A stretch of DNA of 64,000 bases, taken from positions 1 to 64,000 of the forward strand of contig VFZL01000016.1 in assembly GCA_016871175.1 (NCBI GenBank). The letters run 5' to 3'. Under the pieces are notes generated by a model, which worked only from the letters and a program-made list of their open reading frames with translations, was not told the origin of the DNA and made no database searches. Below, piece by piece: positions 1 to 64,000 of the stretch (the first letter of the stretch is position 1; each line of letters starts with the position of its first letter). This stretch comes from Acidimicrobiia bacterium (GTDB lineage Bacteria; Acidobacteriota; Vicinamibacteria; Vicinamibacterales; CAVVIG01). The position numbers were made by a program, and so were the translations under genes.

Positions 1-202
1 CGGAGGTGTGCTCGCCGGGGACGCGGCGGCGACCGGGACGCGCCTGCGTCCCGGTCTCGGCGTTTCCAGAGCCCCCGACGTGGCATCATCAGCGCCGAGG
101 CCGCGGTTATCCACGCTGTCGAAGGGGGAACAGGAGGGAGCGGGAGGGTCGGGTGGGTCCGATAAGGGGCGTTCGGTTAACCCACACCCCCGCTAATGCT
201 GC

Positions 203-445
203 CTACGATCCGAAATCCACGCGAGGAGGCCGCCGCTCGAAGTTGCGTTCGCGCCAAAGCGCCGCCCACTTCTTCTGCGTCCGGACCACCACTTCGCGAA
301 GCGCGTCGATGTTGCTCTGATCGCCGCGATCGATGTCCCGGCCAACCCCCGAAGCGGCGCGCTGGGCCAGCACCCGCTGCTGCCCCTCTAGAACGGGACC
401 CGACAAACACAGCAGGCAAGCCCCGGCACCAACGATAGCCCATCA
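203..445 (-). pseudogene. PrcB-like protein remnant (N-terminal half only)
   Basis: An open frame runs from just after a TGA (446-448) to a TAG at 203-205. It begins with a hydrophobic, lipoprotein-like stretch containing GAGACLLCLSG. It ends with VVVRTQKKWAALW followed by PPRVDFGS. The W..LW...PP.VDF pattern is what I remember from the middle of PrcB-type (protease complex subunit) proteins. Those normally continue with a strand such as MVVAVFLG and a GGY motif. I find neither in any minus-strand frame over 1-202. No ATG lies at the front of the frame; the first possible start is TTG at 406. Both ends therefore look damaged, and I read it as a remnant. A short real protein using TTG is the alternative. 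The rest of 1-473 holds nothing I can support. Confidence 0.38.
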
Positions 446-473
446 ATATGGACGTGCGGCCGTTGACAGCGGT

Positions 474-2633
474 TTACAGCGCAGGCCGAACGGGCGGTGT
501 CACGCGTATCCGAATCTGGCGGCCGACGCCGACGTCGTTACCCAACCGGGACTTCGCTTGGAGGTGAAGGACGTAGGCACCCGGCGCCAGGTCGTTCAGC
601 GGAATTCGAACGGCGTACCCATATCCACCCTTCGCACCCTGCAACTCGCTCGAGTTGCGCTCGTCCTCGGCCTTGAATACCACGCGCCCTTCATCCGTCT
701 GAATCGTCGTCGTGATGTCGACGCGATGCGCAGGGCCGGTTTGATTGTCGTAGACCTCGGCAAACAGCGCGAGCTCGTCGTTCTGCGGGAAGTCGCGCGA
801 AGCAATCGGGGCCGCCGGCAGCACCCCTTTGACTTGCTCATCGTTTTTCGCCGTCACCATGGCCGATCCGCTCATGGATGTGATGAGGATTCCGCTCAAT
901 CCGAGCGCCTGCTTCGCGAAGTCCGGCACCTCGAGGTCGTAGGTGACTGAGCCCGCAACCCCACCCGCGGCATCGCGCGCCGCGACGCGCAAGTGGTACT
1001 TGCCTGGCTGCAGGTCGAAGCGATTTAGCATACGGAACCCAGTCTGCTGGACGCGGGTCCTGGTGTCTGGGCGCAGGTTCGTCGTCAGGTGGTCGGTGGA
1101 TCCCGCCTTGGTCTTCCCTTGCGTGTCCACCGCCGCGTACGTAATTTCGATCCTGCCGTTCTCGGCGAGCGAGAGCATGCGTCCAATCAGCTCGACGCCC
1201 AAGAGAATCGAGGCGTTCGGCGCAGTGCCCTTGAACGGCGCGGCGAACACCCGCATGCCGAGACCGCCGACCGGAATGGGGCTAGCCATCGCCTCCGCCA
1301 ATTCGGCCGACGTTTTGCCGCCGGCCGGCGGCGTGGGCGCCTTACCACGCGGGGCCTGATACCCCTTCCGCGACCGTATGGTGAGGCCGGGACGCTTGGT
1401 CTTGACCTCGATGCGATGGAACCTGCCGTCGCGCTTGTTGGAGAGCGGGTAGTACGCAATCACGTAGTACGCGCTGTTCTCTTCGACGATGCGCTGGAAT
1501 GCGTTTGCGAACTGATTCGTGTTCACCGTCGCGAAGCCGCCGGTCTCGTCCGACAGCGTCCGCAAGTTCATCTGGGCCATCACTTGCTCGTTACGAAGAC
1601 CAGACAAGCCCAACCCATTGCCCGGATTGTCTTGATTGCCCAGCGAGCCCACCGCAATCGTGTCGTCACCCATGTCCGTCAACCCACGGGGGTCGATGGC
1701 GTAGATGCTGACGTTGGCGCGGGTCGCCGCTGCGACCGCATCCCGCACGTCTTCGAGCACGTTCGATGCCTGGCTCGCGCGCTGGTCGTAGCCGCGGATG
1801 ATATCGGTGATGTCGTAGTCGATGCCCTCGCTGAAGAGGAGCATGGTCTTGCGTCGGCCGCGGATCCCCCCAAACCAGTCGGCGACGTTCTTGATGGTGG
1901 CGAGGGTGTTCCGTGCCTTGAACGCTCGCTCGGCGTCCTCAGGATCGGCAATCGTGCGGCTATTCAAGTTGTCGTTGAACGCGAGGTCGCGCTGGCGGAA
2001 GTACTCCTGGCTCTTGTTGAGCGTCGCCGACTGGAGCTTGGATCCGATGAATCGATCCACCGAGTTCATGAGAAGACGACGGTTGTTGGTGAACTCCTGA
2101 CTCCAGTCCGACCGACCACCCGTATACACGATGGCCATCAAATCATTGGCGCTCAGATTCCGCTGGATGAACTGCTTGGCCGCATTCTTCACGAGCTGCG
2201 AGCGCAACGCGTTGGTGTGCAAGTCGTCGAGGATCGCGACGTACAAGCGGCCGTTGAACGGCCGCTCATTGCTCGCGGTGTCCGGTTCCACGGGATCCGG
2301 CCGGAACAACGGTCGGTCCGCCCGTTCGAGCGGGATGTTGACCATCGAGAAGTTGGCAATGGTTTGGCTTTTGCCGTCCTCGAACACCTGGAAGTCGTCC
2401 TTCGTGAGGTCACGCACCAACCGTCCCTGCGCGTCGGTCACGAGTACATCCACTTCCACGTACTCGACCTGGGCTTGGAACCTTGGCGTCTCGCCGATCA
2501 CGTCGTCCTGCGCAGGCTGGCCCTGGGCCGGCTGTCCCTGTCGAGCCTGGCTTTCAGCGGTGACCCCGACAGCCACGCCGACAAGGGCGCTGACGAGCCC
2601 AAGCGCCGCGGCAAACCTCAGTCTGGTAGACAT
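474..2633 (-). CDS. Secreted VWFA-related protein (Acidobacterial type)
   Basis: The 719-residue protein has an N-terminal signal segment (about residues 7-27) followed by a Q/P-rich linker. It then shows the opening typical of the VWFA-related Acidobacterial family: VEVDVLVTDAQGRLVRDLTKDD and VFEDGK, followed by VAILDDLHTN as the modified MIDAS strand. A VWA-like alpha/beta core extends to about residue 400, with the family-typical YYVIAYYP and KTKRPGLTIRSRKGY motifs closing it. The C-terminal 300 residues look like beta-rich Ig-like domains. Function within the family is not established; adhesion or protein interaction outside the cytoplasm is the usual guess. A perfect TATAAT (2683-2688, minus) lies 50 bases upstream of the ATG. 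Transcribed divergently from the M24 peptidase gene. Confidence 0.9.
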   Translation of the reverse strand: MSTRLRFAAALGLVSALVGVAVGVTAESQARQGQPAQGQPAQDDVIGETPRFQAQVEYVEVDVLVTDAQGRLVRDLTKDDFQVFEDGKSQTIANFSMVNIPLERADRPLFRPDPVEPDTASNERPFNGRLYVAILDDLHTNALRSQLVKNAAKQFIQRNLSANDLMAIVYTGGRSDWSQEFTNNRRLLMNSVDRFIGSKLQSATLNKSQEYFRQRDLAFNDNLNSRTIADPEDAERAFKARNTLATIKNVADWFGGIRGRRKTMLLFSEGIDYDITDIIRGYDQRASQASNVLEDVRDAVAAATRANVSIYAIDPRGLTDMGDDTIAVGSLGNQDNPGNGLGLSGLRNEQVMAQMNLRTLSDETGGFATVNTNQFANAFQRIVEENSAYYVIAYYPLSNKRDGRFHRIEVKTKRPGLTIRSRKGYQAPRGKAPTPPAGGKTSAELAEAMASPIPVGGLGMRVFAAPFKGTAPNASILLGVELIGRMLSLAENGRIEITYAAVDTQGKTKAGSTDHLTTNLRPDTRTRVQQTGFRMLNRFDLQPGKYHLRVAARDAAGGVAGSVTYDLEVPDFAKQALGLSGILITSMSGSAMVTAKNDEQVKGVLPAAPIASRDFPQNDELALFAEVYDNQTGPAHRVDITTTIQTDEGRVVFKAEDERNSSELQGAKGGYGYAVRIPLNDLAPGAYVLHLQAKSRLGNDVGVGRQIRIRVTPPVRPAL

Positions 2634-2682
2634 AGTGTTCTCGCTCAGAAATTTCGAAGCGGGCTGGCGCCGAGCCTCTCCG

Positions 2683-2708
2683 ATTATAGGCCGTTCCAGC
2701 GCTATACT
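2683..2708. promoter_or_regulatory. Overlapping divergent -10 elements for the VWFA and M24 genes
   Basis: On the minus strand TATAAT occupies 2683-2688, pointing at the VWFA gene with a leader of roughly 43 bases. On the plus strand TATACT occupies 2703-2708, only 8 bases before the ATG at 2717. Neither has a good -35. The two elements are 14 bases apart and face away from each other, so polymerase bound at one would cover the other. The plus-strand element would give a leaderless or nearly leaderless mRNA. Confidence 0.4.
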
Positions 2709-2716
2709 TGACGAGC

Positions 2717-3943
2717 ATGTCCAGCTCGGGCGCCATGACCGCCGTCGCCGCGTCCCGCCCCCTCGACGTGGGTGCCATTCAAGCCGCGTTGCGGGCAGAC
2801 GGCCTCGACGGTTGGCTGCTGTACGACTTTCTCGGTCTGAACCCCATCGCCAATGACGTCACGGCCGTCGACCGCCAAGGGGGACACCTCGCCACGCGAC
2901 GATGGTTCTACCTCATCCCGGCGGCTGGGGAGCCCCAGGGTCTGGTGCATGCGATCGAGTCTCAAACACTCGCGCACCTGCCGGGCTCGACGACGCGCTA
3001 TGCGGTACGCGACCAATTGGAACGTGGGCTGAAGTCGCTCGTCGGCGGGCTGCGGCGGGTCGCGATGGAGTACTCGCCGAGCTGCGCCATCCCGTACGTG
3101 GCTCGTGTGGATGCCGGCACCGTCGAACTGGTGCGGAGCTGCGGCGTCGAGGTAGTCTCGTCCGGTGATCTTGTGCAGCAGTTTTCGGCCGTCTGGAGTG
3201 CGGACGCGATCGCCACGCACCTCACCGCGTCAGACAAGCTCTACCGGATCAAGGACCGTGCGTTCCAGGCGATCGGCCACCGGACCCAGCACGGCGGCCA
3301 CACGACGGAATACGAGATTCAGCAACTGATGGCCCAATGGTTTCGCGAGGAAGGGCTGGTCAGCGATTCCGACCCGAACGTGTCGGCGTCCGAGAATGCG
3401 GGCAACCCGCACTACCTCCCCACTCGAGAGGCGTCACGTCCCATCGGCGCAAACGAGCTGGTGCTGCTCGACCTCTGGGGCAAGCTGGAGCAGCCGGGGG
3501 CCGTGTATGCGGATATCACGTGGGTGGGCTACACCGGCGCGCGCGTGCCGGACCGCTACGCGGAGGCGTTCGCGGTGATCTGCGAAGCGCGAGATGCCGG
3601 GGTCGCGCTGGTGCAGGTTGCCGCGCGAGAGGGTCGTGCCGTCCGCGGGTTCGAGGTCGACCGCGCCGCGTCCGCGGTCATCCGGTCGTCAGGATACGGC
3701 GCAGCCATCCTGCATCGCACCGGACACAGCCTGGGAGATGCCGCGGTACACGGAACGGGCGCCAACATGGACGACTACGAGACGCACGACGATCGACGGC
3801 TGGTCCCCGGCTCGGGCTTCACGATCGAGCCGGGCGTGTACTTCGCCGATTTCGGCGTCCGCACCGAAATCAACATGGTCATGGGCGCACACGAGGCCAC
3901 GGTGTCCGGCCCGCTCCAGACCGAGATTCTCGCTCTCGCTTGA
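2717..3943 (+). CDS. M24 family metallopeptidase (Xaa-Pro aminopeptidase-like)
   Basis: Creatinase-fold N-terminal domain (to about residue 160) followed by a complete pita-bread M24 domain. Numbering from the ATG at 2717, the five metal ligands are D252 (LLDLWG), D266 (YADIT), H337 (RTGHSLG), E371 (TIEPGVY) and E384 (RTEIN). This fits a dinuclear-metal aminopeptidase that removes N-terminal residues next to proline, although substrate cannot be read from sequence. A TTG at 2708 would extend the frame but overlaps the apparent -10 TATACT; ATG 2717 and ATG 2735 are the realistic starts and neither has a Shine-Dalgarno. The next gene starts 12 bases downstream behind a strong ribosome site, so the two are probably co-transcribed. 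Confidence 0.87.
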   Translation: MSSSGAMTAVAASRPLDVGAIQAALRADGLDGWLLYDFLGLNPIANDVTAVDRQGGHLATRRWFYLIPAAGEPQGLVHAIESQTLAHLPGSTTRYAVRDQLERGLKSLVGGLRRVAMEYSPSCAIPYVARVDAGTVELVRSCGVEVVSSGDLVQQFSAVWSADAIATHLTASDKLYRIKDRAFQAIGHRTQHGGHTTEYEIQQLMAQWFREEGLVSDSDPNVSASENAGNPHYLPTREASRPIGANELVLLDLWGKLEQPGAVYADITWVGYTGARVPDRYAEAFAVICEARDAGVALVQVAAREGRAVRGFEVDRAASAVIRSSGYGAAILHRTGHSLGDAAVHGTGANMDDYETHDDRRLVPGSGFTIEPGVYFADFGVRTEINMVMGAHEATVSGPLQTEILALA

Positions 3944-3955
3944 GTAGGAGGTTCG

Positions 3956-5557
3956 ATGTCTACCCGGAAGACCACGCTGTTCTACGCGACGCTCATTTCC
4001 GTGTCGTCACTCATCGTCGGCATGATCCTCGCGTCCCGGTTGAATCTCTCGCCGGTCTCGTCGGCGCAGTCGCTGACGTTGCCACCCGCCAACAGCGCGC
4101 CGATCGCCGGAGCCATCGACGCTCAGACGTTCCGGAACGTCGCTAAGGGGCAGTCACCGATGGTCGTCAACATCAGGACGGAGACGAAGCAGCGCGCGCA
4201 AGAGCTGTCCGACTTCTTCGGCGGCGGCGGGGGCGGTCAGGGACCCGATGACCTGCTTCGACGCTTCTTCGGGGGCGGGGGCGGACGCGGCGGCGATGAC
4301 CCGAACGATCAGGACGACAATCAACGGGGGCAGTCGCCGAACCGCCGGCGGCGTGACCAAACGACCGTGGCGGCGGGCACTGGATTCATCATCAATGCGG
4401 ATGGCCTCATTCTCACCAACAACCACGTCGTCGAGGGGGCGACCAAGATCGAGGTCTCGCTGTACGGCGAGGATCTCGATCAGCTGTACGAGGCGAAGCT
4501 CATCGGCCGCGATGCGCTGACGGACACGGCGCTCATCCAGCTGACCAAGAAGCCCGATCACAAACTGCCTGAAGCCAAGTTCGGCGACTCGTCGCAGATA
4601 GCCGCGGGCGATTGGGTGATCGCGATTGGCAACCCCTTCGGCTTCCGCCATACCGTGACGGTCGGCGTCATCAGCGCGACCGAGCGCGCGTTCCCCGTCA
4701 CCGATGGACGCTCAAGCGAGATGCTGCAAACCGACGCCGCCATTAACCCGGGCAATTCCGGTGGTCCCCTCCTGAACATCCGGGGCGAAGTCATCGGCAT
4801 GAACACCGCGATCATCAGCAACGGTCGGGAGACGGGCGGCGGCAACCTCGGGATAGGTTTTGCGGTGCCGATCAATACGATCCGAGCACTGCTGCCTCAA
4901 TTGCACGCGGGCAAAGTGACTCGCGGCCGCATCGGGGTGCAGATCACGGCCGTGCCGCGCGACGGGTTCGAGGAGTTCGGGCTCAAGACCCGGAAAGGCG
5001 CGATCGTGTCGAGTGTGGCGCCTGACGGTGCCGCCGCGAAAGCCGGCATCCAGCCTGGCGACGTGATCGTGGAGTTCAACGGCAAGTCAGTCAACAACAC
5101 GAACGAGCTGCAGAACCTCGTGACGGCCACCAAGCCGGGCACGTCCGCGCCGGTAAAGGTGATACGCGACGCGAAGGAGCGCACGATCAACGTGACGGTA
5201 GACGAGCTCGATCTCGAGGCCGAGCAGGGTCGGCTGTCGCGCAATCGACCCAACGAGCCGAGCGAGCAAGGCGGAGACAGCTTCGGCCTGACGCTCGGCA
5301 ATGTGACCCCGCAGATGTCTCGGCGGTTACAGCTGCCCTCGGGCGTGACTGGCGCGGTGATCACGGACGTTGATCCGAATGGTCCGGCGGCTGGGGCGCT
5401 TCGGCCAGGCGATGTCATCACGGCGGTGAACGGCACGCGTGTATCGAATGCGTCGGAGGCCGGACGCGAACTGCAGCGCGTCCAGTCTGGCCGCATCGCG
5501 CGCATTCTGGTTCACCGTGACGGGAACGAAGTCTTCGTGACCGTCCGCAAGGAGTAG
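3956..5557 (+). CDS. Do/HtrA-family periplasmic serine protease with two PDZ domains
   Basis: 533 residues. Residues 8-26 form a signal or anchor segment. The trypsin-like domain has the catalytic triad H157 (TNNHVVEG), D190 (LTDTALI) and S268 (NPGNSGGP). PDZ1 lies at about 320-410 and PDZ2 at about 430-530, as in DegP/DegQ, so it should be a periplasmic quality-control protease and chaperone. An unusual Gly/Asp-rich and Arg/Gln-rich insertion (about residues 88-135, with two GGGGG runs) sits in the region of the LA loop, which controls oligomer assembly in DegP. The AGGAGG at 3946-3951, 4 bases before the ATG, fixes the start. A GC-rich inverted repeat follows the gene. Confidence 0.92.
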   Translation: MSTRKTTLFYATLISVSSLIVGMILASRLNLSPVSSAQSLTLPPANSAPIAGAIDAQTFRNVAKGQSPMVVNIRTETKQRAQELSDFFGGGGGGQGPDDLLRRFFGGGGGRGGDDPNDQDDNQRGQSPNRRRRDQTTVAAGTGFIINADGLILTNNHVVEGATKIEVSLYGEDLDQLYEAKLIGRDALTDTALIQLTKKPDHKLPEAKFGDSSQIAAGDWVIAIGNPFGFRHTVTVGVISATERAFPVTDGRSSEMLQTDAAINPGNSGGPLLNIRGEVIGMNTAIISNGRETGGGNLGIGFAVPINTIRALLPQLHAGKVTRGRIGVQITAVPRDGFEEFGLKTRKGAIVSSVAPDGAAAKAGIQPGDVIVEFNGKSVNNTNELQNLVTATKPGTSAPVKVIRDAKERTINVTVDELDLEAEQGRLSRNRPNEPSEQGGDSFGLTLGNVTPQMSRRLQLPSGVTGAVITDVDPNGPAAGALRPGDVITAVNGTRVSNASEAGRELQRVQSGRIARILVHRDGNEVFVTVRKE

Positions 5558-5577
5558 TCACACCGTCGCCGTCACGA

Positions 5578-5606
5578 GGGCGCGGCCCGCGAGCCGGACC
5601 GCGCCC
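5578..5606 (+). terminator. GC-rich hairpin after the Do/HtrA gene
   Basis: GGGCGCGG (5578-5585) pairs perfectly with CCGCGCCC (5599-5606) across a 13-base loop, 20 bases after the protease stop codon. There is no T-run, so if it stops transcription it is not a classical intrinsic terminator. It could instead protect the 3' end. Confidence 0.35.
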
Positions 5607-5635
5607 CCGTCCGACGCTCGTAGACAGCCCATCGG

Positions 5636-6607
5636 TTGAACCGGCATCATTTGTCGCACGCCCTCATCCTCGCGGCCGGACTCAGTACGCGACTGCGACC
5701 GCTGACGCTCGTCCGGGCCAAGCCGGCCATACCAGTTGCAGGTTCGCCGCTCGCGGAGCGCATCATCCGCTGGCTGGTCAGTCATGACGTGCGCGAGATC
5801 GTCCTCAATCTTCATTACAAGCCCGAGACGATCACCCGCGTGATGGGAGATGGGCGTCACCTTGGCGCGCGGGTTCGCTACTCCTGGGAACAGCCGGATG
5901 TACTCGGCAGCGCGGGTGGACCGCGCCTGGCGTCTCCGCTCCTTGCGGCCGATCCGTTTCTCATCGTCAACGGGGATACGCTGACCGATCTCGACCTTGG
6001 CGCATTGGCCGCTGCGCACGCGCGATCCGAGGCGCTCGTGACGATGGCGCTCGTCCCGAACAACGATCCGCACCGCTACGGCGGCGTGCGCCTCGATGCG
6101 CGAGGGCAGGTCGTCGGTTTCGCCAAGCGGGGAGAGGCCGCCGTCGGGTCACATCATTTCATCGGCGTCCAGGTGGCCTCGGCCGGTGCGTTCGCGTCGG
6201 TCCGACCGGGCGAGGCGCGAAACTCGGTGGGAGACGTGTATGACACGCTGATCGCGTCGCGCCCCGGGAGCGTGCGTGGGTTCGTGTGCTCGGCTGGATT
6301 CTGGGATATCGGGAGCGTCGCGGACTATTGGCGCACTTCGCGAACGCTCGCGGCCGCAGAGACGACACCGGACACCCAGCTCCGCGCTACGCTCCTCGGG
6401 CTCGGCCGGCAGGTCCACGTCGATCCGACGGCAACGATCCACGAGTCAATTGTCTGGGACCGCGTGACCGTCGGTGCGCGGGCGGTCCTGGATGGCTGCA
6501 TCGTGACCGACGATGTGACGGTACCATCCGGCTCCGAGCATCGAAACGCGATTTTGCTGTGCGGCCCGGAGCAGACGCTCACCGTCGTGCCTCGGCCCAC
6601 CGACTGA
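5636..6607 (+). CDS. murU: Sugar-1-phosphate nucleotidyltransferase, MurU-like
   Basis: 323 residues. The N-terminal nucleotidyltransferase fold opens with ALILAAGLSTRLRPLT and AKPAIPVAGSPL (pyrophosphorylase signature and substrate lysine), then has LGSAGGPRL and VNGDTLTDLDL (metal-binding Asp). The C-terminal 70 residues carry hexapeptide-like turns (VHVDPTATIHESIVW). In the MurU pathway it would convert MurNAc-1-phosphate and UTP to UDP-MurNAc. The identification rests mainly on the next gene, an AmgK-like kinase 26 bases downstream, which would make its substrate. A mannose-1-phosphate guanylyltransferase is the alternative for this protein alone. The start is TTG 5636; no ATG or GTG lies before the conserved motif. 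Confidence 0.78.
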   Translation: MNRHHLSHALILAAGLSTRLRPLTLVRAKPAIPVAGSPLAERIIRWLVSHDVREIVLNLHYKPETITRVMGDGRHLGARVRYSWEQPDVLGSAGGPRLASPLLAADPFLIVNGDTLTDLDLGALAAAHARSEALVTMALVPNNDPHRYGGVRLDARGQVVGFAKRGEAAVGSHHFIGVQVASAGAFASVRPGEARNSVGDVYDTLIASRPGSVRGFVCSAGFWDIGSVADYWRTSRTLAAAETTPDTQLRATLLGLGRQVHVDPTATIHESIVWDRVTVGARAVLDGCIVTDDVTVPSGSEHRNAILLCGPEQTLTVVPRPTD

Positions 6608-6633
6608 GGACATGGCTGATTTCGGAGTGTCAC

Positions 6634-7626
6634 GTGTCCGATCCACGTGTTGACGCATACCTGGCCGAGAGTGGGCTGGTGGCGCAGGTGTCCAGAGTCG
6701 TTCCACTGACCGGTGACGCGTCGGACCGCCGCTACTTTCGCGTGATCCTGACCAACGGCCGGACGCTGGTACTGACCCTTCACGTCGGCCCGATCGACTT
6801 CGCCACGCTGCCCTTTGCGAACGTGTGCGAGTTGCTGCAACAAATGCCGTTACCCGTGCCGGCAATCCTCGGGCATGCCAACGCACTTGGCGTGGTGGCG
6901 CTGCGCGATCTTGGCGACGTGACGCTGCAGGCTCACCTGGGCGCGGCCAGCCCCACGGTGCACGCCGCACTGTATCGCGAGGCCCTTGCGCTCATCGAAC
7001 GGCTGCAACGGCGCGGCGCCGAACTCGCATCGGACCGCTACCTCCCGTACGGCATCTCGTTCGACGTCGAGACATTGACCTGGGAGCTGAACTTCTTCGT
7101 CAAGCACTTCCTTGAAGGCTATCGCGGCATGTCGCTGACGGCGGCCGAGAAAGCGGCGCTGGCTGAGGAGTGGGCCGCCATCACCACCGAGCTGGCGGCA
7201 GAAACGCGCGTGCTCTGCCATCGTGATTACCACAGCCGCAATCTGATGTTCTGTGATGGTAGCCTGCACATGATCGACTTTCAGGACGCGCGCATGGGCC
7301 CGGACACCTACGATCTGGTGTCTTTGCTGCGCGATTCGTACGTCGACCTCACGCACGCGCAGCTTGAGGACCTCATCGCGTACTTCCTGGCGCTGAAGGG
7401 TCACCCCGACGCCGCGGAGTTCCGACGCCGCTTCGACCTGATGGCACTGCAGCGCAATCTCAAGGCTCTCGGGACGTTCGGGTTCCAAACGATGAGCCGG
7501 CAGAATCCCGTGTACATCCAGTACATGCCACGGACGCTGGCGTACGTTCGCACGAACCTGGGTCGCTATCATCGCTTCGGACGATTGCGCGAGCTGCTCG
7601 CCGCCCGCGTCGACGAGCTCAAGTAG
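6634..7626 (+). CDS. amgK: Anomeric sugar kinase, AmgK-like (aminoglycoside phosphotransferase fold)
   Basis: 330 residues from GTG 6634, with GGAG at 6624-6627 as ribosome site. The open frame extends further upstream but overlaps murU in another frame and resembles nothing. Kinase hallmarks are GDASDRRYFR (nucleotide loop), CHRDYHSRNLM (catalytic D198) and MIDFQDARMGP (metal-binding D215). The CHRDYHSRNLM block is the one I associate with AmgK, the MurNAc/GlcNAc 1-kinase of the peptidoglycan recycling route that bypasses de novo UDP-MurNAc synthesis. Known consequence in other bacteria: the AmgK-MurU route lowers sensitivity to fosfomycin. Acts in the cytoplasm. Length matches the family. 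Confidence 0.85.
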   Translation: MSDPRVDAYLAESGLVAQVSRVVPLTGDASDRRYFRVILTNGRTLVLTLHVGPIDFATLPFANVCELLQQMPLPVPAILGHANALGVVALRDLGDVTLQAHLGAASPTVHAALYREALALIERLQRRGAELASDRYLPYGISFDVETLTWELNFFVKHFLEGYRGMSLTAAEKAALAEEWAAITTELAAETRVLCHRDYHSRNLMFCDGSLHMIDFQDARMGPDTYDLVSLLRDSYVDLTHAQLEDLIAYFLALKGHPDAAEFRRRFDLMALQRNLKALGTFGFQTMSRQNPVYIQYMPRTLAYVRTNLGRYHRFGRLRELLAARVDELK

Positions 7627-7657
7627 GCGCCGGCCTACGGCTAGAATCGAGGCCGCT

Positions 7658-8509
7658 GTGGCACGAACCCGACCGGCCGGCGTCTCAACTCACTTGTTCC
7701 ACAACTCTCGCCTGTCGCGCGAGCAACTCATGGACGTCGGATCGGCGGGTTTCGATCGAATCGAGCTCTTCGCAACACGGACACACTTCGACTACCACAG
7801 CACGAACGCCATTGCGGAGCTCCAGGGCTGGCTGGCGGAAAGTGGCCTCGAGCTCCACAGCGTTCACGCGCCGGTCGGAGAAAGCTTAGCCGGTGGCCGA
7901 TGGGGTCCCCTGTTCACGCTCGCAAGCCCGGAGGCCAGCGTTCGTCGGCGCGCCCTGGACGAAACGGAGCGCGCGCTCTACATCGCTCGGCGTCTGCCGT
8001 ACAAGATCCTGGTCGTGCAACTCGGATTGCCAAGAACACCGCAGTCCGCGCCTGGGGAGAACAGCCGTGACGCGGCCCGGCGCAGTATAGAGACGTTGGC
8101 CAAGCTCGCCGAACCACTCGGTGTCACACTCGCCGTGGAGGTGATCCCCAACGAGCTGTCCCGTCCCGGTTCTTTGGTTCACTTCATCGAAGCCCTGGCC
8201 GACGATGTCCGAGTAGGCGTCTGCCTGGACTTCGGCCACGCCCACATGTTGGGCGACGTCGTCGACGCGGTTGAAACCGTCTCTGAGTACTTGATCACGA
8301 CCCATGTACACGACAATAAGGGCAGGACCGACGACCATCTCCTTCCCTTCGAGGGCACGGTCGACTGGGCATCCACGTTGACGGCAACGCAGAAGGTCGG
8401 CTACGACGGCGTGTGGCTGTTCGAGGTCGGCGCGCACGGATCGACACGGGAAACGATTCAGAAGCTCAAGGAGATCCGACGTCGCATGGAGCGGATGCTT
8501 GCGACGTGA
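7658..8509 (+). CDS. Sugar phosphate isomerase/epimerase family protein (xylose isomerase-like TIM barrel)
   Basis: 283 residues with the AP-endonuclease-2/xylose-isomerase-like barrel. Visible strand ends are LHSVHAP, LAVEVIPNE, VGVCLDFGHAHM, TTHVHDNKG, and DHLLPFEGTVDW followed by WLFEV. The Glu, Asp, His, His and Glu residues in these motifs are the usual divalent-metal ligands. Substrate is unknown; relatives isomerise or epimerise sugars, inosose or keto-acids, and some are endonucleases. Start is GTG 7658, 31 bases after amgK. A TAGAAT at 7642-7647 precedes it and no Shine-Dalgarno is seen, so it may have its own leaderless transcript. Being next to amgK-murU hints at sugar metabolism but does not prove it. 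Confidence 0.82.
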   Translation: MARTRPAGVSTHLFHNSRLSREQLMDVGSAGFDRIELFATRTHFDYHSTNAIAELQGWLAESGLELHSVHAPVGESLAGGRWGPLFTLASPEASVRRRALDETERALYIARRLPYKILVVQLGLPRTPQSAPGENSRDAARRSIETLAKLAEPLGVTLAVEVIPNELSRPGSLVHFIEALADDVRVGVCLDFGHAHMLGDVVDAVETVSEYLITTHVHDNKGRTDDHLLPFEGTVDWASTLTATQKVGYDGVWLFEVGAHGSTRETIQKLKEIRRRMERMLAT

Positions 8510-8519
8510 AACTGGGTAC

Positions 8520-8762
8520 AAGGGGCCGGGCTCGTTGGTGCAGGGACTCGTTTGTTCAAGGGTTCGTTGGTTCGAGCGTTCGTGGGTGCAAAGGTTCAAG
8601 GGCTCGATGGTTCAGGCGTTCGCAGGTTCTAGGATTCACAGGTTCTGGGGTTCACAGGTTCTAGCGTTCAGGGTTCGAATGTCCGAGCTGGCCCACCGGC
8701 GAAACCCGGAATCCTGGAACCTCTTGAATCCCGAACACGTGAACTCTTGGAATCGGTGAACC
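8520..8762. repeat. GGTTC-type short-unit array with convergent arms (element A)
   Basis: The whole gap between the isomerase-like gene and asnS is built from degenerate 8-10 base units. From 8520 to about 8678 the units contain GGTTC (nine exact copies, for example AGGTTCTGGGGTTCACAGG). From about 8701 to 8762 they appear in the opposite orientation, as GAACC, GAATCC or GAACTC. The two arms are roughly complementary, so a transcript could fold back on itself, imperfectly. The short open frames seen here are products of the repeat. The same kind of element recurs at 10086 and 53250. Confidence 0.75.
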
Positions 8763-8792
8763 AGTCTCGGCAGGTTTCCATGGTGACACCAG

Positions 8793-10085
<1,293 letters not shown>

Positions 10086-10191
10086 AGGGTCCGGGGGCTC
10101 GGAGGTTCGAAGGTTTATGGGTTCGAGGGTTATCGAACCTGTCAGTGAGCCCGCAAACCTGGGAACCCTGAACCCGTGAACCCGTGAACCG
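10086..10191. repeat. GGTTC-type short-unit array with convergent arms (element B)
   Basis: The asnS-rimO gap begins with GGTTC-type units (GGAGGTTCGAAGG, GGGTTCGAGGG) to about 10132. It then switches to the inverse, with five GAACC copies and a clean tandem of the 9-base unit GAACCCGTG near 10168-10190. This is the most regular of the three arrays and shows the unit length. It ends 12 bases before the rimO ATG. Confidence 0.75.
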
Positions 10192-10203
10192 ACAATACAC
10201 ACA

Positions 10204-11616
10204 ATGAAAATCGGCCTCATCTCCCTGGGTTGCCCCAAGAACCTCGTCGACTCCGAGGTGATGCTCGGGCTCGCGCGGGACGCAGGGCACGAGCTGACCC
10301 ACGATGCAGCAGCAGCCGACGTGCTGGTGGTCAACACGTGCGCCTTCATCGACTCGGCCAAGCAAGAGTCGATCGACACCATCCTTGACATGGCGCGACA
10401 CAAGACCGAGGGGACGTGTCAGCGGCTCGTGGTGACTGGTTGCCTCGCCGAGCGGTATCGTGATGCCCTGAAGGCGGAGATTCCGGAAATCGACGCCGTG
10501 CTAGGCACCGGTGAAGTACCGGACATCATCAAGGCGATCGGGGGCTCTCGCGGCACCGTCGCGTCAGCACTTCCGTTTTATCGCGGCCTGCCGGGGCGCG
10601 CTGCCGGGGCGCCGGAGACCATTCTGCCGCAGGGACCCCGCACACCTCCCAACGGCCCCACCTATCTCTACGATGCCGATACACCACGACTCCTGGCCAC
10701 GCCGAAGCACTACGCGTACATCAAAGTGGCGGAGGGTTGCGACTACACGTGTGCGTTCTGCATCATCCCGACGCTTCGCGGCCCGTACCGCAGCCGGTCG
10801 GCTGACTCCATCGTCAAGGAAGCTCGGCAATTGGCCGCTCGGGGGGTCAGAGAGGTTCTGCTCATTTCGCAGGACACGACCTTCTACGGCATCGACCGGG
10901 GAGAGCGCGGGGCTCTGGGCCGCCTGCTCCGAACATTGAACACGGTGGAGGGCATCGCGTGGATTCGCCTGCTGTACCTCTACCCCACCACCATCGACGA
11001 TGGGACGCTCCAAGCCATGACCGAGTGCGACCGCGTCTGTAAGTACATCGACCTTCCGCTCCAACATGCCTCCGATGCGGTGTTGAAACGGATGCGTCGA
11101 CCGGGCTCGCGTGACGGCTACCGACGCCTCCTCGACCGGATCCGGCACACCGTACCCGGCGTCAGCCTCCGCACCACGTTCATCGTCGGCTTCCCCGGCG
11201 AAACCGATACCGACGTGGCAGCGCTCGAAGCGTTCGTCGACGAGCAGCGCTTCGACCACCTCGGCGTCTTCACCTACTCCCACGAGGAAGGCACCCGTGC
11301 GTTCGCGTTCGATGACGATGTGCCAAAGAAGGAGAAGGAGGCCCGTCGCCGCCGCATCATGGGCCGGCAGAAACAACTGGTCCGAGAGCGGCTGAAGGGG
11401 CACATCGGCAGCGAGGTCCGCGTACTGGTCGATGGGCCGTCGAGCGATCACGATTTGGTCTGGAAGGGCCGGCTCGAGTGCCAAGCACCGGACATCGACG
11501 CCGCCGTCTACTTCACGGAAGCTGATCCGTCCGCGCTTAGACCCGGTCAGTTCGTCGACGCGATCGTGGTTGGCAGCAAGGATTACGACCTGGTCGTCAA
11601 ACCGCTGGCCGGCTGA
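10204..11616 (+). CDS. rimO: Ribosomal protein S12 methylthiotransferase RimO
   Basis: 470 residues; a radical SAM enzyme that methylthiolates an aspartate of ribosomal protein S12. The N-terminal UPF0004 domain starts GLISLGCPKNLVDSEVMLG, and VVNTCAF and VTGCLAERY supply the other cluster cysteines. The radical SAM CxxxCxxC is EGCDYTCAFCIIP. A C-terminal TRAM domain covers about the last 70 residues. LGCPKNLVDSE and the S12-type spacing separate it from MiaB. The linker between the first two domains (about residues 115-175) is somewhat longer than usual and Pro/Gly-rich. Confidence 0.94.
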   Translation: MKIGLISLGCPKNLVDSEVMLGLARDAGHELTHDAAAADVLVVNTCAFIDSAKQESIDTILDMARHKTEGTCQRLVVTGCLAERYRDALKAEIPEIDAVLGTGEVPDIIKAIGGSRGTVASALPFYRGLPGRAAGAPETILPQGPRTPPNGPTYLYDADTPRLLATPKHYAYIKVAEGCDYTCAFCIIPTLRGPYRSRSADSIVKEARQLAARGVREVLLISQDTTFYGIDRGERGALGRLLRTLNTVEGIAWIRLLYLYPTTIDDGTLQAMTECDRVCKYIDLPLQHASDAVLKRMRRPGSRDGYRRLLDRIRHTVPGVSLRTTFIVGFPGETDTDVAALEAFVDEQRFDHLGVFTYSHEEGTRAFAFDDDVPKKEKEARRRRIMGRQKQLVRERLKGHIGSEVRVLVDGPSSDHDLVWKGRLECQAPDIDAAVYFTEADPSALRPGQFVDAIVVGSKDYDLVVKPLAG

Positions 11617-11619
11617 CCA

Positions 11620-11646
11620 CTGACACAGGAGCGCGTGTGCTATACT
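11620..11646 (+). promoter_or_regulatory. Promoter of the rimP-nusA-infB operon
   Basis: CTGACA (11620-11625) and the extended -10 TGCTATACT (TG at 11638-11639, hexamer 11641-11646) are 15 bases apart. This is short spacing, but the extended -10 can compensate. It lies directly after the rimO stop and upstream of the attenuator-like hairpin. Confidence 0.5.
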
Positions 11647-11664
11647 TTGAAATTCGAACGCTTG

Positions 11665-11700
11665 GGTGTAACACCGAAGTGGGCTGGTGCCCACTTTTTT
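11665..11700 (+). terminator. Intrinsic terminator/attenuator in the rimP leader
   Basis: AAGTGGGC (11677-11684), loop TGGT, then GCCCACTT (11689-11696) form a perfect 8-bp stem running into a T-tract that ends at 11700. A small hairpin GGTG-TAA-CACC (11665-11675) precedes it directly. It sits 40 bases after the promoter and 26 before the rimP start, so it would stop most transcripts before the operon unless overridden. I recall similar GTGGGC/GCCCAC hairpins with a T-run in front of rimP (ylxS) in other bacteria, consistent with NusA feedback on its own operon. If no promoter fires, it could simply terminate rimO. Confidence 0.8.
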
Positions 11701-11726
11701 AGTTTCAGGACACTCTTTCGGGTCCG

Positions 11727-12215
11727 ATGAGGCGGGACGCGGACGTCGTCGAGCAGGTCCGAGCCATCGCCGCCCGCGTGGCCGGAACGCTGGGACTGGA
11801 CATTTTCGATGTGCAGTTTCGGCGAGAGGCCAGCGGAATGGTGCTGCGGGTGCAGGTGGACCGGCCGGGGCCGGCAGCCAAGGCCGAAGAGAGCGTCAGT
11901 GTGGAGGACTGCGCCGCGGTCAGTCGCGACCTGAGTGCGGTACTCGACGTCGAGGATGTGGTGCCGACCGCTTACGTGTTGGAGGTCTCGTCGCCGGGGC
12001 TCGACCGACCGCTGCGAACCGCGCAGGATTTCCAGCGGTTCGCCGGCCGCCGCGCCAAAGTGGTGATGCGACAGGCGGTGGACGGACAGTCCTTCTTCAA
12101 GGGGCGGTTGGAAGGGGTCACGGAGTCCGACGTGCTCATCGTGACCGATGACAAGCGGTGCCACCAGGTCCCGCTGGCGATCATCACGCGCGCGAATCTC
12201 GAGGTGGAGTTTTAA
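11727..12215 (+). CDS. rimP: Ribosome maturation factor RimP
   Basis: 162 residues; binds the nascent 30S subunit and promotes its maturation. The family signatures LEVSSPGLDRPL and DFQRFAGRRAKV mark the junction of the N-terminal alpha/beta domain and the C-terminal SH3-like barrel. Ends 3 bases before nusA, the usual operon order. Start ATG 11727. Confidence 0.93.
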   Translation: MRRDADVVEQVRAIAARVAGTLGLDIFDVQFRREASGMVLRVQVDRPGPAAKAEESVSVEDCAAVSRDLSAVLDVEDVVPTAYVLEVSSPGLDRPLRTAQDFQRFAGRRAKVVMRQAVDGQSFFKGRLEGVTESDVLIVTDDKRCHQVPLAIITRANLEVEF

Positions 12216-12218
12216 GGC

Positions 12219-13577
12219 ATGTCAGCCAATCCGTTGCAGCAGACGATCGAAGCGCTGGCGAAGGAGAAGGGCGTCAATCAGGACATCATCATCACCGCGC
12301 TGCAGGACGCCATCGAAGCCGCGGCACGCAAACGCTACAAGAACGAGAACATGCGTGCCCGCTTCAATCTCGACGCCGGCCAAATGGAGCTCGTGGCCGT
12401 AAAGCGGATCGTGGCTGAGGTGGCGGATCCGGCGACCGAGATCTCCCTCCAAGAGGCGCAGGGACTGTACGGCGACGAAGCCGAAGTGGACATGGAGATC
12501 GAGTTCCCGCGGCCCACCGAGGATCTCGGCCGCATTGCCGCACAGACCGCCAAGCAGGTCATCTTCCAAAAGGTCCGCGAGGCGGAGCGCGAGAATATCT
12601 TCGCGGAGTACAACCAGCAGGTCGGCGACGTCAAGAACGCATCGGTCAAGCGGTTCGAGAACGGCGACATCATCGTCGAGATTGGCCGCATCGAAGCGAT
12701 CATCCCGCGCAAGGAGCAGTCACGCGCTGAGAGCTACAACCCTGGCGACCGGATCCGCTCCGTGATCAAAGGCGTGAATCGAAGCGCCAAGGGCCCGCAG
12801 ATCGTGTTGTCGCGCACGGATCCGGCGTTGCTCATCAAGCTCTTCGAACAGGAGGTCCCCGAAATCTACGATGGCACGGTCATCATCCGGGGCGCCGTGC
12901 GCGAGGCGGGCGACCGGGCGAAAGTCGCCGTGTGCTCGCGGGAGCGCGACGTCGACCCCGTGGGCGCGTGCGTTGGGATGAAGGGCACCCGCGTCCAATC
13001 GATCATCCGCGAGCTGCGTGGCGAGAAGGTCGACATCGTCGAGTGGTCGGATGACCCGATCGCGTTCGTCACGAACGCGCTCAGCCCAGCCAAAGTCCAG
13101 CGCGTGTCGATCGTCGACGACCACGACAAGGTCATGGAGGTCGTCGTCGAGGACAGGCAGTTGTCGCTGGCGATCGGTAAGAAGGGACAGAACGTCCGGC
13201 TCGCGGCCAAGCTGACCGGCTGGCGGATCGACATCAAGAGCGAGGAAGAGAAGCGCCGCGAGGTCGAGGCGCAGCTCGAGGGTCTGGAAGCTCCCGCCGG
13301 GGAAGACACGCCCACCGCCGGCCCCGAAGCCGACGAGCCAGAGGCGACGCCGCTGCCGTACACGCTGGAAGGGATCGGCGACAAGACGATCCGCAAGCTT
13401 GTTGGCGCGGGGTTGGGCGACATCGCGGCCGTCGCCGCAGCCAGCGTGGAACAGCTATCGGAGATTCCAGGGATCGGAGCCAAGACGGGCGAGCGCATTC
13501 TCGCCGCCGCCCGCGGGGAAACGCTACCCGCGGCGGCAGAAACACCTGAGAGCGAGCCGAGCGATCGCGAAGCGTAG
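12219..13577 (+). CDS. nusA: Transcription termination/antitermination factor NusA
   Basis: 452 residues; RNA polymerase-associated pausing and antitermination factor. Order: N-terminal polymerase-binding domain (to about 135), S1 domain (KRFENGDIIVEIGRIEAIIP), and KH1/KH2 with GACVGMKGTRVQSIIRELRGEKVDIV and AIGKKGQNVRLAAKLTGW. A helix-hairpin-helix C-terminus (GIGDKTIRKL, IPGIGAKTGERIL) replaces the AR repeats of the E. coli protein. Second gene of the rimP operon, and the natural sensor for the leader terminator. Confidence 0.95.
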   Translation: MSANPLQQTIEALAKEKGVNQDIIITALQDAIEAAARKRYKNENMRARFNLDAGQMELVAVKRIVAEVADPATEISLQEAQGLYGDEAEVDMEIEFPRPTEDLGRIAAQTAKQVIFQKVREAERENIFAEYNQQVGDVKNASVKRFENGDIIVEIGRIEAIIPRKEQSRAESYNPGDRIRSVIKGVNRSAKGPQIVLSRTDPALLIKLFEQEVPEIYDGTVIIRGAVREAGDRAKVAVCSRERDVDPVGACVGMKGTRVQSIIRELRGEKVDIVEWSDDPIAFVTNALSPAKVQRVSIVDDHDKVMEVVVEDRQLSLAIGKKGQNVRLAAKLTGWRIDIKSEEEKRREVEAQLEGLEAPAGEDTPTAGPEADEPEATPLPYTLEGIGDKTIRKLVGAGLGDIAAVAAASVEQLSEIPGIGAKTGERILAAARGETLPAAAETPESEPSDREA

Positions 13578-13600
13578 TCGCGTTCTAATTGAGGTCACCG

Positions 13601-16474
13601 TTGGCAACTGTTCGGATCTACAAGGTTGCGGAGCTCCTTGGCACCACGAGCCAAGAGGTGTCGGCGCTGCTGAAGCGCGATCACGGGATCGAGGTGAGGA
13701 GTGCCTCGAGCACGATCGAGGAGATGGTCGCCCGGCAGTTCGTCGAGCGCCTCGCTCGCCAGCGTCGTATCACGCTGCCCACAGGCGACATCTTCGCCGA
13801 GACGCCGGTTGGGAAGGGCGGCGGCAAGAAGCCGGCCCTGGCGAAGAAGGGCGAACCGCCGAAGCCCGCAGCTCCCGCGCTGCCGCCGCCGCGCCTGGTC
13901 AAGACTCACAGGCCCGCGCCAGTCGTCGCGACCGGTGCAGCCCCAGAGGTCGTCGAGGCGGAGCCTCACGCGCCGCCGGAGCCAGCAGTGGCGGTGTCGG
14001 AGTCACCATCGCCGCCCGTGCCAGTCGTCGAGGAACCGGTCGCACCGGAGCCTGTCGCCGAGCCCGAGGTTGCTGAGCTGACCGCACCAGTGGCCGAGAT
14101 TGAGACGCCGACCGTGGCAGCGCCCGAGACCGAACCCATCACGACGGTCGCTGCCGCCGCCGTCGCACCCAGTCCCGAATCGGCCCCAGCCGCGAAGCCC
14201 TCTCCGGGCCGGCTGGTTCCGCAACGCCTCAGGCTGAGGATCGAGGAAGAGCGGCCTACCACGCCGATGCCGCCACTGCCCTCCACGCCAGCGCCGCGCA
14301 TCGTGCGTCCGCAGCCGCCCCGCTCGTCTGTTGTGGTGCCGCCACCGGCGGCACGTCCGGCTGTGTCACCGTCGGGCGCGCCCATGTCCGCGCGCACGGG
14401 GACGCCGTCAGCGCCGAGCGGTCGCCCGTTGCCGCCGCGCCCCAGTTTCCCAGCAGGACCGAGTCCGAGCGTACGTCCGCCCATCGGAGGACCCCGCCCG
14501 CTACCTTCGCCCCCGGTGCGGCCGTCCCAGCCGGCTCCCGGGCCGGGCGCACGACCGATGCAGCCCTCTTATCCACCTCGGCCCGCTTTGCCGGGCCGAC
14601 CGCCGGCCGGATTTCGACCGTTACCAGGCTCGACACGTCAGGCCCCACCGGTCGCGCGTCGCGACCAGGCACCGCGGCCGCCCGTGATGCTGCAGCCGAC
14701 CGGTCCGCCTCCGGTCACGCGGACCATCAGCCTGGCTGAAGGGATTACGGTCAAGGACCTGGCTGACAAGCTCGATGTGCGCGTGAAGGACGTGCTGGCC
14801 AAGCTGCTGATGAAGCGCCTCATGATGACCATCAACGCCACGCTCGACACCGAAACCGCGACGATGCTCGCGCGCGAGTTCGGCGCCGAGGTCCAGATGC
14901 GGAGCTTCGAGGAAGAGCTGATCCAGACCAACGCCGAGGACGTCCGAAAGGAAGACATCGTCTTGCGGGCACCGGTCGTGACGGTCATGGGGCACGTCGA
15001 CCACGGGAAGACGAGTCTGCTCGATGCGATTCGAGAAGCCCGCGTCGCCGAGCGCGAGGCCGGTGGCATCACACAACACATCGGTGCGTACCACGTGACG
15101 GTGAACGGTCGGAATATCGTGTTCCTCGACACGCCAGGTCACGAGGCGTTCACGCTGATGCGTGCCCGAGGCGCCAAGGTCACGGACATCGTCATCCTCG
15201 TGGTCGCAGCTGACGACGGCGTCATGCCGCAAACGAAGGAAGCGATCGACCACGCGCGCGCGGCGAACGTGCCGATCATCGTCGCGATCAACAAGATCGA
15301 CAAACCGGGCTCGAACCCCGAACGGGTAAAGCGGGAGCTGACAGAACTCGACCTGATGCCGGAGGACTGGGGCGGCAAGACCGTCACGGTCGAGGTGTCG
15401 GCGAAGAAGAATCAGAACCTCGACCTGCTTCTCGAGATGGTGCTGCTCGTCAGCGAGATCCTCGAGCTGAAAGCCAACCCGAAGCGTCACGCGTCCGGCA
15501 CCGTGCTGGAGTCCAAACTGGACAAGGGACGGGGCCCGGTGGCGACGGTCCTCGTGCAGAACGGAACGCTGTCGGTCGGCGACACCTTCATCGCGGGCCC
15601 CATCGTCGGTCGCGTGCGCGCGCTCATCGACGATCGCGGTCGCCCAACGAAGGCCGCCCAGCCGTCAACGCCCGTCGAGGTCCTCGGCCTCACCGGCTTG
15701 CCGCAGCCGGGTGACGTTTTCCAGGTAGCCGACGCCGCCAAGGCGCGCCAGATCGCCGCGTTCCGCGGGGAGCAGGCAAAGAACCGCGCGCTGGGGGCGA
15801 AAGGCGCGCGGTTGACGCTCGAGTCGTTGCAGGCGCAGATTGCCGAAGGTGGCGTCAAGGAGCTGTGCATCATCATCAAGGCTGACGTGCAAGGCTCCGC
15901 CGAAGTGCTGGCAGACACGCTGGTGAAGCTCTCGGACGACAAGGTCAAGGTGCGGATCATCCACGCGGGGGTGGGCGCCATCAACGAGTCGGATGTCCTG
16001 CTCGCGTCGGCGTCCAAGGCGATCATCATTGCGTTCAACGTCAGGCCCGATCGCAACGCTGAGGACATCGCGAGCCGCGAAGGGATCGACATCCGCCTGC
16101 ACTCGGTGATCTACAACGTCACCGACGAAATGAAGAAGGCGATGGCGGGGCTGCTCGAGCCCACCTTCAAGGAGGTGCGCATCGGCACGGCCGAAATCCG
16201 TAACGTGTTCAAGGTGCCCAAGTTCGGGTCGATCGCCGGCTGTTTGGTGGTCGAGGGTCGCATCACGCGCGCGAGCGAGACGAAGGCCCGTCTCCTGCGG
16301 GACAACGTGGTCGTCTACGAAGGCAACATCGGCTCGCTCCGACGATTCAAGGACGACGTGAGCGAGGTTCGGTCAGGCCTGGAGTGCGGCATCGGGTTCG
16401 AGCGCTTCAACGACCTCAAAGTCGGCGACAAGATCGAGGTCTTCACGATGGAGCGGGTCGCCACGCCCGCGTGA
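13601..16474 (+). CDS. infB: Translation initiation factor IF-2
   Basis: 957 residues from TTG 13601, chosen because GAGGT at 13591-13595 is correctly spaced and the protein then begins [13 protein letters not shown] like other IF-2 proteins. A TTG at 13589 would place the ribosome site inside the gene. Domains: IF2-N repeat; a roughly 300-residue Pro/Ala/Glu-rich linker; a second IF2-N ([20 protein letters not shown]); the G domain with GHVDHGKT (G1), DTPGHEAF (G3) and NKID (G4); then domains II-IV. Delivers initiator tRNA to the 30S subunit in a GTP-dependent way. Confidence 0.95.
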
Positions 16475-16480
16475 CGTCCT

Positions 16481-16762
16481 GTGACAGTCGGGCTCCTGCT
16501 CGTCGAACTGCACGTCCCGGGCGCCCGCTCGCTCAAAGACAAGCGAATGGTGCTGCGGCGTATCAAGGATCGCTTGAAGAAGTTCAACGTTGCAGTTTCG
16601 GAGGTCGAGCACCACAACTTGTGGCAGCGCGCTGAGTTCGCCGTCGTTACAGTGAGCCCAGAACAGGGGCACGCCGACCGCGAGCTGGCTGCCGTGGCCG
16701 ACGAGATTGACCGCGTGGAGCCCGGCCTCGTGACGCGAACAAACGTTGAGTTCCTGACTTGA
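16481..16762 (+). CDS. DUF503 family protein (YlxP-like)
   Basis: 93 residues. HVPGARSLKDKRMVLRRIKD and KKFNVAVSEVEHHNLWQRAE are the conserved blocks of the DUF503/YlxP family. The family is habitually found between infB and rbfA and has been linked to ribosome assembly, but its biochemical role is not settled. Start GTG 16481, 6 bases after infB. Confidence 0.9.
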   Translation: MTVGLLLVELHVPGARSLKDKRMVLRRIKDRLKKFNVAVSEVEHHNLWQRAEFAVVTVSPEQGHADRELAAVADEIDRVEPGLVTRTNVEFLT

Positions 16763-16827
16763 TTCACCCCAGGCCCACAACGTGACGTGAAGTCACCATC
16801 CTCAATCTGCCGTCTCCATAATCACTG

Positions 16828-17217
16828 ATGTCTCAGGGCTCTCGTCCCGACCGCGTGGCGGATCAGGTCCGCAGTGAGATCGCGCTCATGCTCTCCCGCG
16901 AGGTGCACGATCCGGGCATCGGCTTCGTCACGATCACGCGCGTCCACCTGAGCCCCGACCTTCAGCAGGCGCGCGTCCGGTACACGACACTCGGCGATGA
17001 CAAATCCCGATTGAACACCGCCAAGGCCTTGCAACGCGCCGCGCCGTTCTTGCGGCGACAATTGGGCAGTCGGCTGCGCCTCCGCCGCGCGCCCGAGCTC
17101 ACCTTCGTGTACGACGACGCCATCGCCAGGCAGGACCGCATCGAGCAGCTCCTGAACGACATCCACCGGGAGGACGCCGCCCGTCAAGCAGAAGGAGACG
17201 ATGACCCACAGTCCTGA
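16828..17217 (+). CDS. rbfA: 30S ribosome-binding factor RbfA
   Basis: 129 residues; a KH-type fold protein needed for late 16S rRNA maturation. Visible signatures are RVADQVRSEIALMLSREVHDPGIGFVTIT near the N-terminus and ELTFVYDDAIARQDRIEQLL at the end. A CATAAT at 16817-16822 lies 5 bases before the ATG, possibly an internal leaderless promoter. Its last 17 bases overlap the next gene, suggesting translational coupling. Confidence 0.93.
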   Translation: MSQGSRPDRVADQVRSEIALMLSREVHDPGIGFVTITRVHLSPDLQQARVRYTTLGDDKSRLNTAKALQRAAPFLRRQLGSRLRLRRAPELTFVYDDAIARQDRIEQLLNDIHREDAARQAEGDDDPQS

Positions 17218-18205
17218 GATGTTGCAGATCGTCGAGGCCATTCGCGCGCGTCGGCGCTTCGTCCTCTCCTCGCATGCCCGTCCGGACGGCGACTCCATCG
17301 GCTCGCAACTGGCGATGGCCTACGCGCTGCGAGCACTGGGCAAAGAAGTGCGCCTCGTGAACAAGGACCGAGCGCCGGCCATGCTCCAACCGTTTCCTGG
17401 CGTATCGACAATCGAGATCGCCGACACCGTGCGGGACACGTTCGATGCCGCCGTCATCATGGAGTGCAGCGACCTCGCCCGGACAGGCGTCGCCGGACTG
17501 GACCGCTCGTTCGTGATCAACATCGACCATCACCCCGGCAACACCGAATACGGACAGATCAACTGGTTCGATTCATCGGCGGCGGCGTGCGGCGAGATGG
17601 TCTTCGACGTGGTCAAGGCGCTTGGCGTCCCGATGTCGGTCGAGATCGCCACGCACGTGTACGTCGCGATCCTTACCGACACGGGATCCTTTCACTACTC
17701 GAATATCACGCCGCGGACGTTCGCCATCGCACAGCAGTGCCTGGAAGCCGGCGTGGCACCGGTCGCGGTCTCTCGGCAGGTCTGGGACAGCAACAGCATG
17801 GGGCGTTTGAAGCTCTTCGGAGCCGTGCTGAGCAAAATGCAGATCGACTCGACGGGCCGCATCGCGATTCTGTATCTGGACCATGCGATGGCACGCGAAG
17901 CCGGCGGCACCTACGAGGACGTCGAAGGGCTGATCAACCAGCCCCTGACGGTCAAGGAGATCCAGGCTGTCATCTTCTTCAAGCAGAGCGAGGGTGACGA
18001 GTACCGCGTGAGCATGCGCTCGAAAGGCAACATCGACATTGGCTCGGTGGCCAAGCAGTTCGGTGGGGGCGGTCACAAGAACGCGGCCGGGTGCACCGTC
18101 GTCGGCGCGGTCGGCACACTGCAGCGAACCTTCGTCGACAAGATGACCAGGGCGATCGACGAGCACGTGCCAGAGGTCATCGCAGCACCGCGTGCCTCCG
18201 TCTGA
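17201..18205 (+). CDS. nrnA: DHH/DHHA1 phosphoesterase, NrnA-like oligoribonuclease/pAp phosphatase
   Basis: 334 residues. The DHH domain has SSHARPDGDSIGSQ (motif I), the DHH motif itself in INIDHHPGN, and a further metal-site region at ILTDTGSF. The DHHA1 domain ends with GGGGHKNAAGC. NrnA enzymes degrade 2-5 nt RNAs and hydrolyse 3'-phosphoadenosine 5'-phosphate. An ATG at 17201 with AAGGAG just upstream inside rbfA fixes the start. Conserved position between rbfA and truB. Confidence 0.9.
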   Translation: MTHSPEMLQIVEAIRARRRFVLSSHARPDGDSIGSQLAMAYALRALGKEVRLVNKDRAPAMLQPFPGVSTIEIADTVRDTFDAAVIMECSDLARTGVAGLDRSFVINIDHHPGNTEYGQINWFDSSAAACGEMVFDVVKALGVPMSVEIATHVYVAILTDTGSFHYSNITPRTFAIAQQCLEAGVAPVAVSRQVWDSNSMGRLKLFGAVLSKMQIDSTGRIAILYLDHAMAREAGGTYEDVEGLINQPLTVKEIQAVIFFKQSEGDEYRVSMRSKGNIDIGSVAKQFGGGGHKNAAGCTVVGAVGTLQRTFVDKMTRAIDEHVPEVIAAPRASV

Positions 18206-19187
18206 CGGAAGGGACAATCGGGCTCCGGTGGACGGACTGCTCATCCTCGACAAGCCCGTCGGGCCCACCTCACATGATATCGTGGCGCGCGTCCGTCGCG
18301 TGCTGCGTGAGTGGCGAATCGGGCACACCGGCACGCTCGATCCCAACGCGAGCGGCGTCCTGGCGTTGGTTGTCGGCCGCGCAACCCGGCTCGCGCAGTT
18401 CCTGGCGAACGACAGCAAAGCCTATGACGCTCTCGTCCAGTTCGGGGTCTCCACCGAGACCGACGATGCGCAAGGCGGGCCGCTGAACATCCCCTTTTCG
18501 GGGAACTGGCCGACCTTGGAGGAGGTACAGGGTGCGCTCGAGACATTTCGCGGCACACAGCGGCAACGTCCGCCTGTCTACTCCGCCAAGAAGATCCACG
18601 GCCGCCGGTCCTATGCGCTCGCGCGCGCCGCGTCCCGAACCGGCACGGGCTCCGAGTCTCGGCAGCCGGCACCAGTGGAGGTCACACTATACGACTTCAC
18701 GATCGCTCGGTATGAGAGTGGGTTGCTGGCGCTAGGGCTGACCTGCTCCGCCGGCTTCTACGTGCGAGCGCTGGCGCGCGATCTGGGTGAGCGCCTTGGA
18801 ACGGGCGGGCACATGTCCGGTCTACGTCGAACGCGCAGCGGCGCGGCGACACTCGATCGCGCGCTGAGCCTCACGACGATCGAGGCGACCCCCGAACGTG
18901 CTGCCGAGGCGTTGGTGCCAATGGCGGACATGTTGCTCAACCTTCCAGCGCTTCGCTTGACCGACGCGGGGGCGACACGCGCACGTCACGGGTCGGTGCT
19001 GGGCGTGTCGGACGTCGAGGCGCGGCTCGCTCCTCAGGGAGACGCGACGCCCCTGACCAGCGCGCGGGACGCTCCCGTCATCAGGCTGCTGAGCCCGAGC
19101 GGCGAGCTGCTCGCCATCGCCCGCTCTCGGTCGGCGGGAGAGGGTGAAGGGAGGTGGGCACTTCACCCGACGGTGGTTCTGGTGTGA
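18192..19187 (+). CDS. truB: tRNA pseudouridine-55 synthase TruB
   Basis: 331 residues; makes pseudouridine 55 in tRNA. The catalytic aspartate is D50 in GHTGTLDPNASGVL. The substrate-loop motif LANDSKAYDALVQFGVSTETDDAQG and the tyrosine-containing PVYSAKKIHGRRSYALAR follow. The C-terminus is degenerate PUA-like. Start GTG 18192 overlaps the end of nrnA by 14 bases. The rpsO promoter begins just past its stop. Confidence 0.93.
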   Translation: MPPSDGRDNRAPVDGLLILDKPVGPTSHDIVARVRRVLREWRIGHTGTLDPNASGVLALVVGRATRLAQFLANDSKAYDALVQFGVSTETDDAQGGPLNIPFSGNWPTLEEVQGALETFRGTQRQRPPVYSAKKIHGRRSYALARAASRTGTGSESRQPAPVEVTLYDFTIARYESGLLALGLTCSAGFYVRALARDLGERLGTGGHMSGLRRTRSGAATLDRALSLTTIEATPERAAEALVPMADMLLNLPALRLTDAGATRARHGSVLGVSDVEARLAPQGDATPLTSARDAPVIRLLSPSGELLAIARSRSAGEGEGRWALHPTVVLV

Positions 19188-19197
19188 TGAGTGGGCT

Positions 19198-19226
19198 TTG
19201 CATCCCCCGATCGTCTGAAGTAAGAT
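19198..19226 (+). promoter_or_regulatory. Promoter of rpsO
   Basis: TTGCAT (19198-19203), a 17-base spacer, and TAAGAT (19221-19226), 10 bases after the truB stop. It gives a leader of about 145 bases before the rpsO start, long enough to hold the folded element at 19271-19346. Confidence 0.5.
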
Positions 19227-19270
19227 CTTAAGCTTGTTCGACTAAGAGGTTCTCTTGCATACGGCGGTAC

Positions 19271-19346
19271 GGCCGGATTCGCGAGCGCACGCCACGCGCT
19301 CGTCTGCGACCCGAGTTGGGACTCGACGCAGCAACGGCATCCGGCC
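19271..19346 (+). promoter_or_regulatory. rpsO leader: three-way-junction RNA, probable S15 autoregulatory element
   Basis: Three perfect helices nest cleanly. P1 is GGCCGGAT (19271-19278) with ATCCGGCC (19339-19346). P2 is CGAGCGC (19282-19288) with GCGCTCG (19296-19302), loop of 7, plus a G-U pair at its base. P3 is CTGCG (19304-19308) with CGCAG (19327-19331), topped after a small internal loop by CGAGT (19312-19316) with ACTCG (19321-19325) around loop TGGG. P2 and P3 are almost adjacent and a 7-base strand links P3 to P1, so the fold is a three-way junction. The GGAGG ribosome site (19361-19365) lies 15 bases after it. S15 binds a three-way junction in 16S rRNA and, in Thermus and Geobacillus, one in its own mRNA, so autoregulation is the natural inference. 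Confidence 0.6.
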
Positions 19347-19375
19347 CCTGGACCGTTCGTGGAGGTACGCACACC

Positions 19376-19645
19376 GTGGCGTTGACCAAAGATCTAAAAA
19401 CGGAACTGATTGGCTCCTACAAGACCCACGAATCCGACACGGGCTCACCCGAAGTACAGGTCGCCATTCTGAGTGAGCGGATCAACTACTTGACCGCTCA
19501 CTTCAAGGCACACGCGAAAGACCATCACTCCCGCCGGGGACTCCTCATGCTGGTCGGTCGGCGCCGTCGTCTGCTCGATTATCTCAAGACGAAGGATGAG
19601 CAGCGGTACGTGGAGCTGATCAAGCGCCTGAACATCCGGAAATAG
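19376..19645 (+). CDS. rpsO: 30S ribosomal protein S15
   Basis: 89 residues from GTG 19376, preceded by GGAGG at 19361-19365. The frame runs further upstream but only through the leader. Conserved S15 blocks are [35 protein letters not shown] and [13 protein letters not shown]. It binds the central domain of 16S rRNA early in 30S assembly. Followed by pnp, the order seen in most bacteria. Confidence 0.96.
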
Positions 19646-19698
19646 CGCGCGGCGGCACACCGCCCATGCGCGTTCACTCCACTCACATTCATCGACCT

Positions 19699-21801
<2,103 letters not shown>

Positions 21802-21818
21802 CCAGGCCTAAACCAGGC

Positions 21819-22931
21819 CTACCAGGCTTTCTCGGCCTCTACCGCAGCGGCGATGCGCTCGTGAAGCGGCGGGTGGCTGTAGAACAGCCACTGCACGAGT
21901 CGCGACGGCCGATCCTCGGCCAGATTCTGTTGGCCCAAGCGGCGCATGGCGGATACAAACGCTGCCGGGTTGCGTGTGAGCGTCAGCGCGAAGCGGTCTG
22001 CGCGACGTTCCGCCGCGCGGGAGCGCGCGTGGAGCAGCGGCATCGTCAGCAGGAACACCGATCCGACTGCCAACACCACCAGCGGCAGCACCGCGACGTC
22101 GGCCCGACCGGAGAGGCCAAACCGGGGCACGCTCCACTCGAGCCCTCGTGAAGCGAGGAGGAACCCGATCAGCAGTACGACGCCATCAGACGCAAGGCTC
22201 TTCCAGATGTCGCCGTGGACGTGGTGCGCCAACTCGTGGGCGAGCACCACTTCGATCTCGTCGTCAGAGTAGTCGGTGAGCATGGTGTCGGACACCAGGA
22301 TCCGGCGGGTCGATCCCAGGCCGGTCAGCGCGGCGTTGGCCTTGCGGGTCTTGGCGCCCAGTCCCCACTCGTAGGCGCCCAGGACGTCGGCGCCGGCGCG
22401 ATCGGCCAGCGCGATCAATCTCGCTCGCAGCCCGTCTCGCGACAACGGTCTCACCGTGTAGAACAAGGGCAGGAGCAGGGTCGGGGCTAGATTGGCCATC
22501 AGCGCGAGCCCGGCGGCGAAGAGCAAACTCGCGAGCAGCCACCACCAGTCAGGTAACAGCCGGATCGTCCACAGGACGGTGCCGGCCGCCACGACGCCGA
22601 GCACGAAGGAGAGCAGGGCTCCCTTGGTCTCATCGGCAAGCCACTGCGGGACCGTCTGCGTGGAGACACCGTACCGCCGATCGAGCTCGAAACCGCCATA
22701 GAAGCCGACGAGGGCGGCGCCCAGCTCATGCAGCATCACCAGCGCGGCCACGTACCAGACCACGAGTCCGGCAGTTGCGTGGGCGCCGGGCAGTGTTGCC
22801 ACGAGCCCCCGAAGTCCGACAGCTCCGCCAGTCCAGGTGAGGGCGGCGAGCAGCGAGAACGACCACGTCAGCGAGGCGAGGGCGACGTACCGCCGCAGTC
22901 TCTGATAGCGAGCAGCCTTGTCCTCGTTCAT
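21819..22931 (-). CDS. Membrane M48 family metallopeptidase (Ste24/HtpX-like)
   Basis: 370 residues with about six hydrophobic segments (starting near 15, 55, 105, 130, 265 and 290). The zinc motif is VLAHELAHHVHGDIWK (HExxH), with the third ligand probably the Glu of AERRADRFAL. The overall layout resembles Ste24-type CaaX proteases, including the GLGAKTRKANAALTGLG and RILVSDTML strands before the active site. In bacteria such proteases act in membrane protein quality control. It follows smc by 22 bases on the same strand. Confidence 0.88.
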   Translation of the reverse strand: MNEDKAARYQRLRRYVALASLTWSFSLLAALTWTGGAVGLRGLVATLPGAHATAGLVVWYVAALVMLHELGAALVGFYGGFELDRRYGVSTQTVPQWLADETKGALLSFVLGVVAAGTVLWTIRLLPDWWWLLASLLFAAGLALMANLAPTLLLPLFYTVRPLSRDGLRARLIALADRAGADVLGAYEWGLGAKTRKANAALTGLGSTRRILVSDTMLTDYSDDEIEVVLAHELAHHVHGDIWKSLASDGVVLLIGFLLASRGLEWSVPRFGLSGRADVAVLPLVVLAVGSVFLLTMPLLHARSRAAERRADRFALTLTRNPAAFVSAMRRLGQQNLAEDRPSRLVQWLFYSHPPLHERIAAAVEAEKAW

Positions 22932-22953
22932 GGACCTCGGGGACGCGAGCGCG

Positions 22954-25900
22954 TCAGTTCATCTGGACCGAGATGAGCTTCGAGACGCCCGGTTCTTCCA
23001 TCGTGACGCCGTACAACCGATCCGCAATCTCCATCGTCTTACGGTGGTGCGTGATGAGGATGAACTGGGTGTGGTGCTGCATACCACGCAACATCTCGAC
23101 GAAGCGTCCGATGTTGGCGTCGTCGAGGGGAGCGTCGATCTCGTCGAGCAAGCAGAACGGGCTCGGCTTGTACTTGAACAACGAGAACATCAATGAGATG
23201 GCGGTCAGGGCCTTCTCGCCTCCAGAGAGCAGCTGCACGCTCTGGAGACGCTTCCCGGGCGGCTGCGCGATAATCTCGATTCCGCTCTCGAGCGGGTCGT
23301 TCTCGTCCAGGAGCGTCAGCCCTGCGCGGCCGCCACCGAAGAGAGCGCTGAACAGCTCTTGGAAGTACCGGTTGATGGCGCTGAACGCCTCGGCGAAGCG
23401 CGTGCGCGTGGTCTCATCGATGCGCCGGATCGCCTCGGTGGTCTGCGCGATCGAGTCCACGAGGTCTTTGCGTTGAGTGGTCAAGAACGTATGACGCTGC
23501 TCTAGCTCGTCGTACTGCTCGATAGCCATCATGTTCACGGGGCCCAGCCGGTCGATCTTGGCGCGCAGCCTTGCGATGGCCTCTTCCGCAGTGATGGTGC
23601 GCTGTTGCGCCTCTAGAACGGCCGCGTGGGGCACATTGAGGTCGGTCTCGCTCGCCGGCGATGCCTCAGCGGCGCCGGCCGATTCGCCGTCTTCGCCCGT
23701 ATCCTCCGCGTCGTCGGATGCGAGCACCGGCCCGGCGACGAGCCCACCGGCCTCGTCGATCGCCGCCACCTCGATCATGACGTCGTCGAGGGTCGCCTGC
23801 ACGGCGTCCACGCACATCTGCGCCAGGTGTGAGAGGTCGCTCTCAGCCGTGGCACGGGCAATATCGAGCTCGCTGACAGTGCCGCGTATGGCGTCGAGCG
23901 CGGCCCGGGAGGACCTGATCTCGGTCTCGAGCGCGTCGCTATGCGCGCGACGTTCGCCTGCCGCGATGTCGGCCGCCAGGACTTCGTCTCGCAACGAGGA
24001 AATCGCCGCCACGTCTTCATCGAGTTGTCGTTCGCCGCTGGCGACATCGGTCAACAACTGCTCGATCCGGCGGCGCGTCGTGTCCAATTCGCCGGCCAAG
24101 GATGAGGCGCGCAATTCCAGATCAGCCGAGGCTTCCTCCATGCGCAGCACCTCGGCGACGATAGCGGACACCCGCTCGACGAGCCCGGCGTGCGCGGCCT
24201 TCGCCTCCGCAGTTCGCTTCGCGAGATCCTGCGCCGACTCGCGCGCCTCGAACAGCCGCCGCTGGGCGGACGTCAACGTCTCGTCCGCCGTCCGTTGCTG
24301 CCCTTCGAGCTGCTGAATGGACGCGCGTGCCTCGTGCTGACGACGGTCCAGCAGCTCACGCTCCTCCTCGAGTTGCCTCCGCTCGCGCGTCAGTTGTTCG
24401 CCGCGCTGCTCGAGTCGCCGGCGGTCCTCCTCGGACCGTCGCACCTGCCCCTCGTAGCCGACGATGGCCTTCTCGTGGGTGTGGTGCTCGGCGAGCAAGC
24501 CCTCAATGGCCGACGCCGCCAACGTGATCGTCTGGTGGAACCCGGCCGCCTCCTCGACCAGCCGCGTCAAGGACGTTCGTTCGATGTCGAGACGCGCGCA
24601 CAGATCCTTGATGGCCCGCTTGGTCTCGAGGATGCCTCGCGCTTCGGCCGGCACACCGCCGGACACGAGATGGGCGCCGCGAAACAACTCGCCCGTCACG
24701 GTGGCGACCGGCGCCGCCAGGAACGGGGCCTGCTCGGCGGCAACGTTGTACGAGTCCGCGATCCAGGCTGGACCGATCGCGCCACGAACAGCGGCCGCGT
24801 ACGGACCATTGATGCGCAGCACCGACGCGAGCGGACGAAGCCCCACGCCGGGCGTCTCGGCCGAAGAGTCGAGGGCGCCCCAGAGCTCGCTCGTGGTCCC
24901 GCCGACCACGAGGAATCCGCAACGCCCAGCGCGCTGCTCGCGCACGATCTCGAACCCGGTAGCCGCCTGCTCCGGGCGCTCCACGACGACGAACTGCAAC
25001 AGATCGCCGAGGCAGGTCTCGACGGCTCGCTCGAAACCCGCGTCGACTTCCAAGTAGTCCGCCACGGCACCCCGTTGACCCACGCGTCCATTGGCCAGCG
25101 CCAACACGGCGCGGGCGGCATCACCGTATTCGGCGCGCGCGGCCTCGAGCTCCTGCAGCGAATTGAGACGCGCTTCGAGCCCCGCGATCTCCTGTTCATG
25201 CGTCCGGATCGCACGAGACCGCCATTCATGCTCGATACGAGCGCTCGCGAGCTCGGATTCACGTGCCGCACGACCGATGCGCGTTTCCTCGAGGGCCTCC
25301 TGCGCCCGCCTGAGACCATCGCGGGATGCTCGATCCTCTACGTCCACCCGCTCGGACTCCACTCGGAGATCGTCGGACTCGATCTGCAGCCGACCAAGCG
25401 TCTCGATGACCCGTTCCCGCTGCGCCGCGGCGTGATCGAGGGAATGTCGCAGGGCCGTGGCAGCATTGATTGCGGAGAACACTTCGCTGCGCGCCGCCTC
25501 GACGTCAGCTTCGAGACCTTCGATGTCGCGGTGGGCAGCCTCGTACGCGTCGGACTCGACCGACAGAACGTGAGAGGCGCGCTCCCGTTCCGTGGCGGCC
25601 TCCGAAACGGCCGTCCGCCGAGCGAGCAGTGCCAACTGCGCCGGTTCCCGACGGGCCCCCAATGATGCGAGCTCAGCGCCCACGGATTCGAGACGAGCGG
25701 TCAAGCTCTCGATCTGCGATCGGTCGAACGCGAGCTGTTGCTGGCGGCGGTTCAGCTCGAGCTCGCGCGCGTGGGCCGTCTCACGCGTGCGATTCGCTAC
25801 TGTCTCGGCCTCGACCGACTCGATGCGCACGCGCGCCAAGTTGCTCTCGACTTCCGCAACGCGAGACGCCCCCAGCGACTCTCGTTCGCGCGCTTCGGCC

Positions 25901-26856
25901 AGGCGGGTTCGCGTGGACTCGATGGTCTCCGCCAGCTGCCGGTACTTCCGGGCGAAGAGCTGCTTCTCCCAGCGCCGCATCTCGTCACGCAACGCCTGAT
26001 ATCGACGCGCCTTCGCGGCTTGCCGCTTCAGCGTGCCACGTTGCTTTTCCACTTCGAAGACGATGTCGTCGATGCGCGTCAGGTTCTGTTGGGCCGCCTC
26101 GAGCTTGAGCTCAGCGGCGCGCCGGCGGCTCTTGTACTTCGTGACGCCAGCCGCCTCTTCAATCAACTGACGACGATCCGTCGGGCGAGAGCTCAGGATG
26201 ACGCCGATCTTGCCCTGCTCGATGATGGCGTACGCCTTTGCACCAAGGCCGGTGTCCATCAGTAGCTCGTGGATGTCTCGCAGGCGACACAGTTGCCCGT
26301 CGATGAGATACTCGCTCTCACCCGACCGGTAGAGGCGTCGGGTGACCTCCACCTCACGCGCCACCGTCTGAATGATCTCTTCGGCTTCCTCGCGCGACAA
26401 CGCCGCGCTCGCGGTGACGGCAGTCGGGGCATCATCGCTCGTGGCCTCGGCCGTCGGCTCACTGGAGGACAGGGCGACCTGCCCGTTGTGGTGCCCATTC
26501 GCCTCTGCGTGATGTCCGTTGCCGTTGGTGTACCCGTGACCGTTACCGACGTGTCCCCTGCCGCCTTCGAACGCTGGTCCGGTGACCGTGCGCAGCACGC
26601 CACTGAAGCGGAGGCGCACCTCGGCAGACGCCGTGGGCTTGCGGGCGTCACTGCCGTTGAAGATGACGTCTTCCATCTTGTCGCCGCGGAGGCTCTTCGC
26701 GCTCTGCTCGCCCATCACCCACGTGATCGCATCGGCGACGTTGCTCTTCCCGCAGCCGTTGGGCCCGACGATGGCTGTGACGCCCTTGTCGAACGCCAGC
26801 TCAGATCGATCGGAGAAGGATTTGAAGCCGTTGATTTCCAGACGTTCAAGACGCAT
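22954..26856 (-). CDS. smc: Chromosome segregation protein SMC
   Basis: 1,300 residues from ATG 26856, where the canonical MRLERLEINGFKSF begins; a 61-residue upstream extension of the frame resembles nothing. Walker A is GPNGCGKSN (residues 31-39). The ABC signature is LLSGGEKALTAISLMFS and Walker B is FCLLDEIDAPLDD. Long coiled coils flank a hinge at about 530-660. The protein is longer than the usual 1,150-1,190 partly because of a 65-residue insertion in the N-terminal head (about 88-155), rich in His, Asn and Gly (residues 101-126; DNA 26479-26556). Organises and segregates chromosomes. Promoter at 27030-27058. Confidence 0.94.
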   Translation of the reverse strand: MRLERLEINGFKSFSDRSELAFDKGVTAIVGPNGCGKSNVADAITWVMGEQSAKSLRGDKMEDVIFNGSDARKPTASAEVRLRFSGVLRTVTGPAFEGGRGHVGNGHGYTNGNGHHAEANGHHNGQVALSSSEPTAEATSDDAPTAVTASAALSREEAEEIIQTVAREVEVTRRLYRSGESEYLIDGQLCRLRDIHELLMDTGLGAKAYAIIEQGKIGVILSSRPTDRRQLIEEAAGVTKYKSRRRAAELKLEAAQQNLTRIDDIVFEVEKQRGTLKRQAAKARRYQALRDEMRRWEKQLFARKYRQLAETIESTRTRLAEARERESLGASRVAEVESNLARVRIESVEAETVANRTRETAHARELELNRRQQQLAFDRSQIESLTARLESVGAELASLGARREPAQLALLARRTAVSEAATERERASHVLSVESDAYEAAHRDIEGLEADVEAARSEVFSAINAATALRHSLDHAAAQRERVIETLGRLQIESDDLRVESERVDVEDRASRDGLRRAQEALEETRIGRAARESELASARIEHEWRSRAIRTHEQEIAGLEARLNSLQELEAARAEYGDAARAVLALANGRVGQRGAVADYLEVDAGFERAVETCLGDLLQFVVVERPEQAATGFEIVREQRAGRCGFLVVGGTTSELWGALDSSAETPGVGLRPLASVLRINGPYAAAVRGAIGPAWIADSYNVAAEQAPFLAAPVATVTGELFRGAHLVSGGVPAEARGILETKRAIKDLCARLDIERTSLTRLVEEAAGFHQTITLAASAIEGLLAEHHTHEKAIVGYEGQVRRSEEDRRRLEQRGEQLTRERRQLEEERELLDRRQHEARASIQQLEGQQRTADETLTSAQRRLFEARESAQDLAKRTAEAKAAHAGLVERVSAIVAEVLRMEEASADLELRASSLAGELDTTRRRIEQLLTDVASGERQLDEDVAAISSLRDEVLAADIAAGERRAHSDALETEIRSSRAALDAIRGTVSELDIARATAESDLSHLAQMCVDAVQATLDDVMIEVAAIDEAGGLVAGPVLASDDAEDTGEDGESAGAAEASPASETDLNVPHAAVLEAQQRTITAEEAIARLRAKIDRLGPVNMMAIEQYDELEQRHTFLTTQRKDLVDSIAQTTEAIRRIDETTRTRFAEAFSAINRYFQELFSALFGGGRAGLTLLDENDPLESGIEIIAQPPGKRLQSVQLLSGGEKALTAISLMFSLFKYKPSPFCLLDEIDAPLDDANIGRFVEMLRGMQHHTQFILITHHRKTMEIADRLYGVTMEEPGVSKLISVQMN

Positions 26857-27029
26857 GAGGACACCACGGTGCTGCGGTCGGCGCGCCGCAATTGCAGAAC
26901 AGGTTGCCGGCCGGAGACCGGGCTTCTCCAATCGGTTTTCGGGCTGGAGATGGAAGGCGCACAGGCCGAATCGAGAAAAACCGAAACACACCAGATATTG
27001 GGGTGTCGACTTCTCCGGAAACGGTCGCC

Positions 27030-27058
27030 AGTGTAGCAAGCCCCATTTGTTGGGGCAA
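27030..27058 (-). promoter_or_regulatory. Promoter of smc
   Basis: On the minus strand TTGCCC (27058-27053), a 17-base spacer and TACACT (27035-27030), with TG just before the hexamer (extended -10). It predicts a leader of about 165 bases before the smc ATG. A CCCCA/TGGGG inverted repeat lies within the spacer. Confidence 0.45.
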
Positions 27059-27111
27059 GGGCAAACTGTGACCCTATTCGTGGTGTCGTACGACCTAGGT
27101 CGGATCCTCCG

Positions 27112-28728
27112 CTAGTTCGCGGGAACCCCAACCTTGCCGATGCCGGGCAGCTGCGCCGCTTCGCCGAACAAGGTCAACGCCAACTTGGCCTGTGGGTCAG
27201 CCTGCAGCAGGTGCCGTCGAGCCTGGGACGTGCCGAAGAGCGCCAGGTCGATGTCGTACCTGACCATCGCGCGTAAGAACTCCAGGTCCTTGGTCCAAGC
27301 GGTCTCATCGATCTTGAACCGCTCTGACACCAAGAACGCCTTGAAGTCCGCCAACATCTTGTCGTCGACCTCGAAGTCCTTCTTCGCCAGCTCGCGCCCG
27401 GATGCGACCTGCGCGATGCGGGTGTCGCCATCTGCGGTGAACTTCTGCGCGTAGTTGGCAAACACCTGACGCGAGTAGAGGATGCGTCCGAATGGCGTCG
27501 GACTGAATCCTTCGACGGGTCCGGTGACGTGGCGATCTGGTTCGACGCCGCCCCCACTGTACACGGGACGTCCGGCGTCCGTGCGTTTCAAATCACTTGG
27601 GTTGTGCGTCTTGTTCGCGTCCTGCTCTTTCATCGAGTAGCTCAAGTACTCGTCGAACGATTCGTCCCAAGGCCGCTGGATCAAGCGTCCACTGGGCGTG
27701 TAGTAATGCGCTGTCGTCAGGGCAAGGCCGGCGTTGCCGCTGATGCGGTACACCGACTGCACCAGCGCCTTGCCGAACGTGGTCTCGCCGACCAGGTACG
27801 CGCGATCGTGATCCTGCAGCGAGCCGCCGACGATTTCGGCCGCGCTGGCGCTGTTGCGATTGGTCAACACGACGATCGGGAACCCGGTGAACTCGCCTTC
27901 CTCGGTGCTCCGGTAGTCCTGATCGGAGTTGGTGACCCGCCCGCGCGTGTACACAATCATCTTCCCGCGAGGCAGAAACTCGTTGGCGACCTTGATGGCC
28001 TGATCCAGCGGGCCGCCTGGATTGTTGCGGATGTCGAGGAGCAGCCGCTTCATCCCCTTGCCAACGAGATCCTTCAGCGCATTCTTGAATTCACGATCGG
28101 TGTTCTCACCGAAGTCGCGCAGCTGGATGTAGCCGGTTCCACCATCCAGCATGAAATAGGCTGGCACGGTCAGGATGTGGACTTCATCGCGCGTGACGTC
28201 GATTTTGATCGGCTCTGCATACCCGCGTCGACGAATCTCGACGCTCACGGGGGTCCCCCTCTTGCCGCGCAGCCGCTTCATCGCCTGCTCGGTGGTCCAC
28301 CCCTTTGGGTCCTCTCCGTCGATCTTGGCGATGATGTCCCCTCGGCGGACGCCCTGCTTGTAAGCGGGCGAGCCCTCGAACACGCCTTGTGCAGTGATCT
28401 GGCCGTCGATCGAGGCGATGGTGATGCCAAGGCCGTAGTACCGACCCTCCTGCCGCTCGCGCATAGCCGCGTACTCGCGGGGGTCGAAGAAGCTCGAGTG
28501 GGGGTCCAACGTGCCGAGCATGCCCCGAATCGCGCCGTACACGAGCCGATCGGAAGTGGCTTCGGAGACGAAGTTCTGCTGAATCGCACTCAGCGCGGCA
28601 ACGAAGGTCTTCTGACTCTCCGGGACCTTTTCGTCCACTGCCAGCGCGCTGCGGCCGAAAAGGCCCCCGACCAGCGCAGACACGGCAATCACCGACAGCA
28701 CGGCAGGAAGAACGCGAGTGCGGGCCAT
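27112..28728 (-). CDS. S41 family C-terminal processing peptidase (CtpA-like)
   Basis: 538 residues with an N-terminal signal segment (about 7-30). A PDZ domain at about 85-170 contains YYGLGITIASIDGQI and GVRRGDIIAKIDGEDPKG. The S41 protease core has FPIVVLTNRNSASAAEIV, with catalytic S295, and GETTFGKALVQSVY, with K320 exactly 25 residues later as in Prc/CtpA. It should cleave periplasmic proteins near their C-termini. The roughly 160-residue C-terminal tail is helical and longer than in short CtpA proteins. Transcribed divergently from tatA. Confidence 0.92.
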   Translation of the reverse strand: MARTRVLPAVLSVIAVSALVGGLFGRSALAVDEKVPESQKTFVAALSAIQQNFVSEATSDRLVYGAIRGMLGTLDPHSSFFDPREYAAMRERQEGRYYGLGITIASIDGQITAQGVFEGSPAYKQGVRRGDIIAKIDGEDPKGWTTEQAMKRLRGKRGTPVSVEIRRRGYAEPIKIDVTRDEVHILTVPAYFMLDGGTGYIQLRDFGENTDREFKNALKDLVGKGMKRLLLDIRNNPGGPLDQAIKVANEFLPRGKMIVYTRGRVTNSDQDYRSTEEGEFTGFPIVVLTNRNSASAAEIVGGSLQDHDRAYLVGETTFGKALVQSVYRISGNAGLALTTAHYYTPSGRLIQRPWDESFDEYLSYSMKEQDANKTHNPSDLKRTDAGRPVYSGGGVEPDRHVTGPVEGFSPTPFGRILYSRQVFANYAQKFTADGDTRIAQVASGRELAKKDFEVDDKMLADFKAFLVSERFKIDETAWTKDLEFLRAMVRYDIDLALFGTSQARRHLLQADPQAKLALTLFGEAAQLPGIGKVGVPAN

Positions 28729-28794
28729 GCTGGGATGCTAACAGATAAGTACTGACTCAGCAACGACTTCTGGGCATGGCGGCGCCCTAACCCC

Positions 28795-28822
28795 TTGACC
28801 CGGTTCTCGGCCGTTCTATAAT
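28795..28822 (+). promoter_or_regulatory. Promoter of tatA-tatC
   Basis: TTGACC (28795-28800), a 16-base spacer and a perfect TATAAT (28817-28822), about 55 bases before the tatA ATG. This is the closest match to the sigma-70 consensus I found in the window. Confidence 0.75.
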
Positions 28823-28877
28823 TGAGTTCGGTCCCCGTTCGTCGGCCAAGCGCGCCAGGTCGGAAAGCAGGATCCCC

Positions 28878-29201
28878 ATGTTTGGTTCTATCGGCATGCC
28901 CGAGCTGATCATCATCTTCGTGATCGCTCTGATCATCTTCGGGCCCAAGAAGTTGCCCGAGCTGGGTCGCTCGCTGGGACGGAGCCTGAACGAGTTCAAG
29001 CGTGCCTCGAACGAGCTCAAGAACACGCTCGATGAAGAAGTGCGCATCGAGGAACAAAAGGAGCGGGAGCAAAAGGAACGGGAGCGCGAGCAGAAGGCTG
29101 CGGCCGAGCGGGCCGAGGCGACCCCCGCCGCCGCGCCCGAGAACACGGTGTCCCAGGCAGAGAGTCCCGTCGTGCAGCACACGGCGGACAAGAGCGCCTA
29201 G
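28878..29201 (+). CDS. tatA: Sec-independent translocase subunit TatA/TatE
   Basis: 107 residues. Short N-terminal membrane helix ([24 protein letters not shown], with the [10 protein letters not shown] hinge diagnostic of TatA/B). It is followed by an amphipathic helix ([16 protein letters not shown]) and a Glu/Lys/Arg-rich coil. TatA multimers form the pore of the twin-arginine pathway, which exports folded proteins. No separate tatB is seen, so this may be a bifunctional TatA as in minimal Tat systems (inference). AGCAGGA precedes the ATG. Confidence 0.93.
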
Positions 29202-29221
29202 CCGCTTCCCTGATTCGGCTC

Positions 29222-30040
29222 ATGGCTTTGGTGCCGTTTCCGAGCCCCGGGTCTACTGGGGCGCTCAAGAAACCGACTGACGACGAAGACGATGAGGATG
29301 CGCTCGATGGGCGCATGTCGTTTCTCGATCACCTCGAAGAGCTCCGGAAGCGTATCGTCTACGCGTGTTTCGGCATCGCGGCAGGCGTCGCGTTCAGCTT
29401 TCTCTTTATTCAGAACATCTACGACTTTCTCACGGCCCCCGCAATCGCGACACTCCCCGCCGGCAGCCGACTCATTTACACGCAGCCCACCGAGGCATTC
29501 GCGCTCTACATCAACATCTCACTCCTCTCGGGTGCCGTCTTCGCATCGCCGTTCATCATGTATCAGGTCTGGCAGTTCGTCGCGCCAGGTCTGTACGCCA
29601 ATGAGAAGAAGTTCGTCGTGCCCTTCGTGTTGTTCACGACGTTGGGCTTTCTGGCAGGCGCGGCCTTCAACCACTACGTGGCGTATCGGTTCGTCATGAT
29701 CTACTTCGCGAGCTTCAACACGCCGAATTTGGCGTATATGCCGCAGCTGCGCGAAGTGTTCGGCCTGTACATTAAGATGCTGTTGGGCCTGGGCCTCATC
29801 TTCCAGATGCCGGCCGTCGTCTTCTTCCTTGCGAGGATTGGCGCGGTGACCGCAAGGTTCCTCGTCAAGCAGTTCAAGTACGCCACGCTCGTCATCTTCA
29901 TCCTCGCCGCCGTCGTCACACCGACTGGTGATCCCATGACGCTCATGGTCTTCGCGCTGCCGATGATTGGGCTCTACGTCCTGAGCATTGGGATCGCGTG
30001 GCTCGTCGCTCCCAAGCGCACCAACGACACGACCGCGTAG
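29222..30040 (+). CDS. tatC: Sec-independent translocase subunit TatC
   Basis: 272 residues with six membrane helices. The N-terminus carries an acidic extension (about residues 17-30) before the conserved MSFLDHLEELRKRIV. Further signatures are FIMYQVWQFVAPGLYANEKKF and VVTPTGDPMTLMVFALPM. It binds twin-arginine signal peptides. 20 bases after tatA, clearly one operon. Confidence 0.95.
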   Translation: MALVPFPSPGSTGALKKPTDDEDDEDALDGRMSFLDHLEELRKRIVYACFGIAAGVAFSFLFIQNIYDFLTAPAIATLPAGSRLIYTQPTEAFALYINISLLSGAVFASPFIMYQVWQFVAPGLYANEKKFVVPFVLFTTLGFLAGAAFNHYVAYRFVMIYFASFNTPNLAYMPQLREVFGLYIKMLLGLGLIFQMPAVVFFLARIGAVTARFLVKQFKYATLVIFILAAVVTPTGDPMTLMVFALPMIGLYVLSIGIAWLVAPKRTNDTTA

Positions 30041-30049
30041 CCGGCCGCT

Positions 30050-31114
30050 GTGCCGATCCGAACATCCTCCGCTCGAGAGATCGATACGCTCGTCGCCGAG
30101 CTCCGGTCGAGCGACATGGTCGCGCGCGACGCAGCCATTGCACGCCTCACTGTGATCGGCGCGCGCGCCGTCGATCGTCTGTTGGCGCTCGCCGAAGACG
30201 TCGCGTCGCCGTCGGTGGCGCGGACCGCTGCGTTTCGTGTCCTCGAGGGTATCGCCGAACTGCGGACGCTGGCGCCCGCGCTCGAGATCCTGCGTGCGCC
30301 GCTGGGCCGTCGACGCGACCGCACACCCGGCGGTCCCGACGACGAGGTGGCGGTGGCCGCCATCGGCGTGGCACGGGGATTCCTGCAGAGCGGCAGGCAC
30401 GTCGAGGCGCTGGACGCGTTGGCTGCGACTGCCCTCGATCGTCGACGGAGTGAATCGGTTCGCGTGGCGGCGCTACGCGCGCTGGAGGCGCTGGACACGG
30501 CGACGCTCCGCCCGATTCGTGAAGCACTCCTCACGGATGGGAGTCCGCGCCTCCGTGCGTTTGCGCAGGGCGGCTCTGTGGATACAAGCGAGTCGACCAC
30601 GCCGGTCGGAAGCTGGCTCGATGGCACAGAGCATCTCTCGATACCAGACGATCCGGATGAGGTCCGGCACGAGATCGAGCGTCGCGGCAACGACGTGAGC
30701 CTCCCGTTGCTTCACCACGCGCTCGAGGAGATCCGCGAACGCGAAGCCCGGGCGTCCGCGCGAACGCGCCGCGGGTGGCGCGCCGCGCGAACGGCCATCC
30801 ACGTGGCGCTCGCGCACCGAGGCAGCCGTGTCGGGCTCTACGATTTGCGGGAGCTCCTCGAAGCGGCGGACGGACCCGTCGCCGCGCCCCTGTTCACTGC
30901 GGTGGGTCTCATCGGCGACGCGTCGTGTCTTGAACCGCTGGCTGGGCTGTATGCGCGGGATACGTCGGCGTCCTCAAGCGAGGGCTGGCGACGTCAGGTC
31001 CACGACGCGTTCCACGCTATCGTGGCGCGCGAGCACATCACGGCAAGGCACGCCCTGGCGAAAAAGCTCAAAAGGCGCTGGCCCAGCCTGTGGCCCGCCC
31101 TTTGGTTGAGTTAG
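30050..31114 (+). CDS. HEAT-repeat-like protein, function unknown
   Basis: 354 residues from GTG 30050, 9 bases after tatC. Successive helical pairs such as SDMVARDAAIARLTVIGARAV, SVARTAAFRVLEGIAEL and SESVRVAALRALEAL have the Ala/Leu-rich look of HEAT or PBS-lyase-type repeats. There is no signal peptide and no catalytic motif. It is very Arg-rich. Being in the tat operon suggests a cytoplasmic scaffold, but nothing ties it to export. I do not recognise a named family. Confidence 0.7.
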   Translation: MPIRTSSAREIDTLVAELRSSDMVARDAAIARLTVIGARAVDRLLALAEDVASPSVARTAAFRVLEGIAELRTLAPALEILRAPLGRRRDRTPGGPDDEVAVAAIGVARGFLQSGRHVEALDALAATALDRRRSESVRVAALRALEALDTATLRPIREALLTDGSPRLRAFAQGGSVDTSESTTPVGSWLDGTEHLSIPDDPDEVRHEIERRGNDVSLPLLHHALEEIREREARASARTRRGWRAARTAIHVALAHRGSRVGLYDLRELLEAADGPVAAPLFTAVGLIGDASCLEPLAGLYARDTSASSSEGWRRQVHDAFHAIVAREHITARHALAKKLKRRWPSLWPALWLS

Positions 31115-31133
31115 CGGGGGCCCACATCGCGCC

Positions 31134-32591
31134 TCAGTACGACTTGGCGAACCATGCGTCGGCAATCGCGGGTGCGTGGCAGCGCACGCAGCCTTGACCG
31201 GTCGGTCGAGTGTCGAGCGGCATGTTGCGAATCGTGGCCTGCGTGTCGGCCTTGATCTGCTCCTCGCAGTCAGCGGAGCCGCACCAGCCGGTGATCACGA
31301 ACCCGGGGCGTCCCTCCATCGCCTGCTTGAATTCATCGTAGGACGACACACGCTGCGTGTGTGATTCGCGAAACGTCACAGCGGTCTCGTACAAGTGCTG
31401 TTGGATCACGTCGAGCAGACCGCGGACGTGGCCGGCCAGCCCTGCCATCGAGACGCCGGCTTTTTCGCGCGTGTCACGGCGCGCCAGCAGCACCTGCGAC
31501 TTCTCGATGTCCTTCGGGCCAATCTCGAGTCGCAGCGGCACTCCCCGTAGTTCCCACTCGGCGAACTTCCAGCCCGGACGCTCGTCGCGTTCATCCAGGG
31601 TGACGCGCACGCCGGCTTTCACGAGCTCGTCCTTGATCTCGAGCGCGCGAGGCAACACCGTCTCGCGCCAGTTCTCTCGACCAATCGGCACGATCACCAC
31701 CTGATACGGCGCGATCACCGGCGGGAGGACGAGACCGCTGTCGTCGCCGTGGGTCATGATGACTCCGCCGATGAGCCGCGTCGACACGCCCCACGAGGTA
31801 CCCCACACGTGCTGCACCGACTTGTCGCGGGCCTGGAACGTGATATCGAACGCCTTCGCGAAGTTCTGCCCCAGGTTGTGCGACGTGCCGGCCTGGAGCG
31901 CACGACCGTCACCCATCAGCGCTTCGATCGAGTACGTCCGTAAGGCGCCGGCGAACTTCTCGCTCTCGCTCTTCTGCCCTTTGACGACCGGCATGGCCAA
32001 CACTTCCTTGGCGAGCGTGCCGTAGAGATCGAGAATCATCCGTGTTTCGGCCTCGGCCTCGTCGGCGGTTTCGTGCGCCGTGTGGCCCTCCTGCCAGAGG
32101 AACTCCGTGGTGCGCAGGAACGGCCGCGTCACCTTCTCCCAGCGGACCACGTTCGCCCACTGATTGATGAGGATCGGGAGGTCGCGCCACGACTGCACCC
32201 ACTTCGCGTACATCGTGCCGATAATGGCCTCGGACGTCGGGCGGACGACGAGCTTTTCCTCGAGCTCTTCGCCGCCACCGTGCGTCACGTAGGCGACCTG
32301 CGGCGCGAACCCGTCGACGTGCTCCGCTTCTCGGTTGAGGAGGCTTTCCGGAATGAACAGCGGGAAGTACGCGTTGACGTGCCCGGTCCGCTTGAACGCT
32401 CGGTCGAAGTGCTCCTGAATCAGCTCCCAGATAGCGTAGCCGTACGGCCTTATCACCATGCACCCTTTGACTGGCGAGTAGTCGGCCAGCTCGGCACGTC
32501 GAACGACGTCGAGGTACCAGCGAGAGAAGTCCTCCGATCGAGGAGTGATCTCGGTCACGAAGGCATCGGCCTTGTCGGTTTTCTTGGACAT
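31134..32591 (-). CDS. proS: Prolyl-tRNA synthetase, type 3 (archaeal/eukaryal-like)
   Basis: 485 residues; charges tRNA-Pro. The short catalytic core lacks the INS editing domain of the long bacterial form. Class II motifs: GCMVIRPYGYAIWELIQ (motif 1), RWEKVTRPFLRTTEFLWQEGHTAH (motif 2) and GVIMTHGDDSGLVLPP (motif 3). The anticodon domain is followed by the C-terminal zinc-type extension of type 3 enzymes, with cysteines in CGSADCEEQ and GCVRCHAP, ending in the conserved FAKSY. Convergent with the HEAT-like gene. Confidence 0.95.
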   Translation of the reverse strand: MSKKTDKADAFVTEITPRSEDFSRWYLDVVRRAELADYSPVKGCMVIRPYGYAIWELIQEHFDRAFKRTGHVNAYFPLFIPESLLNREAEHVDGFAPQVAYVTHGGGEELEEKLVVRPTSEAIIGTMYAKWVQSWRDLPILINQWANVVRWEKVTRPFLRTTEFLWQEGHTAHETADEAEAETRMILDLYGTLAKEVLAMPVVKGQKSESEKFAGALRTYSIEALMGDGRALQAGTSHNLGQNFAKAFDITFQARDKSVQHVWGTSWGVSTRLIGGVIMTHGDDSGLVLPPVIAPYQVVIVPIGRENWRETVLPRALEIKDELVKAGVRVTLDERDERPGWKFAEWELRGVPLRLEIGPKDIEKSQVLLARRDTREKAGVSMAGLAGHVRGLLDVIQQHLYETAVTFRESHTQRVSSYDEFKQAMEGRPGFVITGWCGSADCEEQIKADTQATIRNMPLDTRPTGQGCVRCHAPAIADAWFAKSY

Positions 32592-32623
32592 CGTCTGTGA
32601 TCGGGGCGTCCCCGAATGTCGAG

Positions 32624-34198
32624 CTACTCGACGCGCTCGTCAGCGAGCCGGTCCGTGAGATGGACTTTCCAGTGTAGATCGTCACGCGAGGGGAAGTCCT
32701 CGCGGAAGTGACCGCCTCGACTCTCAGACCGTCGAAGCGCCGCCCGTGCAATCAGCCGTGAGACGGCCAGCAGGTTGAAGTGACGCCAGTCTTCGGCATC
32801 GAACGACCGCTCGGGTCCTCCAGCTCGTTGCGCACGCGCATACGCGCGGTCGAGCCGGACCACCGTATCCCGCAGCCCCTCGGCGGCTCGAAACAGGCCC
32901 ACCGCACGCCACATCAGATCGCGGACTGCGGCGACCGTTTGCGGCGCATCGATCCCGCGCGCGGACGACACCACCCAGGGGTCGGCTGGGCGCCGGTCGG
33001 GCTTGAGCGGCGCCGCCTCAGGTGGCAGTAGCATAGCGGCCGCCGCCCGCGCCCCGAACACGAGCCCTTCGAGCAACGAGTTGCTCGCCAATCGATTCGC
33101 GCCGTGGACACCCGTGCAGGCGGCCTCGCCAGCCGCATACAGCCCCGGCACCGACGTGCGTCCCCACTCATCGGTGTCGATCCCGCCCATGATGTAGTGC
33201 GCCGCCGGTCCGACGGGAATCGAGTTGACGGCGATATCCAGCCCCACTTGCCGGCACGTGTCGGCGATCGTCGGAAACCGGCTCCGAATGTGCTCCGCGT
33301 CGAGGTGCGCGAGGGTCAGGAACACCGGTCCGTTCGTCCGGTCCATCTCCCGCACGATGCTGCGCGCAACGACATCGCGAGGGGCGAGGTCACCGGCTGG
33401 GGTGTAGCGGGTCATGAACGCTTCGCCGCGACTGTTGACGAGACGCGCCCCCTCGCCCCTGAGAGCTTCCGAAATCAGGAACCGCGGCGCACCGGCCTTG
33501 CTCAACGCCGTCGGGTGGAATTGGACGAACTCCAGATCGGCCATGCGTGCGCCAGCGTGAAACGCGAGCGCAATCCCGTCGCCGGTCGCCACGCCCGGAT
33601 TCGTCGTTTCACGGAACACCTGACCTGCGCCACCGGTCGCGAGGAGCGTCGCACTGGCGGTCACTTCGTGCCGCTCCCCTTCTGCATCGAAGAATCGGGC
33701 GCCCGCCGCGCCGTTTGCGTCGAGCAACACATCAGCGACGAGCACGTGGTTCATCGTCACCACCGACGTCGTGGTCACCACGCGCTCCCAGAGCGCGCGG
33801 CCGATCTCACGTCCCGTCGCGTCGCCCGCGTGCAGCACGCGACGGACGCTGTGCGCGGCCTCGAGGCCGAAGGCCGGCCGGCCGGACGCGTCGCGGTCGA
33901 ACTGCACCCCCCAGTCGATCAACTCGCGCACGTAGCGCGCGCCGTCCTCGACCAGCGCTCGCACCGCGCCTTCGTCGCACAGTCCGTCTCCAGCCGCGAG
34001 CGTGTCTCGGCCGTGGAGATCGGAGCTGTCTCCTGGTCCCAACGCGGCGGCGATGCCGCCTTGTGCGTATCTGGTGTTGCTTTCGCTCGCGGATGCCTTC
34101 GTGAGGATCAGCACGCGCCCAAATGGTGCCAGCGCGATCGCCGCACGAAGGCCGGCAATGCCACCGCCGACAATCAAGAAGTCCGTCTGTGTCTTCAC
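32624..34198 (-). CDS. nadB: L-aspartate oxidase
   Basis: 524 residues; an FAD enzyme that oxidises aspartate to iminoaspartate, the first step of bacterial NAD synthesis. FLIVGGGIAGLRAAIAL binds FAD. SNTRYAQGGIAAALGPGDS, MGGIDTDEWGRTSVPGLYAAGE and GVHGANRLASNSLLEGLVFG are the flavoprotein signatures that favour NadB over succinate dehydrogenase. nadA and nadC are not next to it. 32 bases upstream of proS on the same strand and divergent from aroB. Confidence 0.93.
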   Translation of the reverse strand: MKTQTDFLIVGGGIAGLRAAIALAPFGRVLILTKASASESNTRYAQGGIAAALGPGDSSDLHGRDTLAAGDGLCDEGAVRALVEDGARYVRELIDWGVQFDRDASGRPAFGLEAAHSVRRVLHAGDATGREIGRALWERVVTTTSVVTMNHVLVADVLLDANGAAGARFFDAEGERHEVTASATLLATGGAGQVFRETTNPGVATGDGIALAFHAGARMADLEFVQFHPTALSKAGAPRFLISEALRGEGARLVNSRGEAFMTRYTPAGDLAPRDVVARSIVREMDRTNGPVFLTLAHLDAEHIRSRFPTIADTCRQVGLDIAVNSIPVGPAAHYIMGGIDTDEWGRTSVPGLYAAGEAACTGVHGANRLASNSLLEGLVFGARAAAAMLLPPEAAPLKPDRRPADPWVVSSARGIDAPQTVAAVRDLMWRAVGLFRAAEGLRDTVVRLDRAYARAQRAGGPERSFDAEDWRHFNLLAVSRLIARAALRRSESRGGHFREDFPSRDDLHWKVHLTDRLADERVE

Positions 34199-34209
34199 GC
34201 GTGACCGGG

Positions 34210-34218
34210 TGCTATCCT
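34210..34218 (+). promoter_or_regulatory. Extended -10 element of aroB
   Basis: TGCTATCCT at 34210-34218, about 38 bases before the aroB ATG, in the 57-base divergent gap with nadB. No convincing -35. It resembles the rimP element TGCTATACT. Confidence 0.35.
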
Positions 34219-34255
34219 AACACTCGGCTCCGAGCGTCTCCGGCGCCACACATTC

Positions 34256-35338
34256 ATGGACCCCGTTCGCTTGACCGTCGCGACACCCTCGCGAACCTAT
34301 CCGATCATCCTCGGCAATGGCACGCTGGCATCGCTCACGCGGTGGCTCGACGAGGCCGGCACGCCGGCCCGTCGGTTCGTCGTGTCGAACGCACTCGTCT
34401 GGCGGCTGCACGGCGAACGCCTCACGTCGGTCGGTCTCCGCAACCCGATTCTCGTGCCCGACGGCGAGCGGTTCAAGAACACGCAGAGCGTGAGCCGGGT
34501 GTACGACGCGCTCATCAAGGCGAATGCTGACCGCGCGTCGACGGTGATCACCTTCGGCGGCGGTGTGCTCGGAGATCTCGCGGGCTTTGCTGCCGCGTCG
34601 TATCTTCGCGGTGTGCCGTTGGTCCACATACCCACGACGCTCCTGGCGCAGGTGGACAGCTCGATCGGCGGGAAAGTCGGCGTGAACCATCCGCTCGGAA
34701 AGAATTTGATTGGCGCGTTCCACCAGCCGCACGCCGTGGTGATCGACCTGGCTGTGCTCAACACGCTCCCGCGCCGAGAGTTTCGAGCCGGCCTCTATGA
34801 GGTCATCAAATACGGCGTGACGTCGAGCCCGGGGTTGTTCGATCGGATCGTGAGAGACCGTACCGCAATCTTCGCGAAGAAGCCGGAGGTGCTTCTTCCG
34901 ATCGTGGCCGAGTCCTGCCAGATCAAGGCAGATATCGTGGCTGCGGACGAACGAGAGTCTGGGCTGCGCCGCATCTTGAACTTCGGCCACACCGCCGGTC
35001 ATGCGCTGGAGGCCGTGACGAGATACCGGCGGTATCGGCACGGCGAAGCCGTCGCCTACGGCATGCTCGTGGCCGCTGAACTGTCCGTCCGCCGCGGCGC
35101 GCTCGCCAAGACTGATCGCCACGCGCTCGCCGACCTGATCTCAGCCCTTGGGCCACTGCCGCCGATCGGTGACGTGAGCATCGGGCAGATCGTCGATGCG
35201 ATGAAGCACGACAAGAAGATGGTGGCCGGCCGGCTCCACTACGTCTTGCCAAAGGCGATCGGCGGGACGACGATAGTCGACGACGTCACCGAGAAGGAGA
35301 TGAAGCAGGCCCTGCGGACAGTAGGGTTTCGGCGCTAA
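34256..35338 (+). CDS. aroB: 3-dehydroquinate synthase
   Basis: 360 residues; the NAD- and metal-dependent second step of the shikimate pathway. Signatures are FGGGVLGDLAGFAAASYLRG, PTTLLAQVDSSIGGKVGVNH, EVIKYGV, LNFGHTAGHALE (metal ligands) and HGEAVAYGM, with KHDKKMVAG near the end. ATG 34256. Its stop codon lies in a 12-base palindrome shared with the stop codon of the convergent response regulator. Confidence 0.95.
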   Translation: MDPVRLTVATPSRTYPIILGNGTLASLTRWLDEAGTPARRFVVSNALVWRLHGERLTSVGLRNPILVPDGERFKNTQSVSRVYDALIKANADRASTVITFGGGVLGDLAGFAAASYLRGVPLVHIPTTLLAQVDSSIGGKVGVNHPLGKNLIGAFHQPHAVVIDLAVLNTLPRREFRAGLYEVIKYGVTSSPGLFDRIVRDRTAIFAKKPEVLLPIVAESCQIKADIVAADERESGLRRILNFGHTAGHALEAVTRYRRYRHGEAVAYGMLVAAELSVRRGALAKTDRHALADLISALGPLPPIGDVSIGQIVDAMKHDKKMVAGRLHYVLPKAIGGTTIVDDVTEKEMKQALRTVGFRR

Positions 35339-35342
35339 CCGG

Positions 35343-36745
35343 TTAGTCCAGGCCGTACTCCCGAAGTTTCGACGTGAGCAGCCTCAAGGGGATCTGGAGT
35401 ATCTCGGCGGCGCGGCCCTTGTTGCCGCCGGCATCGCGCAGCGTTTGCGCAATCTTGTGCTGTTCCATCTCGGCCAGCACGCGCCGAGTCGCCTCCGTCA
35501 TGCTGCCGGAGAGGTCGACCCTCTGCCACGGGCTCGCCTCGGGGTCGGGCGCGGCGACGATGGGTCCCCGGAACGAGAGATGGAGGTGATGCCCGTGGAT
35601 GGTGTCGCCCTCGGTCAGGATGACCGCGCGCTCGATGCAGTTCTGGAGTTCGCGCACGTTACCCGGACACGGGTATTTCTGCATTTCCTCGACGACCGAG
35701 GGCGCAAAGGCCAGCGACTTCTTGTTGAGATCCCGACAGAAGCGATCAACGAAGAACTTCGCCAGCATGGGAATGTCTTCCTGCCGCTCCCTGAGCGGAG
35801 GCGCCGTGATGGGGAAGACCGACAACCGGAAGCACAGGTCTTCGCAATACTGACGGGCAGCAACTGCCGCCTTCAGATTGCGGTTCGTCGCCGCGACGAC
35901 CCGTACGTCCACCTGAATCGGCACCGTTCCGCCTAGGCGCTCGAAGCGTTTCTCCTCGAGAGCGCGCAGGATCTTGGCTTGAAGCGGCAACGGCAGATCG
36001 CCGATCTCGTCCAAAAAGAGCGGGCCGCGGTGCGCGAGCTCGAACTTGCCAGGCTTCCGCGTCGCGGCCCCGGTAAACGCGCCCTTTTCGTGCCCGAAGA
36101 GCTCCGTCTCGAGCAACGTCTCGGGAATGGCCGCACAGTTGATGGCGACAAACGGACCGTCCGCTCGGGGGCTGAGCGCGTGCAGCGCCCGCGCAAAGAG
36201 CTCTTTTCCCGTGCCGCTCTCGCCCTCTACGAGAACTGTGGTGTCGGTGGCGGCAGCGCGATGCAGCGACAGCGTAACCTGCTTGAGCCTCGGATTCTCT
36301 CCGACGATAGTCGGTGCCCCGCGACGGGCGGCGAGCTCCTCCTTCAAGAGGATGTTCTCCGTCGCCATGCGCCGCTGAGCAGCGGCGCGCTCGACCATGA
36401 GCAAGAGATGGTCGGGATCGACAGGCTTGGCGAGAAAATCGAGCGCCCCCTCCTTTATCGCTGCGACCGCGTCTTGGATGCTGCCGAACGCGGTCATGAC
36501 GATCACGGCCATCTCGGGGTCCAGCTCCTTCGCCGCTCGCAGGACGCCGAAGCCGTCGCCCTCGGGCAGGCGAAGATCAGACAGGACGATCCCTGGGCGA
36601 AGGTCGCGGAGCGCTTGAACCGCTTCGGGCTGGTCGCGAGCCTCGACAACCGTATGCCCTTGCGCTTCGAGGGCATGGCGGAGCATCGCCAGCAGGGAGT
36701 CTTTGTCCTCGACCAGGAGGACGGGGGGGCAGGCGGACGATGCAC
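35343..36745 (-). CDS. Sigma-54-dependent response regulator (NtrC family); start disrupted at a C7 tract
   Basis: Receiver domain (VLLVEDKD, phosphorylated Asp in VLSDLRLPEGDG, K in LAKPVDPDH), AAA+ domain with Walker A GESGTGKEL, the sigma-54-contacting GAFTGA and Walker B PLFLDEIGDL, and a Fis-type HTH (NKGRAAEILQIPLRLLTSKLREYG). The frame stays open past the receiver up to 36851, but that part overlaps the preceding gene and looks meaningless. The natural start would be GTG 36745, overlapping the preceding TAG as TAGTG. It reaches the receiver frame only if the run of seven C (36729-36723) had eight, which would give exactly 467 residues. Either a base is missing, or it starts elsewhere. 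Likely partner: the broken kinase at 40-41 kb. Confidence 0.8.
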
Positions 36746-37326
36746 TAGCGCAGCCAAGCCGGCGGCACGCCGGAGCGTCGCGCCTCTTCCTCAATCTCGG
36801 CGATCGCCTTGTTACGGTCGACCAGGCTCTTTCGGACACGATCGAGCTCATTGATCGCAGCCTGGCGCTCCAGGCCGATCCTGCCGCGCTGAGCCGGATC
36901 GTCGCGATTCACAAAGTCCGTCGTCAGCCCGTTGATGCGTGACTGGAGCGAGTCGGCAAACATCTGGTCGCGCCGCAAGCTCTCACGCGCCTGCCTGATA
37001 CGGTCCGACCAGAACTTCTCGTCCTTCGGGCCGCGCTTCTCGTTTTTCCCCTTCCCGTCCTTGCCGTCCTTGTCGTCCTTGTCGGCAACCTCAGTGGCCT
37101 GCGAGGCGGCATCGGCAGCCTTCGGGGCGTCGTCGACCGGCGGCGCGGCAGAGGGCGGCGGCACCCTGGGAAGATCTCTGTTCGTGATGACCTTTCCAGC
37201 AGGCTTGACCGCCTTTCGGCGCGCCTCTTCTTTCTTCGCCGCGTCGCCGAGACTTTGAGCGTTGGCGAACGAGGCACACAGAATCACGAGGACGGCCGGG
37301 CTGATCGAGAGGATTTTTCGAGACAT
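36745..37326 (-). CDS. Secreted coiled-coil protein, function unknown
   Basis: 193 residues from ATG 37326; the frame extends upstream without meaning. Signal peptide (about 1-24, ending ANAQS), then LGDAAKKEEARRKAVKPAGKVITNRDLP. This is an opening I associate with conserved hypothetical secreted proteins of Acidobacteriota. Next come a Pro- and Asp/Lys-rich linker and a C-terminal helical coiled coil (about 110-190). It lies between the minor pilin genes and the response regulator, so a role at the envelope near the pilus is possible but unproven. Confidence 0.72.
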   Translation of the reverse strand: MSRKILSISPAVLVILCASFANAQSLGDAAKKEEARRKAVKPAGKVITNRDLPRVPPPSAAPPVDDAPKAADAASQATEVADKDDKDGKDGKGKNEKRGPKDEKFWSDRIRQARESLRRDQMFADSLQSRINGLTTDFVNRDDPAQRGRIGLERQAAINELDRVRKSLVDRNKAIAEIEEEARRSGVPPAWLR

Positions 37327-37456
37327 AGCGCTTGTCCTGAAGTATTGGGTAAAAACACGCGCGGCGTGAGCCCTCGCCGAGGCTTTCTGCCTTTGTCTGC
37401 ACGCCACCATACACGCCGGCATACCACGCCGGCACAAACGAGAGACGAGCGCTACC

Positions 37457-38137
37457 TCAGCCGCCCGATTGCCAATCCAAGAGCCGGACCCCTGCTCCGC
37501 CACCCACGCGCGCGACGGTCGCTTCGATTGCACGTCGCGAGCCAGCCGGACCGAACGCCAACGCGCGCAGTCGTATGATGCCCGCCCCAGAGCCGGGCGG
37601 AGTCTCGTCCACATCTGGATTGCCATCTATCTCCCTCGGATCGTCACCGACGAGCACCAGGAGGTAGACAGGGGCCGCTCCCGCCGTCCCTGCAAGGGCG
37701 TGCAACGGCCCGTAGGCGAACGGACGCCACCGCGGATTGTTGGGCCCCCACGGGCGTGCCTGAACGATTGCCGTGCGGTCGGCATCACTGCACGGGGCAA
37801 CGCGTCCACAGCCTGCCAGAGCTACCTCCACATCCACGTCGACGAATGCGCCCCCTGCGACGGTTCGAACGCCAGACGGTGACCCATCCACGAAGCGCGA
37901 GCGGCTCGTGCCGCTCAACACGGTCGTCCACTCGGGCAACGCCTTCAAGTCGACGAGCGCACGGTGGAGACCGGCCTCCGCCGCATGCTCGAGTTGACGG
38001 GCCCAGCGGAATCCTGCCGCAATCCGCACATCGGTGGACGCAATCGAGATCACGGCTGCCGTCGCTGCTGTCAGAAGGCCGGCGAGCGCTAACACCACGA
38101 CGAGGGCCATACCACGCTCCGGGTTGCCGCGCGTCAT
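37457..38137 (-). CDS. PilX-like minor pilin / type IV pilus assembly protein
   Basis: 226 residues from ATG 38137, which overlaps the previous stop as ATGA. The N-terminus (RGMALVVVLALAGLLTAATAAVISIAS) is a positively charged leader plus hydrophobic helix of the PilX type. It lacks the usual Glu at position 5 of the mature helix, as PilX proteins often do. The remainder is beta-rich with two Cys (GCGRVAPC). Expected in the periplasm as a minor pilin primed at the fibre tip. Third of three minor-pilin-like genes. Confidence 0.75.
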   Translation of the reverse strand: MTRGNPERGMALVVVLALAGLLTAATAAVISIASTDVRIAAGFRWARQLEHAAEAGLHRALVDLKALPEWTTVLSGTSRSRFVDGSPSGVRTVAGGAFVDVDVEVALAGCGRVAPCSDADRTAIVQARPWGPNNPRWRPFAYGPLHALAGTAGAAPVYLLVLVGDDPREIDGNPDVDETPPGSGAGIIRLRALAFGPAGSRRAIEATVARVGGGAGVRLLDWQSGG

Positions 38138-39315
38138 CGGCCCAGGACCAAGTTCCTTGGCGTGATGCGCGTGCGCAGCTCGATGTCGGGCGCATACCGG
38201 TCGGCGGTGCGCGCGGTCCCGGCGCGAGCGAACAGAAGCCCGGCCGGGCCACGCAGGGCATCGAGCGCCGCCTCGACGCGAAGCGTCAGCTGAACACTTC
38301 GGATCCGCAACAGATCCGCGTCGTAGCGATTTGGAGCCGCCGGATCGGGACACCACGGACCATCGGTCAGTCGTGCCGGGCGCAGTGGGATGAGCGGCCC
38401 ACTTGCTGAACCGAGCGTCGCAAGCTTCGGCGTGCCGATAGCCGTGCCGTTTTCGGCGAACAAACAGCTTTCGCCACTGATGTGTGGCATGACACCGCCG
38501 TCGGCGACCGGCGGTGGCGGTCCGTAAGTGGTCCACGGGCCGCTGGGATCTGACAACGGCCGTCGCATCCGCGGTGGATCGGGTTCTCCAAAATAGTCGA
38601 CCGCTAAGGACACCACGTGATCGACGACCGGTGAGTCAGGTGCTCTCCCTCCGTCGTACTTCGCCAGTTGCGGAGGACGCCCGGCCACCGGCTGGCGGAC
38701 GGCGTAGGTGCGCCTCCGGATGGGAACGACGGCGCTGCCAACCGGATACACCTTCGACGAGGTGGGTCCGATGTGACGAACCCAGAGTGTGGGCGCCGTC
38801 ACGTCGACGATCGCGAAGACATCGAACCCGCCTTCAGCGTCGGCCACCAAGAGGTCCATGTCGGTAACCAGGCCGCACGTGGAAGACAAAGGGGGACACC
38901 CCGGTTCGGTCGTGACACGAAGTCCGCCGCTCTGCGCGGGCACTGGCGTCATGGCCGTGGAGACCACCCACGGCAACGGCGTCGCGGTGAGGATGGTCAT
39001 CACCTCAGGTCTGAACGTGCCGGGCGGATCCGCGCCGCGCAGGCCGAGCCGCATCGGCCACAGTGCCGGAACCCAGGCCGCGAGCGACGGGCGAGCTGTG
39101 CTCAGCGACCCGCCGAGCCCGGCACCGGACACGTCGCGCTCGAGCGCATCGAGAGCCGCACGTATTCGCTGCTGCATGTCCACCCGCTCACTCTGAGTGC
39201 TGAAGACACCCTCGGTGGGATCGACCTGACCGAATCCGAGCGCCAGCACGACGAGGAAGAGGGTACTTGCCACCACGAATTCAACGATGGAGAACCCGCG
39301 CGTATCGGTGACCAT
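38134..39315 (-). CDS. PilW-like prepilin-type protein
   Basis: 393 residues from ATG 39315, 5 bases after the preceding gene. The frame is open further upstream but overlaps that gene. Prepilin signature: DTRGFSIVEFVVASTLFLVV, with cleavage after Gly and Glu at +5. It is followed by the QQRIRAALDALERDVSGAG helix typical of PilW/PulJ-type minor pilins. The large C-terminal part is beta-rich with several Cys. Should be processed by the prepilin peptidase at 44436-45206. Confidence 0.82.
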   Translation of the reverse strand: MVTDTRGFSIVEFVVASTLFLVVLALGFGQVDPTEGVFSTQSERVDMQQRIRAALDALERDVSGAGLGGSLSTARPSLAAWVPALWPMRLGLRGADPPGTFRPEVMTILTATPLPWVVSTAMTPVPAQSGGLRVTTEPGCPPLSSTCGLVTDMDLLVADAEGGFDVFAIVDVTAPTLWVRHIGPTSSKVYPVGSAVVPIRRRTYAVRQPVAGRPPQLAKYDGGRAPDSPVVDHVVSLAVDYFGEPDPPRMRRPLSDPSGPWTTYGPPPPVADGGVMPHISGESCLFAENGTAIGTPKLATLGSASGPLIPLRPARLTDGPWCPDPAAPNRYDADLLRIRSVQLTLRVEAALDALRGPAGLLFARAGTARTADRYAPDIELRTRITPRNLVLGR

Positions 39316-39320
39316 CGCCG

Positions 39321-39905
39321 CTACCACATCAGTCTCGTACGTAACGCCGAGAACGTCACGCCGGCGGGGTCCGCGGCGCCGCGTTCGGCGGCAAGACGCG
39401 ACAGGACGCGAACGTGAATCAACAGGCTGTCTTGCGGATCGTCGGAGAGCGGCACAAGAGCCCACCGCCGGACGAAGGCCGCGTCGCTCGGTGGGGCACT
39501 TCCGGTCCCGAGCACGCGTCCGGTCGCATCGAGGAAGTCGCAGTAGCCGGGGGTGTTCGCCTCGAGCGCCGCGAGGGCCGATGGCGCCAGGCCCCGGCCG
39601 CCGGTGGGCGACTCGGGCACTCTCGAGGTATCGCTCGTGGTGTCCGTCACCCGGACACCCGCGACGTCGTAACGAAAGGCGAGGCTGCGCAACTGATCCA
39701 GCTTCTGCGATGCCAAGACGCTAGCCGTCGTCAGCGTACGGCCCTGCTGCGCGGCCCGCGCGGCGTACATGAACAGCTGCGCGAGCCCGAAGACAACAAG
39801 GACGAGGAGGGTGAGTGCCATCACGACCTCGATAATGGAGACGCCGGCGACAGCCCAATCGGACCGCGCGGGCTTATTCGGAACGACGACGAGCCGGGTC
39901 GACAT
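39321..39905 (-). CDS. PilV-like prepilin-type protein
   Basis: 194 residues. Long leader, then the prepilin signature AGVSIIEVVMALTLLVLVVFGLAQ (cleavage after Gly, Glu at +5), and AARAAQQGRTLTTASVLASQKLDQLRSL as in PilV/PulI-type minor pilins. First of the minor-pilin trio. The 183 bases upstream of it, to the kinase stop, hold no gene. Confidence 0.82.
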   Translation of the reverse strand: MSTRLVVVPNKPARSDWAVAGVSIIEVVMALTLLVLVVFGLAQLFMYAARAAQQGRTLTTASVLASQKLDQLRSLAFRYDVAGVRVTDTTSDTSRVPESPTGGRGLAPSALAALEANTPGYCDFLDATGRVLGTGSAPPSDAAFVRRWALVPLSDDPQDSLLIHVRVLSRLAAERGAADPAGVTFSALRTRLMW

Positions 39906-40088
39906 GTGAGAGACACGTGCAACCGGCAGGCCGCCACGCGCGTGAAGCGAGAACTGCCGGAACAGTCCGATTTCGGAGACTCACGCTGCGACAGATCGCC
40001 CACACTGGCGCACATTTCGCGACCCGCACCGCACCAGCGGTGCGCAGTTTTCGCGGAAGGCGCGGTGCGCTTCCTGGTTGAGACGGCG

Positions 40089-41263
40089 TCAAAGCATCAG
40101 CGGCAGCGTGACCTGAAGGCTGGCGCCGCTACGCTCGAACGTCCCGACGACAATGCGGCCGTTGTGGAAGACGATGATCTTCTGGACGAGCGCAAGGCCG
40201 AGCCCCGTGCCGCTGCGCTTCGACGTGAAGAACGGCTGGAACACGCGATCGCGCTGCTCAACTGGAATCCCTGGGCCGTTGTCATCGACGCTCACGTGGA
40301 GCATCTTCTGCGCGGTATCGACCTCGGACTAGATCACGACCACAGGGGCGAGGCGCTCGTGCACGCACGCCTCGACTGCGTTCCGGAGCAGGTTGCTGAA
40401 CGCTTGACGAAGGAGCACTTCATCGCCCTCGACCGAGCCCCAGGTACCTCGTAAGGTGACGTCGCCTCCGAGCCCGCGCGCTTCCGCGTGGAGCTCTTCG
40501 GCCGCGCGTTCGCAGATGGCCGACAGATCCACACGCGAGAGCGTCAGCTCCGCTGGCCGGGCAGGGCAAAGTTGAGGACGTTGGCGACGACCTCACCCAG
40601 CGACTGCGCCTCGGCTCGAATGCCGCTCACGTATTGCCGGTAGGGCTCGGGCAATGCGTTGAGATCGAACAGCTTGCTGTATCCGTGTATCGTCGCGAGG
40701 CCGTTGCGGAACTCGTGCGCGATCCCGGCCGTGAGCTCCCCCACGATCGCGAGGCTTTCCTTCAGCCGCAACTGCTCTTCGAGGTGCTTCACCGCGGTGA
40801 GATCCGTGAACAGACAGATCGCGCCGTGTAACTCGCCGTGCTGGTCGGCCATCGGTGATACCGTCACGCCGAGGCGGGACACACCATTGTTTGACTCGGG
40901 CAGTGTGACACTGCGCCGAAGGATTGGACCCTTCGTCGGAAGACACTCCTCGATGAGATCGGCCAACACCGGCTCGCGCAGCAACTCGCGGTACGTGTCG
41001 AAGGACGAATTGTCCGGCACCCCGAGCATCCGACGACCCGCCGGATTCAGGATGCGCACGCTACCGTTCAAGCCGACCACGAGCAGACCGGCCGACACGC
41101 TGCTAATGATCTCACTGCTCATCCGCTCGCTGGCTTCCGCTCGCGCCGCGGTCGCGCGCTCCTGCGCCTTCAATTTCTCGACAGCCTCGGACAACGCCGC
41201 CGAGAGGATCGCCGTGTCGGCGGCCGGCCCGCGATTCCTTCGGGAGTCTCGTGCGGCGGCCAC
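40089..41263 (-). pseudogene. PAS-HisKA-HATPase sensor histidine kinase, one frameshift plus one in-frame TAG
   Basis: Read across the lesions the protein has PAS (SAGLLVVGLNGSVRILNPAGR), H-box (GIAHEFRNGLATIHGY), N-box (FSNLLRNAVEACV), G1 (VDDNGPGIP) and G2 (GTGLGLALV): a complete NtrB-like kinase. A one-base deletion near 40548 turns LPGQ-x-ELTLSRVDL into LPGQRS-stop. An in-frame TAG at 40329-40331 lies between VVVI and SEVDTAQKM. Restoring one base gives exactly 391 residues. As it stands, the ATP-binding domain is not made. Its 5' end overlaps the sulfatase frame by 152 bases. Probable partner of the response regulator at 35343-36745, with the minor pilins between. Confidence 0.85.
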
Positions 41264-43850
41264 GAAGCGCAGGAAGAGCGAACACCTCAGCGGTCCGGTC
41301 GATATGACGCCGAATGCGGTAGCGCTCGACCGCCCGTGTGTCGGCAGACAACGGCCGTTCGGTCCACGCGTCTGCGTTCGACACCCGCTCCCATAGATGG
41401 TCGTCGCCTTTCACGGCGTCGGCGACATAAAGCCGCCGGCCGTTGCGACTGACCACCGCGTAAACGGCCCCGTAGCTCGCCGCGAGGACGAAGACGTCGC
41501 GGCGCCGACGCGTCCTCTGCTCGTCGGTGTCGTCGACTAGGGATCGACCCATGAGTGGGCTACTGGCAACAGGCTGGTAGCCAAGAGCGGCGTAAATCGT
41601 GGGCGTGATGTCCGTGGTGAGGGCGACGGCACCGGAGTCCACCTGCGCTGAAGCAGTCGCACTCAAGGGCAGATGCATGATCAACGGCACACGAACAACT
41701 TCCGGTCGCATGTGATAGCTGTGTCCGAACTGCCCGTTCTCACCGAACAGCTCTCCATGGTCCGAGGTCAGCACGACCACGCTGCGGTCGTACAAGCCGA
41801 GACGCCGCAACGTCTCGATGAAACGGCCGAAGCAGGCATCGATCGCCTGCACCCGCCCGGCATAGGGTGCGTGGAAGCCGCTGAAGTCGCCAACGGGCAT
41901 CGTCCACCGACTCAAACGCGACATGTGCACGTCCTGCGGCAGTGTGTACGCGAACACCGGTACGTCGTGTGGCGTATGGGCGAGCTTCATCTCCAGCTCG
42001 CTCAGCGTACGGCACAACTCATAGTCCATCACCGTGACGCCTCGGTCGAGCTCATCGAGCAGCGGAGACGGTCGCAGGAGCAGTCCCATGATGGAGTCGA
42101 GGCTGACGAAGCGCCGGTAGCCGTTGACATCCAGCAGCTTCTCCAACGTGTTCATCGAGTGGAACGGCGTGACGTACTGCTTGTGCGGCAGCGCGGAGCC
42201 GGCCCAGATGGCTGGGACTGACAACCCGGTACCACCGTACCGCGTGAACGCGTTCGAGAACACGAGGCTGTCGGCCGCGAACGCGGCGATGGACGGTGTA
42301 AACCACACCTTCGGGTTGTACGGCGCGAGGTAGTCGTGTCGCAGGCTGTCGACAACGAAGAGGAACACGGCGGGACGATGCGACGCTTGCCCGAGATTCG
42401 GAACGAAGTCGAGAGGCGTGGGTGTGACGGTCATGCCCGTGAGATCCGTGTTCGCGCGAAGGAATCTATCGAAGGCGGCTCCCGCGTTGGTATCTGGCGA
42501 GGCGAGCCCTCGCGCGAGGCGAAACGACGGGTCGTAGACCGCATATCGAGCGAGCGCGCGTCGCAGGGCGTCTGCGTCGCCTGAACGGACCAACGTCGAC
42601 GAAGAGGTCAGCCCGGGCGAGGGGGACGCGTTCGGCGCCGGCAGCGAAGGGAGCACCGCCAATGCACCCAGCGGCGCAACGCACGCCATCATGACGGTCC
42701 GGTTCGTCACCGGGCGGCCAGGAGCGAGACGACGATAGGTCCAACCAAATGTCACAATCCACACCGCTGTCGTTCCGAGCCGGAGCACGACATCGTCCCA
42801 GTCCGCGGCGGCAGACACCACCGGCACCGCCCAGGCCAGCAGTGCCAGGCCCGCCACGGCGACAATCGGCTTGGCCGGACGTGCGCCGGACGACCGGCCG
42901 AACAGCAACTCGATCGGGTCACCGGACGCCGATGGCTCGTCCGCGGGTCGCGCGAGACGCCATCCGATCCAGGTTCCGAGGACCGCCGTCCCGGCTAGCA
43001 GCGCCATCGCATAGCGAAACACGCCTCGGAGCGTCAAGGCGAGGCCGACCGTCCCATCGAAAATCGAGCCCACCGCCACCACAAGGGCACCAAACCAGAT
43101 GGCCCACCTCCAGCGCCCGCCCATCCGCGTGCCCGCGCGGAGGCTGACCGCAGCGGCCAGGAACAGCGCCGTGAACACGAGGACATGGTAGGTGGCACTT
43201 CGCGCAGCCAGCAGGATCAGCCTACGCGGGGGAAGGTCAGGCTCGAAGGCGGCGAGCACACGAAGCCCAGCCACGGCTGCGAAGAGCGCCGTGACTGTGA
43301 GGGCGGTCCGGGCACTCGCCATCAGCAGGCGGCCGTCAATGCGCTCGAGGTCGAGTGGCGCGTCGGGCGACAATCGCGCACGACCGCAGCGGAGAACGTC
43401 GATGGCAGAGAGCCACAGCACCGGCACGAGCGCCGCGACGGCCACCCAGTGACTCCTCGCCCCAACGCTCACAGCCGCGGACTCCGGAGAACCCGCCTCA
43501 GCGCCGAGCATGGGCAACACCGGCGACTTGGTGTTCCAGACGACCGCCGCGGCAGAGACCAGCACGAGCGCCCAAGACCACCGTCGACCGTGCCAGGGGC
43601 GGCGCAGGTCGTGCGCCAAGACGAAGATGAGCAGCGCGAGCCAGGCCCAACCGAGCAGCGCATGTCCGTCGCCGAACGTGCCCGTCCACGGAAACACACG
43701 TGGGCGTAGAAACTGCAGGTATGCGAACGTGCTCGAGGCGACGACCGCGTACAGCGTCGTGAGCGCGCAGAACGCGACCACGACCAGCCGAGCGCCAGCC
43801 TGAAGCTGGGCAAGAAGGCTGCGACGCGCGATGCGGCCTAACGTTGACAT
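41112..43850 (-). CDS. Membrane sulfatase / phosphoethanolamine-transferase-like protein (alkaline phosphatase superfamily)
   Basis: 912 residues from ATG 43850. About eight to ten membrane helices fill the first 440 residues. The catalytic domain then shows FLFVVDSLRHDYLAPYNP (metal-binding Asp), RYGGTGLSVPAIWAG (probable Thr nucleophile; GT..SVP resembles EptA/OpgE-type enzymes) and VVVLTSDHGELFGENGQFGH (Asp-His metal pair). Such enzymes transfer or remove phospho- or sulfo-groups on lipids or glycans at the outer face of the inner membrane. The last 50 residues overlap the kinase in another frame and look random, so the true end may be near 41270. Starts 2 bases after the TPR gene. Confidence 0.82.
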   Translation of the reverse strand: MSTLGRIARRSLLAQLQAGARLVVVAFCALTTLYAVVASSTFAYLQFLRPRVFPWTGTFGDGHALLGWAWLALLIFVLAHDLRRPWHGRRWSWALVLVSAAAVVWNTKSPVLPMLGAEAGSPESAAVSVGARSHWVAVAALVPVLWLSAIDVLRCGRARLSPDAPLDLERIDGRLLMASARTALTVTALFAAVAGLRVLAAFEPDLPPRRLILLAARSATYHVLVFTALFLAAAVSLRAGTRMGGRWRWAIWFGALVVAVGSIFDGTVGLALTLRGVFRYAMALLAGTAVLGTWIGWRLARPADEPSASGDPIELLFGRSSGARPAKPIVAVAGLALLAWAVPVVSAAADWDDVVLRLGTTAVWIVTFGWTYRRLAPGRPVTNRTVMMACVAPLGALAVLPSLPAPNASPSPGLTSSSTLVRSGDADALRRALARYAVYDPSFRLARGLASPDTNAGAAFDRFLRANTDLTGMTVTPTPLDFVPNLGQASHRPAVFLFVVDSLRHDYLAPYNPKVWFTPSIAAFAADSLVFSNAFTRYGGTGLSVPAIWAGSALPHKQYVTPFHSMNTLEKLLDVNGYRRFVSLDSIMGLLLRPSPLLDELDRGVTVMDYELCRTLSELEMKLAHTPHDVPVFAYTLPQDVHMSRLSRWTMPVGDFSGFHAPYAGRVQAIDACFGRFIETLRRLGLYDRSVVVLTSDHGELFGENGQFGHSYHMRPEVVRVPLIMHLPLSATASAQVDSGAVALTTDITPTIYAALGYQPVASSPLMGRSLVDDTDEQRTRRRRDVFVLAASYGAVYAVVSRNGRRLYVADAVKGDDHLWERVSNADAWTERPLSADTRAVERYRIRRHIDRTAEVFALPALRGRRTRLPKESRAGRRHGDPLGGVVRGCREIEGAGARDRGASGSQRADEQ

Positions 43851-43852
43851 GG

Positions 43853-44416
43853 CTACTTGGCATCCAGCGCGGCCCGGTGCGCCAGCAAGACCACGTCGGA
43901 GGAGTCCAAGGCGATCGCGCGGTCGTACAGCACGCGAGCCTCGCCCGTTTGCCCGCGAGCTGCGAGCAGCCCCGCCAGGTCGGCCAGCCGGTCCGGGTTG
44001 TCGGGGTCGCTCACGAGGCACGTGCGATAGCGTTGCAGCGCGCTGTCTGAGTCACCGGCGTGCTCGTAGGCGAGCGCAACGTTCGGGCAGGCGGTGTCGG
44101 GCGCCGACGTGTGCGCCAAGTACTCGTCCCACATCACCGCCGCGTCGGGCCAGCGGCGCTGGGCTTCAAGAATCGTCGCTGTGAGGAACGAGACGAAGGG
44201 GTCGACGGGTTGTGTCCGGCGCAACGTCTGTGCAAGCGCCAGCGCGTCGTCCAGCCGTCCGTCGCGCATCGCGAGCTCGGCCGCGCGAAGCGCTGGCGCC
44301 ATTGGGTCCAGCCGCGTGGTTCCGGCTGGCGGTCACCCCGCGACGAGCTGCACGACGGCGTAGAGGCCCGCCAGCCCCGCCAGCAGCGCCGAACGTGTCG
44401 AGTGCGAGGTGGTCAC
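43853..44416 (-). pseudogene. Membrane-anchored TPR protein with in-frame TGA
   Basis: From GTG 44416 the frame encodes a signal-anchor (RSALLAGLAGLYAVVQLVAG). It hits TGA at 44335-44333 (codon 28), then continues in the same frame with RLDPMAPALRAAELAMRDG and at least three TPR units (for example PNVALAYEHAGDSDSALQRY) to a TAG 2 bases before the sulfatase. The two halves fit as one 187-codon gene, so I read the TGA as a nonsense change. The alternative is a 149-residue soluble TPR protein starting at ATG 44302. Confidence 0.62.
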
Positions 44417-44435
44417 ACCCCGGCAGGCCGTTTGT

Positions 44436-45206
44436 TCACCACTGATTGATATACCAGGTCAGCAGCGACGGGCCAACGGTCGCCGACAACGCCGCCCCCA
44501 TGGCGAGGAACGTGCCGAACGGCAAGGCGTACTTCATGTCACCTCGACGGGACGCGATCAGAAGCATGCCGACCACAGACCCTGCGATAGAACCCATCAT
44601 GAGCGTCATAAGCGTGGCCGGCCACCCGAGGAACGCGCCGACCATGGCCAGCATCTTGACGTCCCCCATGCCGAGGCCTTCCTCGTGGCGGATGCGATAG
44701 TACGCCTCCGCCACTGCGAACAGAGTGCCTCCGCCGACCAGGATCCCGATCAACGACGACAGCCACCCCGGGCCAGACACGAAACTGAAGAGGAACCCGA
44801 CCGCGATCCCGGGCAGAGTAATCACATTGGGCAACAGGTGGTGCTCCAGGTCGATGGCAAAGAGCGCGATCAGCGCGCACCCGAAGAGGACGCGCGAGAC
44901 GAAGAGGAGCGTGGGACCGTAGTACCAGAACGCCGCCACGAACATGGCGCCGGTCAGGCACTCCACCAGCGGATAGCGCACTGAGATCGGCGCGCGACAC
45001 GTACGACACTTGCCGCGAAGCGCGATCCAGCTGAGCACTGGGATATTCTGGTACCACGCCAGAGAGCGCGCGCATGCGGGACACCCCGATCCCGGCCAGA
45101 CGATCGATCGGCCGAGCGGCAAGCGGTAGATGCACACGTTCAGAAAGCTCCCGAGGGTCGTGCCAAGAAACGCGACGAAGGCGAGGGCGATGGGCGTCGG
45201 GATCAT
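44436..45206 (-). CDS. pilD: Prepilin peptidase / N-methyltransferase PilD
   Basis: 256 residues, about seven membrane helices. The N-terminal domain has GSFLNVCIYRLP and the zinc cysteines CPAC and CRTC. The aspartyl protease pair is in FAIDLEHHLLP and GMGDVKMLAMVGAFLGWPA (GxGD). Cleaves and N-methylates the prepilins encoded nearby. ATG overlaps the preceding stop (ATGA), so it is co-translated with the upstream membrane protein. Confidence 0.93.
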   Translation of the reverse strand: MIPTPIALAFVAFLGTTLGSFLNVCIYRLPLGRSIVWPGSGCPACARSLAWYQNIPVLSWIALRGKCRTCRAPISVRYPLVECLTGAMFVAAFWYYGPTLLFVSRVLFGCALIALFAIDLEHHLLPNVITLPGIAVGFLFSFVSGPGWLSSLIGILVGGGTLFAVAEAYYRIRHEEGLGMGDVKMLAMVGAFLGWPATLMTLMMGSIAGSVVGMLLIASRRGDMKYALPFGTFLAMGAALSATVGPSLLTWYINQW

Positions 45207-46162
45207 GACATCGGTTTCAACCGTTTCGGTTCAATGGGCAAGGGGAACAGCGGTGAGCGCGGGGACAACTGAACGCGGCCTTCAGCATCGAGCTCATACG
45301 GCACCTGGGCCGGGTCCAGGGGAATGCCGGGGAGTACGCCCGCTCGCACGACGGCGTTCCAATCGGCCACGGCGAATCCGCGCTCCGTGGCCTGCTTCAG
45401 GTACGCCTGGATCTCATCGATTTGATCCAGGGCGCGGAGCTGCGTGAGCCGACGCTCGGCATCCGACTTGAGCCACTCGATCTCGGCGGACTCTCGGATC
45501 GATTCCCACATCAGTCGCGAGGACCTTCGGTCGCCGCCTTCGCTGAGCGTCGTGGCGGCCAAGGACTTCAGCCACCAGGGTGCACCAGGCACGGCACTAC
45601 CCCGCTTGAACCACTCCGCGGCTGCCGTGTAATCGTGTCGCCACCAATAATGGACGAACCCGATGTCCTGCATGTACTCCCACTTGTCTGGGCGGTGGCG
45701 CAGGCCTTTCTCGAGGAGGGCGATCGCAAGGTCAGGTTGACCGGCGCCGCCGGGAAACGGCTCGGCCAGAAAGATCGCTCCGAACCGATACGCGATGTTG
45801 AAGCGCGGGTCCAGCGTCGTCGTCAGATCGAGCATTGGGTAGAGCAATGGATAGCCCTGTTGCGCATCGGCGCCCCCTGCCGGTGCCGGCCGGCCCTGCT
45901 GACCGGCGAGACGAAGCTTCGTGCTCCCGTAATACTGGATGGCGCGGACCCAGTACAAATCGGCAGCCAACGCGTGATACCCCAGGGTCAGCCGACGGAT
46001 CGCCGTGCCCGAGGTGAGGTACAGACTGCCCGCCGTGGCTGGCGGTGAGGGATAGCGGACCTCGCGATACGCCTGGACACCGGCGGCCGAGGCGATCAAC
46101 AGGAGAACGATCGCCGCCGCACCCACGACGCCCGCTGCGCCCGGTTGTGCTGACGTGTTCAC
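45203..46162 (-). CDS. Membrane-anchored TPR-like protein, function unknown
   Basis: 319 residues. N-terminal membrane anchor (about 12-30), then RRLTLGYHALAADLYWVRAIQYYG, LDPRFNIAYRFGAIFLA, LLEKGLRHRPDKWEYMQDIGFVHYWW and AAEWFKRGSAVPGAPWWLKSLAA. These are helical TPR-like pairs rich in Trp and Tyr. No catalytic motif. It overlaps both neighbours by ATGA, between the ABC permease and the prepilin peptidase, so it probably acts in the envelope with one of them. I do not recognise a named family. Confidence 0.72.
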   Translation of the reverse strand: MNTSAQPGAAGVVGAAAIVLLLIASAAGVQAYREVRYPSPPATAGSLYLTSGTAIRRLTLGYHALAADLYWVRAIQYYGSTKLRLAGQQGRPAPAGGADAQQGYPLLYPMLDLTTTLDPRFNIAYRFGAIFLAEPFPGGAGQPDLAIALLEKGLRHRPDKWEYMQDIGFVHYWWRHDYTAAAEWFKRGSAVPGAPWWLKSLAATTLSEGGDRRSSRLMWESIRESAEIEWLKSDAERRLTQLRALDQIDEIQAYLKQATERGFAVADWNAVVRAGVLPGIPLDPAQVPYELDAEGRVQLSPRSPLFPLPIEPKRLKPMS

Positions 46163-46965
46163 TTGAAATCTCGCCTCGCGAACACAGCGGTGGCCGCGGC
46201 GATCAGTGCCGAAATGTAGATGACACCGTACACGGTGGTCAGGACGAGGTAACCGGTCGCCACCGGTTGCCCGTGCACAACCTGCGCGCGGACATCGAAG
46301 GGCGATAGGTTCGGCAGAATCCAGTACAGGCCCGTCGCCAGCGTTGTCGCGACCGGCGACTCCAGCACCTGATTGAAGTTGCGGAGGTCCGCGCTAAACC
46401 GGCCGGCGATGAACAGCCCGAAGGTCAGCGCGGCGGACAGCATCGGCGTCGAGAACGTGGAGAAGAAGAGCGCGATGGCGGTCACGATGGCGAGCTCGAC
46501 GAACGTCAGTGCGATCGCCTTGAGCAGTGCGGGGTCGAGCACTGGCGCATCCCACGCGGCCGCGGCCGCCGGACCGGCCATCCAGGCCATGTACGCCAGC
46601 ACACCGTACAGCGCCACCGCCATGATCGACAGGTTGACGGCGAGCGTCAGCGTGAGCCCGAGGTACTTGCCGACGACGAGCTGGTAGCGCTCGATCGGCT
46701 TGGACAACAAGCTGTAGATGCTGCGGCGCTCGACCTCCTTCGACACCAGACCGATGCCGATGAACACGGCGATGAAGAGGCCGAAGACCGACGTCGCGAC
46801 CAGGCCCAGATCCTTGATGATCTTGACGTCCTGCCCGGCCGTCAGTTGGCCCAGCAAGTACGACGCCCCCATCAACAGGATCGCGAAGAACACCAGGTTG
46901 TACAGAACCTTGTCGCGGACCGACTCTCGGAACACATTGACGGCGATCACACGGATGGCGCTCAT
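46159..46965 (-). CDS. ABC-2 type transporter permease
   Basis: 268 residues with about six membrane helices. The N-terminal VFRESVRDKVLYNLVFFAILLMG and VSKEVERRSIYSLLSKPIERYQLVVGKYLG are the hallmark of NatB/Gld-type ABC-2 permeases. Works with the ATPase encoded immediately upstream (4-base overlap). Cargo is unknown. Confidence 0.87.
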   Translation of the reverse strand: MSAIRVIAVNVFRESVRDKVLYNLVFFAILLMGASYLLGQLTAGQDVKIIKDLGLVATSVFGLFIAVFIGIGLVSKEVERRSIYSLLSKPIERYQLVVGKYLGLTLTLAVNLSIMAVALYGVLAYMAWMAGPAAAAAWDAPVLDPALLKAIALTFVELAIVTAIALFFSTFSTPMLSAALTFGLFIAGRFSADLRNFNQVLESPVATTLATGLYWILPNLSPFDVRAQVVHGQPVATGYLVLTTVYGVIYISALIAAATAVFARRDFK

Positions 46966-47969
46966 CGCCGCGCGCCTCCCGCCTTGGGTCGCTCGACGGC
47001 TGCCGGGCGCGACGTGTGGAAGCGATCGGCTGCCGTGACCTCGGGGGCCCTCACCTGTTGGACGAAGAGGTCCTCGAGCGTCTGCCGGATGGGATTCAGC
47101 GAAACCAGTGCCGCACCGGACGCGGTGAGCTGCGAGAGCACCCGGTCGGGCCCCGGCTCGAGCGGCAGCTCTGCCTGGTACCGTCCGCCGCTAATCTGCA
47201 CGACCCGATGCGCCTGCGCCTCGAGGCTTCGGAGCGCGCTCTCAGTCACGTGCTCGACGACGAGCTCCCAGCCGTGCGCGCGAAATGCCAGCATGTCCGC
47301 CAGCCGTCCCTCCGTCAGCAGCCGCCCCTTCGCCAGGATCGCCACACGACTGCACAGCGCCTCGGCGTCGCTCAGCACGTGTGAGCTGAAGAAGACGGTG
47401 CAGCCGTGATCGCGCAGTCGGAGAATCAGCGCACGAACATCGCGACGCCCGAGCGGGTCGAGGCCGGACATCGGTTCATCGAAGATCACGAGCTCGGGAT
47501 CGTTGATCAGCGCTTGCGCGATGCCAACGCGCTGCAGCATCCCCTTCGAAAACTTCCGTAGCGGCAAGCGCCGCTCAGCCCCGATGCCCACCTCGTCCAG
47601 CAGCCGGCCGGCGCGCGTGCGTCGGTCGGCGGGCGCGTACCCGAACAGGCCCGCGAAGTACTCGAGGAGCTCTTCGGCGGTCAAGTAGTCGTAGAAGTAG
47701 GGGTTCTCCGGGAGGTAGCCGAGCCGCTGGCGCACCGAGCGTTCACCTAGCGGACGGCCCAGTAGCTCGCCGTGCCCGGAGGTGGGGAACACGAGCCGCA
47801 TCAGGAGCTTCAGCGTGGTGGTCTTCCCCGCCCCGTTCGGGCCGAGGAAGCCGAACACCTCACCAGGTGCCACACTCAGCGTCAGATGGTCGAGCGCACG
47901 GTACGGACGCTTCCGCCAAAAACCAACGGTGAAGTCCTTTGTCAGGTCAGTGGTGGCCAGGGCGTGCAT
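46962..47969 (-). CDS. ABC transporter ATP-binding protein
   Basis: 335 residues from ATG 47969; TTG 47978 is an alternative. Walker A GPNGAGKTTTLKLL, Q-loop GYLPENPYFYDYLT, signature RKFSKGMLQRVGIAQALI, Walker B LVIFDEPMSGLDPLGRR and H-loop VFFSSHVLSDAE. This is a DRA/Nat-type exporter ATPase, paired with the permease downstream. The roughly 110-residue C-terminal extension ends in a basic, Pro-rich tail. Confidence 0.9.
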   Translation of the reverse strand: MHALATTDLTKDFTVGFWRKRPYRALDHLTLSVAPGEVFGFLGPNGAGKTTTLKLLMRLVFPTSGHGELLGRPLGERSVRQRLGYLPENPYFYDYLTAEELLEYFAGLFGYAPADRRTRAGRLLDEVGIGAERRLPLRKFSKGMLQRVGIAQALINDPELVIFDEPMSGLDPLGRRDVRALILRLRDHGCTVFFSSHVLSDAEALCSRVAILAKGRLLTEGRLADMLAFRAHGWELVVEHVTESALRSLEAQAHRVVQISGGRYQAELPLEPGPDRVLSQLTASGAALVSLNPIRQTLEDLFVQQVRAPEVTAADRFHTSRPAAVERPKAGGARR

Positions 47970-48038
47970 TGACGTCAAACGGTGAAACCCGGGAGCCCTG
48001 TCCCCGGTACCTCGAGCGCCTCAGGTTCGGGCCGGGAT

Positions 48039-49292
48039 CTACTGCCCTCTCGGGTGTTTGAGCTCGTAGGCGATTGCGAGGTCGAAGAACTGCGGAGCCA
48101 TCGCCCCCTCGACCTTGACGCCGTTGATGAAGAAGGTCGGCGTCGACCGCACGGCGAGCTGCTTCCCATACGCAATATCGGACTTCACGGATTCCAGTGT
48201 AGAGGCGTACTTCTGCTCGAAGTCGGTCACCCCGCCGATCTCGCGCGCCGCCTTCCGGACCGTCTCAGGCGTCATGGTCGGCTGGTTGCTGTACAACCAC
48301 TCCTCGAGCGCCTCGGCCTTGTTGTTCGCTCGCGCCAGGCGGACAGCGACCGCGGCATCGCACGCCGCCCCATGCAATTCCGTGTTCATGTTCGGGTTGC
48401 ACTTGTTGCTGAGGGGGTAATCCTTCAGGACCACCCGCACCTCGCCCGGATTGGATTTGGCGTACCTCTCCAGGATCGGTTTGTAAGACTGATACGACGA
48501 GCCACAGGCCGGGCACTGGTAGTCGTTGAACTTGACGATCAGCACCTTGGCGCCCTCAGCGGGCACCACGAGCGGCAGCCGGACGGAACTGGCCATGAAG
48601 CGCTCGAGCTCTGAGGCGCCCTGCTCGTTGGCGGCCGGGGCGGCGGCCCCGCCTCCCGCTGCGGCTTCGGCGGCCCCATCGCGCGGGAAGAACGCCAATG
48701 CGCTGCCGGCGCCAACGGCCACCACGAGCGCCAGCACCAGGGCGACCGGATTGGTCACCAACACCTTGAGATCACCAGCGAGGCGGCGAGGCAGCGTCAG
48801 CATGGGAATGGCCGTGGCCGCTCCGGACACGATGAAGAGGCCGATCACGGCGGCATACGTGACCAGGCACACAATACAGACGAGCTTGAGGATGAACCAA
48901 GAGGCATACGCCAGATACAAGATAACCGCCAGGCTCAGCGTCGATCCGGCGAACAGATAGCCGGGAACGCTCTCACGGACGCTCTGGCGACCCGTCAATC
49001 CTGCCACCGAGAGCAGCGTGGCGACGGCAAACCAAATGCCCCCTAAGACCGCCACCGACACGCCCTGCCAGGACCCGAACCGGCTGCTGTAAACCTGCGA
49101 GCAGTTGAACGTCGAACTCACGTCGCAGAAGCTCACGTACAGCGGGTCCGCGATGATCCGGTAATGGATGTAGCCGGCCGTCGTGGCAGCGCCCAACCCG
49201 ATCAGGGCGAAAAGAAGGCAGATCCGAGCTGCGGTCGGAGACATGCCGGACGCGTCGGGCGGGGCTGGGACGCTCGCTTGGGTCTGGGCCAC
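48039..49292 (-). CDS. VKOR-DsbA fusion: disulfide-generating membrane protein
   Basis: 417 residues from GTG 49292; TTG 49322 is possible. The N-terminal VKOR domain has about five helices, loop cysteines in FCDVSSTFNCSQVYSS and the quinone-side CIVC. A linker and further helix follow, then a periplasmic DsbA/thioredoxin-like domain with CPAC (DYQCPACGSSYQSYKP), the cis-Pro loop RSTPTFFINGVKV, and an extra Cys pair (NKC, GAAC). It would oxidise exported proteins and pass electrons to quinone. It lies directly downstream of pilA, whose mature protein has two cysteines. Confidence 0.88.
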   Translation of the reverse strand: MAQTQASVPAPPDASGMSPTAARICLLFALIGLGAATTAGYIHYRIIADPLYVSFCDVSSTFNCSQVYSSRFGSWQGVSVAVLGGIWFAVATLLSVAGLTGRQSVRESVPGYLFAGSTLSLAVILYLAYASWFILKLVCIVCLVTYAAVIGLFIVSGAATAIPMLTLPRRLAGDLKVLVTNPVALVLALVVAVGAGSALAFFPRDGAAEAAAGGGAAAPAANEQGASELERFMASSVRLPLVVPAEGAKVLIVKFNDYQCPACGSSYQSYKPILERYAKSNPGEVRVVLKDYPLSNKCNPNMNTELHGAACDAAVAVRLARANNKAEALEEWLYSNQPTMTPETVRKAAREIGGVTDFEQKYASTLESVKSDIAYGKQLAVRSTPTFFINGVKVEGAMAPQFFDLAIAYELKHPRGQ

Positions 49293-49320
49293 GAACGCAG
49301 TTGTAACACAGGAGCCGTAC

Positions 49321-49355
49321 AAAAAGAACGGGACGCCGCCAACGCGACGTCCCGT
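49321..49355 (-). terminator. Intrinsic terminator of pilA
   Basis: On the minus strand ACGGGACG (49355-49348) pairs with CGTCCCGT (49335-49328) across a 12-base loop, followed by TTCTTTTT. It starts 33 bases after the pilA stop. It would make pilA a mostly monocistronic unit, insulated from the VKOR gene. Confidence 0.75.
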
Positions 49356-49388
49356 CGAACCAACCGAGACCAGACCCAGTTGAAGTGC

Positions 49389-49907
49389 TTACTGAAGCAC
49401 GCCGTCCGCGTTCGACATCCGGACCAAAACCGTGGCGCCGTCCTGCTTGAAGTAGATGGTGCCGCGCGTGTCGGTCGCGAACGAGCGCTGACCCGTCGAA
49501 CCCACGGTCAACGGATGCGCCTCGGCGAAGTACGACGAAAACGACTGGGCGCCGTTACAGGCCGTCGCAACCGCGACCGCGCTCTGGTCCTGATCGACGT
49601 TCACAGTGTAGCCGCTCTTCGTCACGCCGTCAGACGACAGGTCGGGCGAGATGAAGCCATGCGTCGAGCCAGTCGGCGCCGTGCTCAAATCCGCCAGCGT
49701 CTGCGCATAGCCGTTGCCGCCGCAGCTGGACGAGAAGGTCGACTGGGCCGAGTTGATGGCACGGAGCGAGCCGATCGCCGACACTTCATTGCCCGACATA
49801 CGGGCGCGGAGGAGACCGGGCACCGCAATCGCGGCGATGATGCCGATGATCGCCACGACGATCAGCAGCTCGATAAGGGTGAAGCCTTTGGTGTCACGAA
49901 TCTTCAT
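49389..49907 (-). CDS. pilA: Type IV major pilin PilA
   Basis: 172 residues from ATG 49907, with AAGGAG just upstream; the TTG at 49922 would put that ribosome site inside the gene. Short basic leader MKIRDTKG, then the mature helix FTLIELLIVVAIIGIIAAIAVPGLLRAR with Glu at +5. The globular domain has two cysteines (SSSCGGNG, ATACNGA) that can form a disulfide. Cleaved by PilD, assembled by PilB and PilC. It has its own sigma-54 promoter and terminator. Confidence 0.93.
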   Translation of the reverse strand: MKIRDTKGFTLIELLIVVAIIGIIAAIAVPGLLRARMSGNEVSAIGSLRAINSAQSTFSSSCGGNGYAQTLADLSTAPTGSTHGFISPDLSSDGVTKSGYTVNVDQDQSAVAVATACNGAQSFSSYFAEAHPLTVGSTGQRSFATDTRGTIYFKQDGATVLVRMSNADGVLQ

Positions 49908-49976
49908 CACGTACTCCTTCAAATTGGGGCCTGGTCAAGGATTTGAGGCGCCGGACCCGGTATGCCCTTCTCCAGG

Positions 49977-49993
49977 AGCAACTGAAATGCCAA
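49977..49993 (-). promoter_or_regulatory. Sigma-54 promoter of pilA
   Basis: On the minus strand TTGGCATTTCAGTTGCT: TGGCA at -24 and TTGCT at -12, with the invariant GG and GC dinucleotides correctly spaced. The predicted start is near 49967, giving a 60-base leader that contains the AAGGAG ribosome site. This element needs an NtrC-family activator, normally PilR, whose gene is next door but broken. Confidence 0.78.
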
Positions 49994-50082
49994 GCCGCAA
50001 CCGTATCGTCGTGACGCTGGAACTCACTCGCAGTGTACCACTTACCCAGGCGTCACACTATCGTAATCCCTCCCCCGCGGTG

Positions 50083-50107
50083 CCAACTGACAACCAACGT
50101 CAGTTGG
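50083..50107. promoter_or_regulatory. Perfect dyad upstream of the pilA promoter, candidate activator site
   Basis: CCAACTGAC (50083-50091), 7-base spacer, GTCAGTTGG (50099-50107): a perfect 9-bp inverted repeat centred about 100 bases upstream of the -24 element. GTCAGTGG recurs at 50122-50129. Position and symmetry suit the enhancer-like site of a sigma-54 activator. As RNA it would be a hairpin after pilR, but without a T-run. Confidence 0.5.
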
Positions 50108-50182
50108 AAGCGACGGGGAGTGTCAGTGGTGCCCTCCACGTCTGACGACGGGTCGGACTGAATGGCCGGCAGTCGGCAGCCC

Positions 50183-51600
50183 TCACCGGAGGTTGTACTT
50201 CTTCACGTAGTAGCGAAAGCTGCGGAAGCTCATACCCAGCATCTCTTCTGCCCTCACCTGCACACCGTTGGCGCGCTCGAGCGCCTGGGCGATATAGCCG
50301 CGCTCAAGTTCCTTGACGTGAGCCTCGAGGTCGAACCCCTCAGCCGGCAGCACGTCGCCTGCTGGCACTTCGGTCCGCACACGGGTCGAGCGCAGCGAGG
50401 GTGGCAGGCTCTCGGGCAACACGGCGGGGGTGCCCTCGAGAGCCACGGCGCGCTCGACGACGTTCTCCAGCTCCCGAATGTTCCCCGGCCAGTCGTGTTA
50501 CCGGAGCAGATCCATCGCGCCACGCGAGATCGCGCTGACGCTCTTGCCCATCTGCTCGGCGTACTTCGCGAGGAAGTGCTCCGCCAAGAGCGGGATGTCT
50601 TCTCGGCGCTCCCGCAGCGGCGGAAGCACAATCGGAATCACGTTGATGCGGTAGTAGAGATCCTCGCGGAACCGCCCCTCAGCCACCGCCTTGGTCAGGT
50701 CCTGATTCGTCGCGGCGATCACGCGAATATCCGCCTGCAACTCTTCCAACCCGCCGACGCGTCGGAAGCGACGCTCCTGCAGCACCCGCAGCAGCTTGAC
50801 CTGCATCACGGGGCTCATCTCACCGATTTCGTCGAGGAAGATCGTGCCTTTCTCGGCGACCTCCAATAGACCCTTCTTGTTCGACTCCGCGCCCGTGAAC
50901 GCGCCGCGCATATGTCCAAAAAGCTCAGACTCGAGCAGGGTCTCGGGCATGGCGCCGCAGTTCAGCGCCACCATTGGACGCTCGCGCCTGAGCGAGTGAA
51001 AGTGCACGGCCTGTGCGACGAGCCCCTTCCGGTGCCCGACTCGCCGGTCAGCAGAATAGTGCTGTTGGTCCGGGCGACGGTCTCGATCATCTTGAAGACA
51101 TCGAGCATTGTCTGGCTGCGCCCGATGATGTTCGAGAACTGGTGGGACAGCCCAAGCGTCCGTTTCAGGAGCACGTTCTCCTGTCGAAGCTGCCGATTCT
51201 CGATCTTCTCGCGCACCTTCATCTTGAGCAGGTCGACGTCGAACGGTTTGCTCAAGTAGTCGCACGCGCCAAGGCGCATGGCCTCGACGGCGGTGTCCGT
51301 CGACGCGAACGCGGTCACCATGATGGCGAGCACATCCGGGTCGGCGTTCTTCGCGGCGCGGAGGACTTCGACGCCGCTCAGATCCGGCATCTTGATATCG
51401 GAGATGAGGAGGTCGATCGGCTCACGGGCGATCACGTCGATCGCCGACTTTCCATTCTCAGCGAGCACGACGTCGTAGCCCTCGCGTCGAAGCACGATGC
51501 CCAGCAGCTCTCGCATCGATCGCTCGTCGTCGACGACGAGCACGCGCGGCTGCTGGCGTATCGCCGGCGCCGGTGTCGCAGCGGCTTCGGACAGGCTCAT
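50183..51600 (-). pseudogene. pilR: PilR-like sigma-54 response regulator with P-loop frameshift and in-frame TAA
   Basis: From ATG 51600: receiver ([33 protein letters not shown]), AAA+ domain with [18 protein letters not shown] and [11 protein letters not shown], and a C-terminal Fis-type helix (ERANGVQVRAEEMLGMSFRSFRYYVKKY). Two lesions: in the Walker A, GGA-AAG has lost one A (about 51032-51034), so GESGTGK becomes GESGTGR and then garbage; and TAA at 50500-50498 interrupts LLR-HDWPGNIREL. Restoring the base gives exactly 472 residues. The product as read would be a receiver plus a fragment, unable to bind ATP or activate sigma-54. Overlaps pilS by ATGA. Confidence 0.88.
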
Positions 51601-53254
51601 TTCGCCAGCTCCGCGTAAACGGGTAGGCGGACGACGACCGTCGTGCCAGCCCCTGGACGTGAGCTCACCTGAATCTCTCCCCTGTAGTCGGTGACGATGC
51701 GATGCACGATGGCGAGACCAAGCCCGGTGCCTCGTGCGAAGTGGCCGTGGAAGGGCTGAAAAAGCCTTTCGACCTCGTCGGCGGGGATGCCTACCCCGGT
51801 GTCCTGGACGAGGATGGTCGCTCCGGTGCGGGCGTCGCTGCTCGCGGCAAGGCGCAACGTGCCCCCGTTCGGCATCGCTTTCAAGCCGTTGGTGGCCAGG
51901 TTCCAGAGGATCTGCTTGATCTGGTGCTCGTCGGCTTCGACGATGACCTCCTGGTCGGGCGCGTCGACCTCGAGACATGCTTGGGGTGAAGGTCCGCGCT
52001 GTTGCGCAGCAACAGCGCCGTGTCGCTCAAGGGGCGCCGGATATCCAGCCGCCCGACGGAGAACCGCTGCGGGCGCGCGTAGTCCAGGAACGACCGGATG
52101 GTCGTGTTCAGGCGCTCGGACTCCCGCAAGACGATGTCCATCAACTGGGCCCGATCGGGCGTCAGCGGCAGCTCCTCGCGCAGGATCTGGATCGAGCCCG
52201 CCATCGAGGCGAGCGGATTTCGAATCTCGTGCGCGATACCAGCTGCCATCTCGCCCACGGCGGCCAGGCGCTGCCGGAGATGTGCGTCGCGCTCCAGCTT
52301 CTTGATGTCGGTCAAGTCCTGGAACGTCATGAGGAATCCGGCGCGTCCGCTCGGTGTCTGTAAGTGAGTCGCGGTCAACCCGATGTCGATCTCTCCTCGC
52401 TTATCGGACGTTCGATAGCGGAATTCCACGCGTCGAGCCGGCACGCCGTTCAACCCGGCGTCGAACGCGCTGGCCAGCTCAGCCGGAAGCTGGAGCACCT
52501 CGGTGATCCGGCGACCAGCCACGGCTGGAAACGACAAGCCGGTGATCTGCTCCGCCGCGCGATTGAAGCTCAGGATCCGCTGCGCTGGGTCCGTGGTGGC
52601 CAGGCCGCTCGGCAAGCTGTCGATCACGTGTTGATTGAGCGCCTTGAGGTCGGCAATCCGGCTGGACGCGACCTCCAGCCGCGCCCCCGCCGAACGCATG
52701 CCGTCCGCAAGTGACCCCGCCAACCAGGCCACGGCCAAGTAGCCGAAGACGTTCAGCCCAACGGCGAACGTGGCGGTACGAGCGGCGGGCAACACGAAGC
52801 TGGCAGTCTCCAGGAACGGATCGCGCAGCACGCCCGCGGCGGAGAGATACTGCCCGCCCACGAGGCTCACGTACAGCACCCCGCTGAGCGTGGCGACAAG
52901 CAAGGCCCCCCGCTGATAGCGGACCGTGGCCGCGGCAATGATCGGCAGGACGTAGAGGGACGAGAAGTAACTCGCGATCCCCCCGGTGACGTAGATGTAG
53001 GCAGAGACCAGGACCGCGTCGGTCGCGAGCTGCACATCCACCAGCCACGATGCGGCATCCAGGTACCGCAGCAGTGACGCCCACAGGATGGTCAGCGCGT
53101 AGGTCGTGGCGATCAGCAGGAAGAAGGGATCGATCGGGAACGATCCCGGCGCCGTGATTCCCGCGATAGTCCCCGAACCGAGCAGCACCGTCCCGAGCAC
53201 TGCCTGCGCGGCGATCAGGGTCGCCGCCTTTCGACGAAGGGTAGACGAGTTCAA
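51597..53254 (-). pseudogene. pilS: PilS-like sensor histidine kinase with a frameshift
   Basis: From TTG 53254: about six N-terminal membrane helices (to residue 185), a PAS domain (VIDSLPSGLATTDPAQRILSFNRAAEQ), H-box (EMAAGIAHEIRNPLASMAGS) and, after the lesion, N-box (WNLATNGLKAMPNGG), G1 (VQDTGVGIP) and G2 (GTGLGLAIVHRIV). One base is missing near 51970: HPKHV should continue LEVDAPDQEVIVEADEH but shifts to SRSTRPTRRSSS. Restoring it gives exactly 552 residues. The catalytic domain is therefore not translated in frame. Partner of the adjacent pilR; the GGTTC array C begins at its start codon. Confidence 0.88.
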
Positions 53255-53353
53255 GGGGTTCTGGGGTTCAACGGGTCAAGGGCTCGCGGGTTCAGGGCTC
53301 AGGGGTTCGACCCCGGAGCCTTCGAACCCATGAACCCTCGACCCCTTGGAACC
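53250..53353. repeat. GGTTC-type short-unit array with convergent arms (element C)
   Basis: Between pilC and pilS. GGTTC-type units (GGGGTTCTGGGGTTCAACGG, GCGGGTTCAGGG) to about 53311, then GAACC-type units (TTCGAACCCATGAACCCTCG, TTGGAACC) to 53353. It ends in CGTCAATCGTCAG, a motif that recurs near element D. The forward arm begins at the pilS start codon. Confidence 0.72.
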
Positions 53354-53368
53354 GTCAATCGTCAGCCG

Positions 53369-54592
53369 CTATGTCAGCTTGCTGATGAGGTCGAAGATCG
53401 GCAGGTACATCGCGATGACAATGCCGCCGACGACACCGCCGAGGAAGGCGATCATGATCGGCTCGAGCAAGGTCAGCAGGCCTGCCACCGCCGTGTCGAC
53501 TTCCTCCTCGTAGAAGTCGGCGATCTTCGCCAACATCGTGTCGAGCGCGCCCGTGGCCTCGCCGACGCCGATCATCTGGACGGCCATCGCCGGGAACACC
53601 CCGGTCTCCCTGAGCGGGGCCGAAATCGTCTCACCGCGCTCGATACTCTTGCGCGTCGCCATGATCGCGTCCTCGACGACCGCGTTGCCCGACGTCTTCC
53701 CGGTGATCTCCAGGCCATCGAGAATCGGCACGCCCGAGCTGATGAGCGTGGCCAGCGTCCGACAGAAGCGGGCGACGGCAATCTTCCGCATGATGTCGCC
53801 GAGCACCGAGGCCTTCAGCACGGCGGCGTCGACCGTGTGACGTCCGCTGTCGGTGCTGTAGTAACGGCGGAAGGCTAACGCCAGAGCCGGCAGGATGAAG
53901 AACAACAACCAGCCATAGGCCACCAGCTGGTTGCTGAGAGAGATGACCAGGCGCGTGGGCGCGGGCAGCTCGGCACCGAGACCAGCGGAGAGCTGCGCGA
54001 ACGTCGGAATGACCTTCCACAAGATCACGCCGACCACGACCGCGGCGATGACCATGACGGCCACCGGGTAGATCATGGCCGACTTCACCTGACCGGAGAG
54101 CTTGACGGCCTTCTCGATGTACGTCGCCAGGCGCTTGAGAATCGTATCGAGAATGCCGCCGGCCTCGCCGGCCGCAATCATGTTGGTGAATAGCGGATCG
54201 AACGTCTTCGGATGCTTGCGCATCCCGTCGGCGAGCGATGCACCCCCTTCCACATCGGACCGCGTCTGACTGATGACCACGGCAAAGTTCTTGTCCTCTT
54301 CCTGACTGCCGAGGATGTCGAGGCACTGCACGAGCGGCAAGCCGGCGTCGATCATCACCGAGAACTGGCGCGTGAACACGGCCAGATTCTTCGCCGCGAC
54401 GCGCTTGCCCAGCGAGCCCTTCTTCTTGTCCTTCGACGCGGTCTCGGCCTTGGCTTTGGTCGGCGTGATGCGGGTCACCAGGATCTGCTCGCGCCTGAGC
54501 TCGGTGACGGCCGCGTCCATCGTGTCAGCTGCCTTCTCCCCGGTGACCGTCTGTCCCGCCCTTGTCCGTCCCGTATAAGCAAACGTCGGCAT
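53369..54592 (-). CDS. pilC: Type IV pilus inner-membrane platform protein PilC
   Basis: 407 residues; polytopic platform on which the PilB and PilT motors act. Two homologous T2SS-F domains (about 70-195 and 275-400), each with a long hydrophobic stretch. Signatures are FTRQFSVMIDAGLPLVQCLDIL and ARFCRTLATLISSGVPILDGLEI, plus GEAGGILDTIL and GEATGALDTML. The N-terminal FAYTGRTRAGQTVTGE is typical of PilC. Intact. Confidence 0.95.
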   Translation of the reverse strand: MPTFAYTGRTRAGQTVTGEKAADTMDAAVTELRREQILVTRITPTKAKAETASKDKKKGSLGKRVAAKNLAVFTRQFSVMIDAGLPLVQCLDILGSQEEDKNFAVVISQTRSDVEGGASLADGMRKHPKTFDPLFTNMIAAGEAGGILDTILKRLATYIEKAVKLSGQVKSAMIYPVAVMVIAAVVVGVILWKVIPTFAQLSAGLGAELPAPTRLVISLSNQLVAYGWLLFFILPALALAFRRYYSTDSGRHTVDAAVLKASVLGDIMRKIAVARFCRTLATLISSGVPILDGLEITGKTSGNAVVEDAIMATRKSIERGETISAPLRETGVFPAMAVQMIGVGEATGALDTMLAKIADFYEEEVDTAVAGLLTLLEPIMIAFLGGVVGGIVIAMYLPIFDLISKLT

Positions 54593-54608
54593 GATGTCGC
54601 CCCGTCCC

Positions 54609-55727
54609 TTACGCCTTCGGAGCCGGCCGCGGCCCGCGCATCATGCCGGCTCCCACCACGACGCCGACACCCCGGTTGATCATGTCCTGCAGCTCTTCAC
54701 GCAACGAGGATGCAGAGAGCGCGGTCTCCATCGTGATGAGGCGTTTCATGTACAGCGTCGCCAGCGATTGGTTGGCGGTCTGCATCCCCAGCTTCTCCTG
54801 GCCCGTCTGCATGGCGCCGTAGATCTGGTGGATTTTGTCGTCGCGAATGAGCGCACGGATGGCGGGCGTGGGAATCATGATCTCCATCGACGGAACCCGT
54901 CCCTTGCCGTCGGCGCGCGGTAGCAGCGCCTGACAGACGATGCCCTCGAGCACCAACGAAAGCTGCGTGCGGATCTGCCCTTGTTGGCCGGCAGGAAAGA
55001 TATCGACGATACGGTTGATGGTCTGTGCGGCCGAGTTCGTGTGCAGCGTCGCGAACGTCAAGTGGCCGGTTTCGGCGATCTTCAATGCCGACTCAACCGT
55101 CTCCAGGTCCCGCATCTCGCCCACGAGCACGATGTCCGGGTCCTCACGCAGGGCTGCCCGGAGCGCATGGCTGAACCCCATGGTGTCGCTGTGGACCTCG
55201 CGCTGGTTCACCAGACAGTTCTTGTTGGTGTGCAGGTACTCGATCGGGTCCTCGATGGTCAGGATGTGCGACGTGCGCTCGGAGTTGATCTTGTCGATCA
55301 TCGCGGCCAGGGTCGTCGACTTGCCAGAGCCGGTGGGTCCGGTGACGAGCACCAGCCCGCGAGGACGATCGGCGAGGGTCGCCAGGACTGGCAGCAGACC
55401 CAGCTCGCCGAAGGCGCGGATCTTCTCGGGGATGAGCCGGTAGACGGCTGAAACGGCGCCGCGCTGGTTGAACACGTTGCAGCGGAAGCGCGCGAGACCG
55501 CGGATCCCGAACGAGAAATCCAGCTCCATCGTCTCCTCGAACCGCTTCTTCTGCGAGTCGGTGAGCACGCTGTAGACGAGCTGCTTGGTGTCCGCTGGCG
55601 TCAACTCCGGTTGCGGCAACCGTTGCAGGTGGCCGTGCTGGCGGACCTGTGGCGGCGTGTTCGTGGAGATGTGGAGGTCCGAGCCCTCCATCTCCACCAT
55701 CGTCTTCAGCAGTTCAGGCAGTGTCAT
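54609..55727 (-). CDS. pilT: Pilus retraction ATPase PilT
   Basis: 372 residues. Walker A GPTGSGKSTTLAAMI, Asp box and Walker B DPDIVLVGEMRDLETVE, His box TGHLTFATLHTNSAAQT, and the C-terminal AIRALIRDDK corresponding to the AIRNLIRE motif required for retraction. Powers pilus disassembly and hence twitching. Ends 16 bases before pilC. Confidence 0.95.
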   Translation of the reverse strand: MTLPELLKTMVEMEGSDLHISTNTPPQVRQHGHLQRLPQPELTPADTKQLVYSVLTDSQKKRFEETMELDFSFGIRGLARFRCNVFNQRGAVSAVYRLIPEKIRAFGELGLLPVLATLADRPRGLVLVTGPTGSGKSTTLAAMIDKINSERTSHILTIEDPIEYLHTNKNCLVNQREVHSDTMGFSHALRAALREDPDIVLVGEMRDLETVESALKIAETGHLTFATLHTNSAAQTINRIVDIFPAGQQGQIRTQLSLVLEGIVCQALLPRADGKGRVPSMEIMIPTPAIRALIRDDKIHQIYGAMQTGQEKLGMQTANQSLATLYMKRLITMETALSASSLREELQDMINRGVGVVVGAGMMRGPRPAPKA

Positions 55728-55730
55728 GAG

Positions 55731-57536
55731 TTATTTCACCGTTTCTCGAACGACTTCCTCGATCGTGGTCACGCCTTCCTTGACCTTTCGCAGCCCGCTC
55801 ATGCGGAGCGTGATCATGCCTTCCTCGACCGCCTTTCGACGAAGCTCCAGGCCCGACGCCCCGACGAGAATCAGCTCTCGAAGCTGCTCGCTGACTTCCA
55901 TCACTTCGTAGAGACCGACACGGCCCTTGTAGCCGGTCATGTTGCAGCGCTCGCATCCGACGCCCTTCATCGGCACCACCGCGTGCGCGTCCTCTTGCGA
56001 GAATCCCGCATGCGCCAACGCGGCGGGGGCGTGCGGCGCCGGTTGCTTGCAGTTGCTGCACACGCGCCGCACGAGACGCTGCGCACAGATCAAGTGCACC
56101 GAGCTCGCCACGAGGAACGGCTCGATGCCCATGTTCATCAACCGGTTGATCGTGCTCGGCGCGTCGTTGGCGTGCAGGGTCGACAGCACGAGGTGACCGG
56201 TGAGTGCGGCCTTGACGGCAATCTCGGCGGTCTCGAAGTCGCGGATTTCGCCGACAAGGATGATGTTGGGGTCCTGTCGCAGGAACGAGCGCAACGCCGC
56301 CGCGAAGTTGAGACCGATGCTCTCCTTCATCTGCACCTGGTTCACGCCCACCAGGTTGAACTCGACCGGGTCTTCCGCGGTCATGATGTTCGTTTCGGGC
56401 GTGTTGATCTTCGATATGGACGAGTAGAGCGTGTTGGTCTTGCCCGATCCGGTAGGCCCCGTGACGAGGACCATACCCCAAGGACGGAGAATGGCCGACT
56501 CGAACTTCGCGAGCGACTCGGCCTCGAAACCGAGCCGCGTCATGTCGAGCATCAGCTTGTCCTTGTCGAGGAGACGCAACACGATCTTCTCGCCGAAGAG
56601 CGTGGGCAGCACCGAGACGCGGAAGTCGATTTCCTTGGGGACGCCGCTCTCGTTGAACCGGATCTTGATACGCCCGTCCTGCGGGAGCCGCTTCTCCGCG
56701 ATGTCGAGCTTCGACATGATCTTGATGCGCGATGAGATCGCGTCGCGGAACTTGAGCGGCGGGCTCATGATGTTGTAGAGGATGCCGTCTATGCGGTAGC
56801 GGACCCGGAGCTCCTTTTCGTACGGCTCGATGTGAATGTCGCTGGCGCCCTTCTGGATGGCGGACATCAGCACTACGTTCAGGAGCCGGACGACCGGCGC
56901 CTCCTCGCCATGGCGCGCGAGCGCGTCGGCGGAGATCTCTTGCAGCTCCTCGAGAACCTCGACGTCGCTGGTGTCTTCGAGGGTGGCTTGCAGCTCCTCG
57001 AGCCCCTTGCTCGCCATCTCGAGCGTGCTGGGTCCCGACGGAACGATCTGCGGCAGCGGCTCGGCGGCGATCTTCACCTTGCCGCTGGGAACGCCCGCCG
57101 GGCTCTGGATGGCCCCGGGGTAGTACTTGACGATCGCCTCCCCGACTGCGATCTCGCTCGCCACCACCGGCTCCACGTTGTAGCCGGTCATGAACTTGAT
57201 GTCGTCCATGGCGAAGACGTTGGTCGGGTCCGTCATCGCGATGGTGAGCGTGGCGCCAGCGCGGCTCAGCGGGACGATCTGGTATTTTTGGGCAGTCTCC
57301 GGCGGAATGAGCTTGATGACAGCGCTGTCGATCTCGAACTGGGCGAGGTTGATGGAGGGTACCCCGTACTGCTTGCTGAGCAGACTGGTGATCTCCTCGT
57401 CCTTGATGAAGCCCATCTTGACGAGGTTGACGCCGAGCTTCCCCCCATTGGTCTTCTGATAGTTCAGAGCTTGTTGGAGCTGCTCTGGTGTGATGCGCTT
57501 CTCCTTCAGCAGGAGCTCGCCAATTCGGACCGGCAT
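55731..57536 (-). CDS. pilB: Pilus extension ATPase PilB
   Basis: 601 residues from ATG 57536; the 60-residue upstream extension of the frame lies in the next gene's 3' region. N-terminal MshEN-type domain (IGELLLKEKRITPEQLQQAL), core with EEAPVVRLLNVVLMSAIQKGASDIHIEPY, Walker A GPTGSGKTNTLYSS, Walker B LVGEIRDFETAEIAVKAALTGH, and a zinc-binding tetracysteine (VCSNCKQ, GCERCNMTGYKGR). Assembles pilin into the fibre. 3 bases upstream of pilT. Confidence 0.95.
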   Translation of the reverse strand: MPVRIGELLLKEKRITPEQLQQALNYQKTNGGKLGVNLVKMGFIKDEEITSLLSKQYGVPSINLAQFEIDSAVIKLIPPETAQKYQIVPLSRAGATLTIAMTDPTNVFAMDDIKFMTGYNVEPVVASEIAVGEAIVKYYPGAIQSPAGVPSGKVKIAAEPLPQIVPSGPSTLEMASKGLEELQATLEDTSDVEVLEELQEISADALARHGEEAPVVRLLNVVLMSAIQKGASDIHIEPYEKELRVRYRIDGILYNIMSPPLKFRDAISSRIKIMSKLDIAEKRLPQDGRIKIRFNESGVPKEIDFRVSVLPTLFGEKIVLRLLDKDKLMLDMTRLGFEAESLAKFESAILRPWGMVLVTGPTGSGKTNTLYSSISKINTPETNIMTAEDPVEFNLVGVNQVQMKESIGLNFAAALRSFLRQDPNIILVGEIRDFETAEIAVKAALTGHLVLSTLHANDAPSTINRLMNMGIEPFLVASSVHLICAQRLVRRVCSNCKQPAPHAPAALAHAGFSQEDAHAVVPMKGVGCERCNMTGYKGRVGLYEVMEVSEQLRELILVGASGLELRRKAVEEGMITLRMSGLRKVKEGVTTIEEVVRETVK

Positions 57537-57583
57537 CGATACTACGACCTGTCTGCGAAGGTGAGAAGAGCCACCGTGAGAAC

Positions 57584-58618
57584 TCAGAACGCGGACCGGA
57601 GCGACACACCCCAGCCTGCACGCGACGTCCGCGAGGCGGCGGCGCCTCGCACCCACACCCCATCTACGTAGAGGCCGGCGCGCAGCGCGATGCTCGCGCC
57701 GACGCTCTCCTGCCACTCCCGATCGCCGACGGTATTAGTGCTCAGGCCTCCGCGCAGAAATACACGACTGCGCAACAGGCCCAGCTCACCGCCTGTCGCA
57801 AGGCGTCGTTCATCACCGAACACGGTCGTCGCCGTGGTCATGTCGACGTCCACGGCACCGATGAGCGAATCGAACACGCCCACTCGGCTCCTTCTCACCG
57901 CAACACCCGCACGCGCCTGTCGCGTCAGCACCACCCGCGCATCGCCGCTGCCAAAGCCCGGCTCGCCCACATGACGAACCGCGGCGCCGAGACTGACCCC
58001 GCCTGCTCGCACCATCACGCCCACGTCCAGATCGCCGCGCGTCTCGCGCGTCACGCGCAGGTCGTCTGCGCGATCGAGCGCGCCGGATCCGACGACGTCC
58101 GTGGTCGTCACAGCGCCCGCACGCAGGAGCCGAACGGTGGACGCGACGACGACGTGGTTCCCCAGGGACTGGCCGACCGTGGCGCCGAATGCCGAGACCG
58201 CCATCGCGCGCACAACTGGAACGTCACGACCTTCATCTTGTCGGCCCGGCTGCATAGCCCCGATAGAGTCGGACTGCCCACGGTCGCTCAATCGAAAGCG
58301 GTAGTAGCTGAGGCCGAGCGCCGGATACGCCAGCGCGAACGCGGATGTCCGAGACTGCGTGGCCGGACCCGCGATCGGCGTGTCCACTGGTGCGCGCCAC
58401 TGCGCACGCTCGAGAATCGTGCTGAAGAACGCGCCGCCTGCGAGACCGGCGGGATTCCACCACGTGGCGGAAGCATCGTCGGCCACCGCGACAAACGCCC
58501 CACCCATCCCTTGCGCGCGCGTGCCGACGTCCTCGAACGCCTGTGCCGCCGCAGGTCGCGCGGCCGCGGAGGCCAGCGCCAGACTGCAACCGCAAACGAG
58601 AGCGACGCGAACGCTCAC
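57584..58618 (-). CDS. Outer-membrane beta-barrel-type protein (FadL/PorV-like), function unknown
   Basis: 344 residues from GTG 58618; the frame extends to 58786 but would cross the MarR promoter. Signal peptide (VALVCGCSLALASAAARPAAAQ), then AFEDVGTRAQGMGGAFVAVADDASATWWNPAGLA, the N-terminal signature of FadL/PorV/UPF0164 outer-membrane proteins. Alternating strands follow and the protein ends on aromatic F. Cargo unknown. It may share the pilB transcript, 47 bases upstream of it. Confidence 0.78.
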   Translation of the reverse strand: MSVRVALVCGCSLALASAAARPAAAQAFEDVGTRAQGMGGAFVAVADDASATWWNPAGLAGGAFFSTILERAQWRAPVDTPIAGPATQSRTSAFALAYPALGLSYYRFRLSDRGQSDSIGAMQPGRQDEGRDVPVVRAMAVSAFGATVGQSLGNHVVVASTVRLLRAGAVTTTDVVGSGALDRADDLRVTRETRGDLDVGVMVRAGGVSLGAAVRHVGEPGFGSGDARVVLTRQARAGVAVRRSRVGVFDSLIGAVDVDMTTATTVFGDERRLATGGELGLLRSRVFLRGGLSTNTVGDREWQESVGASIALRAGLYVDGVWVRGAAASRTSRAGWGVSLRSAF

Positions 58619-58730
58619 GAGTCTGCACGCCACCGCACACCACGCTGGCCGGGCCCGGCTGATCCCCACCACAGGAATATCGGTAGCAGGCCGAGAATAT
58701 GAACACTGCCCGGACGCCATCCGTTCGGCG

Positions 58731-58774
58731 TTCGGACGTGGTAAATTAGCTAGCATAATCATTAGGACTCCTAA
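58731..58774 (+). promoter_or_regulatory. Promoter and palindromic operator candidate of the MarR gene
   Basis: TTCGGA (58731-58736), 17 bases, CATAAT (58754-58759), then the palindrome TTAGGA-C-TCCTAA (58762-58774) ending 2 bases before the GTG. It covers the expected transcription start, so a bound MarR dimer would block its own gene. ATTAGCTAGC just upstream is AT-rich and also partly palindromic. Confidence 0.5.
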
Positions 58775-58776
58775 AG

Positions 58777-59304
58777 GTGACCTCACGGGAACTCACCCAG
58801 GCGTTGGCACACGAGATCCTGCGCATCGTGCCGCTGGTCATGCGGACCGTGGCGGCCGAGCTGCGCGCCGCTGGTGAGCTGCCCGCACCTGCCCATTTTG
58901 GGCTGTTATCAGTGCTGGCAGCTCAACCGCACCCCCTGAGCTTGACCGACCTCGCGGCTCGGCAGGGCGTCAGCCCGCCGACCATGTCCAACAGCATCAG
59001 CGCACTCGTCGCTCGAGGCTGGGTCCGACGTTCGGCAGGTAAGGACCGGCGCCAGGTGCGCATCGAGGTCACAGCGAAAGGACGGGCGACAGTCTCTCGC
59101 GTAGGGCGTTCAGCCGAACGACACCTGGCCGAGCTGCTCGAGCCGGTCGGCGACGAAGCCCGGCAGCGACTCGGAGAAGGATTGCAGGTCCTCCTCGGCG
59201 TCTTTGGAGAACGGCCGGTCCGCAGGCCGTCTTCTCCTCGAAATCCGCGGGTGCGGCGGCGAGCCTCGCCCACTCGTCCGCCTGAACCAGTGGCAGGCGC
59301 GTAG
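58777..59304 (+). CDS. MarR-family transcriptional regulator
   Basis: 175 residues from GTG 58777. Winged helix: LSLTDLAARQGVSPPTMSNSISALVARGWVRRS (recognition helix) and the wing GKDRRQVRIEVTAKGR. The C-terminal helix (HLAELLEPVGDEARQRL) is for dimerisation, with a basic tail. MarR proteins usually repress adjacent efflux genes and are released by small ligands. Here the next three genes are an efflux-type adaptor and two permeases. Confidence 0.9.
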   Translation: MTSRELTQALAHEILRIVPLVMRTVAAELRAAGELPAPAHFGLLSVLAAQPHPLSLTDLAARQGVSPPTMSNSISALVARGWVRRSAGKDRRQVRIEVTAKGRATVSRVGRSAERHLAELLEPVGDEARQRLGEGLQVLLGVFGERPVRRPSSPRNPRVRRRASPTRPPEPVAGA

Positions 59305-59354
59305 CGTCTTATGTGTAGACCTTTTCCAATCCTTTTCGCCTTTCTGGAGCCTCG

Positions 59355-60746
59355 ATGAAACGGTGGACCATCCTCGCCCTACTCGCGCTTCTGCTCGTCA
59401 TCGGCGGAACCGTCGCCGCCGGCCTATGGTTCCAGCGGGAGCAGATCCCCATCGTCACCGCCGAGACGATCAAGACGCGGGATCTCACGGCAGTCGTCTC
59501 AGCGTCCGGGAAGATCCAGCCGAAACGTCTCGTGAACATCAGTGCCGACGCATCCGGCCGCGTCATCAACCTCGCGGTGAACGAAGGGGACCGCGTCGCC
59601 CGTGGGCAGTTCTTGCTGCAGATCGACCCCAAGTCGCTGCGAACCCGCGTGGACGGCGGAACGGCGTCGCTGCAGGCCGCCGAGGCCTCGCTCGATCAGC
59701 TTCGCCAAGGGGTGGAAACCGCCCGCGTTCAGTTGCAGCAGGCGCAACAGAATCTGACGCGCCAGAAAGAGCTGGCGAGCCAACAGCTCAACACGCGCGA
59801 AGCGCTCGAGAAGGCTGACAACGAGGTGCGGGCCGCCGATTCCGCGCTTCGCGAGCGCGAGAAGCAGATCGGAGCTCAGGCCGCGCGGATCTCACAGGAG
59901 CGCGCCACGCTCGAGAGCGCCCGCTACGACTTGAGCAAGGTGCGGATCGAATCGCCGATCGACGGCATCGTGACGCGCCGGAACATCCAGGAGGGCGAAA
60001 CCGCCGTCATCGGGACGATGAACAACGCTGGCACGGTGCTGTTGACGTTGGCCGACATGTCGATCATCCAGGCCGAAGTGGAAGTCGACGAAACGAATGT
60101 GCCCCTGGTCGCGATTGGCCAACCGGCGGTGGTTACCATCGACGCCCTCCCCGACCGCACCTTCAAGGGCCGAGTCACGGAGATCGGCAATAGTCCCATC
60201 CAATCGGCATCGGCGACGACGTCGTCGTCGCGACAGGCGACGAACTTCAAGGTGGTCGTGGTCGTCGAAGACCACATTCCCGACGTCCGCCCAGGGTTCA
60301 CGTGCACGGCCGACATCACCACGGCCACTCGCCAGAACGTCACAGCGGTGCCGATTCCTGCCGTCGCCGTTCGCGAGCTGCTGTACGACGCGAAGGACCA
60401 GATCGTGCGGCAGCCACCCGATCCGAATCGCCATCGAGGCCTCACGTTCATGCCGGGTGCAGGAGCGGCCCTCGAACCGACAGCCCAGGCCGCCGAGTTG
60501 CAGCCCGGCCAGACGCGCAGGGAGACCGAGGGGGTATTCATCCTTCGAGCGGACGTGGTGGAGTACGCGCCGATTAAGGTGGGCATTGCAGGCGATCAGT
60601 ATTTCGAGGTCCTGACGGGACTCTCGCCTGGGGACCAGGTGATCACCGGTCCCTACAACACGGTGCGCAATCTGATGGACGGCGACAAGGCGCAGGTCGG
60701 CACGCCTGGGGCCACCCGCCCAGTCTTCCTGGGATTCCCACGGTAA
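59355..60746 (+). CDS. Periplasmic adaptor (membrane fusion protein), MacA/HlyD-like
   Basis: 463 residues. N-terminal membrane anchor (about 5-25). Split biotinyl-lipoyl domain (GKIQPKRLVNISADASGRV, VNEGDRVARGQFLLQID and VRIESPIDGIVTRRNIQEGE) around a Gln-rich alpha-hairpin (about 95-190). Beta-barrel (EVDETNVPLVAIGQPAVVTI), then a membrane-proximal domain. It would bridge the inner-membrane transporter to an outer-membrane exit duct. 35 bases upstream of the first permease gene. Confidence 0.9.
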   Translation: MKRWTILALLALLLVIGGTVAAGLWFQREQIPIVTAETIKTRDLTAVVSASGKIQPKRLVNISADASGRVINLAVNEGDRVARGQFLLQIDPKSLRTRVDGGTASLQAAEASLDQLRQGVETARVQLQQAQQNLTRQKELASQQLNTREALEKADNEVRAADSALREREKQIGAQAARISQERATLESARYDLSKVRIESPIDGIVTRRNIQEGETAVIGTMNNAGTVLLTLADMSIIQAEVEVDETNVPLVAIGQPAVVTIDALPDRTFKGRVTEIGNSPIQSASATTSSSRQATNFKVVVVVEDHIPDVRPGFTCTADITTATRQNVTAVPIPAVAVRELLYDAKDQIVRQPPDPNRHRGLTFMPGAGAALEPTAQAAELQPGQTRRETEGVFILRADVVEYAPIKVGIAGDQYFEVLTGLSPGDQVITGPYNTVRNLMDGDKAQVGTPGATRPVFLGFPR

Positions 60747-60781
60747 CGGAACCCTCGCCACGGTAGCGGTCGTCAACATCG

Positions 60782-62005
60782 ATGAACGCACTCCTCGACT
60801 CGGCGGCCATAGCCCTCCAGGCCATCTGGGCGTCGAAGCAGCGGTCCTTCATGACCGTGCTCGGCAACATCGTCGCCGTGACGTCGATCATCTCGGTGGT
60901 GGCCCTCATCCAGGGGCTGAACGCTTCGGTGAAAGACGCCATCCTCAATCAGGCTGGCGCCGATTCGTTCAGCGTCCAACAGTTTCCGATCACCACGAGC
61001 GACGAGGAATTCGACAAGGCGCGGTACAACCCACGCATCACATCCGCCGACGCTCGCGCTATCCAACGCTACGGAGACGAAGTCGCGGCCGTCATGCTCC
61101 AGTCCCAGAACGTCGGCGCGGTGAGCTATCGCGACAAACAGCTCGACGCCGTCACGATTCATGGCGTGAGTGCCGCGTTCACGGAATTCTCGACGTTCGA
61201 TGCCGAGCGCGGGCGTTTGATGAGCTCGGTCGAAGTGGAGCGCTCGCGGCCGGTCGTCCTCCTTGGGTGGGAAGTGGCGGACCGGCTGTTCGGATCGGTC
61301 GATCCGCTGGAGAAGCATCTGCAGATCGAAGGCTTACGTTTCCGGATCGTGGGGATCAGCAAGAAACGCGGCTCGTTCCTGGGTCAGTCCCAGGACGACT
61401 TCGCGGTCATCCCGCTCTCGCGGTTCGAGGTCCTCTACGGAAGCCGACGGCAGCTGTCGATCACCGTGAAGCCTCGAAGCCTCGAGCGGATTAGCACGGC
61501 GATGGACGAAGCGACGGTCGCCCTTCGCTCCGCGCGCCGCCTGCGCCCCAAGGACCCCAACAACTTCGGCATGTTCACCTCGGATACGTTCCTGACGCTG
61601 TACTACGCCGCGACCAGCGGCATCTTCGCGGTGCTCGTGGGTGTCGTCGCGCTGTCGCTGGTTGTGGGTGGGATTGTGATCATGAACATCATGCTCATGG
61701 TCGTCAGCGAGCGCACGCGCGAGATCGGCCTGCGGAAGGCACTTGGAGCACGACGATCGGACATCATGGCGCAAATGCTCACCGAATCGGTCGTCCTGTC
61801 GGTCTTCGGCGGCGTGATTGGTACGCTCTTCGGCACGGCCTTGGCGGCCGCCGTGTCCGCGCTCACGCCGGTGCCAGCCTCGATCGAACCGTGGTCGGTG
61901 ATGGTCGGCATCGGCATTACCGCCCTCGTGGGCCTGTTCTTCGGTCTCTATCCGGCCTCACTGGCGGCGAGCCTCGACCCCATCGAGGCGTTGCGGAAGG
62001 AGTAG
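60782..62005 (+). CDS. MacB-like ABC transporter permease (first)
   Basis: 407 residues. N-terminal helix (RSFMTVLGNIVAVTSIISVVAL), a periplasmic MacB-PCD domain (about 50-270), then three helices of the FtsX/MacB type with SERTREIGLRKALGARRSDIMAQMLTES. No fused nucleotide-binding domain. Start ATG 60782. Related to, but clearly different from, the next gene. Confidence 0.9.
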   Translation: MNALLDSAAIALQAIWASKQRSFMTVLGNIVAVTSIISVVALIQGLNASVKDAILNQAGADSFSVQQFPITTSDEEFDKARYNPRITSADARAIQRYGDEVAAVMLQSQNVGAVSYRDKQLDAVTIHGVSAAFTEFSTFDAERGRLMSSVEVERSRPVVLLGWEVADRLFGSVDPLEKHLQIEGLRFRIVGISKKRGSFLGQSQDDFAVIPLSRFEVLYGSRRQLSITVKPRSLERISTAMDEATVALRSARRLRPKDPNNFGMFTSDTFLTLYYAATSGIFAVLVGVVALSLVVGGIVIMNIMLMVVSERTREIGLRKALGARRSDIMAQMLTESVVLSVFGGVIGTLFGTALAAAVSALTPVPASIEPWSVMVGIGITALVGLFFGLYPASLAASLDPIEALRKE

Positions 62006-62012
62006 GGGCCCC

Positions 62013-63323
62013 ATGTCCATTCGCCTCGGACTGCTCCGCGAGGTCGTCGCGATGGCGTTCGACACCGTCATCGGCAACAAGCTCCGATCCGCTCTGACGG
62101 TCCTGGGCGTGGTCATCGGCATCACGTCCATCGTGGGCATGACGTCGATGATCCGTGGCCTCGACGAGTCGCTCCGCGACATGATTCGATCGATCGGGCC
62201 GAACATCATCATGATTCAACGGTTCGGTCCGCTCAGCTTCACGAACGGGATCGAGTTCAACGCGCTCACCAAACGGCCGAACCTGACGATCTCCGACGCG
62301 CGCGCCATCGAACAACAGGCCTCGACGATTCAACTGGTGGACATCCAGCTCGGTGTTGGCGGCGGTCCGCCGATGCAGGAGCGGGTCTTCTATCGAGACC
62401 TCCGCACGAAGCTTCTCATCGTGTTCGGCACGACGGAGAACTTCGCCGAAGGTACGCGTCTCGGCCTGGCCGCGGGGCGGTTCTTCACCGGGACCGAGGT
62501 GCAGTATCGGTCGAATGTGGTCGTGCTCGGCCAGACCGCCCAGCAGGCGCTCTTTGCGCCCACGGGCACGGACCCGATTGGCAAGACAGTGCGCGTTGGC
62601 GCGGAGCGATTCACCGTCATCGGCGTGTTCGAGAAGCGACCCGGCATCGGGTTCGGTCCGACCCAAGATGACTTCGTGGCGATTCCGTACCCGGTGTACC
62701 AGCGCCAATTCGGGACACGGGCGGTCGGCTTCGGGCGCGGTCGTGGACCCGGGGGCGGCGTCTTTCAGGCCATCCAAATTGCGGCGGTGCCGCGCGAGGG
62801 CGTTCCGCAGGCGGAAGCCATGGCCGACGTCGAGCGTGTGATGCGAATCCGACATCAACTCAAGCTCGATGAGCCCAATGATTTCGACATCGCGACGCAG
62901 GACGCGATTCTCGGGCTCTGGGATCAGATTAGCCAGGCGACGTTTCTGGCGCTGATCGTCATCTCGTCGATCGCGTTGATGGTCGGCGGCATCGGAGTGA
63001 TGGCGATCATGTCGATCTCCGTCACGGAACGGACGCGGGAGATCGGCGTGCGCAAGGCACTCGGCGCGCGTCGAGCCGAAATCCTCTTTCAGTTCCTGAC
63101 GGAGGCGGCGTTCCTGACGTCGCTCGGCGGTGTCATCGGCATCCTCTTCGGCGCCGGGATCGGCTGGCTGGTCCACCTCGTGACGGGATTCCCGCTCTCT
63201 CTCCCCTGGTGGTCGTTCGCCATCGGCCTCGGCTTCTCTGCCTCGGTCGGCATCTTCTTCGGTATGTGGCCGGCCGTGCGCGCCTCGCGCCTCGATCCGA
63301 TCGAGGCGTTGCGACACGAGTAG
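62013..63323 (+). CDS. MacB-like ABC transporter permease (second)
   Basis: 436 residues, 7 bases after the first. Same architecture: N-terminal helix in SALTVLGVVIGITSIVGMTSMI, periplasmic domain, and VTERTREIGVRKALGARRAEILFQFLTEA in the C-terminal membrane part. The pair probably forms a heterodimer. The expected ATPase is neither between nor after them; the next gene is an EF-G-like GTPase. Confidence 0.9.
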   Translation: MSIRLGLLREVVAMAFDTVIGNKLRSALTVLGVVIGITSIVGMTSMIRGLDESLRDMIRSIGPNIIMIQRFGPLSFTNGIEFNALTKRPNLTISDARAIEQQASTIQLVDIQLGVGGGPPMQERVFYRDLRTKLLIVFGTTENFAEGTRLGLAAGRFFTGTEVQYRSNVVVLGQTAQQALFAPTGTDPIGKTVRVGAERFTVIGVFEKRPGIGFGPTQDDFVAIPYPVYQRQFGTRAVGFGRGRGPGGGVFQAIQIAAVPREGVPQAEAMADVERVMRIRHQLKLDEPNDFDIATQDAILGLWDQISQATFLALIVISSIALMVGGIGVMAIMSISVTERTREIGVRKALGARRAEILFQFLTEAAFLTSLGGVIGILFGAGIGWLVHLVTGFPLSLPWWSFAIGLGFSASVGIFFGMWPAVRASRLDPIEALRHE

Positions 63324-63325
63324 AC

Positions 63326-63514
63326 ATCAGTCGCAGGTCGCCAACTCACAGGCGGAAGTCACAAGTCGCCAGGTCGCAAGTCGCGTCTCGGGCGCGTTCG
63401 AGCGTCACCGCCGGCTCGCCACCGAACCGCGAAGAGTGAGGGCGCCTCGGTGCAGCGCGACGCGAGCCAGGCGGCTCGGCACCGCTCGATGAATCGGCGA
63501 TCGTCAATCGTCAA
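63326..63514. repeat. AGTCGC-type short-unit array (element D) and ATCGTCA repeat
   Basis: After the second permease, 7-8 base units of AGTCGC/AGGTCGC type run from about 63329 to 63385 (AAGTCGCCAGGTCGCAAGTC). A short GATCGTCAATCGTCAATAC lies at about 63498-63513. CGTCAATCGTCA also ends element C. The rest of the gap up to the promoter at 63519 shows no gene. Confidence 0.55.
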
Positions 63515-63518
63515 TACC

Positions 63519-63547
63519 TTGCGGCCTTCGTGCCCGAGCACTATCAT
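63519..63547 (+). promoter_or_regulatory. Promoter of the EF-G-like gene
   Basis: TTGCGG (63519-63524), a 17-base spacer and TATCAT (63542-63547), about 50 bases before the ATG. An AGGGGG ribosome site lies at 63585-63590. Confidence 0.6.
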
Positions 63548-63598
63548 GCGGCGTAAAGAGCTGTCCCGAATCACTGAGACCCACAGGGGGACCCGCGT

Positions 63599-64000
63599 AT
63601 GAAGGTCTACGACGCCGCCAGCATCCGGAATGTCGCGATTGTCGGGCATACCGGTTCGGGCAAGACGCAACTCGCCTCCGCCATTCTCGCCGACGCCGGC
63701 ATGATCAACCGCTTTGGGAAAGTTGATGACGGGACAACCGTCACGGATTTTGATGAGGAGGAGATCGCGCGCAAGCACACGCTCTCGGCGAGCCTCGCGT
63801 TCGCTGAATGGAACAGGCACAAGATCAACCTCATCGATACCCCGGGCATTGGTAACTTCTTCTCGGACGTCCGCAGCGCACTCTACGTCGCGGACGGCGC
63901 GCTCGTGGTGATCGACGCCGTCGCTGGCGTGATGGTGCAGACCGAGAAGGCGTGGGCGGCAGCCGACGAGCTGACGGTGCCCCGACTCGTGGTGCTCAAC
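63599..64000 (+). CDS. Elongation factor G-like GTPase (type 2), partial at the right edge
   Basis: 134 residues are present and the gene runs off the window. G1 is VAIVGHTGSGKT, G2 is in DEEEIARKHTLSASLAF, and G3 is INLIDTPGIGNF. The GHTGSGKT loop in place of the canonical EF-G AHIDAGKTT, and the phrase KVDDGTTVTDFDEEE, point to an EF-G-like (FusA2 or related) protein, not the main translocase. Start ATG 63599 behind AGGGGG. Confidence 0.85.
   Translation, partial: MKVYDAASIRNVAIVGHTGSGKTQLASAILADAGMINRFGKVDDGTTVTDFDEEEIARKHTLSASLAFAEWNRHKINLIDTPGIGNFFSDVRSALYVADGALVVIDAVAGVMVQTEKAWAAADELTVPRLVVLN

Follow-up and report, generated by a model that had tools for sequence, protein, structure and literature searches.

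The rpsO gene of soil bacteria of the order Vicinamibacterales is preceded by a small conserved RNA stem that ends directly on the Shine-Dalgarno sequence, and comparison of leaders makes it very probable that ribosomal protein S15 would clamp this stem, cover the ribosome-binding site and repress rpsO. Surplus S15 would probably switch off its own production via this leader. The first-pass annotation of the window (the whole stretch of DNA analyzed, 64,000 nt) had seen a likely S15 autoregulatory leader here, in the form of a compact three-way junction at 19271-19346. An autoregulatory leader is well supported comparatively, by its position before rpsO, by covariation and by the presence of the GU/GC motif. 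The three-way junction, judged against the leaders of relatives, is a local, lineage-specific extension of a conserved hairpin.

Anatomy of the rpsO leader

In the window, rpsO lies between two genes that look like truB and pnp, and the leader occupies the interval between the putative truB and rpsO. The features of the locus are as follows.

18192-19187, plus strand: putative truB (tRNA pseudouridine synthase), upstream of rpsO, from gene order, position and C-terminal motif
19198-19226, plus strand: promoter-like element, TTGCAT (19198-19203), 17-nt spacer and TAAGAT (19221-19226)
19261-19272, plus strand: 5' arm of the conserved stem, ACGGCGGTACGG, read as ACG, GCGG, U and ACGG, from model match and covariation
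19271-19272 with 19348-19349, plus strand: GU/GC motif, G19271 pairing with U19349 and G19272 with C19348, from covariation
19273-19347, plus strand: variable apical part, a three-way junction in the genus of the window (P2 and P3 on P1), from length comparison and fold
19348-19360, plus strand: 3' arm of the conserved stem, CTGGACCGTTCGT, read as CUGG, A, CCGU, U and CGU with U19357 bulged, from model match and 16S comparison
19361-19365, plus strand: Shine-Dalgarno sequence GGAGG, directly after the stem
19376-19645, plus strand: rpsO, ribosomal protein S15, 89 residues with a GTG start, from reading frame and translation
19666-21801, plus strand: putative pnp (polynucleotide phosphorylase), downstream of rpsO, from gene order and sequence; the ATG at 19699 is the more likely start

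Across the roughly 110 rpsO leaders of the same order that we compared, the conserved core is one bulged 12-bp stem, which the first-pass annotation had not picked up. In its order-wide consensus the 5' strand reads ACG and then GCG(G/C)n(C/U)(C/U)GG, and the 3' strand reads CUGG n (C/G)CGU N CGU. With no gap, the Shine-Dalgarno sequence comes next, as GGAGG in 102 of 108 leaders and as GGAAG in six. The most constant pairs are those of the GU/GC motif, with the G.U pair kept in 105 of the 108 leaders and the adjacent G-C pair in 107; the three leaders with A-U instead of G.U (L006, L008 and L012) all have long apices. The apical part, in contrast to the stem, ranges from 6 to 88 nt among relatives and has no common sequence, being mostly a simple hairpin, with a tetraloop in some (as in L028). 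The interval 19271-19346 corresponds to this variable part and includes two bases of the conserved stem, and the conserved element begins 10 nt before it and ends 14 nt after it.

Distribution and covariation of the stem

We searched with two covariance models, R1 built from 20 leaders with the long forms of the window's family left out, and R2 built from 100 leaders with that of the window included. R1 matched 113 of the 162 genomes of the order, with a single match per genome and one exception, and gave zero matches in about 350 genomes of the phylum outside the order. The R1 matches that were fetched all lie just before rpsO, except for L240 (the match of one genome) and L244 (a weak second match), and each of 100 chosen loci contains exactly one match, before rpsO. 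In 81 loci from other groups, among them Bacillus relatives and Alphaproteobacteria, R1 found no significant match before rpsO; three weak matches there had E values of 0.5-2.5, and that in L081 stands immediately ahead of an rpsO. The window element is matched by R1 even though its own leader was not used to build that model (33.6 bits), and with R2 the stretch 19261-19365 is the best match in its own genome, at 35.5 bits against 21.1 for the next.

The weak matches L240, L244, L268 and L271, which are not at rpsO, were taken as chance. One member of the order (L250, genome G044) has a normal rpsO with no recognisable leader stem upstream. Another (L007, genome G023), of the same genus as the long-form L012, has a leader that looks decayed, ACGGCGTGCGGC...CTGGAGGTTTCGTGGAGG, and pairs much less well. 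Four divergent leaders (L234, L235, L248 and L251) carry paired mid-stem changes, GCUG/CAGC, GCAG/CUGC, GCAG/CUGU and GCUG/CAAC, respectively.

Covariation among rpsO leaders, which the first-pass annotation had named as the check on its proposal, was found in the outer stem. In the alignment of 100 leaders, 96% of the cells are paired across the 12 pairs, compared with at most 46% in slid controls. The same alignment holds 25 both-side changes against 3.9 in shuffles, none of 500 shuffles reaching 25, a count that leans towards the model because the alignment was fitted to it. RNAalifold, with no structure supplied, predicts the same 12 pairs. On a tree of the S15 gene, which is rough and based on 267 nt, we counted 18 compensatory events where 8.2 are expected by random placement (maximum 17 in 2000 trials), and pair 7-47 alone accounts for 7 events against 0.58 expected.

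These results bear on the reading of stem and junction together as a chance structure of a GC-rich leader. The fold of the wider context (19226-19400) is indeed no more stable than shuffles, with a z-score of only -0.28, as such a reading would have it. Yet covariation and conservation across the order, as seen in these alignments, exclude a chance origin for the stem, for which the reading is refuted; we give it practically no weight for the leader as a whole, and P1-P3 may still be chance.

The three-way junction in the apical part

The junction first noticed in the window consists of three helices.

19271-19278 with 19339-19346, plus strand: P1, GGCCGGAT with ATCCGGCC, enclosing P2 and P3
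19282-19288 with 19296-19302, plus strand: P2, CGAGCGC with GCGCTCG
19304-19308 with 19327-19331 and 19312-19316 with 19321-19325, plus strand: P3, CTGCG with CGCAG plus CGAGT with ACTCG

They are present as originally described. Folded alone, 19271-19346 reaches -39.7 kcal/mol (z-score -3.09), with none of 200 shuffles as stable. The further claim, that the junction is the defining, S15-binding structure, was not supported by comparison: the junction lies in the variable apex and is absent from nearly all relatives. P1-P3 could be compared in one same-genus genome only (L006), where P1 keeps four of eight pairs, two of them compensatory, P2 keeps four of seven and P3 nine of ten with no compensation, and two sequences cannot settle conservation. 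The compensatory changes expected in all three helices were thus seen in two pairs of P1, a helix otherwise half broken, and not in P3, which leaves the junction unconfirmed. P1 also pairs G19271 and G19272, the two G of the GU/GC motif, in a register that competes with the conserved stem, and the predicted minimum free energy of the window leader is -48.8 kcal/mol with P1 against -45.0 kcal/mol with the conserved stem imposed, favouring P1 by 3.8 kcal/mol.

The apical P1/P2/P3 junction could itself be what S15 binds, as a mimic of the junction that helices 20-22 form in 16S, with the outer stem a mere anchor. That the junction folds well alone would fit this, as would the two compensatory pairs of P1 relative to L006, the multibranched long apices of about seven family members (the window, L004, L005, L006, L008, L012 and L015, of differing sequence) and the loss of the G.U pair of the GU/GC motif in three long forms. 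Nearly all relatives lack the junction, yet keep the stem and its linkage to rpsO; P1 is half broken within the same genus; and the junction of 16S stands across the GU/GC motif from this position, towards the point where stem and Shine-Dalgarno sequence meet. We therefore regard the junction as an unlikely S15 site and prefer the conserved stem in this role.

Recognition by S15 might also have been exchanged within the family, from an ancestral minimal GU/GC stem to a state in which some genera are now read via the added apical junction. The relaxed G.U pair, which is A-U in L006, L008 and L012, and the competing register in the window would belong to such an exchange; since all A-U leaders have long apices, a shift of recognition in these genera is suggested as possible. 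We consider the exchange doubtful. If true, it would be a natural record of one S15 leader architecture turning into another.

Likeness to the S15 site in 16S rRNA

S15 reads the GU/GC motif both in 16S rRNA, at helix 22, and in rpsO leaders already known (PMC4684408; PMC10931766), among them the rpsO mRNAs of E. coli and mycobacteria (PMC4684408; PMC10931766; PMC10269663). In E. coli 16S rRNA, G666 pairs with U740 (PMC10269663). His42, Asp49 and Ser52 of E. coli S15 read the motif (PMC8470358), and the S15 encoded in the window carries all three residues.

The 16S gene is absent from the assembly itself, and the comparison was made with the 16S of relatives. Eight bases of the 3' arm, CUGGACCG, recur unchanged at positions 739-746 in the 16S of relatives, two of which read CUGGACCGA at 739-747; the stretch reads CCUGGACCGAUA in the 16S of two relatives and CCUGGACCGUUC in the 3' arm of the window. 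Among all sense-strand 16S 9-mers, the 3' arm is matched best by this register, which starts at C739. The reverse strand of 16S gives a better chance match, so the likeness of sequence is weak by itself, support rather than proof.

Helix 22 (G666.U740/G667-C739) and the leader share 5'-GG/CUGGACCG-3' in the same polarity and on the same 3' strand, with CGG/CCG pairs below. Unlike helix 22, the leader is without the purine-rich internal loop and without the three-helix junction, and has the Shine-Dalgarno sequence in the junction's place. The mimicry is only partial, because the 5' arm of the leader is paired opposite 741-743, where 16S is read as having purine mismatches. The direction from the GU/GC motif to the three-way junction in 16S is that from the top of the stem to the Shine-Dalgarno sequence in the leader. 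The leader shows four features of S15 leaders: a place in the rpsO 5' untranslated region (with the transcription start as predicted below), a covarying structure, partial imitation of 16S and adjacency to the ribosome site.

Transcription of the leader

Of 108 leaders, 94 have a -10-like hexamer (TAACAT, TAAGAT, TAAAAT or similar) ahead of the stem, at a median distance of 34 nt, as opposed to 4 of 102 in a control segment. The hexamer shares bases with the truB stop codon in most relatives, where TTGCAT falls within the codons of the TruB C-terminus. A promoter role is nevertheless favoured, because in the window the TTGCAT-17-TAAGAT arrangement persists outside truB, which ends earlier (19187). 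A sigma-70 scan found no consensus match at 19198-19226, and the promoter is weak by consensus. The promoter first proposed for the leader at these positions stands as a pair of hexamers, the -10-like one of which is widely kept, and falls short as a sigma-70 consensus match. Transcription of the leader is predicted to start at about 19231-19233.

The 3' end of truB is apparently duplicated in the window (19143-19226): the tail of the gene reads ALHPTVVLV before its stop at 19187, and a frameshifted second tail-like stretch, TTGCATCCCCCGATCGTC, follows and provides the promoter-like TTGCAT...TAAGAT. Two single-contig genomes (L129 in G029 and L130 in G041) have the leader with TATCAT upstream and no adjacent truB. 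Between the -10-like hexamer and the stem lies a box, AGCTTGTTCGACTAAG (19230-19247 in the window), that is kept across the family (L003-L024); it is non-coding in the window and in many relatives is readable as a tiny frame, MLSLFD, after TAAC. We set this small frame in the truB-stem interval of many family members aside, because the start codon of the frame shares bases with the -10-like hexamer and is lacking in the window.

A model for autoregulation by S15

The comparison shows a conserved, covarying stem placed at rpsO and alike in sequence to helix 22; from it we infer S15 binding, a steric block of translation and an effect on pnp. The stem imitates helix 22 with its GU/GC motif, which is the upper half of the site that S15 occupies in 16S. 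In the proposed mechanism, the GU/GC-binding loop of free S15 would contact the stem at its top. A helical turn further down, in the place of the 16S three-way junction, the protein would reach the stem base and the adjoining Shine-Dalgarno sequence. Because the stem ends on GGAGG, bound S15 would cover the ribosome site; docked there, it would stabilise the stem, block binding of the 30S subunit and repress rpsO, and pnp behind rpsO would probably be repressed as well. The apical part is free to vary, and has grown into a three-way junction in the genus of the window. Binding of S15 near the Shine-Dalgarno sequence has been found enough for regulation in selected RNAs (PMC5100602).

Stem-loops are common near start sites, and the stem could act without S15, as an entry site for ribonuclease or a stability hairpin, or as a ribosome standby site or insulator setting the basal translation of rpsO. 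The near-constant G.U and G-C pairs, the identity with the S15 site of 16S and the restriction to rpsO would then be left unexplained, and we judge a stem not bound by S15 to be quite improbable.

Comparison with known S15 leaders

Regulation of one protein by several unrelated mRNA structures has its textbook example in S15. The leader described here is probably a new architecture of this known kind. Published S15 leaders come from Gammaproteobacteria, relatives of Bacillus, Thermus, Alphaproteobacteria, Actinobacteria, Chlamydia, Flavobacteria and archaea (PMC4137082; PMC7247131), and we found none from Acidobacteriota in the literature searchable without subscription. Rfam searches of the window and 20 relatives gave chance matches only, with none at E values up to 10 in the window and, for the relatives, none at rpsO up to an E value of 5. 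The alphaproteobacterial and Bacillus rpsO loci were equally unmatched. The absence from Rfam says little on novelty, because two groups with published leaders are missed too, and we rejected it as proof.

The leader would add a further S15 architecture, in a phylum for which we found none on record. It would also be very small: some genomes have a region of 36 nt, one hairpin that runs straight into the Shine-Dalgarno sequence. Of the two halves of the S15 site the leader would isolate the one with GU/GC, allowing a clean test of whether that half suffices. Two members of the order with complete genomes carry the leader, which makes the claim testable.

The pseudoknot-type rpsO leader of E. 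coli and mycobacteria, which we take to be Rfam RF00114 (S15), is alike in its rpsO target and in the translation-level autorepression expected of it. GU/GC (U-G/C-G) is its main S15 determinant as well (PMC10931766), but it has a pseudoknot, whereas the leader here is a single bulged stem with none. The leader of Geobacillus and Bacillus also precedes rpsO, has GU/GC about one helical turn from a second contact and shares a junction with the form in the window; there the three-way junction stands one turn from GU/GC, whereas here it is apical and lineage-specific, and the rpsO leaders of Bacillus relatives are unmatched by R1. The Thermus thermophilus leader likewise precedes rpsO, imitates part of the 16S site and competes with the ribosome. 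It does so with a three-way junction imitating the GGC base triple, without the GU/GC motif (PMC4684408), which in the leader here is the most constant element. Many rpsO loci of Acetobacteraceae are unmatched by R1. The alphaproteobacterial leader of Rhizobium radiobacter (H1 and H2) is alike in having GU/GC in its most conserved hairpin and the ribosome site near the stem; it is made up of two hairpins, of which H2 contains the ribosome site (PMC4137082), whereas the Vicinamibacterales leader has one stem, with the ribosome site outside it.
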